A DNA stretch of 33,350 bases, from the NCBI RefSeq assembly GCF_019750675.1, contig NZ_JAIEOF010000067.1, positions 1-33,350 on the forward strand, written 5' to 3'. A model generated the notes under the pieces. That model was not told the DNA's origin. It saw only the letters and a program-made list of their open reading frames with translations, and did not search any database. Shown piece by piece: positions 1 to 33,350 of the stretch. Positions within the stretch are counted from its first letter, which is position 1. Each line of letters begins with the position of its first letter. The position numbers were made by a program, and so were the translations under genes. The DNA comes from Methylobacterium sp. Lineage in GTDB: Bacteria > Pseudomonadota > Alphaproteobacteria > Rhizobiales > Beijerinckiaceae.

Positions 1-1614
1 CTCGTGGCTTATGCGCGCCATTCGATGGCGATGATCGGCGCTCAGACGCAGGAGATCGTGAACGTCCAGACCGCGCGACAGCGCCATGTTCTCAACCTGC
101 AGATCGGCCTCACCGAAGCGACCATCCAGAACCGGAACATCCTGCTGGAGACGGGCGCCGCGAAGATGGCCGGCTACACGGCCAAGCAGGAGGCGGCGAT
201 CCAGTCGACGCTGGAAGCCCAGGCGAACCTCGCGAAGTTGGCCGACACGCCGGAACGGGTGGCGACGAACACCGCGCTTCGGGACGCGGTGAACGCCTAT
301 TTCGCCGTCCTCGCCTGCGCGACGGAAGCCGGCCTGAAGAACGACCGTCAGACCGGAATGAAGATCGCGCAGGAAGAGGCCTCTCCCATGCGCGCGAAAC
401 TGCGCGAGCAGATCTCGCAGCGGATCGCGACGATCGATCAGGAGTTGAAGGCCAGCAGCGACCGCGCCGGAGAACGCGCTTCCTCGGCGTCGATGCTGCT
501 GATCGGCTCGGCCGTCGTGGGCCTCCTGGCGGCGCTGGCCATTGCGGTCGCCATCGTCATCGTGGGGATCACGCGGCCCGTGAAGGACATGACGGCCGCC
601 ATGTCCCGGCTCGCCGCGGGCGGCCTCGACATCACCGTCGCGGGCACCGATCGGAAGGACGAGATCGGCCTGCTCGCGCGCGCGCTCGAGGTGTTCAAGC
701 GCAACGCGATCGATGCGCGCCGGCTCGCGGCGGAGCAGGAGGCGGAGAACCGGACCAAGATGCGCCGGGCGGAGATCCTCAGCGACCTGACCGAGCGGTT
801 CGAGGCCAACGTCTCAGCCCTGACCCAGGGACTGGCCGGCGCCGCCACCGAGATGGAGGCCACTGCGCAGTCGCTCTCGGCCACCGCCGACCAGTCGATC
901 CGTCAGGCCACCACGGTGGCGACCGCGGCGGAGGAAACCTCCGCCAACGTCCATACGGTCGCCGCCGCCAGCGAGGAGATGTCCGCATCGATCCAGGAGA
1001 TCGTGACCCAGGTGAGCCAGTCCTCCACCAAGGCCACCCAGGCCGTCGAGGACACACGCCGCACCGAGACCACGGTGAAGCGGCTGACGGAGGTCGCCGA
1101 CAGCATCACCGACGTCGTCTCGATGATCTCGACCATCGCCGGCCAGACCAACCTGCTCGCGCTCAATGCCACCATCGAGGCTGCGCGCGCCGGCGAGTCG
1201 GGCCGTGGCTTCGCCGTGGTGGCGGCGGAGGTCAAGGAACTCGCCGGACAGACGGCGCGGGCCACGGAGGACATCCGGACCAAGATCGGACAGATCCAGG
1301 ACGCGACCGGCGAAGTCGTGTCCGACATCACCCGTATCGGCAGGACCATCGCCGACATGTCGACCTATTCCAACGGCATCGCCGCTGCGATGGAGGAGCA
1401 GGGGGCCGCCACCCGGGAGATCGCCCGCAACGTCCAGGAAGCCGCACAGGGCACCCAGGAGGTGACGAGCAACATCGAGACCGTTCGGACCGGAGCGAGT
1501 TCCACCGGGGCCGCCGCCACCCAGGTCCTCGGCGCCGCGAAGGAGCTGTCGCGCTACTCAGAGAACCTGGGGCAGGAAGTGTCGGCGTTCCTGGCTGGCG
1601 TGAAGGCCGCCTGA
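1..1614 (+). CDS. Methyl-accepting chemotaxis protein, 5'-truncated by window edge
   Basis: Chemoreceptor that would pass a ligand signal to CheA/CheW. The reading frame is open from base 1, so the true start and first membrane helix lie outside the window; the GTG at 4 is only the first in-frame candidate. Counting from it, residues 1-155 are a helical extracytoplasmic sensor domain, about 160-188 a membrane helix, about 188-240 a HAMP linker with the typical ITRPV entry, and about 260-530 the coiled-coil signalling domain. The highly conserved hairpin tip is present ([18 protein letters not shown], followed by [15 protein letters not shown]). There is no C-terminal pentapeptide tether for CheR/CheB. 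The gene runs head-on into the CobW-like gene with only six bases between stop codons. Ligand unknown; family certain. Confidence 0.95.
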
Positions 1615-1630
1615 GGTCGATCAGGCCGCC
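1605..1630. terminator. Hairpin spanning two convergent stop codons
   Basis: Arms GGCCGCCTGA and TCAGGCCGCC pair over 10 bp with one mismatch around a 6-base loop. The left arm ends in the chemoreceptor TGA and the right arm begins with the complement of the opposing gene's TGA. It could stop transcription in both directions; there is no T-run, so the terminator role is inferred. Confidence 0.4.
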
Positions 1631-2622
1631 CGGCAATCCTCGAACCCGGCGCGGATCTCCGCCGGGTCGAGCTTGCGGCCGATGAAGACCACACGGGACA
1701 CCCGGGGCTCGCCGTCCTTCCACGGCCCCTGGAGGTCGCCGTCGAGGATCTGGTGGACCCCCTGGAAGACGAAGCGCTGGGGCTCGTTCGGGAAGGCGAC
1801 GATGCCCTTGCAGCGCAGGATGTCGGGCCCCTGGACCTGGGTCAGGGTCGAGATCCAGGGCATGAATTTTTCGGGGTCGACGGGGCCGTCGATCTTGGCC
1901 GAGACCGACTGCATGTCGTCGTCGTGGTGGTGATGGTGACCCTCCTCCAAAAAGTCGGGCTCGATGTCGAGGATGCGCGAAAGGTCGAAGGCGTTGCGGT
2001 CGAGCACCTGGTCGAGGGGCACGGCGCAGCGCTCGGTGCGGTGGACCTTCGCGTAAGGGTTGATCGCCCGGATCTGACCCTCGACCCGGGCGAGGTCCGC
2101 CTCCGCCACGAGGTCGGCCTTGTTGAGGAGAATCACGTCCGCGAAGGCGATCTGGTTCTTGGCCTCGGGCGCGTCCTTGAGCCGGTCCGAGAGCCACTTG
2201 GCGTCGGCCACGGTCACCACCGCATCGAGGCGGGCGGCGGCGCCCACGTCCTCGTCGATGAAGAAGGTCTGGGCGACGGGGGCGGGATCGGCGAGCCCCG
2301 TGGTCTCGACGATGATCGCGTCGAACTTGCCGCGCCGCTTCACGAGCCCGTCCATGATGCGGATGAGGTCGCCGCGAACGGTGCAGCAGACACAGCCGTT
2401 GTTCATCTCGAACACCTCCTCGTCGGCGCCGATGATGAGGTCGTTGTCGATGCCGATCTCGCCGAACTCGTTGACGATCACGGCGTAGCGCTTGCCGTGG
2501 TTCTCGGTGAGGATACGGTTGAGGAGCGTCGTCTTGCCAGCCCCCAGGTAGCCGGTGAGCACGGTGACGGGGATCTTCGCCGAGGTGGCGTTCGGGCTGT
2601 CGGTGTTCGGGCTGTCTGACAT
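1621..2622 (-). CDS. COG0523/CobW-family P-loop GTPase, probable zinc metallochaperone
   Basis: G3E-family GTPase of 333 residues. Visible motifs: Walker [13 protein letters not shown] (24-35), metal-binding CxCC as [13 protein letters not shown] (about 74-86), ETTGLADP, the NKAD guanine-specificity motif, and a C-terminal CobW_C domain. A histidine/aspartate-rich stretch (GHHHHHDDD, near 228-236) is typical of COG0523 members that handle Zn, Co or Ni. The family covers zinc chaperones (ZigA/YciC/ZNG1-like), nitrile hydratase activators and cobalamin-pathway CobW; no cobalamin or nitrile genes are nearby. A Zur-box-like dyad 42-56 bases upstream favours a zinc-starvation role. The N-terminus holds a small repeat (DSPN twice). 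It lies 43 bp downstream of, and in the same direction as, the TetR gene. Confidence 0.9.
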
Positions 2623-2663
2623 GGAGGCTCTTCGTCGATGGCGCGCGAGGCGTCGCTGCGGCC

Positions 2664-2678
2664 TGTTATATTGTATCA
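2664..2678 (-). promoter_or_regulatory. Candidate Zur box upstream of the COG0523 gene
   Basis: The 15-mer TGTTATATTGTATCA matches the palindromic alphaproteobacterial Zur pattern as I recall it (TGTTATANTATAACA) at 12 of the 14 defined positions. It is AT-rich in a GC-rich setting, lies 42-56 bases before the ATG of the COG0523 gene, and overlaps the TetR stop codon (2666-2668). Site identity is inferred from motif plus target gene class. Confidence 0.5.
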
Positions 2679-3283
2679 GTGCTGTGGGATGAAACCCCGG
2701 TCCTGTGGGATGAAACCCCGGCGGGCCGCAGTCCGTCGCAGAGCGCCGCCAGGGTTCCGCGAAAGCCCTCCGGCCCCGACAGCAGGCGTTCCATCAGGAG
2801 GGCCCCTTCGAGGGCGGCGACGACCATGCGGGCCGTGGCCCCGGGCTCGGCGGACACGCGCACGCTGCCGGCCGCCACCCCCTCGGCGAGTACGCTCTCC
2901 AGCCAGGCGATGTGCTTTTCGAAGAAGCGGGCGATGTCGGCGCGCAGGGAGGCCGGCAGCGCGTCGCCCTCGATCGCCAGGACCGCACAGAGGCAACCCA
3001 GGCCCGCCTCGACCCCGCCGAGGTAGAGCGCCCCGTAGGCGGCGATCCGCTCGATCGCGTCCGGCTCGCCGGCCCGGATCTCGGCCAGCGCCGCGTCGTA
3101 GCGGGCGTCGTAGGCCGCCACCAGGGCGTGGGCGAGGTCGGACTTTGTTGGGAAGTGGTGGTGGATGCTCGCCTTGCGGATTCGGACCGTCTCGGCGAGG
3201 TCCGCGTAGCTGAAGCCGGCATAGCCCCGGCGCCGCACCAGGGTCTCGGCCTGCAGCAGCAGCTCGGCGCGGGTGTCCCTCAT
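2666..3283 (-). CDS. TetR/AcrR-family transcriptional regulator
   Basis: 205-residue one-component repressor. The N-terminal 60 residues form the TetR helix-turn-helix ([20 protein letters not shown], then HFPTKSDL); the rest is an alpha-helical ligand/dimer domain. It is transcribed divergently from the quinoprotein-relay operon, with a dyad operator in the 147-bp gap, so it probably represses that operon and itself. The last 20 or so residues are odd: they come from an imperfect 21-bp tandem duplication, giving [14 protein letters not shown], and the stop codon lies inside the Zur-box-like site of the next gene. This suggests a tail remodelled by local duplication. Inducer unknown. Confidence 0.9.
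2682..2723. repeat. 21-bp tandem duplication in the TetR 3' end
   Basis: Two adjacent units, 2682-2702 and 2703-2723, share 19 identical leading bases (CTGTGGGATGAAACCCCGG) and differ in the last two. The unit contains a small GGG-GATGAAA-CCCC hairpin. In-frame, so it adds seven residues to the TetR tail. Confidence 0.85.
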
Positions 3284-3389
3284 CGTCCCGTCATCTTCCC
3301 TGTCCGCCCTCGTCCGTGGGTGGCCGCACGCGAGTCCGTGATGGCGCCGTGGCCGGCATTCCGGCTTATGCCATTGACGGCGGCAAAAA

Positions 3390-3409
3390 TCTACCTACTC
3401 ATTGGTAGA
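3390..3409. promoter_or_regulatory. Dyad operator between TetR gene and quinoprotein-relay operon
   Basis: TCTACC and GGTAGA form a perfect 6-bp inverted repeat around 8 bases, 22 bases before the hydrolase ATG. A TTGACG -35-like hexamer at 3374-3379 would put the -10 region inside the dyad, the usual arrangement for TetR repression. Assigned to the adjacent TetR by position only. Confidence 0.5.
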
Positions 3410-3430
3410 ACAAAAGGACGGAGGAAAATC

Positions 3431-4384
3431 ATGCGGGCGGATGCCGGCCGATCACGCGGGGGCACGACGCGGCGCGGCGCCCTGTTCGGCGGCCTGTGCC
3501 TGTGCTGCCTGCCGACGCTGGGACGCTCGGCCGAGGGCTTCGCCCTGCAGGAGGTCGGCCCCGGCATCTTCGTCCGGCGCGGGCCCGATGCCGAGGCGAC
3601 TCCGGAGAACAACGACGCCATCGCCAATATCGGCTTCGTCGTCGGCGAGCGCTCGGTGCTCGTCACCGAATCGGGGGGCAGCCTCGCGGACGGGGCCTGG
3701 CTGCGCGCGGAGATCCGGAAGCGCACCGAGAAGCCGATCAGCCACGTGATGCTCACCCACGTGCACCCGGACCATTGCTTCGGCGCGGCGGCCTTCGCCG
3801 AGGACAAGCCGGTCTATGTGGGCCACCACGCCCTGCGCGCCGCCCTCGACGCCCGCGGGGAATACTATCGCGGCCGGCTGGCCGAGATCCTGGGCGCCGA
3901 CCGGGCCGGCAGCGTGGTCTACCCGACCCTTGAGGTGGCCGACGGAGCCGACATCGATCTCGGCGGACGCGTCCTGCGCGTCACCGCCCATGGGGTGGCG
4001 CACACGAACTGCGACCTCTCCATGCGCGATTCGGCGAGCGGCATCCTGTTTCCCGCCGACCTCCTCTTCGTCACCCGCATCCCCTCTCTCGACGGCAGCC
4101 TCGTGGGCTGGCTCAGGGAGGCGGAGGCCCTGCGCGCGCGGGGGGCGGCCAAGGCGGTTCCGGGCCACGGACCGACCCTGGTCGACTTCGCGCCCGCCAT
4201 GGACGACCTCACCCGCTACCTGACCACCCTGCGGGACGAGACCCGCAAGGCCGTCGCGGCGGACGTGTCGATCGAGAAGGCGATCCAGACCGTCGGGCGG
4301 TCCGAGCGCGACCGATGGGTCCTGTTCGACACCTATCACGGCCGCAACGTCACCCAGGCGTTCAAGGAACTCGAGTGGGAGTGA
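3431..4384 (+). CDS. Quinoprotein relay system zinc metallohydrolase (MBL fold, SoxH-like)
   Basis: 317-residue exported metallo-beta-lactamase-fold hydrolase. The ATG at 3431 has a GGAGGA ribosome site five bases upstream; the frame stays open further 5' but that part is composition-driven. Residues 14-30 (twin Arg-Arg then a Cys/Leu/Gly-rich core) look like a Tat-type signal. Zinc ligands visible: THVHPDH (109-115), AHGVAHTNCD (186-195, His191), FPAD (Asp210), PGHG (244-247). It matches the hydrolases of PQQ-dependent dehydrogenase loci (quinoprotein relay system zinc metallohydrolase), thought to act on substrates carried by the SoxYZ-like protein encoded next. First gene of a three-gene operon; no dehydrogenase or cytochrome c gene adjoins, unlike typical loci. 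Reaction not established. Confidence 0.85.
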   Translation: MRADAGRSRGGTTRRGALFGGLCLCCLPTLGRSAEGFALQEVGPGIFVRRGPDAEATPENNDAIANIGFVVGERSVLVTESGGSLADGAWLRAEIRKRTEKPISHVMLTHVHPDHCFGAAAFAEDKPVYVGHHALRAALDARGEYYRGRLAEILGADRAGSVVYPTLEVADGADIDLGGRVLRVTAHGVAHTNCDLSMRDSASGILFPADLLFVTRIPSLDGSLVGWLREAEALRARGAAKAVPGHGPTLVDFAPAMDDLTRYLTTLRDETRKAVAADVSIEKAIQTVGRSERDRWVLFDTYHGRNVTQAFKELEWE

Positions 4385-4466
4385 GCCGCCGCCTTGAGCC
4401 GCGCGGCACCGCGCGCCACATCATTAGAAAACAGAACCAAGAATCACGACCGCCAGGAGAAACGCC

Positions 4467-5339
4467 ATGATCCATGCCCTCGCCAAACCCGTCCTGAACC
4501 GCGCCGTCCTCGTGCGCTCCATCCTGGCGGCCGTGACGCTCGCCGCCCCCCTGGCGACCGCCGGCGCGGCGCTGGTGCCGAGCCCGGCGCACGCCGCCGG
4601 GGCCTCCGACGACGAGGCCGAGCGGCTCGCGCGCTGGAAGGAGATCCAGAAGTCCATCTTCGGCGACAAGACCATCACGGCGACGGACAGCCTCGTGAAG
4701 GTCGACGCGCCCGTGCGGGCGATGGACGCCTCCCTGGTGCCGATCACCCTGACCATGCCGGAGAAGGACCGGGTCGCGGCCGTCCACCTCATCATCGACG
4801 ACAACCCGTCGCCCTACGCCGCCCACATCGCCTTCGGTCCCGGAGCGGATGCCGGCGAGATCAAGCTGCGCGTGCGCGTGAACAACTACACCAACATCCA
4901 CGCGGTGGTGGAGACCCGGGACGGCCAGCTCTTCGAGACGACGAAGTTCGTGAAGGCCTCCGGCGGCTGCTCGGCCCCCATGGGCATGAGCGACGAGGAA
5001 GCCATGAAGGGCATGGGCGACATGAAGCTGAAGTTCGCCGAAGCCCAGCCCGGCCGCCCGGTCGAAGCGACGCTGATGATCCGTCACCCGAACTTCAGCG
5101 GCATGCAGATGAACCAGATCACCCGCGACTACACGCCGGCCCGCTACATCAACAAGATCGCGATCACGCGCGGGGACAAGACCGTGCTGACCCTCGACGG
5201 CGACATCTCGATCTCCTCGAACCCGGTGATCAATTTCGGCCTGCAGCCGGGGGGCCAGGGTCCGATAAAGGTGGTGGCATCCGACAACCAGAACGGCCGC
5301 TGGGAGCACAGCTTCACGGCGCCGAGTGCCACGAACTGA
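4467..5339 (+). CDS. Quinoprotein dehydrogenase-associated SoxYZ-like carrier protein
   Basis: 290-residue periplasmic protein: signal peptide to about residue 43 (ending PAHAAG), a SoxY-like Ig-fold domain (about 50-175) and a SoxZ-like domain (about 185-290) in one chain. In sulfur-oxidising SoxY the substrate is bound to a Cys in a C-terminal GGCGG; here the equivalent is ASGGCSAP (Cys168) at the end of the SoxY-like half, so the carrier cysteine is kept but placed internally by the fusion. Start ATG 4467 has AGGAGA six bases upstream. It lies 82 bp after the hydrolase and 13 bp before the CxxxCW gene. The fused family is known from PQQ alcohol dehydrogenase loci rather than thiosulfate oxidation; the carried group is unknown. 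Confidence 0.9.
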   Translation: MIHALAKPVLNRAVLVRSILAAVTLAAPLATAGAALVPSPAHAAGASDDEAERLARWKEIQKSIFGDKTITATDSLVKVDAPVRAMDASLVPITLTMPEKDRVAAVHLIIDDNPSPYAAHIAFGPGADAGEIKLRVRVNNYTNIHAVVETRDGQLFETTKFVKASGGCSAPMGMSDEEAMKGMGDMKLKFAEAQPGRPVEATLMIRHPNFSGMQMNQITRDYTPARYINKIAITRGDKTVLTLDGDISISSNPVINFGLQPGGQGPIKVVASDNQNGRWEHSFTAPSATN

Positions 5340-5352
5340 GCGGGTCGCCACG

Positions 5353-5943
5353 ATGAGGCGGCGGCTCCTCCGCATCGCGGCCGCTGGGACCGCCCTCCTC
5401 CTGCTGGCGGCGGCGGGCCCGGCGGATTCCCCCGTGAACGTGCCCGAGCCCGACGGGATCTGGACCGGGCCGCAGCGGGGCTACACCCCCGCGACCCTGT
5501 CGGGGGCCACGGTGATCGACATCGACGCCCTCGATGCCCTGATCGCCCGCGACCGGCCGGTCCTCCTCGACGTGTCCCTGGCCGACCGGCGCCCGGCGGG
5601 CCTTCCCGCCGACCGGCCCTGGCTGCCGGCCCATCGCTCCGTTCCCGGCGCGGTCTGGATGGCCAATGCGGGCGCGGCGCCCCTCGACCCCGCCCACGAA
5701 GCGCTCTTCCTCAAGCGGGTCGCGGACCTGACCGGGGGCGACAAGGGCCGGGCCGTCGTGGCCTTCTGCCACCCCGAATGCTGGGGCAGCTGGAACGCGG
5801 CCAAGCGGCTGGTGCTCCAGGGCTACACCCGCGTGCACTGGTTCCCCGAGGGCATCGAGGGCTGGCAGGAACGCCACCCCACCACGGTGATCCCCGAGGA
5901 TTCCGCCTGGACGGCGCTGGCGAACGGCGAGGCGCAGCGCTGA
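5353..5943 (+). CDS. PQQ-dependent catabolism-associated CXXCW-motif protein (rhodanese-like)
   Basis: 196-residue exported protein beginning at ATG 5353; an alternative in-frame start at 5326 would overlap the SoxYZ-like stop by 14 bases. Residues 1-22 are a signal peptide. The rest is rhodanese-like, with the family signature as FCHPECWGSWNAAKRL (138-153): Cys139 and Cys143 separated by three residues and followed by Trp144. This family accompanies PQQ-dependent alcohol dehydrogenases and SoxYZ-like carriers. The order hydrolase, carrier, CxxxCW is the standard accessory module, so the gene probably acts in sulfur-type relay or redox chemistry in the periplasm. Biochemical role not demonstrated to my knowledge. 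Confidence 0.88.
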   Translation: MRRRLLRIAAAGTALLLLAAAGPADSPVNVPEPDGIWTGPQRGYTPATLSGATVIDIDALDALIARDRPVLLDVSLADRRPAGLPADRPWLPAHRSVPGAVWMANAGAAPLDPAHEALFLKRVADLTGGDKGRAVVAFCHPECWGSWNAAKRLVLQGYTRVHWFPEGIEGWQERHPTTVIPEDSAWTALANGEAQR

Positions 5944-6398
5944 CGAAGAGGGGGGGCGCGGGCCGAAGTTCCCGCCCCCGCCTGCGCGCGCGAACGATCC
6001 GTTTTCCTTCACCGGCCGGCAAGTTCCTTCCGAAGGCCGGCAAGCGGGGCCGCAGTTGACACCGGTCCGGTTGTGGCGGAAGAAAGGCATCGGCAGGCGC
6101 CCGCAAGTCTAGGGAGGAAACGCCCCGCGAGAGCACGGAACAGCGACGCCATCGCTGTGATCGATGCCCCGGGCGCGAGACTTTCAGGACGCCGGTCTCG
6201 ATCCCCCGAAACCCCATGCGACGGATGTTTTGCTGATCGGCGGCCTGCACAGCGCGCGCCTCGCGGCCGGCGTTGCCGCGACAATGCACGGGGTCCGTCA
6301 CGGCACGCCGCGCGCGCGGCGCGGAGGCGGTGTATAGAGGCGCCACCAGCAGACGGACCGCCGCGTTCCGGCGGCCCGAGACAGCCGGGTGGAGTTCC
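5944..6398. other. 455-bp intergenic region before panB
   Basis: No protein frame here has a credible start, codon bias or family. It holds a direct repeat GGCCGGCAAG at 6014-6023 and 6035-6044, whose copies begin exactly 21 bases apart, and a TTGACA hexamer at 6056-6061 without a convincing -10. No RNA gene recognised. The panB promoter must lie in this stretch. Confidence 0.5.
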
Positions 6399-7223
6399 AT
6401 GTCGCAAGCCGTGCAGTCCCGCCGCATCCGCGCGATCGACCTCGCCAAGCGCAAGGCCGAGGGTCGAAAGATCATCGCGCTGACCGCCTATCACGCGCAC
6501 ACCGCCGGTATCCTCGACCCCTATTGCGACTTCATCCTGGTCGGCGATTCCCTCGGCATGCTCATGCACGGCATGGAATCGACCCTGCCGGTGACCCTGG
6601 AGATGATGATCGTCCAGGCGCAGGCCGTGATCCGGGGCACCTCCCGGGCGCTGATCGTGGTCGACATGCCCTTCGGCTCCTACGAGGCGAGCCCACAGCA
6701 GGCCTTCCTCAACGCCGCCCGCGTCCTCAAGGAGACGGGGGCCGGCGCGATCAAGATGGAGGGCGGCGCGCGCTTTGCCGAGACCGTGGCGTTCCTGGTC
6801 GAGCGCGGCGTGCCGGTGATGGGTCATATCGGCCTCACGCCCCAGTCGGTGAACACCATGGGGGGCTTCAAGGTGCAGGGCCGCGAGGCCGACGGCGAGC
6901 GCCGCCTGATGGCCGATGCCCGCGCCATCAACGATGCGGGCGCCTTCGCCATCGTGATGGAGGGCATCGTCGAGCCGGTGGCCCGGGCCATCGCCACCGC
7001 CCCCGAGATCACCACGCCCACCATCGGCATCGGCGCCACCATGGCCTGCGACGGGCAGATCCTCGTCCTCGAAGACATGCTGGGCCTGAGCGACCGCGTG
7101 CCGAAATTCGTCAAGCGCTTCGGCACCCTGCGCGGCCAGATCGAGGCCGCCGTGAAGGACTACGCCGAGGAGGTCCGCTCCGGGGCCTTCCCGGCCGAGG
7201 AGCACACGTATCAGCCGCTCTGA
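6399..7223 (+). CDS. panB: 3-methyl-2-oxobutanoate hydroxymethyltransferase
   Basis: First committed enzyme of pantothenate/CoA synthesis: transfers a hydroxymethyl group from 5,10-methylene-tetrahydrofolate to 3-methyl-2-oxobutanoate, giving ketopantoate. 274 residues, usual PanB length, cytosolic TIM barrel. Signatures: [17 protein letters not shown] near the N-terminus, metal-binding VGDSLGM (48-54, Asp50), the conserved IKMEGG segment, and [12 protein letters not shown]. Start ATG 6399 follows a GGTGGAG ribosome site; an upstream in-frame ATG at 6273 would add 42 low-complexity residues and is rejected. No panC follows; the gene stands alone, facing the TonB receptor gene tail to tail. 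Confidence 0.95.
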
Positions 7224-7256
7224 GCCGGATTTCCGCTCGGTCGTCCGGGTTCCGGC

Positions 7257-7289
7257 GCGGGTCCCTCCCCTGCGGGAGCGGGAACCCGC
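7257..7289. terminator. Imperfect hairpin between panB and the TonB receptor gene
   Basis: GCGGGTCCCTCCC pairs with GGGAGCGGGAACCCGC around CTGC, with small bulges. It sits 33 bases past the panB stop and could serve both converging genes. No T-run. Confidence 0.35.
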
Positions 7290-7363
7290 TGGCCGACCGA
7301 AGCCATCGACCACATACCGTACGCGGCTGCCACCGCGGACTCAGCCCGCGGGGAGCCGGCCGA

Positions 7364-9595
7364 TTACCAGCGGTAGCCGATGCTGCCGAGGACCCGGCGG
7401 CGCTCGCCGTAATAGCAGGCCGAGACGGTGCTGCAGCTGTTGACGATGCGCTCGTCCGAGACGTTCGAAACGTTGAGGGCGAAGCGCCAGCCTTCCCAAT
7501 CGTAGTGGGCGACGAGGTCGCCGACGACGTAGCCCGGCACGCGGAAGAGGTTGGCCGTGTCGGCGAAGGAGCGGCCGACGCCGCGCACGCCGCCGCCGAG
7601 ACCGAAGCCCCGCAGGGCGCCGCTCTGGAACGTGTAGTCGACGAAGAGCGAGCCGTACTGCTCGGGGGTATTGGTCGGCGTCGTGCCGACGAGGGCCGTG
7701 TTCAGGTCGCGGGTCACCGAGAGGTCGTAGGCGGTGTAGGAGGCTACCGCCCGCAAGCCGGGCGCGAGGTTGGCGACCATCTCGACCTCGGCGCCGCGCG
7801 AGTTCACCGCGCCGGTCTGGACCACCTGCTGGATGTTGAGCGGGTTGGTGGTCACGACGTTCGAGCGGGTGAGGTCGAACAGGGCGGCGGCGAAGTAGCC
7901 GTCGAAGCCCGCGGGCTTGTACTTCAGGCCGACCTCGGTCTGCTCGCTTCGCTCGGGCAGGAGAAGCTGGCCGGTGACCCCGTTGAGGCCGACGGTCGGG
8001 TTGAAGCCCTGCGCGTAGGAAACGTAAGGGGCGAGCCCGGATTCGTCGTTGTAGATCAGGGCGACGCGGCCGCTGAAGGCGCTGGTGTCCCGGGTCGCGT
8101 TGTTGACGCCGAGGCGGTCGACGTTGTCGGTGGCGACCCAGTCGTGCCGTCCGCTGAGGACCAGGGAGAAGTTCCCGAGGGTGATCTCGTCCTGCAGGTA
8201 GGCGGCGAACTGGTTCTGGGTGATCAGCGCGTTCTGGTAGGGCGCGCCCAGTGTGAGGCGGGTGTTGGGGTAGATCGGCCGGATCAGGTTCAGCGACGGG
8301 CCGAAGCCGAAGGCCTGGTAGTCGTCGATCTGGTAGCGGCGATACTCGAAGCCGGCGAGCACCGTGTGACCGAAATCGCCCGTGCGGAACGGGATGACGA
8401 GCTGGTTGTCGATGTCGCTCTGCACCGCCGCGCCGCGGGTGAAGAAGTCGAACCGGGCCAAGTCTCCGGCGGCCGGCGTGGTGGCGTAACCGCCGCCGTA
8501 GCGGTTCGACAAATTGACCGTGACGGTGCCGTGGCGCGCGTTCTGCCGGAACTTGATGTCGTTGTCGAAGCGGTGCTCGAACTCGTAGCCGACCATGTCC
8601 TGGTTGCGCGTCAGGCGATCCGTCGCCGGGTCGCCGGTGAAGCGGCTGGTCTTGATGAAGCCGAAGGGCGCCGGCGTCACCGTACCCTCGTAGGGCAGGA
8701 AGTTCTGGGTGCCGGCGCGGTCGCGCTGCACCTGGGCGAGGACGGTGAGCGAGGTGTCGGCGTCGGGCTTCCAGGTGAGCGAGGGGGCGAAGAAGAAGCG
8801 GTCGTTGTTGACGAAGTCGACCTGCGTGCCGCCGCCTCGGCCGAGACCGACGAGCCGGTAGAACAGCTTGCCCTCGGTGCCGGGCGCATCCACCGGTCCG
8901 CCGATATCGAAGCCCGCATAGGCGTTGCCGTAATTGTCGATTCCGGTCTCGACGTAGCGGATCGGCACGATCGGCGGCCGCTTGCTCACCGCGTTGATGA
9001 TGCCGCCGGGGCTGGCACCGCCGTAGAGGCCGGAATTCGGCCCACGCAGGATCTCGAGTCGTTCCAGGCCGAAGGGCTCCAGCTTCCAGGTGGCGAAGGC
9101 CGAGGTGAACAGTTGTAGCCCGTCGAGGAAGTAGCCGGATTCCTGGGCGGTGAAGCCGCGGATCAGGAACCAGTCGTTGCGTGGATCGGCGCCGAAGGTC
9201 TCGCCGCGCACGCCCGGCGCGTAGCGCGTCGCCTCGGCGAGCGACGCCGGCTTCTGGTCGTCGATCTGCTGGCGCCCCACCACGGAGATCGCCTGCGGCG
9301 TCCGGATGATCGCGGTGTCGGTCTTGGTGCTGGAGACCGAGCGGGTCGCGACGTAGCCGGCGACGGGACCGCGCGGATCCTCGGCGGTGGCGATCGTGGC
9401 TCCCCCGCGGCGATCACCCACGACCTCAAGGGTCTCCAGCGTCACGCTCGAGGCGCTCGGCGGGCTGGATTGCTGCGCAGCCGCCGGGTCGACAGCGCAG
9501 ACGGCGAGGGCGGCTGCCGAACCGAGCAGGGTCGCGCGCAGGTGAGCAGCGCCTTGGGACGGCTGCGCGAATAGAAACGCAAGACGAAGGGACAC
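7364..9595 (-). CDS. TonB-dependent siderophore receptor
   Basis: 743-residue outer-membrane receptor that would import a ferric siderophore using TonB/ExbBD energy. GTG start at 9595; signal peptide to about residue 40 (core LLGSAAALAVCAVDPAAAQ). A TonB-box-like ETLEVVG follows near 54-60, then the plug domain (about 80-190; TPQAISVVGRQQIDDQ and FLIRGF-type motifs) and a 22-strand barrel ending in aromatic Trp (GSIGYRW). The plug resembles ferrichrome/pyoverdine-type receptors. There is no N-terminal extension for FecR/ECF signalling. Neither a siderophore synthesis cluster nor an ABC transporter adjoins, so it probably takes up xenosiderophores. The upstream 343 bp contain its promoter; a weak Irr-like half-site was seen but not accepted. 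Confidence 0.93.
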   Translation of the reverse strand: MSLRLAFLFAQPSQGAAHLRATLLGSAAALAVCAVDPAAAQQSSPPSASSVTLETLEVVGDRRGGATIATAEDPRGPVAGYVATRSVSSTKTDTAIIRTPQAISVVGRQQIDDQKPASLAEATRYAPGVRGETFGADPRNDWFLIRGFTAQESGYFLDGLQLFTSAFATWKLEPFGLERLEILRGPNSGLYGGASPGGIINAVSKRPPIVPIRYVETGIDNYGNAYAGFDIGGPVDAPGTEGKLFYRLVGLGRGGGTQVDFVNNDRFFFAPSLTWKPDADTSLTVLAQVQRDRAGTQNFLPYEGTVTPAPFGFIKTSRFTGDPATDRLTRNQDMVGYEFEHRFDNDIKFRQNARHGTVTVNLSNRYGGGYATTPAAGDLARFDFFTRGAAVQSDIDNQLVIPFRTGDFGHTVLAGFEYRRYQIDDYQAFGFGPSLNLIRPIYPNTRLTLGAPYQNALITQNQFAAYLQDEITLGNFSLVLSGRHDWVATDNVDRLGVNNATRDTSAFSGRVALIYNDESGLAPYVSYAQGFNPTVGLNGVTGQLLLPERSEQTEVGLKYKPAGFDGYFAAALFDLTRSNVVTTNPLNIQQVVQTGAVNSRGAEVEMVANLAPGLRAVASYTAYDLSVTRDLNTALVGTTPTNTPEQYGSLFVDYTFQSGALRGFGLGGGVRGVGRSFADTANLFRVPGYVVGDLVAHYDWEGWRFALNVSNVSDERIVNSCSTVSACYYGERRRVLGSIGYRW

Positions 9596-9938
9596 GTGTG
9601 GACCTATGGCCGAATGTAATTTCGGTCAGTTGGATTAAAAATCCCGAGGGGTCAACGAACAAACCCTAGCATCATGCGCATCTCATGCCGCCGTGCTCGG
9701 CACGCAACATCTTAGAATAAGTACAATTACATACTCTGGTCCGCAGCGCGGTTATCGCTTCCTGGCGTTGCCTTGCGATCGGCGCCCTTCAAGGACGCCG
9801 TGGCAGGCGGAACCCATTCGGACAGCGGGCGCGCCGAACGCGAAAGGGCCCCGCCGGAACCGGCGGAGCCCTTCGTCATCGCTCGTCCCCGGGGCAGCGC
9901 CGCGCGAGGATGTCTTGCCGGAGCCTCCCGGCGTCGGC
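9596..9938. other. 343-bp intergenic region upstream of the TonB receptor
   Basis: Contains an AT-rich patch (about 9610-9740) that must carry the receptor promoter and probably an iron-responsive site, and a strong hairpin at 9844-9873. TTAGAA at 9712-9717 resembles half of an Irr box, without the matching half. No coding frame is credible. Confidence 0.5.
9844..9873 (-). terminator. Terminator-like hairpin after the small glycine-rich protein gene
   Basis: Fourteen-base arms at 9844-9857 and 9860-9873 pair with one non-Watson-Crick position, which is a G-U pair on the minus-strand transcript but C-A on the plus strand. It lies 66 bases past the stop of the gene at 9939-10241. This supports a minus-strand terminator; only a short pyrimidine tail follows. 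Confidence 0.55.
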
Positions 9939-10241
9939 CTATTCGCAGACGCGGACGCGGCGGATGTGCTCGTAGCCGTAGGCGTCCACGTAGCCGCGGC
10001 GCTCCATGTGGCAGACCTCCTCCTCGACATAGACCGGGCGCGGGGCGCGGTAGACCGGGCGGCCCGGATAGTAGCCGCCGTCGTTCTGCGAGGAGGCGAT
10101 GGCGCCGCCGACGGCGAGGCCGCCGAGCAGGCCGAGGGCGGCCGCGCCGCCCGGGCTGATGCCATCGCGTGCCTGGGCACTCGGGATCGCCGCGACGGCG
10201 ACCGTGGTGGCCACGAGGGCCGCGACCAGCGAGTTCTTCAT
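9939..10241 (-). CDS. Small exported glycine-rich protein, function unknown
   Basis: 100 residues, starting at ATG 10241 behind an AAAGGAACGG ribosome site. Residues 1-24 form a signal peptide (SLVAALVATTVAVAAIPSAQA). Then comes a glycine-zipper-like hydrophobic stretch (GGAAALGLLGGLAVGGAIAS, about 30-49), a Tyr/Pro-rich linker with repeated RPVY, and a C-terminal part with two Cys about 20 residues apart (VCHMERR ... VRVCE), which could form a disulfide. Similar small envelope proteins are common in Hyphomicrobiales without assigned function. It is a single gene with a terminator-like hairpin downstream. Confidence 0.75.
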   Translation of the reverse strand: MKNSLVAALVATTVAVAAIPSAQARDGISPGGAAALGLLGGLAVGGAIASSQNDGGYYPGRPVYRAPRPVYVEEEVCHMERRGYVDAYGYEHIRRVRVCE

Positions 10242-10433
10242 AGCTCCGTTCCTTTGATCCCGAAATCCGTGTGTGAATCCAGAAGCGTCACTGTCGGAGG
10301 GAATCACCGAACGGTTGATGAACGGTAACGCGCCCCGCCCACCGGCAAATCCCGTTCGTGCGAATCCTCACGCACCGTGGACGATCACGCAGGATTGTGC
10401 CGCTTCCGCGGCGGCGTCGCGGGGCGCGCAGGG

Positions 10434-11366
10434 TCAGATCGTTCCGGTCGGCTCCTCCACCAGGGCCAGGAGCGTCCGGCGCAGCCAGCGATGGGCGGGG
10501 TCGTCGTCGTAGGAGGCGTGCCACAGCATCGAGATCGCCACATCCTCGAGATCCACCGGGGCCGGGCTCACGGTGAGGCCGAGCGCCCCGGCGAAGAAGG
10601 TCGCGAGCCGGGCGTGCATCGTGGTCAGCACGGGCGCGCTGCGCACCAGGAACGGGACCGCCAGGAAGCGCGGCGTCGTGACCGCCAGGGTCCGGCTGCG
10701 CCCGAGGCGGGCGAGTGCGTCGTCCACCACCCCGTGCGCGGTCTCCTTGAGGCTGGTCAGCACGTGGGGAAAGCGCAGGTAGTCGTCGAGGGAGATCGGC
10801 GGCGCCAGGCCGAGGAGGTCGGCGTTGAACACGCACAGGTAGCTGTCGCGGTAGAGCAGGCGCTGCTTGTGGTGGGTCTGCCCCTCCGTGAAGAAGCCGA
10901 TGCCGAGATCGACCCGGTCGGCATCGAGTTCCTGCAGGATGCGGATGCGGTCGATGGAGCGCAGGAGCAGGCTGATGCCCGGCGCCTCCGCGCGCAGGTG
11001 GGCGAGGAGGCGCGGGCCGATCAGCACCTCGGCGCTGTCGGGCAGACCGATGGTGAAGGTGCGGGTCACCGTGCGGGGATCGAAGGCGTCGTCCCGCCGC
11101 ACGAGGGCCTGGACCTGCCGGAGCAGGGTCCGCACCGGCTCGGCCAGCGCCAGCGCCCGCGGGGTCGGGCGCATGCCCTCGGGCGCGCGGGTGAGGAGTT
11201 CGTCGGAGAAGAGCGTGCGCAGGCGGGCGAGGCTGCTGCTCATCGCCGATTGCCCGATGCCGATGCGGGCGGCGGCCCGGGTGACGCTGCGCTCGGCCAG
11301 CAGCGCGTCGAGGGCCACCAGCAGGTTCAGGTCGACGCGGGAGAGATCGATGTGATCAATCGTCAT
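10434..11366 (-). CDS. LysR-family transcriptional regulator
   Basis: 310 residues from ATG 11366; the longer frame upstream would run into the divergent asparaginase gene and is rejected. The winged helix-turn-helix (RVDLNLLVALDALLAERSVT then AAARIGIGQSAMSSSLARLR) fits the NodD/NahR/LinR-like branch, followed by a periplasmic-binding-protein-like effector domain. It is divergent from the exported asparaginase across 179 bp and is the natural candidate to control it, perhaps responding to an amino acid or aromatic effector. I could not pick out a convincing T-N11-A site in the gap. Confidence 0.9.
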   Translation of the reverse strand: MTIDHIDLSRVDLNLLVALDALLAERSVTRAAARIGIGQSAMSSSLARLRTLFSDELLTRAPEGMRPTPRALALAEPVRTLLRQVQALVRRDDAFDPRTVTRTFTIGLPDSAEVLIGPRLLAHLRAEAPGISLLLRSIDRIRILQELDADRVDLGIGFFTEGQTHHKQRLLYRDSYLCVFNADLLGLAPPISLDDYLRFPHVLTSLKETAHGVVDDALARLGRSRTLAVTTPRFLAVPFLVRSAPVLTTMHARLATFFAGALGLTVSPAPVDLEDVAISMLWHASYDDDPAHRWLRRTLLALVEEPTGTI

Positions 11367-11479
11367 GGTCGCCTCTGCGTATCGGATCCGGGCCGACTGC
11401 GCAGCATCGACGCCCCGGAGGCAAGGGCGGCGCGCCGTGACCGCGCGCCTGCCCGGGCAATGGGCGGGGGCGGCCGTGA

Positions 11480-12658
<1,179 letters not shown>

Positions 12659-12684
12659 GTCCGGATCGTGGGGTGAGCCGGCTC

Positions 12685-13605
12685 TCACGTCAGCAAATAC
12701 CGCTCCGGCTCCAGGGGCGGCGGCGCGGTCTCGCCCAGAGCGTCGAGGACGATGCCGTCGATGGTGTGCAGGAGGGCGTCCAGCGGCAGGTCGTTGGGCG
12801 CCAGGCCGAAGGGCTCCTCCAGTTCGTCGCCGAGGGCATCGAGTCCGAAGAAGGTGTAGGCCACCAGGGCCGCGGCCACCGGCGTCGCCCAGCCGAGCGA
12901 GGCGGCCAGGCCGAAGGGCAGCAGCAGGCAGTAGACCCAGGCCGTGCGGTAGAGGAGCAGGGTGTAGGCGAAGGGCAGCGGCGTGTTCTGGATGCGCTCG
13001 CACACCACCTGGACCTGCGCCAGGGCGGCGATCTTGTGCTCCAGGGCGGCGAGGAGAACGTCGGTGAGGGCGCCCCGGCGATAGGCGTCCGCGAGATCGC
13101 CGGTGAGCCCGGCCAGCACCGCGTCCGCCGCGCTCGGATGCCGGGCCAGTGCATCGGCCTCCCGGGCCGGAAGCCAGGGACCGGCGGCCACATTCGGCGC
13201 GCCCCCGCGCAGCTGCGCGTGCAGGGCATGCGCGAACGCCGAGAGACGCCGCAGGCAGCGCCCGCGCAGGGCCTCCTCGGCCTCGCCGGGCAGCAGAGCG
13301 TTGAGGAGCCGGGCGAGGCCGCGCGCCTCCACCACGAGGCCGCCCCAGGCACGGCGGCCCTCCCACCAGCGGTCGTAGCAGGCGCTGTTGCGAAAGCTCA
13401 GGAAGATCGACAGGGCAAGGCCGATCAGGGTGAAGGGACCGACCCCGGCCGTGATCGGAAATGCCTCGGGCCAGCGCCGCTCGACCGCCACCACGACCAC
13501 GGCCACGAGGGTGATTCCCAGGACCTTGAGGGCGACCTGGGGCAGGATCGATCCGCGCAGGGTGAACAGGACGTCGAACAGGCTCGGACGCGAACGGACG
13601 ATCAT
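12685..13605 (-). CDS. Bestrophin-like (RFP-TM, UPF0187) inner-membrane channel
   Basis: 306 residues, predicted four-helix membrane protein of the bacterial bestrophin family, which form pentameric anion or cation channels. Visible: amphipathic N-terminus, first helix about 25-42, the family signature SFRNSACYDRWWEGR (70-84) right after the second helix (57-70), a long cytosolic helical part, two helices about 215-250, and a C-terminal PFGLAPNDLPLDALLHTID stretch. Ion selectivity cannot be read from sequence. The leader carries a three-copy 14-bp repeat starting nine bases before the ATG. Confidence 0.88.
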   Translation of the reverse strand: MIVRSRPSLFDVLFTLRGSILPQVALKVLGITLVAVVVVAVERRWPEAFPITAGVGPFTLIGLALSIFLSFRNSACYDRWWEGRRAWGGLVVEARGLARLLNALLPGEAEEALRGRCLRRLSAFAHALHAQLRGGAPNVAAGPWLPAREADALARHPSAADAVLAGLTGDLADAYRRGALTDVLLAALEHKIAALAQVQVVCERIQNTPLPFAYTLLLYRTAWVYCLLLPFGLAASLGWATPVAAALVAYTFFGLDALGDELEEPFGLAPNDLPLDALLHTIDGIVLDALGETAPPPLEPERYLLT

Positions 13606-13613
13606 CGAGCAGA

Positions 13614-13655
13614 TTTCATGGGGCGACTTTCATGGGACGGCTTTCATGGGGCGTC
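13614..13655. repeat. Three tandem 14-bp units in the bestrophin-like gene leader
   Basis: Units at 13614-13627, 13628-13641 and 13642-13655 follow TTTCATGGGRCGNC. On the coding strand each contains CCCATGAAA, so three decoy ATG codons lie just before the real start. The rest of the gap (13656-13896) holds no credible gene. Confidence 0.85.
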
Positions 13656-13896
13656 GAGCGCGATGACCAAGGCCGCCGCGAGGGTCGCGCGGTGATGCGG
13701 AGCGGCCCCTCTTCGTGCCGCGCCGGTGGTCGCGCCTCGGCATCTTCATGCCCGCAGGCCTGCTCCCGGCGGGCCGATCCTCCGAGACGCAGATCCACGG
13801 CCGCCTGGCCGCCGACATCACCGTCGCCATGCCACTCGTCGCCTGTCGGGGCACCCTCGAACCGACCCCGCCCAGCGCATCGCCTTCGCCGTGAGT

Positions 13897-15870
13897 TCAC
13901 GCCGCCGAGGCGATCGCCGTGGAGGCGCGCCGGATCTTGCCGGCGCCGTCCAGGAAGGCGTGGGCATCCTCCTTGCGCTCGAAGACGTGGGGCGCGACGC
14001 CGCGCCGGGTCAGCGCCTCCTCCATCTTGAGGCGCAGGAAGGCGCTGGTCGCGTAGCGGGTGGTGGTGAGGTAGTAGTTCGCCTGCAGGTATTGGATCAT
14101 GTGCGCGTAGTCGTCGTACAGGTTCTCGTTGATGCGGAACCCGTCGTGATTGACGACGGTGTTGACCCGCTGGCCGGCCTTCTTGCAGGCCCCCACGAGA
14201 ACCAGGCGCAGGTCGTCGAGATCGCTCTTGGCGCGGGCGTGCCAGCCCTCCAGGTTCACGAACAGGATGTTGCGCTCGGAGTCGTAGCTCACCCGCTCGG
14301 CCAGGTTGAGGTTGAGAAGGTCGGCCAGGAGTTCCATCGGCTCCTCGCGGAACAGGCGGGCATCCATCGGCATCGGCTGCTTGATGATCGGCCGGAAGCC
14401 CATATGGGGCAGGATGTCCCGCTCGATGTCGATGCCGGGCGCCACCTCGATGAGTTCCAGGCCCTCGTCGGTGAGCTGGAAGACGCAGCGCTCGGTCACG
14501 TAGATCACCGGCTGCGACCGCATCTGCGCGTAGTGCCCGCTGAAGGTGATCTGCTCCACCTGCGGCAGGAACTTCTGCGAGCGGCCTTCCGTGACGATGC
14601 GAAGCTTGCCGTCCTCGATCACGGTTTCCAGGCCGCCCACCGTGAAGGTGCCGGCGAAGACCACCGAGCGGGCGTTCTGGCTGATGTTGATGAAGCCGCC
14701 GCAGCCGTTGAGGCGGCCGCCGAACATGCTGGTGTTGACGTTGCCGTGCTGGTCGCACTCGGCGAGCCCGAGGCAGGTCATGTCGAGGCCGCCGCCGTCG
14801 TAGAAGTCGAACATCTGGTTCTGGTCGATGACGCAGTCGGCGTTCGTGGCCGCGCCGAAGCTCGAGCCGGAGGCGAGCACGCCGCCCACCGCGCCGGCCT
14901 CGGTGGTCAGCGTGATGTAGGGTGTGACTTTCTCCTCGTTGGCCACCGCCGAGATGCCCTCGGGCGCGCCGACGCCGAGGTTGACGACGCCGTTCGGCGG
15001 GAGTTCGAAGGCGGCGCGCCGGGCGATGACCTTGCGGGCGTCGAGGGGCATCTTCTTCATGCCGCTGACGGGGACGCGGATCTGGCCGGCCAGCGCCGCG
15101 TCGTGCTGCACGCCGTAGTTCATGCGGTGCATCTCGGGCTCGGCCAGCACCACGCAATCCACCAGGATGCCGGGCACGCGCACGTCCTTCGGCAGCAGGA
15201 AGCCGTCGTCGACGATGCGCTCCACCTGCGCGATGACGATGCCGCCGTTGTTGCGGGCGGCCATGGCCTGGGCCAGGCAGTCCAGGGTCAGGGCCTCCTT
15301 CTCGAAGGAGATGTTGCCCGACGGGTCGGCCGAGGTGCCCCGGATGAAGGCGACGTCGATCTTCGTGGCGGTGTAGAACAGCCATTCCTCGCCATCGACC
15401 TCGACGAGCTTGACGATCTCGGCCTCCGTCACGGTGTTGACGCGGGCGCCCCCGTGGCGCGGATCGACGTAGGTGTGCAGGCCCACCTTCGAGAACAGGC
15501 CCGGCTGACCGGCCGCGCAGGCCCGGTAGAGCTGCGAGATCACGCCCTGGGGCAGGTTGTAGCCCAGGATCTTGTTCTCCTGCGCGGCCTTGGCGACCTT
15601 GGGCATGCGGCCGAAATTGGCGGCGATGACGCGCTTCAGCAGGCCCTCGTGGTGCAGGCGCCCGGTGCCGAGGCCTTTGCTGTCGCCCGCCCCCGCCGTC
15701 ATGATCAGGGTGAGGTCGCGGGGGGCGCCGGTCTCGACGAAGCGCGTCTCGAGGGCGGCGTGCAGCGCCTCGGGAATGCAGCTCTGGACGAAGCCCGTCG
15801 TGGTGACCACGTCGTTGTGCCGGATCAGCGCGATCGCCTCGCCGGCCGTGATGACCTTGTTTTTCTTCAT
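13897..15870 (-). CDS. Family I acyl-CoA:acetate/3-ketoacid CoA-transferase with C-terminal extension
   Basis: 657 residues from ATG 15870, with GGAGG eleven bases upstream. The first ~520 residues are a fused alpha/beta family I CoA-transferase (propionate CoA-transferase/YdiF-like). The N-terminal half includes TTTGFVQSCIPEALHAAL and GAGDSKGLGTGRLHHEG. The second half contains LGVGAPEGI and the expected catalytic glutamate in LTTEAGAVGG (about 374). Residues ~520-657 are an extra C-terminal domain without an obvious family, ending in an Ala-rich tail. The enzyme moves CoA between short-chain acids, which fits propionate or acetoacetate use and polyhydroxybutyrate turnover. Two PhaR-like sites upstream support a link to storage-carbon flux. 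Single gene; exact substrates unknown. Confidence 0.88.
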   Translation of the reverse strand: MKKNKVITAGEAIALIRHNDVVTTTGFVQSCIPEALHAALETRFVETGAPRDLTLIMTAGAGDSKGLGTGRLHHEGLLKRVIAANFGRMPKVAKAAQENKILGYNLPQGVISQLYRACAAGQPGLFSKVGLHTYVDPRHGGARVNTVTEAEIVKLVEVDGEEWLFYTATKIDVAFIRGTSADPSGNISFEKEALTLDCLAQAMAARNNGGIVIAQVERIVDDGFLLPKDVRVPGILVDCVVLAEPEMHRMNYGVQHDAALAGQIRVPVSGMKKMPLDARKVIARRAAFELPPNGVVNLGVGAPEGISAVANEEKVTPYITLTTEAGAVGGVLASGSSFGAATNADCVIDQNQMFDFYDGGGLDMTCLGLAECDQHGNVNTSMFGGRLNGCGGFINISQNARSVVFAGTFTVGGLETVIEDGKLRIVTEGRSQKFLPQVEQITFSGHYAQMRSQPVIYVTERCVFQLTDEGLELIEVAPGIDIERDILPHMGFRPIIKQPMPMDARLFREEPMELLADLLNLNLAERVSYDSERNILFVNLEGWHARAKSDLDDLRLVLVGACKKAGQRVNTVVNHDGFRINENLYDDYAHMIQYLQANYYLTTTRYATSAFLRLKMEEALTRRGVAPHVFERKEDAHAFLDGAGKIRRASTAIASAA

Positions 15871-15955
15871 GAACGGGTCGTCCTCCGCATCCCCGCGGCG
15901 GCGAAGCACGACAGGTCTCGTCCTGCCGGAAAGCGCGCATGGGGAAGTCTTGTTC

Positions 15956-15983
15956 TCGTGCGGGAGCGTAAAGTCCCGCACGA
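15956..15983. promoter_or_regulatory. Perfect 10-bp hairpin in the CoA-transferase leader
   Basis: TCGTGCGGGA (15956-15965) and TCCCGCACGA (15974-15983) pair perfectly around eight bases, 86-113 bases before the CoA-transferase ATG. It could be an operator or a leader RNA hairpin; nothing decides between them. Confidence 0.4.
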
Positions 15984-16008
15984 AGCTTCGCAAGGGCACG
16001 ACAAGTGT

Positions 16009-16041
16009 CGCTGCAATGCAATTTTATCTTGGTGCAATGCA
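16009..16041 (-). promoter_or_regulatory. Two PhaR/AniA-like sites in direct repeat, 21 bp apart
   Basis: On the minus strand, 16041-16030 reads TGCATTGCACCA and 16020-16009 reads TGCATTGCAGCG. From memory, the alphaproteobacterial PhaR motif is TGCRNYGCASMA: the first fits at all 12 positions, the second at 11. A spacing of two helical turns places both on one face of the DNA. They lie 139-171 bases upstream of the CoA-transferase start and upstream of no other gene. Confidence 0.55.
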
Positions 16042-16144
16042 AATTTTTCAATCATGCCTCAAACTGAACTGGAGGCCCGCCTGAAAAAGATTTCACGGCG
16101 CCTTCGCGGGCGGGCACGGGGACGGGCCAATGCCTTCGCACCCG

Positions 16145-16169
16145 CCAAGATTATTCAAAATAATCTTGG
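16145..16169. promoter_or_regulatory. AT-rich perfect dyad downstream of the hybrid kinase
   Basis: CCAAGATTATT and AATAATCTTGG form an 11-bp perfect inverted repeat around CAA. Its AT-richness stands out in this GC-rich region. It lies 29 bases past the kinase stop but has no T-run, so an operator for the CoA-transferase gene and a terminator are both possible. Confidence 0.4.
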
Positions 16170-16197
16170 GCAGGCCCTCCTGTGCACCGCGTCATCG

Positions 16198-17601
16198 TCA
16201 GGCCAGCAGGTAGGTGAGGAGCGCGCGTAGCTGCGCCGGACGCACCGGCTTGTGAACGAGTTGCGCCCCCAGGGCGGCGACCTCCGCCTCGATCTCGGGC
16301 GAATGGTTGGCGGTGGTGACGATGACGGGACGGCGCAGGCCCGTCCGCGCTTCGAGATGCGTCGCCACGCCGAGGCCGCAGGCGCCGTTGTCGAGGTGGT
16401 AATCGAGCACCAGCAGGTCCGGCGGCGTCATGCCGGCGGCCAGTGCCGCCTCGACCCCGGCGAGGTCCCGGTGGACGCAGACCTCGGCGTCCCAGGCCCG
16501 CAGGAGGCGCTCCAGCGCGTCGGCGGTGGGCGGGTCGTTCTCGACCACGAGGACGCGCGCCCCCGTGAGCCGGGTCGTCACCGGCGACATCGTCACCGCG
16601 CGCTCCGGGGCCGTACGGCTCACCGGCAGGGTCAGGGCCATGCGGGTGCCGCGCCCGGCCCGCGAGGCGAGCTCGAGGGGATGGTCGAGGGCCAGCGCCA
16701 TCCGGCGCACGATGGAGAGGCCGAGGCCGAGGCCGGGCTCGCCCCCCTCCCCCTCCGCACCGCCCCGGAAGAACTCCTCGAACACGAGGTCCTGCTCGGC
16801 CTGCGCGATGCCGCAGCCGGTGTCGAACACCTCGATGCGGCAGGTCTCCCCGATACGGCAGGTCTCCCCGATGCGGCAGGACTCCCCGGAGGCCTGCCCC
16901 CGGCGGCGGACCGCCACCAGCACGCCGCCCTGCCGGGTGTAGCGGATCGCGTTCGAGACGAGGTTCTGCACGATGCGCTGGAGCAGCAGGGGGTCGCTCG
17001 CCACCACGAGGTCGGGGCCGCGCACGGAGAGACGCAGGCCCTTGCGTTCGGCGAAGGGCCGGAAGCTCGCGGCGATGCCGGTGAGGAGCTCGCTGAGCGC
17101 CACCGGCTTGATCGCCGGGCGCACCACGCCCGCATCGAGCTTCGAGATGTCGAGGAGGGTCTTGATCAGGTCCTCGATGATCTGGAGTCCGCGCTCGATC
17201 TGGCCCGAGATCGCCAGCGCCTCGGGACCCAGGGCGAGGTCGGCGAGCGCGGAGGCCGAGAGCCGCGCGGCGTTGAGGGGCTGGAGGAGGTCGTGGCTCG
17301 CCGCCGCCAGGAACCGGGTCTTCGAGCGGTTGGCGTTCTCGGCCTCCTCCTTGGCCGCCACCAGGGCCGCGTTGGAGCGCTCCAGGCGGTGCATCAGCCC
17401 GGTCAGTTCCTCGGTGCGCGTGCGGACGCGGCCCTCCAGCATGGTGGCGGTCTGGAACAGCGAGTAGGCACCGCCCTGCTGGTCCATGCTGCGCTCGACA
17501 TGGGCCATCAGGGCGGCGTTGATCCGCTCCAGCTTGGCGATGCGCCGCCGGGCCTCGTCCGCGTCCAGCGGAGGGCTCGCGGAATCGGGTGGACGCAGCA
17601 T
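16198..17601 (-). CDS. Hybrid sensor histidine kinase/response regulator without own sensor domain
   Basis: 467 residues, no membrane helix, so cytosolic. N-terminal coiled coil (about 15-95), dimerisation/phosphoacceptor box FLAAASHDLLQPLNA (97-111, His103), and an ATPase domain with the N-box NLVSNAIRYT (213-222), DTGCGI (260-265) and GLGLGLSIV (290-298). The C-terminal receiver has ENDPP acidic residues, phospho-Asp400 (VLDYHLDN) and Lys451. No PAS, GAF or periplasmic input is visible, so the partner is presumably the FIST protein, whose gene overlaps this start by one base (TGATG). Architecture and context resemble Pseudomonas NahK/ErcS'. Oddity: an 18-bp triplicated segment inserts GESCRI-GETCRI-GETCRI (239-256) just before the ATP-binding DTG motif. 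Confidence 0.92.
   Translation of the reverse strand: MLRPPDSASPPLDADEARRRIAKLERINAALMAHVERSMDQQGGAYSLFQTATMLEGRVRTRTEELTGLMHRLERSNAALVAAKEEAENANRSKTRFLAAASHDLLQPLNAARLSASALADLALGPEALAISGQIERGLQIIEDLIKTLLDISKLDAGVVRPAIKPVALSELLTGIAASFRPFAERKGLRLSVRGPDLVVASDPLLLQRIVQNLVSNAIRYTRQGGVLVAVRRRGQASGESCRIGETCRIGETCRIEVFDTGCGIAQAEQDLVFEEFFRGGAEGEGGEPGLGLGLSIVRRMALALDHPLELASRAGRGTRMALTLPVSRTAPERAVTMSPVTTRLTGARVLVVENDPPTADALERLLRAWDAEVCVHRDLAGVEAALAAGMTPPDLLVLDYHLDNGACGLGVATHLEARTGLRRPVIVTTANHSPEIEAEVAALGAQLVHKPVRPAQLRALLTYLLA
16834..16887. repeat. Three tandem 18-bp units inside the kinase ATPase domain
   Basis: Units at 16834-16851, 16852-16869 and 16870-16887 follow GATRCGGCAGGWCTCCCC. In-frame, each adds six residues (G-E-S/T-C-R-I). 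Related kinases usually have a single strand here, so about 12 residues are extra. Copies differ at only two positions, which implies recent expansion. Confidence 0.85.
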
Positions 17602-18797
17602 CACCGCGCGCCGAAGTCCCGGCCGGGCTCGCCCCGTCCGATGGCGATGCCGGTGAAGGTCTGGTTCAGGTGCATCGACCGGTACTGCTCGCCGTAGGTG
17701 TCGAAGCCGACGATGTCGTAGCGCCGATAGAGGTCGAAGATTCCGTGGCGCACCTGGCGGCTCTCGGCGTCGAGGCGGCGCAGCACGCATTCGAAGCCGA
17801 TGACGAGATCGATGCCGCCGAGATCCGCGTCGAGGCGGGCGAGCTCGGCCCCCGTCGCGGCCACGATGTCGCGCGGGCGCGCCAGGGTGAGGACGACGCC
17901 CTCGTCGATGGCGCAGAAGAAGCTCAGCGAACCGTCCGGGTTCATGCGCCGGATCGACCGGCAGAAATACTCGCCGCCCACCTTCACCGCGAGGGGATAG
18001 GCGGCAAAACTCATGGGCGAGAGGCGCTCGGGGTCGAGCCCCACCGCCATGGCGTATTCCCGCGCCGCCGGCTCGGCGTTGAGCTCGTGCACGATGCGCT
18101 GCTCGTCATCCGATGCGGTGACCACGAACTTCGTGTCGGTGGGCTCGAAATTGTCGCTCTTGAAGATCTGGATCGGGAAATCCGTCTCGACCAGCAGCAG
18201 CACGGCGGCCCGCTGGTGGATGCGGCCGTCATGGAGCAGCACGGTCTGGCGGAAGGTGAGGTCGTCCCCCGCCGAGCCCCCCACGAGGGGAATGCCGTCG
18301 AGCGCCCAGGCGATGGCCGAGACCACCGTCTCCTCCGCGTTGGTGAGGCCGTCGATCAACGAGAGGGCGAAGCGGCGTCCGGTGCCCGGGGCCAGGCCCG
18401 CACCGTCCTCGGCCTCGAGGCTCCGGCGCAGGGCCCGGACGCTGGAGGCCGTGCGCTCCACGTCGAGATGGTCGATGGCGTCGAGCAATGTCGAGACGAT
18501 GCGGAAATTCTCCCGCGGGAAGGCGATCACCACGAGGCCGCGATCGAGCCCGCCCGCCGGCGAGATGCCGCCCGACATGGTGCAGCCGGCGATGCCCGCG
18601 CCCGGAAAGCGCGCGGTGAGGGCCCGGTTGAGGGTCTCGACGTCGTAATCGGCCGAGAAGAACGCCACGATCTGCGCGACGCTGCGCCCGCCAATGGCCG
18701 CGCCGATCTCCGCGATCGCCGCGTCGGCCTCCTCGGCCTCGGTCCAGGCCGTCGTGATGCCGCACAGGTGCGTGCGCACCCGCGTCCCCTCTGTCAC
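17601..18797 (-). CDS. FIST-domain sensory protein (NosP-like)
   Basis: 398 residues from GTG 18797 (GGGAG nine bases upstream). FIST_N (about 30-230) is followed by FIST_C (about 235-380). Recognisable stretches: AGCTMSGGISPAGG, ALSLIDGLTNAEE, IPLVGGSAGDDLTF and the C-terminal IVGFDTYGEQY. The C-terminal end NQTFTGIAIG is typical of FIST_C. FIST proteins bind small ligands; the Pseudomonas NosP member binds haem and nitric oxide and controls the neighbouring kinase. The stop codon overlaps the kinase start, so the two are translationally coupled and probably form a complex. I cannot identify a haem ligand from sequence alone, so the ligand stays open. Confidence 0.88.
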   Translation of the reverse strand: MTEGTRVRTHLCGITTAWTEAEEADAAIAEIGAAIGGRSVAQIVAFFSADYDVETLNRALTARFPGAGIAGCTMSGGISPAGGLDRGLVVIAFPRENFRIVSTLLDAIDHLDVERTASSVRALRRSLEAEDGAGLAPGTGRRFALSLIDGLTNAEETVVSAIAWALDGIPLVGGSAGDDLTFRQTVLLHDGRIHQRAAVLLLVETDFPIQIFKSDNFEPTDTKFVVTASDDEQRIVHELNAEPAAREYAMAVGLDPERLSPMSFAAYPLAVKVGGEYFCRSIRRMNPDGSLSFFCAIDEGVVLTLARPRDIVAATGAELARLDADLGGIDLVIGFECVLRRLDAESRQVRHGIFDLYRRYDIVGFDTYGEQYRSMHLNQTFTGIAIGRGEPGRDFGAR

Positions 18798-18941
18798 GGT
18801 ACCGTCTCCCGCCCCATCGACGGGTGCCGGACTTGACGCCCGGTTCTCCGCGATGACACGAGTATGTCGGGCGGCCGGTTCCCGCGCAATGCGGCACCGA
18901 ACAGTCCCGGAACAGGGGCGCACCCGCCGGGCGGAACGGGC

Positions 18942-19601
18942 ATGCATCTCCTCATCGTCGACGATCACCCGCTGTTTCGCGATGCGCTCGCCAGCGCGGT
19001 GGGCCTCGCCTACCCCAACGCGACCCTGCACGAGGCCGACGGCATCGCCAGCGCCTGCGCGGTGCTCGCGGCCCAGCCCGCCATCGAGATCATCCTGCTC
19101 GACCTCTCCATGCAGGGCGTCACCGGCTTCGAGGGGCTGATGGCGATTCGCGCGCAGGTGCCGCGGGTCCCCATCCTCGTCGTCTCCGGCCTCGAGGATC
19201 CGCGCATCATCCGGGAAGCGCTGGAGCACGGCGCGGCGGGATTCGTGCCGAAGGCCGTTGACAAGTCGACCCTCACGCGGGCCATCGCGGACGTGCTGGC
19301 GGGGGGCCTCTCGGTGCCGGCGAACCTGCCGAACGCGCCGCTCGGCGCGTCATCCGCCCGCAAGGCGCCCCTCGCCGAGCGGGTCGCGAGCCTGACGCCC
19401 CAGCAATTGCGGGTGCTGGCGATGATCCGCCAGGGCAAGCTCAACAAGCAGATCGCGTACGAACTCCAGGTCGGGGATTCGACCGTGAAGGCGCACGTCT
19501 CCGAAATCCTGCGCAAGCTCGACGTGATCAGCCGCACTCAGATCGTGATCGAGACCGCGCTCCTCGACTTCGAGCGGATCACGGCCGCGCCGGAGCGCTG
19601 A
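18942..19601 (+). CDS. LuxR/NarL-family response regulator (ErbR/AgmR-like)
   Basis: 219 residues from ATG 18942. Receiver: acidic pocket VDDHP (6-10), phospho-Asp54 (LLDLSM) and Lys104 (FVPKAV). A linker rich in Ala/Pro/Ser leads to the LuxR helix-turn-helix at about 145-215 (LTPQQLRVLAMIRQGKLNKQ ... STVKAHVSEILRKL). Divergent from the FIST-kinase operon across 144 bp, so it is the likely output of that kinase. In Pseudomonas, comparable regulators next to NosP/NahK control PQQ ethanol oxidation, and this window has a quinoprotein accessory operon 13 kb away. Targets inferred only. Confidence 0.9.
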   Translation: MHLLIVDDHPLFRDALASAVGLAYPNATLHEADGIASACAVLAAQPAIEIILLDLSMQGVTGFEGLMAIRAQVPRVPILVVSGLEDPRIIREALEHGAAGFVPKAVDKSTLTRAIADVLAGGLSVPANLPNAPLGASSARKAPLAERVASLTPQQLRVLAMIRQGKLNKQIAYELQVGDSTVKAHVSEILRKLDVISRTQIVIETALLDFERITAAPER

Positions 19602-19626
19602 TCCCTCGGGTCGTGGGGGCCGATCC

Positions 19627-20064
19627 TTAAGCCGTGGGCACTTTGCGGCCGCCGTAATGGCCGTCGACGCGGGTGCCGAAGGTCGGATCGGAGAACGGGT
19701 CCTCGCCAGGCCCGTGGATCGGCGCGCCCGCCAGGGTGTCCTGGTCGATCTCGACGATGTAGCCGCCGAGTTCGACGCTGTAGGTCAGGGCGCGCCAGGG
19801 CACCGGGTGGTAGCTCTCGCCGAGGCCGAGGAAGCCGCCGAACGAGATCACCGCGTAGGCGACCTGCCCCGAGACCTTGTCGACCATGAAGTTGTAGACC
19901 GTACCGATATGCTCGCCCTCGCGGCTGTAGGCCGAGGTACCCTCGACCTTGTTCGAGGCGATGAGGCGCGGGGTCTCGTCGATGGCCACCCCCTCGGCGG
20001 AGGGGTCGAGTTCCATCGATCCGGCGGGCCGGATGCTGCGCTCGTTCGGGAGATCCGTCGGCAT
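19627..20064 (-). CDS. PRC-barrel domain protein
   Basis: 145 residues. The PRC barrel spans about 35-110, beginning LIASNKVEGTSAYSREGEHI with the usual GTVYNFMVDKVSGQVAYAVIS. The ends are polar and probably disordered. Soluble PRC-barrel proteins are common, often stress-induced, in Hyphomicrobiales; their biochemical role is unknown. An EcfG-like promoter lies about 70-93 bases upstream. It is tail-to-tail with the response regulator and in the same direction as the DUF2721 gene. Confidence 0.88.
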   Translation of the reverse strand: MPTDLPNERSIRPAGSMELDPSAEGVAIDETPRLIASNKVEGTSAYSREGEHIGTVYNFMVDKVSGQVAYAVISFGGFLGLGESYHPVPWRALTYSVELGGYIVEIDQDTLAGAPIHGPGEDPFSDPTFGTRVDGHYGGRKVPTA

Positions 20065-20133
20065 GGCATTCCTCCTGCGGGTTCGCGGCTCGGGATGGGG
20101 TGCATCCGGAACGGGTGGACGCGTGACCGGACA

Positions 20134-20157
20134 AACCCCGATATCCGGTGCGGTTCC
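20134..20157 (-). promoter_or_regulatory. Candidate EcfG-type promoter for the PRC-barrel gene
   Basis: Minus strand: GGAAC (20157-20153), 16 bases, then GTT (20136-20134). The usual spacing to GTT is 17-18, so it is one base short. The position, about 65 bases before the ATG at 20064, and the gene class support it. Confidence 0.35.
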
Positions 20158-20185
20158 AAGGGATCGTCGCGACGGGAGGGCCGGT

Positions 20186-20689
20186 TCAGCGCCGGGTGTC
20201 CACCGGCGCGCCGGTCTCCTCGGCCACCTCGGACTGGCGCACCGCGACCCGCTCGCGGATGCCCCGGCTCGACAGGAGCATCTCGAAGCCGAAGACCATC
20301 AGGGCGCTCAGGGTGCAGAGGATGGCAAGGCCGAACAGCAGGAACAGGATGTTGGCCACCGTGGCGTCCCGCAGGGCCCCCACGAACAGGGTGAGGGCGG
20401 CGCCGCAGGTGGCGACCCCGCCGAGCGCCCCGAGGATCACAGCGGCGTCGAGGGCCAGGGAGCGCCGGCGCAGGGCGTTCATGCGGTGCGCCAGACGGTG
20501 CTGCTCGGGCCCGGACGCGCTTGCGATCGCCTGCGAAATGCGCTCGGCCTGATCGGCCACCCGCGCGAGCCGCGTCCCGAAGACGTTGAGGAGAGTCGCG
20601 ATGCCGGAGAGCAGGAAGATCGGCGTCAGCGCGATCTGGATGATGTGGGCCGTGCTGTCGAGGGAGGTCGGAACGGTGGATTCGAGCAT
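20186..20689 (-). CDS. DUF2721-family inner-membrane protein
   Basis: 167 residues from ATG 20689, with three predicted membrane helices: about 15-37 (HIIQIALTPIFLLSGIATLL), 82-105 (Ala/Gly-rich) and 110-138 (VANILFLLFGLAILCTLSAL). The polar loop between helices 1 and 2 carries the family's RLARVADQAERI segment and a run of Arg residues (ALRRRSLALD). This matches DUF2721, a widespread bacterial membrane family without known function. The C-terminal tail is charged and cytosolic or periplasmic. The small membrane-peptide gene lies 110 bases upstream on the same strand, behind a hairpin. Confidence 0.85.
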   Translation of the reverse strand: MLESTVPTSLDSTAHIIQIALTPIFLLSGIATLLNVFGTRLARVADQAERISQAIASASGPEQHRLAHRMNALRRRSLALDAAVILGALGGVATCGAALTLFVGALRDATVANILFLLFGLAILCTLSALMVFGFEMLLSSRGIRERVAVRQSEVAEETGAPVDTRR

Positions 20690-20753
20690 GCGGGCGCGAT
20701 CGTGACCTGGAGGAATCCGGGCGCAACGTCCGAGGCACGCCGTCGGTTCGGCC

Positions 20754-20781
20754 CCCGGCGCCCCGCCTGCGGGGCGCCGGG
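20754..20781 (-). terminator. Strong 13-bp hairpin after the 41-residue peptide gene
   Basis: Arms 20754-20766 and 20769-20781 are perfect complements (CCCGGCGCCCCGC) around CT. The stem begins 18 bases past the stop of the peptide gene and separates it from the DUF2721 gene. No T-run. Confidence 0.5.
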
Positions 20782-20798
20782 CGAGGCGGTTCGGACGC

Positions 20799-20924
20799 TC
20801 AGACCAAGCCTGCGGTCCCGCGCGCGACGGGATTCGCCGGGGCCTCGACCGACACCACGGCACCGAGCCCGACGATGAGCGCGGCGGCCGCGCAAAGGGA
20901 GAGGGAGAAGGCGATGAGGATCAT
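20799..20924 (-). CDS. Predicted 41-residue single-pass membrane peptide
   Basis: Reads from ATG 20924: MILIAFSLSLCAAAALIVGL, then GAVVSVEAPA and a polar end NPVARGTAGLV, stop TGA at 20799. Residues 2-25 make one good membrane helix and the rest a short polar tail. Support: hydrophobic composition unlike the antisense frames, a strong hairpin 18 bases downstream, and a position in a gap otherwise empty. Against: no strong ribosome site. No family recognised. It may be a small regulatory membrane protein, possibly acting with the DUF2721 protein downstream. Confidence 0.5.
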   Translation of the reverse strand: MILIAFSLSLCAAAALIVGLGAVVSVEAPANPVARGTAGLV

Positions 20925-21427
20925 GGTTGCCGCGTAGCCGGACGCCCTTAAGGATCGGTGTCGGCCCCCCGCCCCGCCCGTCCCGGAATCGGGCGCCGCC
21001 CGTCCCGGCCGGCGGACGCGCCAAGCGGCCTTGCGAGATCTTGCATTCGTGAGCGATCAATTCTTGGCCCGGGCACACAAATTCTTGTCGCCACGGCAGC
21101 GTGGGGCGAGTGCCGGCTCGGGCGCTGGGAAAAGCGCGTTCTGCGGGGCGCCGCCGGCGGGTGCGGAGCGATGCCGCCCCCTCCGCCAGGGACCCCGGCA
21201 GGGCCCCGCCGGCAGCTATTCAAACCATTGCCGCAGAACCGTTTTTCTCGCCCCGTACGGGGCGGTCCGGTCCGACACCGGGAGCCACCGGCGCATCAAG
21301 TACAGGGCGCGGACGCGCAAGATTTCATGCAAGTCGATCCGGCCTCGTCTCGCCGCGAAGGCGGATGAGACCCGCCCGAGGCCGTCGCGCCTGTGGATGA
21401 CGGGGCGCCCAAGGGCGGAATCCCCTT
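20925..21427. other. Intergenic region before the SWIB gene
   Basis: About 500 bp with no credible protein gene. It contains direct repeats CAATTCTTG (21058-21066) and AAATTCTTG (21079-21087), 21 bases apart, and a 16-bp perfect palindrome CGCCCCGTACGGGGCG at 21249-21264. A structured leader or small RNA cannot be excluded; none is recognised. Confidence 0.45.
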
Positions 21428-21452
21428 GGAACGCTCGCAGCACCGCTTAGTT
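21428..21452 (+). promoter_or_regulatory. EcfG (general stress sigma) promoter for the SWIB gene
   Basis: GGAAC at 21428-21432, then 17 bases to GTT at 21450-21452 (that is, GGAAC-N16-aGTT; known pattern GGAAC-N16/17-cGTT). It lies 76 bases before the SWIB ATG. The cognate sigma factor is encoded 3.3 kb downstream. Confidence 0.6.
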
Positions 21453-21527
21453 GTTGCAGCTATGCGCTGCGAGGCCACCGGCCGTGGGCGTACCGGCACT
21501 CACCGCCGACATCCGGAGGAAGATCCC

Positions 21528-21899
21528 ATGGCGAAGAGCACCACCAAGACTGCGGAGAAGGCGGCCCCCAAGGCTGCGCCGAAGGATGCCGAGAAGCCGG
21601 CCCCGGCCGCCAAGGGCAAGAAGGTCGCCGCGCCGAAGGGTGACGGTGCCAAGCCGAACGCTCTGCAGCAGCCGCTCAAGCCCTCCGCCGAGCTGGCCGC
21701 CGTCGTCGGCACCGCCGCCCTGCCGCGCGGCGAGGTCGTGAGCAAGGTCTGGGAATACATCAAGAAGCACAACCTCCAGAACCCCGAGAACAAGCGCGAG
21801 ATCCTGGCCGACGACAAGCTGAAGAAGGTCTTCGGCAAGGACAAGTGCACGATGTTCGAGATGAACAAGCATCTCGCCGCGCACCTCAAGTCGGCCTGA
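21528..21899 (+). CDS. SWIB/MDM2-domain protein with histone-H1-like N-terminal tail
   Basis: 123 residues from ATG 21528 with GGAGGA seven bases upstream. Residues 1-48 are a Lys/Ala/Pro-rich tail (AEKAAPKAAPKDAEKPAPAA and so on) of the histone-H1/AlgP kind, likely to bind DNA loosely. Residues 51-120 form a SWIB domain (LKPSAELAAVVGTAALPRGE, then VVSKVWEYIKKHNLQNPENK and the end FGKDKCTMFEMNKHL). SWIB domains are best known in eukaryotic SWI/SNF complexes and also occur in Chlamydia and some alphaproteobacteria. Proposed role: chromatin-like DNA packing or topology under stress, given the EcfG-type promoter. A hairpin terminator follows. Confidence 0.9.
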   Translation: MAKSTTKTAEKAAPKAAPKDAEKPAPAAKGKKVAAPKGDGAKPNALQQPLKPSAELAAVVGTAALPRGEVVSKVWEYIKKHNLQNPENKREILADDKLKKVFGKDKCTMFEMNKHLAAHLKSA

Positions 21900-21935
21900 G
21901 CGAAACCCGCCGGCTCGAACCTTCGGCTCGGCGCC

Positions 21936-21958
21936 GGGGAGGGACCGTCCCTCCCCTT
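21936..21958 (+). terminator. Hairpin terminator after the SWIB gene
   Basis: GGGGAGGGA (21936-21944) and TCCCTCCCC (21948-21956) pair perfectly around CCG, followed by TT. Thirty-seven bases past the SWIB stop. Confidence 0.6.
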
Positions 21959-21984
21959 GGCCGGCCGGTCCGCTTAAGGACGGC

Positions 21985-24129
21985 TCAACCGGCCGCCTTC
22001 GCCCGGCGTGAGCGACGCTCGACCCTGCGGGTCGCCGTCTCCTGAAGGTGGCGCTCGATCGCCCCGTTGGCCCGCGCGCGCATCTCCCGCATCGCCGCGG
22101 CATCGTCGAAGGTCTCGGGAAACCGCCGCGAGAGCCAGAGATAGGCGCTGGCGAGCTTCACCGTCCGCTCCTGGTAGTCGAGTTCACCGGCGAGGTTGGC
22201 CCGCAGGGCCGGCACCGTGGCACCCTGCGCGCGGGCCTGGGTCCAGCGCTCCAGCAGGCCCAGCGAGACCGGGTCGCGCCGGTCCACCGGGCAGACCGAG
22301 AACGCGAATTTTTCCGCGATCGGGAGTCGCGCCTTGTCGACCACCCGGGCGATCTCCAGGATTTCTTCGAGCGCCGAGGGCTGGAACGGCGAGCCGGCAT
22401 AGAAGGTGGCGCGCGCGAAATGCGCCAGCACCTCCCGCAGGCTGTCGGTGCGCATCTCCTCGGCCACGGAATTGATCGCGATGAGGTCGGGCCGCACGAA
22501 GAAGCGCGTGTCGGCGGCCGGAGCCGTGGGGGCACCGGCGAGTGCCGCCCGGATCGGCTCCAGCCCAGTCTCGTCGACGGCCGCGACATAGCCCTCGTCC
22601 TGGTGTCCGAAGCGGCCGGCGCGGCCGGCGATCTGGCGGATCTCGGAATTGGTCAGCGCCCGCTCCCCGACCCCGTCCCACTTGCGCACCGCCGAGAACA
22701 CGATCCGCTTCAGGGGGCCGAGGTTGAGGCCCATGCCGATGGCGTCGGTGGTGACGAGCACGTCGGCCTCCCCCGCCCGGAAGCGCGCGGCCTCGGCACG
22801 CCGCACCTCGGGCGAGAGCGCCCCGTAGATCGTCGCCACCCGGTGCCCGGCGGCCACCAGGATCTCGCGGTTCTCGTGGACGGCCCGGCGCGAGAACGCC
22901 ACGACCGCGTCGCCCGGCGTCACCTTCTCCAGGGGCACGGGCGCCTCCTGAAGCACAAGCGGCGTCTTGCGCACGAAGGTGACGACCTCGAGGGATTCGT
23001 CGGCGGCTTCCGCCGCGCGACGCACGGCAGCCAGCGCATCGTCCGAGCCGCAGACCACCACGAGGCGGGCGGGAATGCCGAACAGGGCGTTGGTCCAGGC
23101 CCAGCCCCGATCGGGATCGGCGATCATCTGGATCTCGTCGATCACCGCGACGTCGACGGGCCGGATCAGGTCGGCGGTCTCGATGGTCCGGGCGGTGTGC
23201 GTCGGATCGATGTCGCCCAGCGTCTCCTCGCCCGTCACCATGCCGGCGCGCAGCCCACGCTCGGCCAGGGCCTCGTAGTTCTCAAGCGCCAGCAGGCGCA
23301 GGGGCGCGAGGTAGGTGCCGGTGGGGGCGGCGCGCAGCATCTCCAGCGCCGCATAGGTCTTGCCGGAATTCGTCGGCCCCATGTGGAAGACGATGCGCCG
23401 GCCGAGGCGCCGGGCCGCGGTGAATTTCTCGATATAGGCCCCGAAGCCGACCTGATCGCGCAGGCGGCGCAGGCGCGAATCCTCGCGGGCCACGTTGCGG
23501 GCGCGGGCGCGCACGCCCTTCAGGGTATCGGTGAGGGATTGGTTGAGGTTGGGCGAGAGCAGGAAGGCCCGCGAGCGCAGGGAGCGGTCGAGATGGTCGA
23601 TATAGGTCACGGCGTCGGCGCCGACTTCGCGCAGGTCCTCGGCCACCTGATCGCGCAGGCGCTCCACCGCCCGGCGCAGGGATTTCGCGGTCCGCACCGA
23701 GGTCTCGGCGACGGCGGCGCGCAATTCGTCGAGGCGCCAGGTCGGATCGTTGCGATGGGCCATGCCGGCCAGGATGCCGGCGATGCCCGTCTCGGGCGCG
23801 GCGTCGATCCGCAGATCGAGGCGCCCGCCGTCGAGGACGGGAATCAGGGTGCGGATGGACCAGGCGATGCTGCCGTCCCGCATCGCCGCGCCGCGCAAGG
23901 TCGGCACCGTCTTCTTGAGGGCCGCGATCCCCCCCTCCGCGAAAGCGCGCCGCGCCTTCAACTCGCGCAGGGCCTTGGCCACCACCGCATCCTCGACGAA
24001 GCCGCCGAACTCCGGCAGGCCGAGATGGAGCCGCAGGGCCTCCGCCTCGACGCTCCGGGGCGGCAGGCCGAGGCGCATGGCCGCCTCCAGCAGGATCTCG
24101 TTCGTCGGTCGCGCGCGCTTGCGGGCCAT
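21985..24129 (-). CDS. SUV3-like superfamily 2 RNA/DNA helicase
   Basis: 714 residues. An N-terminal helical region (1-245) leads to two RecA-like domains: Walker A GPTNSGKT (251-258), motif II DEIQ (331-334), motif V TDAIGMGLNL (461-470) and motif VI QIAGRAGRFG (499-508). Motifs DEIQ and GPTNSGKT together are typical of SUV3, the mitochondrial degradosome helicase, whose alphaproteobacterial homologues are widespread. A C-terminal SUV3_C-like part and a basic tail (RRVERRSRRAKAA) follow. It probably unwinds structured RNA, perhaps with a 3'-5' exonuclease; no nuclease gene is adjacent. Convergent with the SWIB gene. Confidence 0.9.
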   Translation of the reverse strand: MARKRARPTNEILLEAAMRLGLPPRSVEAEALRLHLGLPEFGGFVEDAVVAKALRELKARRAFAEGGIAALKKTVPTLRGAAMRDGSIAWSIRTLIPVLDGGRLDLRIDAAPETGIAGILAGMAHRNDPTWRLDELRAAVAETSVRTAKSLRRAVERLRDQVAEDLREVGADAVTYIDHLDRSLRSRAFLLSPNLNQSLTDTLKGVRARARNVAREDSRLRRLRDQVGFGAYIEKFTAARRLGRRIVFHMGPTNSGKTYAALEMLRAAPTGTYLAPLRLLALENYEALAERGLRAGMVTGEETLGDIDPTHTARTIETADLIRPVDVAVIDEIQMIADPDRGWAWTNALFGIPARLVVVCGSDDALAAVRRAAEAADESLEVVTFVRKTPLVLQEAPVPLEKVTPGDAVVAFSRRAVHENREILVAAGHRVATIYGALSPEVRRAEAARFRAGEADVLVTTDAIGMGLNLGPLKRIVFSAVRKWDGVGERALTNSEIRQIAGRAGRFGHQDEGYVAAVDETGLEPIRAALAGAPTAPAADTRFFVRPDLIAINSVAEEMRTDSLREVLAHFARATFYAGSPFQPSALEEILEIARVVDKARLPIAEKFAFSVCPVDRRDPVSLGLLERWTQARAQGATVPALRANLAGELDYQERTVKLASAYLWLSRRFPETFDDAAAMREMRARANGAIERHLQETATRRVERRSRRAKAAG

Positions 24130-24466
24130 GGGCCTCTCGTCGGGGGGCTGTCGTCAGGGCGTCTTGCATCCGCCGCGGAAGAGCGGCCGGGCCGCGCCAG
24201 GGTGCGCGGGCCGCGACCCAAAAAGCAACGCCTCGGATCAGCGCAATGCACCGGCCGTTCGCGCGGCCGCAGGCGAGGCATGGTCGTCGCGGAGCAGGAC
24301 GACCCTGTGCCGTCGGCAACCGGACGCCGCTCCGTTCAGCTCTTGACGAAGGTTATTGAATCCCCGGAGCGGACGCCGCTATGGGGTCGCGTGTCCGGAG
24401 CGCGGGCGTCCCCCCACGCTCCGGACCCGCGACGATCAATGCCCGGACATGTCAGGAGCATCGACG
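24130..24466. other. 337-bp intergenic region between helicase and small unknown gene
   Basis: Divergent promoter region. A 10-bp perfect inverted repeat, GTCCGGAGCG (24393-24402) and CGCTCCGGAC (24417-24426), surrounds 14 bases about 40 bases before the small gene, and could be an operator or leader hairpin. No sigma-factor element was convincing. Confidence 0.45.
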
Positions 24467-24733
24467 ATGCACGAGAATTCTGCCGGATCGGCCGCGTTCT
24501 GGGCCTCGGTGACGCATGACGTCACGGCCCGGGTGGAGCCGGTCCTGAACCGGAACACGCAGGCCCGCGCGGACGTCATCGCGTACCTGCGAGACCTCGA
24601 AGCGGTGGCCCTGCGCGAGGGCAGCAGCCGCGAAGCCCTGCAGGTGATCGCCTCCGGCCGGCGCCTCCTCGGCGACCGCAGCGAGGCGGCGCGGGCGGCG
24701 GTGGCCCGCGCGGTGCGGGCTTCCCTGGCCTGA
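24467..24733 (+). CDS. Hypothetical 88-residue soluble helical protein
   Basis: Starts at ATG 24467 with AGGAG eight bases upstream; an in-frame ATG at 24449 has no such site. No signal or membrane segment. The sequence is Ala/Arg/Glu-rich and probably all helical (FWASVTHDVTARVEPVLNRN ... DVIAYLRDLEAVALREGSSR ... AARAAVARAVRASLA). I do not recognise a family. It is tail-to-tail with ecfG, with an inverted repeat joining the two stop codons. Codon use (strong G/C at third positions) and the ribosome site argue that it is real. Confidence 0.7.
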   Translation: MHENSAGSAAFWASVTHDVTARVEPVLNRNTQARADVIAYLRDLEAVALREGSSREALQVIASGRRLLGDRSEAARAAVARAVRASLA

Positions 24734-24762
24734 GGCCCCGGCTGTGGCCGGAGCGTCAGGCC
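24727..24762. terminator. Inverted repeat joining convergent stop codons
   Basis: GGCCTGA (24727-24733) and TCAGGCC (24756-24762) are perfect complements, each containing a stop codon; an inner CCGGC/GCCGG stem (24737-24750) fits between. Likely bidirectional terminator for the 88-residue protein gene and ecfG. Confidence 0.45.
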
Positions 24763-25337
24763 TGCGCTTCAAGGGCCGCCCGGGTGACGGCATCGGCGCC
24801 GATATCGTCGGTGCCGTTCATGCCCAGGGTCTCGATGAGCCGGACGCGGGCCCGGCTGACCCGGCTCTTCATGGTGCCGACGGCGACACCGCAGATCTCG
24901 GCGGCTTCCTCGTAGGTGAAGTTCTGCGCGCCCACGAGGACCAGCGCCTCGCGCTGGCTCAGCGGCAGACCGTCGAGGGCTTCCTGGAACTCGCGCATCT
25001 CCACGCGGATCTCCTGCTCGGGCAGGCTGGTGAGGCGCCCGGCCAGGGCGCCGTCCGCATCCTCGACCTCCCGCTTGCGCTTGCGCTGCTCGGAATAGAA
25101 CAGGTTGCGCAGGATCGTGAACAGCCAGGCCGTGAGGTTGGTGCCCCGCGTGAAGCTGTCGGCCTTGGTCCAGGCGCGCACGAGCGTGTCCTGGACGAGG
25201 TCGTCGCTGCGGTCGAGATCGTAGGTCAGCGAGAACGCGAAGGCGCGCAGGGCCGGGATCGCGCCGAGCAGAAGCTCGCGCATCTCATCGTCGGCGCCGC
25301 GCGGCGTGCCGACCGGGGCTTGCGTCGCGGTCATCAT
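24756..25337 (-). CDS. ecfG: General stress response ECF sigma factor EcfG
   Basis: 193 residues. Sigma region 2 (about 28-95: AFAFSLTYDLDRSDDLVQDT, then TNLTAWLFTILRNLFYSEQR) and region 4 (about 122-178: LSQREALVLVGAQNFTYEEA ... GVAVGTMKSRVSRARVRL) match the EcfG group of alphaproteobacteria. It directs transcription from GGAAC/GTT promoters when NepR is removed by phosphorylated PhyR. Its ATG overlaps the nepR stop by four bases (ATGA), so the two are co-translated. Start: the ATG at 25337 is followed by a second Met. No phyR or PhyK-type kinase is in the window. Two genes nearby carry promoters it might use. Confidence 0.92.
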   Translation of the reverse strand: MMTATQAPVGTPRGADDEMRELLLGAIPALRAFAFSLTYDLDRSDDLVQDTLVRAWTKADSFTRGTNLTAWLFTILRNLFYSEQRKRKREVEDADGALAGRLTSLPEQEIRVEMREFQEALDGLPLSQREALVLVGAQNFTYEEAAEICGVAVGTMKSRVSRARVRLIETLGMNGTDDIGADAVTRAALEAQA

Positions 25338-25585
25338 GAGGATCCTCGCGTCTCACCACGGGCGGCCAGTTCGGTGAGAAGAGCGTCGAAGCGGTCGGGC
25401 AGCGGCTGGTTCAGCACCTCGGCGTAGAGGAGGCGCAGGTTGCGCCCGATCCGGCGTCGCGCCTCGAGGGGCATGCCGGCGGGTTCGGACCCCGCAGGGG
25501 GTGCCTGCGCGGGAACGGCGGATGCCGCTGCGACGGGCCCGGTGGATTCCACGCTGAGGTTCGGATCGCTCGTTTCAATGCTCAT
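25334..25585 (-). CDS. nepR: Anti-sigma factor NepR
   Basis: 83 residues. Residues 1-42 are disordered, Pro/Ala-rich. Residues 46-75 are the NepR core, IGRNLRLLYAEVLNQPLPDR then FDALLTEL, with the conserved LPDRF between two helices that wrap around EcfG or the PhyR sigma-like domain. It holds EcfG inactive in unstressed cells. The stop codon overlaps the ecfG start. In many alphaproteobacteria phyR is divergent from nepR; here glutaminase takes that place. Confidence 0.92.
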   Translation of the reverse strand: MSIETSDPNLSVESTGPVAAASAVPAQAPPAGSEPAGMPLEARRRIGRNLRLLYAEVLNQPLPDRFDALLTELAARGETRGSS

Positions 25586-25974
25586 CGATGCTCATCGCTC
25601 GACGGCCGCGATCGGGATGCGAAGGCGCGCCGTCATTTCGACGGCGGTGCTAGCGACGCACGATTTAACGCGTTCTGAAAAATGTATTCATCTGATCTTA
25701 AGCCAGCGAATGCAGGGCGAAATCACTCCGCGCATTTCAGAAACGATTAGATACAAACGCATGACATCGATCAAGCGCGATCGACGTCCGTCTATAGTTC
25801 CGAAATCCTGTCTCCAAGCTGAACAATAAGGGGCCGAATCGCGGCCGTCCCGCAGGGACCGATCCCGCCGCACCCCCGCCTGTCCGTCATGGAGCGCGCC
25901 GCCGGGGCCCGCATGGCCCGCCGCTTGCGGCCCGGGATCGGGCCGCTCCGATCCCTCCGTTCAGAAACAATCCG
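25586..25974. other. 389-bp divergent region between nepR and glutaminase
   Basis: Unusually AT-rich for this window at about 25660-25830. It contains the nepR-ecfG promoter on the minus strand (a GGAAC occurs at 25801-25797 but lacks a well-spaced GTT) and a sigma-54-like element for glutaminase at 25914-25929. No small gene found. Confidence 0.5.
25914..25929 (+). promoter_or_regulatory. Sigma-54-like -24/-12 element upstream of glutaminase
   Basis: TGGCCCGCCGCTTGCG fits TGGCACG-N4-TTGCW except for A to C in the -24 box and G in place of the final W; the invariant GG and GC are 10 bases apart, as needed. Forty-five bases separate it from the ATG. NtrC sites were not identified. Confidence 0.42.
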
Positions 25975-26916
25975 ATGCAGACAGATTCGTCCGAACTCGA
26001 CCGCGCCGTCCGGGACATCGCGGACGAAATGCAGGATCGGACGGATCGGGGCGAGGTGGCGAGCTACATTCCCGAGCTCGCCCGCGTCGACGCGAAGGCT
26101 TTCGGCCTCGTGGTGATCGATGCGGACGGGCACGTGGCGGCGGGCGGCGACAGCGACGCGCCCTTCTCGATCCAGAGCATCTCGAAGGTCTTCACCCTGA
26201 CCCTGGCGCTGGGCATGGCGGGCGACCGGCTCTGGCGCCGGGTCGGGCGCGAGCCCTCGGGCAGCCCGTTCAACTCCATCGTCCAGCTGGAGCGCGAGCG
26301 CGGCATCCCGCGCAACCCGTTCATCAACGCGGGCGCCATCGCGGTCACCGACCTGATCCTCTCGGGCCACCAGCCCCGGGAAGCGCTCGGCGAGATCCTG
26401 CGCTTCATGCAGTTCCTGGCACAGGACCCGACGATCACCATCGACGAGGCGGTGGCGGCCTCCGAGCTGCGCACGGGCTTCCGCAACGTGGCCCTGGCCA
26501 ACTACATGAAATCCTTCGGCGTCCTCGACAATCCGGTGGATTTCACCCTCGGCGTGTACTTCCACCACTGCGCCATCAGCATGTCGTGCCGGCAGCTCGC
26601 CCAGGCGGGGCGCTTCCTGGCCCATTCCGGGCGCAACCCCGCGACCGGCCACTCGGTGGTCTCGCCCGAGCGGGCGCGGCGTATCAACGCCGTGATGCTG
26701 ACCTGCGGCCACTACGACGGCTCGGGGGAGTTCGCCTACCGCGTCGGCCTGCCGGGCAAGAGCGGCGTCGGCGGCGGCATCCTCGCCATCGCGCCGGGCC
26801 GGGCCTCGATCGCCGTGTGGTCGCCGGGGCTCGATGCCTCCGGCAACTCGCATCTCGGCCGCATCGCCTTGGAGATGCTGACGAAGCGCCTCGGCTGGTC
26901 GATCTTCGGGGCGTGA
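25975..26916 (+). CDS. glsA: Glutaminase (serine-dependent, GlsA type)
   Basis: Hydrolyses L-glutamine to glutamate and ammonia in the cytosol. 313 residues, standard length, beta-lactamase-like fold. Catalytic Ser68-x-x-Lys71 is in [10 protein letters not shown] (64-73). Other family blocks: [29 protein letters not shown] and [19 protein letters not shown], ending LGWSIFGA. No signal peptide. Preceded by a sigma-54-like element, and 1.5 kb from glutamine synthetase, which runs the opposite reaction. The stop codon sits inside a perfect palindrome shared with the convergent WYL regulator. Confidence 0.95.
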
Positions 26917-26938
26917 CCCCGGCCCGGGGTCACGCCCC
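26908..26938. terminator. Perfect 15-bp palindrome containing two convergent stop codons
   Basis: Arms 26908-26922 (GGGGCGTGACCCCGG) and 26924-26938 are exact complements around one C. The glutaminase TGA (26914-26916) is in the left arm and the complement of the regulator's TGA (26930-26932) in the right. Bidirectional terminator likely; no T-run. Confidence 0.55.
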
Positions 26939-27634
26939 GGCCCCGGCGGAGCCTCCCTGCGCCAGCGCGTCGAGGTAGGTGCGCAGCAGCGTGACGCGCT
27001 TCGGCCGGAAACTCGCGCCGGCGGCCTCGGCGGCCGCGATCCGGTCGGCGCGAAACATCCGGTAGCCCGCGCGCAGGCAGCACCAGGCCAGGACCACGAG
27101 CTTTCGGTCGAGATAGACGATCGCCAGCGGCCAGATCGTGCGCTCGGTGATGCGCTCGTCCTTGTCGGCGTAGCGGATCGTCACCGCCTCCTCGCGCCAG
27201 CACCCCTCCCGGATCGCCGCCATCCCGACGGAGGGCGCGAAACGCACCTCGGAGCGGCGGACCCGGGACACGGCGTGGAGCAGGTGCTGCTGGCTCGCAT
27301 CCGGCAGGGTCGCCGCGACCTTGGCGAGCACCGCGTCCGCCGCCCGCGCCAGGGCCGGGTCCCCCATGTGCCGCACTTCCGCGAAGCCGAGCACCAGGGC
27401 TTCGATCTCGATCCGGTCGAAAATCTGCGGCGGCAGCGCCCCGTCCTCGATCAGGCGGTAGCCGTAGCCGCGCTCGCCCTCGATGCAGGCTCCGGCCGCC
27501 CGCAGGCTGTCGATGTCGCGGTAGAGCGAGCGGACCGAGACGCCGGTCTCCTCGGCGAGCCGCGCGGCCGTCACCGGCGCCGGCAGCATGCGCAGGGCCT
27601 GGAGGAGGCGAAACAGGCGGTCCGTACGGGGCAT
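26930..27634 (-). CDS. YafY-type HTH/WYL-domain transcriptional regulator
   Basis: 234 residues. N-terminal DeoR-like winged helix-turn-helix (RLFRLLQALRMLPAPVTAAR, LAEETGVSVRSLYRDIDSLR), a central linker, and a C-terminal WYL-type ligand domain (about 140-215; REEAVTIRYADKDERITERT, PLAIVYLDRKLVVLAWC). Such regulators often sit divergent to a glutathione transferase or glyoxalase gene and control it together with themselves; here the GST gene starts 77 bp away with a dyad in between. Ligand unknown. Confidence 0.9.
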   Translation of the reverse strand: MPRTDRLFRLLQALRMLPAPVTAARLAEETGVSVRSLYRDIDSLRAAGACIEGERGYGYRLIEDGALPPQIFDRIEIEALVLGFAEVRHMGDPALARAADAVLAKVAATLPDASQQHLLHAVSRVRRSEVRFAPSVGMAAIREGCWREEAVTIRYADKDERITERTIWPLAIVYLDRKLVVLAWCCLRAGYRMFRADRIAAAEAAGASFRPKRVTLLRTYLDALAQGGSAGAGA

Positions 27635-27638
27635 CGCG

Positions 27639-27661
27639 CAACTGACGCAAACTGGCAGTTG
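27639..27661. promoter_or_regulatory. Dyad operator between WYL regulator and GST genes
   Basis: CAACTG at 27639-27644 and CAGTTG at 27656-27661 are perfect inverted arms, and seven of eight outer positions pair. It lies in the 77-bp divergent gap, 4 bases from the regulator start. Confidence 0.45.
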
Positions 27662-27711
27662 GGCTTCCGTATAGACGGGGGTGTCGAAACCGCCAACCGG
27701 AGCAGTCCCCC

Positions 27712-28320
27712 ATGCTGACCCTCTATCATTCCCCCCGGAGTCGCTCGACCCGCGTCGTTGCCCTGCTCCACGAACTGAACGCGCTGGATGCGGTGGCGGT
27801 CGAGCGGGTCGCCATCCCGCGCCAGGACGGCTCCGGCCAGCGCGATCCCCACAACCCGCATCCCGAGGGCAAGGTGCCGTTCCTCGTCCATGACGGCGTG
27901 GCGGTCCGGGAGAGCAGCGCGATCATGCTCCACCTCGCCGACCTGTTCCCGGAAGCCGGCCTGAACATCCCGCCCGGGCACCCGCAGCGGGGCGCCTATC
28001 TCGGCTGGTTCGCCTGGTACGCGGGCGTGGTCGAGCCGGTCATGGTGCTCGAAGCCGTCGGCCTTTCGCACCCTGCCCTCGCGGCGACCTTCCGGGACGG
28101 CGCGGCGATGCGGCAGCGCCTGCGCGAAGCCCTGGCGGAAGGCCCCTTCCTGTTCGGCGCGCAATTCACGGCGGCGGACCTGCTGCTCCACTCGCCCTAT
28201 GCCTGGTTCGGCAAGCCTGGCGACCCGGTCCTCGACGCCTGGGTCGATCGCTGCATGAGCCGCCCGGGGGCGCGCTTCGCCCTGGAATTCGACGCCGAGG
28301 CTCAGACCCCATCCGCGTGA
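27712..28320 (+). CDS. Glutathione S-transferase family protein
   Basis: 202 residues, cytosolic. N-terminal thioredoxin-like domain (1-80) opens LTLYHSPRSRSTRVVALLHE and contains NPHPEGKVPFLVHDGV and the glutathione-binding ESSAIMLHLADLFP. The helical C-terminal domain includes FTAADLLL, the usual N-capping box. The catalytic position near residue 7-10 offers Ser rather than Cys, so a transferase rather than a thiol oxidoreductase is likely. Controlled presumably by the divergent WYL regulator; substrate unknown. Convergent with glnII. Confidence 0.9.
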   Translation: MLTLYHSPRSRSTRVVALLHELNALDAVAVERVAIPRQDGSGQRDPHNPHPEGKVPFLVHDGVAVRESSAIMLHLADLFPEAGLNIPPGHPQRGAYLGWFAWYAGVVEPVMVLEAVGLSHPALAATFRDGAAMRQRLREALAEGPFLFGAQFTAADLLLHSPYAWFGKPGDPVLDAWVDRCMSRPGARFALEFDAEAQTPSA

Positions 28321-28351
28321 TCACACGCGCCATCGGCGCCTAGATAATTGG

Positions 28352-28389
28352 CAAAAAGAAAGGCCTGCCGCGGGTTGGCGCGGCAGGCC
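28352..28389 (-). terminator. Rho-independent terminator of glnII
   Basis: GGCCTGCCGCG (28362-28372) and CGCGGCAGGCC (28379-28389) pair perfectly around six bases; on the minus strand the stem is followed by TTTCTTTTTG. It lies 44 bases past the glnII stop. The most textbook terminator in the window. Confidence 0.88.
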
Positions 28390-28432
28390 CTGATGTCGAA
28401 GCAGGCAGAATGCGCGCAAAGATGCCTAGAAT

Positions 28433-29473
28433 TTAGGCTGCCGCCTGCGCCTCACCGGCGGTCGGAACCGACGCGATGGTCTTCAGGATCTGCGAGGCGA
28501 TCTGGTAGGGGTCCCCCTGGCTGTTGGGGCGGCGGTCTTCCAGGTAGCCCTTGTATTCGTTGTTGACGAAGCTGTGCGGCACGCGGATCGAAGCGCCGCG
28601 ATCGGCCACGCCGTAGCTGAACTGGTCGATCGCCGCGGTCTCGTGCTTGCCGGTCAGGCGCATGTGGTTGTCCGGACCGTAGACCGCGATGTGGTCGTCG
28701 AGGTTCTCCTTGAAGGCCGCCATCAGCGCCTCGAAGTAGCCCTTGCCGCCGATCGTGCGCATGTGCTCGGTCGAGAAGTTGGCGTGCATGCCCGAGCCGT
28801 TCCAGTCGGTGGCACCCAGCGGCTTGCAGTGGTACTCGACGTCGATCTCGTAGCTCTCGCAGAGGCGCTGCAGCAGGTAGCGGGCGACCCACATCTCGTC
28901 GGCGGCCTTCTTGGAGCCCTTGCCGAAGATCTGGAATTCCCACTGGCCCTTGGCCACCTCGGCGTTGATGCCCTCGTGGTTGATGCCGGCGTCGAGGCAG
29001 AGGTCGAGGTGCTCCTCGACGATCTTGCGGGCGATGCTGCCGACTTCCTTGTAGCCGACGCCGCAATAGTACGGACCCTGCGGGGCGGGATAGCCGGTGG
29101 CGGGGAAGCCGAGCGGGCGACCGTCCTTGTAGAAGAAGTATTCCTGCTCGAAGCCGAACCAGGCGCCGTCATCGTCCAGGATGGTGGCGCGCTTGTTGGA
29201 AGCGTGCGGGGTGACGCCGTCCGGCATCATCACTTCGCACATCACCAGGACGCCGTTCTTGCGGGTGGAATCGGGGAAGTGACGCACGGGCTTGAGCATG
29301 CAGTCGGAGCTGCCGCCCTCGGCCTGCATCGTCGACGAGCCGTCGAAGCCCCAGAGCGGCAGTTGCTCGAGGGTCGGGAAGGCGTCGAATTCCTTGATCT
29401 GGGTCTTGCCGCGAAGGTTCGGCACCGGAGTGTAGCCGTCGAGCCAAATATACTCGAGTTTGTATTTCGTCAT
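28433..29473 (-). CDS. glnII: Glutamine synthetase type II (eukaryote-like)
   Basis: ATP-dependent synthesis of glutamine from glutamate and ammonia. 346 residues, the length of GSII (GSI is about 470). Start ATG 29473; the frame extends upstream but lacks homology. GSII features: KLEYIWLDGYTPVPNLRGKT at the N-terminus, WGFDGSSTMQAEGGSSD (41-57), metal/substrate block FGFEQEYFF (107-115), the GINHEGINAEVAKGQWEFQI block and GVADRGASIRVP. Type II enzymes lack the adenylylation site of GSI and are instead controlled at transcription, consistent with the sigma-54-like promoter about 100 bases upstream and a strong terminator. Rhizobia and Methylobacterium usually have glnA as well, not in this window. 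Confidence 0.96.
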   Translation of the reverse strand: MTKYKLEYIWLDGYTPVPNLRGKTQIKEFDAFPTLEQLPLWGFDGSSTMQAEGGSSDCMLKPVRHFPDSTRKNGVLVMCEVMMPDGVTPHASNKRATILDDDGAWFGFEQEYFFYKDGRPLGFPATGYPAPQGPYYCGVGYKEVGSIARKIVEEHLDLCLDAGINHEGINAEVAKGQWEFQIFGKGSKKAADEMWVARYLLQRLCESYEIDVEYHCKPLGATDWNGSGMHANFSTEHMRTIGGKGYFEALMAAFKENLDDHIAVYGPDNHMRLTGKHETAAIDQFSYGVADRGASIRVPHSFVNNEYKGYLEDRRPNSQGDPYQIASQILKTIASVPTAGEAQAAA

Positions 29474-29570
29474 TCCGAGCCTCTCGTCCTGAAGCGATGC
29501 GATATCCCGGGTTGCCTGAGACCCCAGGGTACCTGACGGGTTTCGCAGCCATCCCTGGCTGGGGCGGCCT

Positions 29571-29588
29571 AAGCAACGTTCGCGCCAA
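29571..29588 (-). promoter_or_regulatory. Sigma-54 promoter of glnII
   Basis: Minus strand TTGGCGCGAACGTTGCTT matches YTGGCACG-N4-TTGCWN with one change (A to G) and the invariant GG and GC 10 bases apart. It is 98-115 bases before the ATG. glnII is a classic NtrC/RpoN target in rhizobia, which adds weight. An NtrC half-site TGCACC lies just upstream (about 29607-29612). Confidence 0.65.
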
Positions 29589-29685
29589 ACGTTCCAACCC
29601 CTCGGGTGCAACATCTGCGCCGCCCGCGTCACCGTGAGGGTTCGTTAACGGGTTTGCCCTAGCGCTCGCTGATCAGGAGATCGCG

Positions 29686-30792
29686 ATGCGCAGACAGATC
29701 AGCGGCGCGCTCGCCGGCGCTGCGCTGCTCGCCGTCGTGGCGGGCCTGAGTCCCGAAGCTCCTCGGGCCGGCCAGCCCGAGCCGGATCGTCCCGGCACGG
29801 CCCGGAACGACGCGCCCCCCGACGCGCTCGCCGCTCTGCGCGAGAGCTACCGGCGCGGCGTGGAGGACCCCTACCCGGCGGACAACCCCTACAGTCCAGC
29901 CAAGGCCGAGCTCGGACGGCGCCTCTTCTTCGATCCCGTCCTTTCGGGCGGGGGCACGATGAGCTGCGCGTCCTGCCACGTCCCCGCCCGGTCCTGGAGC
30001 GACGAGCGCCCGCGCGGCATCGGCGAGACCGGCGCCACGATGAAGGTCCGCACCCCGACACTGCTGGATGTCGCGCAGCTTCCGATCCTGGGGTGGGACG
30101 GCAAGTTCCGTGACCTCGAGGACGTGACCTTCACGCCGGTCACCAGCCCCAGCGCCATGAACCTGCCCGAGGCGGAGGCCATCGCGCGGCTCGCTCGGGC
30201 TCCGGACTACGTGCGTGCGTTCACCGAAGCGTTCTCGGAGAATGCCGGAGCGGCAGGCGCGGTCCCGGGATCCGACGAAGCCGTGGTCACCCGGCGGCGG
30301 ATCCAGATGGCACTGGCGACCTTCCAGCGCGGCATCGCCTCGGGCCGCGCGCCCTTCGACCGCTGGGTGGAAGGTGACGAGACGGCGATCGGCTCCAGCG
30401 CGAAAGCGGGATTCGCGGTCTTCAACGGCAAGGGCCGGTGCGCCGCCTGCCATTCCGGCTGGACCTTCACGGACGGATCGTTTCACGACATCGGCGTGGG
30501 CACCGGCGAGGATATCGGCCGGGCCGCCTTCTTCGCGAACTCGGTGCAGCTGCGCCACGCCTTCAAGACGCCGACGCTGCGGGACGTCGCCGAGCGCGGG
30601 CCCTACATGCATGATGGTTCCCTCGGCACCCTCGCGGAGGTCATCGACCTCTACGACCGCGGCGGGATCGAGCGGCCGAGCCGGTCGCCCGCCATCGCGC
30701 CGATCGGCCTTACCGAGACCGAGAAGCGCGACCTCCTGGCCTTCCTGCGGACACTCAGCGCCGAAGTTCCGGGCGGCCCTCGCCTGAACTGA
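29686..30792 (+). CDS. Di-haem cytochrome c peroxidase/MauG-family protein
   Basis: 368 residues, exported (signal peptide to about 28). Two c-type haem sites: CASCH (94-98) and CAACH (252-256), the spacing of bacterial cytochrome c peroxidases and MauG. Other family blocks: LGRRLFFDPVLSGGGTMSC before haem 1, VRTPTLLDVA, FKTPTLRDVAERGPYMHDGS near the C-terminus. It would reduce peroxide or oxidise a periplasmic partner. MauG proper sits in the mau cluster; here there is none, so general peroxidase is the safer reading. Start ATG 29686 follows AGGAG. An 8-bp CGTTAACG palindrome lies at 29643-29650. Confidence 0.9.
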   Translation: MRRQISGALAGAALLAVVAGLSPEAPRAGQPEPDRPGTARNDAPPDALAALRESYRRGVEDPYPADNPYSPAKAELGRRLFFDPVLSGGGTMSCASCHVPARSWSDERPRGIGETGATMKVRTPTLLDVAQLPILGWDGKFRDLEDVTFTPVTSPSAMNLPEAEAIARLARAPDYVRAFTEAFSENAGAAGAVPGSDEAVVTRRRIQMALATFQRGIASGRAPFDRWVEGDETAIGSSAKAGFAVFNGKGRCAACHSGWTFTDGSFHDIGVGTGEDIGRAAFFANSVQLRHAFKTPTLRDVAERGPYMHDGSLGTLAEVIDLYDRGGIERPSRSPAIAPIGLTETEKRDLLAFLRTLSAEVPGGPRLN

Positions 30793-30827
30793 TCATCCGG
30801 AACCCCGCCTGTCCGGAACACTGCTCG

Positions 30828-30989
30828 TCAGCGAAACAGCGGCAGGCCGGCGCCCAGGAGCCCGAGGCCGGCGATCAGCAGGCGGCCGGACCAGATCTCG
30901 CAGATCTCGGACCGGGCGGGATCGCGCGTCGCCGCGAAGGAAAGACCGGTCCCGAGGAGTAGGCTCGACAGGCTCAGGGTGGCGATCAC
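30828..30989 (-). CDS. Predicted 53-residue two-helix membrane peptide
   Basis: GTG start at 30989 with an excellent AAGGAGG six bases upstream. Translation: hydrophobic VIATLSLSSLLLGTGLSFAA, a polar turn TRDPARSEICEIW, then a second helix SGRLLIAGLGLLGAGLPLFR and TGA. Two membrane passes with a short charged loop containing a Cys. No family recognised. It lies tail-to-tail with the di-haem peroxidase gene and near other envelope redox genes. The strong ribosome site and coherent topology make it likely real. Confidence 0.6.
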   Translation of the reverse strand: MIATLSLSSLLLGTGLSFAATRDPARSEICEIWSGRLLIAGLGLLGAGLPLFR

Positions 30990-31171
30990 CGCTCCCCTCC
31001 TTGTGCGACGGCGGATGGACTTCCCCTAGCCGCTCCAAGGTTAGTGAACCATGGTCGGCCCACGGGTTTCGCGCGCCATCGTCATCAATCCGTTACGTCA
31101 CAACGGCGCGAACGATGAACCTCGTCCTATGCTTCGGCGCGGACGGCAGAGGCGAATGCGTCCCTCTCAAC

Positions 31172-31209
31172 GGAAGTTAACCATTCGGTAAGATCCGTTA
31201 ACAACTTCC
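31172..31209. promoter_or_regulatory. CtrA-like site within an inverted repeat upstream of the HVKWF gene
   Basis: TTAACCAT at 31177-31184, followed by TCG-GTAA, gives TTAA-N7-GTAA, one base from the CtrA consensus TTAA-N7-TTAA. The flanks GGAAGTT (31172-31178) and AACTTCC (31203-31209) are inverted, and TTAA recurs at 31198-31201. About 80-120 bases before the ATG at 31290. Confidence 0.4.
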
Positions 31210-31289
31210 TTCCGCAATGCATCGAAGGCGCGTAGTTTTCGTCGGGCCGGCAAGCCCCCGATCGCCGGTGATCTCAGCAAGGCCTCCCC

Positions 31290-32330
31290 ATGCAACCCGG
31301 AAGACGTTGGCTGCCGCGCACCGCAGTCATGACGATGACGGCTTTCTTCACGCTCGCGGGCACCAACGCCGCGATGGCACACGTGAAATGGTTCTGCGCC
31401 TACGATCTGGCGGGCGCGCCGCGCGGCCTCGGCGAGGTCCTGTGCGCGGACTTCGAGAAACTGGTCGGCCTCTCGCTGCTCGCCCTCGTGGTCGGGGGGC
31501 TGCTCGAGGGGACGGTGCTGGGGGCAGCGCTGATCCGATCCCTGGACCGTGCCACGGCCTGGGCTCGCGACAACACCGAATTGCTGTTTCGCGCCGTTTG
31601 CGGCGGTTTCTTCGTCGCTCTCTGGAGCCTGGGCGGCGTCATTCTCACGCCGGAGTTGAAGACGGCCAACACCGCCCTGCCCTGGTTCCAGCTCGCCATC
31701 GCGGTGGGCTTCCTGTGGCGCCGGACGATGCCGCTCTCGGCGCTCGGCATCGTGATCCTGTTCGTCACCGCGATCCTGGAGTACGGCGCCTTCCACCTCG
31801 CCGATTATCCGGTCTTCCTCGGCGTGGCCGCCTACATCGCCCTGACCGGCCTCGGCCGCTCCCTCCCCCGCGGCATCCGCCCCCTCGACGTGGTGCGCTA
31901 CACGGCCGCCGTCACCCTGATGTGGGCCTCGGTCGAGAAGTGGGCCTACCCGCAATGGTCCTACCCGCTGTTCGTCGAGCATCCGGGCATGACCTTCGGC
32001 TTCAGCGGCGAGTACTTCATGAAGGCGGCCGGTGCCGTGGAGTTCGTCCTGGCCTTCGCGCTGATCTGTACGCCGCTGGTCCGCCGCGTCTCCGCGATCC
32101 TCCTGGCGGCGACCTTCATCTCGGCGATCTTCGAGTTCGGGAAGATCGACGCCATCGGCCACGCCCCGATCATCGTGGCGATGGTGGCGATCGCCGCCGA
32201 CAACGCCACGGCCCCCTACCGCCTGCGCAATCTGGCGCTGACGCCGGTCGGGTACGGCGCCGCGCTGGCAGCCTTCATCGGGCTCTATTACGGCGCCCAC
32301 GCCGTGCTCCAGGGCACCAGCATCCTCTGA
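31290..32330 (+). CDS. Polytopic membrane protein with predicted N-terminal histidine (HVKWF), unknown function
   Basis: 346 residues. Residues 1-30 look like a cleaved signal peptide ending A-M-A; the predicted mature chain starts HVKWFCAYDL. About eight membrane helices follow (near 57-78, 100-120, 132-144, 147-165, 173-190, 203-218, 248-262, 267-285, 292-304, 318-336, some short). The C-terminal half (SVEKWAYPQWSYPLFVEHPG, about 214-233) recalls DoxX-like quinol-associated membrane proteins, but I cannot assign the family firmly. A mature N-terminal His is how CopC-like proteins and copper oxygenases bind copper, and a cupredoxin gene lies next door (convergent). This suggests a metal or redox role, as inference only. 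Confidence 0.8.
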   Translation: MQPGRRWLPRTAVMTMTAFFTLAGTNAAMAHVKWFCAYDLAGAPRGLGEVLCADFEKLVGLSLLALVVGGLLEGTVLGAALIRSLDRATAWARDNTELLFRAVCGGFFVALWSLGGVILTPELKTANTALPWFQLAIAVGFLWRRTMPLSALGIVILFVTAILEYGAFHLADYPVFLGVAAYIALTGLGRSLPRGIRPLDVVRYTAAVTLMWASVEKWAYPQWSYPLFVEHPGMTFGFSGEYFMKAAGAVEFVLAFALICTPLVRRVSAILLAATFISAIFEFGKIDAIGHAPIIVAMVAIAADNATAPYRLRNLALTPVGYGAALAAFIGLYYGAHAVLQGTSIL

Positions 32331-32456
32331 CGGGTGTCCCCGCCGGGCGAAGGCTCCGCCGGCATGGTATCCGAGCTCACCGAAGGGTCTCCGCACCATT
32401 CCGGGCGGGGGCCTTCCGGGTGACGGAGGGGTCCGTTCAGGCGGCGCGGCGCGCGT

Positions 32457-32804
32457 TCACTGGCCCTCGACTCGGACGCTGAGCTTCATCTTGGGATGGA
32501 TGCCGCACAACACCGCGAAGGTTCCCCTGACCGGGAAGGTGACCTTGGTGCGACTGCCGGGCTTGAGGTCGCCGGAATCGAAATTAAAATCGGGCGCATC
32601 GACGTAGACGTGGTGCAGCAGATCGCCGTCGTCGTTGACGATCTCGACGCTGGCACCGCGCGGCACCAGAAGGGCATTCGGCTGAAACGCCCGCCCCTTC
32701 TGGGACACGTGAAGGATCGGCGCACCGACCGCGGACAGGGCAACTCCCGCACTCGCCACGCCCAGCACGCCGAAGATCAGGCAACAAGCGGTGAGGCGTC
32801 GCAT
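32457..32804 (-). CDS. Exported cupredoxin (plastocyanin/azurin-like type I copper protein)
   Basis: 115 residues from ATG 32804. Signal peptide to about 25. Type I copper ligands are visible: His64 or His65 (LLHHVYV) and the C-terminal loop Cys100-x2-His103-x2-Met106 (LCGIHPKMK). The short C-x2-H-x2-M loop is that of plastocyanin/amicyanin-like electron carriers. It should shuttle single electrons in the periplasm; partners could be the di-haem peroxidase or a dehydrogenase. The gene converges with the HVKWF membrane-protein gene, 126 bp apart. Confidence 0.9.
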   Translation of the reverse strand: MRRLTACCLIFGVLGVASAGVALSAVGAPILHVSQKGRAFQPNALLVPRGASVEIVNDDGDLLHHVYVDAPDFNFDSGDLKPGSRTKVTFPVRGTFAVLCGIHPKMKLSVRVEGQ

Positions 32805-32926
32805 CGGTGGTCCGTTCGTAGAAGCATGGTGAGGCGCGGAGCCCGCCGATCGAGTTCCGAAATCCCGCTGCAACCGGCACGCTCGAAATCCTGCGGTCTC
32901 ACGAAGACACGTGCGCGTGAAGTATC

Positions 32927-32973
32927 CGTTAAGGCGGTGGGCGGCGGCGCGACACCTCAAGATCACCTTAACG
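32927..32973. promoter_or_regulatory. Inverted CGTTAAGG/CCTTAACG pair in a divergent promoter region
   Basis: Perfect 8-bp arms at 32927-32934 and 32966-32973 with 31 bases between. It lies between the divergent cupredoxin and sensor genes and could bind a dimeric regulator at two sites. Identity unknown. Confidence 0.4.
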
Positions 32974-33016
32974 TCTGTCCGGCATACTGCGCGTTATCGC
33001 TGGACGGACGGATTTG

Positions 33017-33350
33017 ATGACACCTCCCGAAGCACCGATGACGACCGGCAGCCGGCGTCGCCGGACCCTGCCGGACACCCTCGGCGCGCTGCTCGGTACG
33101 ATCCGCGGCCGGATCGTGATCGCCTTCCTGGTCATGAGCACGATCACGGGTGCGCTCGGGCTGTCGGCGGCGTCGAGCATCCGGCGGGCGGACGAGCTCG
33201 TGAGCCAGACCTTCGACCGCTCGCTGATGTCCATCAACTACGCACGGGCCGCCGCCACCGATTTCGCCGGGATGCGGGCCGTGGAGGCACGCCGCTGGCT
33301 GATGAGCGATCCCGCGGCGCGAACGGCCCTCGAGGAGCGGGTCGTTAGCC
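33017..33350 (+). CDS. Membrane sensor protein, N-terminal part only (runs off the window)
   Basis: Open from ATG 33017 to the window end, 111 codons with no stop. It has a basic N-terminus (GSRRRRTLPDTL), one membrane helix (IVIAFLVMSTITGALGLSAA, about 33-52), then a helical extracytoplasmic segment (ADELVSQTFDRSLMSINYAR ... DFAGMRAVEARRWLMSDPAA) of the four-helix-bundle type found in chemoreceptors, nucleotide cyclases and histidine kinases. The output domain is outside the window, so the class cannot be fixed. An alternative start is the Met at codon 8. Confidence 0.75.
   Translation, partial: MTPPEAPMTTGSRRRRTLPDTLGALLGTIRGRIVIAFLVMSTITGALGLSAASSIRRADELVSQTFDRSLMSINYARAAATDFAGMRAVEARRWLMSDPAARTALEERVVS

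Follow-up and report, generated by a model that had tools for sequence, protein, structure and literature searches.

NnrS is thought to be a copper- or quinone-dependent membrane protein that handles or senses nitric oxide (NO). In the accessible part of a paper on the NnrR regulon of Bradyrhizobium, NnrS is discussed and cupredoxin, DoxX, MauG and diguanylate are unmentioned (PMC6710368). A relay from NO to c-di-GMP has a precedent in MHYT copper sensing and NO-linked GGDEF-EAL proteins, as excerpts of one source describe them (PMC11347149), and in Salmonella, by the portion of the source available, periplasmic redox involving DsbA and DsbB acts via the GGDEF-EAL protein STM3615 (PMC4143323). 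For the vitamin K carboxylase GGCX, excerpts report that Lys218 deprotonates vitamin K hydroquinone and that His160 and Lys218 are both essential (PMC9146348). CopM is presented, in the sections available, as a copper-binding periplasmic protein with two DUF305 domains (PMC4335983).

Here we analyse a gene cluster in a window of 33,350 nucleotides from Methylobacterium sp. (contig NZ_JAIEOF010000067.1, positions 1 to 33,350 of the forward strand). An earlier reading of this DNA, made from the letters alone (the sequence-only reading), had proposed that four genes at 29686–32804 form a new periplasmic copper/redox group built around a membrane protein with an HVKWF motif. All four genes proved to be real, correctly placed and linked, and the region noted then ends short of a conserved fifth gene, which begins at 33014 and is incomplete because the contig stops within it. 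That reading recognised no described system, and we likewise found nothing matching in Pfam, NCBIfam or the open-licence literature to which our search for papers on the cluster was limited.

Gene set and conservation

The features of the cluster are as follows.

29686..30792, + strand: MauG-like di-haem protein, 368 aa (Pfam CCP_MauG, 1.5e-43)
30828..30989, − strand: hydrophobic membrane peptide, 53 aa; the start is GTG, and ATG in many relatives
31176..31191, − strand: CtrA-like site with 1 mismatch, between the peptide gene and HVKWF
31290..32330, + strand: HVKWF membrane protein, 346 aa (...AMA-HVKWF..., His being residue 31)
31290..31379, + strand: predicted signal peptide of HVKWF, residues 1–30, with A-M-A directly before His31
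31872..32330, + strand: DoxX-like C-terminal half of HVKWF, residues ~195–346, with K217 and E251
32457..32804, − strand: type-1 cupredoxin with signal peptide (ligands H...C-x2-H-x2-M)
32917..32932, − strand: CtrA-like site with 1 mismatch, between the cupredoxin and GGDEF-EAL genes
32957..32972, + strand: CtrA-like site with 1 mismatch, before the GGDEF-EAL gene
33014..33350, + strand: 5' part of the gene for a 4HB_MCP-HAMP-PAS-GGDEF-EAL c-di-GMP protein, truncated where the contig stops

The cluster occurs in methylobacteria and relatives, across genera; the type strain of M. goesingense has an HVKWF protein 98% identical to that of the window. Synteny was compared over 86 loci, which include copies of some genomes. 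At HVKWF identities of at least 70%, place and strand were kept by the MauG-like gene (20/20), the peptide gene (20/20), the cupredoxin gene (20/20) and the GGDEF-EAL gene (19 of 19 testable), which bears out the conserved neighbourhood with cupredoxins that the sequence-only reading had named as a check. At 50–70% identity the counts were 36/46 for the cupredoxin, 21/43 for GGDEF-EAL, 19/40 for the MauG-like gene and 9/40 for the peptide; the MauG-like gene was not immediately upstream of HVKWF in 21 of the 40 loci, and it may therefore be accessory. Below 45% identity, no partner gene stood beside HVKWF in any of the 15 loci, within the flanks examined, which places the partners outside HVKWF's basic function.

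Among 149 genomes of the family, 21 carried an HVKWF protein of any kind and 14 a close one. Every one of these 14 also has the cupredoxin of the cluster, versus 1 of the 135 other genomes (Fisher 9e-19, with E limits chosen after the lists had been seen), and in a tree the 25 cupredoxin-linked HVKWF rows are separated from the other labelled rows by a 100/100 branch. Because HVKWF residues, copper ligands and gene order are all conserved, we consider the linkage to be more than chance, and since the gene set stays together across genera, the five genes may well work as one periplasmic redox-sensing unit.

The partner proteins

The haem protein found its nearest NCBIfam model in TTQ_mauG (TIGR03791; E 2.8e-94, 315.6 bits, below the equivalog cut-off of 443.85) and scored 197.5 bits with MbnH (TIGR04039), below the cut-off of 362.85. 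Across the 42 of 43 rows that passed length limits, the CXXCH sites were kept in 41/42 (C94/C97/H98) and 42/42 (C252/C255/H256, L002 numbering), and a Tyr aligned with that of MbnH in 42/42. This Tyr, which we take to be the distal ligand of the C-terminal haem, occupies the position where 1iqc and 3o5c have Met. With Tyr in place of the distal Met, we rejected a plain cytochrome c peroxidase, and judging by the aligned residues the enzyme belongs with MauG and MbnH (Tyr type). Thus, of the neighbours named by the sequence-only reading, the cupredoxin and the small membrane peptide stand, and the di-haem peroxidase is a di-haem protein but not a plain cytochrome c peroxidase.

The cupredoxin matched Pfam Cupredoxin_1 at 1.1e-4 (22.5 bits, short of the 27-bit cut-off), and its His, Cys, His and Met ligands were present in all 58 sequences aligned within length limits, from 60 found. 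A 169 aa reading frame for this protein is too long at its 5' end, and the real start is that of the 32457..32804 form. Homologues of the peptide occurred in 31/86 loci, with S6, G13, E31, G35, G41, L42, L44 and G46 kept in 31/31; its Trp and Cys are unconserved among them, and we rejected the peptide as a MauG substrate on this ground.

The part of the c-di-GMP protein that lies in the window matched 4HB_MCP_1 at 3.2e-5, below the cut-off, and its full-length relative in L002 gave EAL at 1.3e-72 and GGDEF at 4.2e-49. Pfam scans of HVKWF proteins and three GGDEF-EAL relatives gave no match to the MHYT domain. Over 33 loci, chosen for having both the cupredoxin and the c-di-GMP gene readable at their usual positions and after removal of five likely copies, TTAA occurred at 9.77 per kb upstream of HVKWF and 5.38 per kb between the cupredoxin and GGDEF-EAL genes versus 0.46 elsewhere. 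The pair of TTAA preceding HVKWF in the window has a spacing of 17 bases instead of 7. Alternating strands together with CtrA-like sites in putative shared promoters fit a lifestyle switch.

The HVKWF protein

H31, K33, W34 and F35 were identical in all 81 alignable rows from the 86 loci. In an alignment of 68 rows, made up of the window protein and 67 of a further 77 full-length proteins from the loci, A30 was present in 67 and A28 in 64, so the A-x-A signature before the His, which the sequence-only reading saw as A-M-A, is kept. Leaders were 23–44 aa long, with one exception of 10 aa in a contig-edge locus. Because His31 is invariant behind A-x-A and follows leaders of varied length, it is likely to be the mature N-terminal residue after leader removal. 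Of 18 positions checked, 17 were identical in 68/68 rows; the invariant polar residues are H31, K33, H169, D172, Y173, E216, K217, D287 and H291, of which H169 and H291 are candidates for the second His of a histidine brace, and W34, W212 and W223 are invariant as well.

The window HVKWF protein matched nothing in Pfam, including DoxX (PF07681) and MauE (PF07291), nor in NCBIfam or the PDB sequences, where it has no solved sequence relative. Weak DoxX matches appeared in 14/68 rows (best 2.9e-5; L097 reached 22.3 bits, under the gathering cut-off of 23.6) and weak MauE matches in 7/68 (L083 reached 24.3 bits, under the cut-off of 27), and these map to the C-terminal half. A profile comparison of this half with DoxX, built on 24 of 30 DoxX loci (the frame choice failed for 6), gave E 4.2e-4 over 104 columns at a probability of only 34%, and placed K217 and E251 on the conserved DoxX Lys and Glu. 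The N-terminal half matched neither DoxX nor the C-terminal half by profile and was rejected as a second DoxX repeat.

In structure comparison of an AF2 model of the window protein (pLDDT 88.8), GGCX filled the top 14 rows (Z 7.7–9.9 over 216–229 residues), the next row having Z 4.2; helical bundles without kinship can reach Z 13, above all GGCX values. The model of a 22%-identical relative matched NACHO/TMEM35A at Z 9.5 and then GGCX in 15 rows (Z 7.6–9.3), with the next unrelated row close behind at Z 7.1. NACHO, presumably a member of the DoxX/MauE superfamily, matches the C-terminal half of this relative with an rmsd of 3.0 over 126 residues. Foldseek with the HVKWF model returned nothing better than E 0.088. 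A direct match to HTTM (PF05090), likewise absent from the Pfam scan, was rejected: profile comparison gave no match with alignments of 1 and 4 sequences, and E 0.23 with 8 and 11 sequences (13 partial HTTM loci, two below the score limit left out; L200 and L201 unused). Together, these comparisons suggest that the C-terminal half is weakly DoxX-like and that the predicted fold is nearest to GGCX, in place of the CopC-like nature that the sequence-only reading had drawn from the N-terminal His.

A putative redox-sensing unit and its alternatives

From the observed gene set, conservation, motifs and domains we infer a path that runs from cleavage through metal or quinone binding and electron transfer to signalling. 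HVKWF would be exported and its leader cut to leave His31 as residue 1. Its helices would form a DoxX/GGCX-like bundle, on which the predicted topology would cluster the invariant polar residues at the periplasmic face, and this face may hold a quinone- and/or metal-binding redox site. The blue-copper protein would shuttle electrons to or from this site, and the MauG-like di-haem enzyme would be the other electron partner, acting on peroxide or on a side chain of a protein. The 4HB-HAMP-PAS-GGDEF-EAL protein would read out the redox or copper state, which NO may also alter. We give a periplasmic redox-sensing unit with c-di-GMP as output a probability of roughly 0.4. A bolder version, which we regard as doubtful, makes HVKWF the first of a new class of membrane redox sensors or enzymes, in which a quinol site of DoxX/GGCX fold meets a metal site at the N-terminal histidine on the periplasmic surface; it would couple the quinone pool, along with copper or NO, to c-di-GMP turnover through a dedicated blue-copper protein and a di-haem enzyme of MauG type.

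A rather unlikely alternative is that the cluster is a nitrosative-stress module, in which HVKWF proteins handle or sense NO in a copper- or quinone-dependent, NnrS-like manner and the window clade relays NO to c-di-GMP, as is thought for the MHYT-GGDEF-EAL precedent. At 31–43% identity, Rrf2, flavohaemoglobin Hmp, truncated haemoglobin or NnrS genes lay within 3 kb of HVKWF in 10/21 loci, two of which additionally carry an EAL gene, and of the 15 loci that form the sister group in the tree, 9 had such a neighbour within that distance. However, in two of the 10 loci Rrf2 was the only such gene, the count near Acetobacteraceae-type loci was 0/10 (several at contig ends), and none of these genes occurred in the flanks examined of 71 loci at 45% identity or above, 39 of which have at least 3 kb on both sides.

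The same sister branch bears on copper handling, in which HVKWF and the cupredoxin would take up, store or oxidise periplasmic copper with the c-di-GMP gene a mere neighbour; we judge this unlikely. The invariant cupredoxin ligands speak for it, as do DUF305 domains, the type found in CopM, fused to HVKWF in 5/21 loci at 31–43% identity, and the presence in some loci of a nearby heavy-metal P-type ATPase or multicopper oxidase. Yet DUF305 and multicopper oxidase were absent from the flanks examined of the 71 loci at 45% identity or above, where a P-type ATPase occurred once (L019, 3.9 kb away), and among close relatives the cupredoxin is no better conserved than the c-di-GMP gene, which adjoins HVKWF even in L076 and L077, where the cupredoxin is not adjacent. 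The sequence-only reading had the group handle copper or move electrons between membrane and periplasm: the cupredoxin and the sister-branch DUF305 favour copper, but the presence of a c-di-GMP protein makes sensing at least as likely, and NO stress is indicated just as much by the sister branch.

It is more improbable that the MauG-like protein and a DoxX/MauE-like partner form a maturation machine that would oxidise a side chain of a client in the periplasm, be it the cupredoxin, HVKWF itself or the peptide, much as happens when methylamine dehydrogenase is matured. The Tyr-type haem site, the nearest NCBIfam model, the weak MauE matches and the three invariant Trp of HVKWF are consistent with it. 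Against it, the peptide's Trp is unconserved, HVKWF often has no MauG-like gene beside it, the score is under the MauG cut-off, and the methylamine dehydrogenase light chain (PF02975) had no match in the cluster's own genome, though control genomes were silent too. That unrelated genes merely travel together, as the alternating strands and the lack of an operon might suggest, is very improbable given that order and strand are kept over genera, that the genes stay near one another yet rearranged in L221, L223 and likewise L062, and that close HVKWF and cupredoxin co-occur almost perfectly.

Comparison with known systems

As a periplasmic redox-sensing unit, the conserved gene set would tie periplasmic copper/haem redox chemistry to c-di-GMP, and would make it possible to test how respiration or metal/NO stress reaches the motile–sessile switch in Methylobacterium and related alphaproteobacteria. 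A family unnamed in Pfam and NCBIfam gains invariant residues to mutate, along with a fold and a processed N-terminus that are both likely, and HVKWF might serve as a bacterial look-alike of the GGCX fold that is amenable to genetics.

HVKWF resembles CopC and histidine-brace copper proteins in the predicted His as residue 1, but is a helical membrane protein with no CopC match in Pfam. With the DoxX/MauE superfamily it shares an alignable C-terminal half including the Lys/Glu pair; it differs in being larger and in having a signal peptide, the invariant N-terminal HVKWF and no Pfam match. GGCX gives the best fold matches of both models taken together, and GGCX His160/Lys218 and HVKWF H169/K217 seem to follow the same His-then-Lys topological order, which suggests that they may correspond; however, there is no direct sequence-profile match, and the long soluble part of GGCX is missing from HVKWF (346 aa versus chains of 624–698). 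The haem protein has the two haem motifs and the Tyr ligand position of MauG/MbnH, but falls below both model cut-offs and has other neighbours. The Salmonella DsbA/DsbB–STM3615 system differs in its thiol-disulphide chemistry and its unrelated proteins. Finally, the MHYT-GGDEF-EAL sensors NbdA, MucR and CdgB are one fusion where the cluster has separate genes and no MHYT match; what they share with it, by the accessible part of the source, is conserved periplasm-side membrane residues, a copper/NO theme and c-di-GMP output (PMC11347149).

A conserved gene set around HVKWF

The sequence-only reading had surrounded the HVKWF protein with a cupredoxin, a di-haem peroxidase and a small membrane peptide, and we located all three neighbours in the window, together with the start of a fifth gene:

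29686-32804: MauG-like di-haem protein (+), 53 aa membrane peptide (−), 346 aa HVKWF protein (+) and cupredoxin (−), in this order
33014 to the contig end, where it is cut (+): relative of the GGDEF-EAL gene at L002, an HVKWF homologue locus

The gene strands alternate, so the set is not a single operon. At L002 the full-length fifth-gene product is 964 aa and carries 4HB_MCP (just under the cut-off), HAMP, PAS, GGDEF and EAL domains. The window HVKWF protein is 98% identical to a protein of M. goesingense DSM 21331 and, judged by likeness, the window DNA is Methylobacterium. The window's first gene (4-1611, +) encodes a HAMP-MCPsignal chemotaxis receptor, about 31 kb from the last gene with its 4HB_MCP domain. 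Elsewhere, a FIST-domain protein adjoins a hybrid histidine kinase with a receiver (17601-19226 and 16198-17787, both −), likely forming a sensory pair, and a fused SoxY-SoxZ protein (4467-5336, +) is of a type that accompanies quinoprotein dehydrogenases.

HVKWF was matched in 11 of 398 phylum genomes, all in the window's class and two of them partial or weak, and in 21 of 72,556 plasmid records, one of which (Comamonas) lies outside that class. A contig scan of genomes with six patterns gave 63 loci; because MAHVKWFC was among these patterns, we added a whole-protein search of 149 family genomes, which found HVKWF in 21. The combined set held 86 loci. The expected synteny of HVKWF with cupredoxins was borne out, with a convergent cupredoxin at all 20 loci of at least 70% identity and at 36/46 of 50-70% identity (47 loci). 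In the former group the upstream MauG-like gene and the peptide were each present at 20/20, and GGDEF-EAL at 19/19 with enough downstream sequence; in the latter, MauG-like was found at 19/40, peptide at 9/40 and GGDEF-EAL at 21/43. At 45-50% identity (4 loci) the counts were 0/2 for MauG-like, 1/4 for cupredoxin and 3/4 for GGDEF-EAL, and below 45% (15 loci) none was found (MauG-like and peptide 0/15, cupredoxin and GGDEF-EAL 0/12). Where the order has changed, the HVKWF, GGDEF-EAL and cupredoxin genes are yet near each other (L062), joined at L221 and L223 by the MauG-like gene. Of the 149 genomes, 14 had HVKWF at E ≤1e-85 and 15 had the cupredoxin at E ≤1e-20, namely the same 14 plus one that is 73% complete (G107); the association was strong (Fisher 9e-19, both E limits set after the lists were inspected). 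At least one of these 14 genomes (G044) carries the two genes on separate contigs, and cupredoxin at this limit was absent from all seven genomes with more distant HVKWF. This is almost certainly a conserved functional gene set.

Several other arrangements were seen. A second Methylobacterium HVKWF type, about 60% identical (L020, L022, L026-L031, L035, L048, L050, L059, L063 and L064), has the cupredoxin and no adjacent MauG-like gene within the flanks covered. Two HVKWF copies or part-copies, on separate contigs, were seen in E-065, GXS13, J-026, J-088 and M. pseudosasicola. Methylorubrum extorquens AM1 has HVKWF on its megaplasmid (L184, 8001-8948), the tested partners being absent within about 8 kb. 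In one same-order genome (L096; 1399-1773 and 528-1288, both −) HVKWF was matched over its first part only, with the MauG-like gene still adjoining and transposase-like reading frames (by eye) alongside.

Predicted N-terminus of HVKWF

Comparison of the window protein with Pfam, NCBIfam and the PDB sequences gave no match. H31, K33, W34 and F35 are kept in all 81 alignable rows of 86, A30 in 80/81 and A28 in 75/79, and L097, a 22% identical relative, reads AHVRWF. Leaders in the 68-row alignment span 23-44 aa and share an end point, the single 10 aa leader coming from a contig-edge locus. This A-x-A/His pattern is what one would expect where signal peptidase cuts just before a functional His, and His31 is likely residue 1 of the mature protein. 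Of 18 positions checked, 17 are identical in 68/68 rows. Loop charges agree with an N-out topology, Lys and Arg being richer in loops taken as cytoplasmic, under which H31, K33, T120, H169, D172, Y173, E216, K217, D287 and H291 would face the periplasm. Cys36 and Cys52 occur together in 50/56 rows grouped as the window's branch and 0/12 others. The HVRWF gene at L097 (1471-3035) is flanked by an SDR-type gene (by eye) and by one for a small 180 aa protein, which contains a GHAHLYVNGQKIARLYG stretch and matched nothing convincingly in Pfam.

Candidate functions

As the best single reading of the gene set we propose redox signalling to c-di-GMP, at a probability of about 0.4; its rivals are nitric oxide handling, copper handling and MauG-type maturation. 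In the tree, a 100/100 branch separates the 25 cupredoxin-linked rows from the other labelled rows. Another 15 rows form a sister group, and L097, on a very long branch, is uncertain. We tested 21 loci at 31-43% identity, Acetobacteraceae-type rows excluded (11 from genomes, 10 from plasmids); 15 belong to the sister group, L216 falls outside it, and L209 and L217-L220 are unplaced. Rrf2, Hmp, truncated haemoglobin or NnrS lay within 3 kb at 10/21 loci, two of them counted by Rrf2 alone, and at 9/15 of the sister group, as against 0/10 Acetobacteraceae-type loci, several at contig ends. DUF305 is fused to the HVKWF relative in 5/21, and a heavy-metal ATPase or multicopper oxidase lies near some. 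CopM, which has two DUF305 domains, is described as a copper-binding periplasmic protein (PMC4335983). The same probes at 71 control loci of at least 45% identity found no nitric oxide genes, DUF305 or multicopper oxidase in the flanks covered (at least 3 kb on both sides in 39/71), and a single P-type ATPase, 3.9 kb off at L019. Copper and nitric oxide roles are therefore live hints for the wider HVKWF family; in the window's branch, the cupredoxin apart, neither is borne out. The cupredoxin keeps its His, Cys, His and Met ligands in 58/58.

MauG-type maturation concerns the di-haem protein, whose best-scoring model was TTQ_mauG, under its cut-off. The earlier assignment held as to di-haem and needs correcting as to peroxidase, since a Tyr aligns with that of MbnH where the two peroxidases compared have Met. 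This Tyr is kept in 42/42, including a distant homologue away from HVKWF (L058). The peptide keeps Gly, Leu and Glu positions, Trp and Cys not being kept.

Across 33 loci, TTAA density was 9.77/kb before HVKWF and 5.38/kb in the cupredoxin-GGDEF-EAL gap, against 0.46/kb elsewhere in the locus; as this comparison DNA is mostly coding, intergenic composition accounts for part of the excess. Exact TTAA-N7-TTAA, which we take to be the CtrA consensus, occurred in 9/33 and 6/33 of these regions, respectively. In the gap, spacing 7 was prominent, with 6 loci where no other spacing had more than 1. Before HVKWF, two further spacings were also common, 17 at 12 loci and 6 at 7 loci. The CtrA-like sites in the window have one mismatch each.

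Predicted fold of HVKWF

Weak Pfam matches among the 68 rows were to DoxX (14) and MauE (7), in the C-terminal half wherever ranges were read, and profile comparison of that half with 24 DoxX proteins gave E 4.2e-4 (probability 34%). The AlphaFold model of the window protein (pLDDT 88.8, pTM 0.87) had no significant Foldseek match; in VIA-align its top 14 rows were GGCX, the vitamin K-dependent gamma-carboxylase of the HTTM family (Z 7.7-9.9; next row 4.2). A second model, of L097 (pLDDT 80.1), matched NACHO/TMEM35A, a DoxX-type protein, best (Z 9.5). The next 15 rows were GGCX (7.6-9.3), followed across a small gap by an unrelated row at 7.1. Because Z below about 13 can reflect a shared helical arrangement, we read this as likeness of fold to GGCX, not kinship. 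HTTM proteins matched DoxX (E 3.1e-5), and HVKWF compared directly with HTTM profiles gave no match (E 0.23). HVKWF likely has a DoxX/GGCX-like fold. According to PMC9146348, GGCX requires both Lys218 and His160, the former as the residue that deprotonates vitamin K hydroquinone. As the sequences read, both HVKWF and GGCX/HTTM proteins have conspicuous residues at the outer ends of two helices, a His on the earlier and a Lys on the later one, and H169 and K217 of HVKWF may be the counterparts of GGCX His160 and Lys218.
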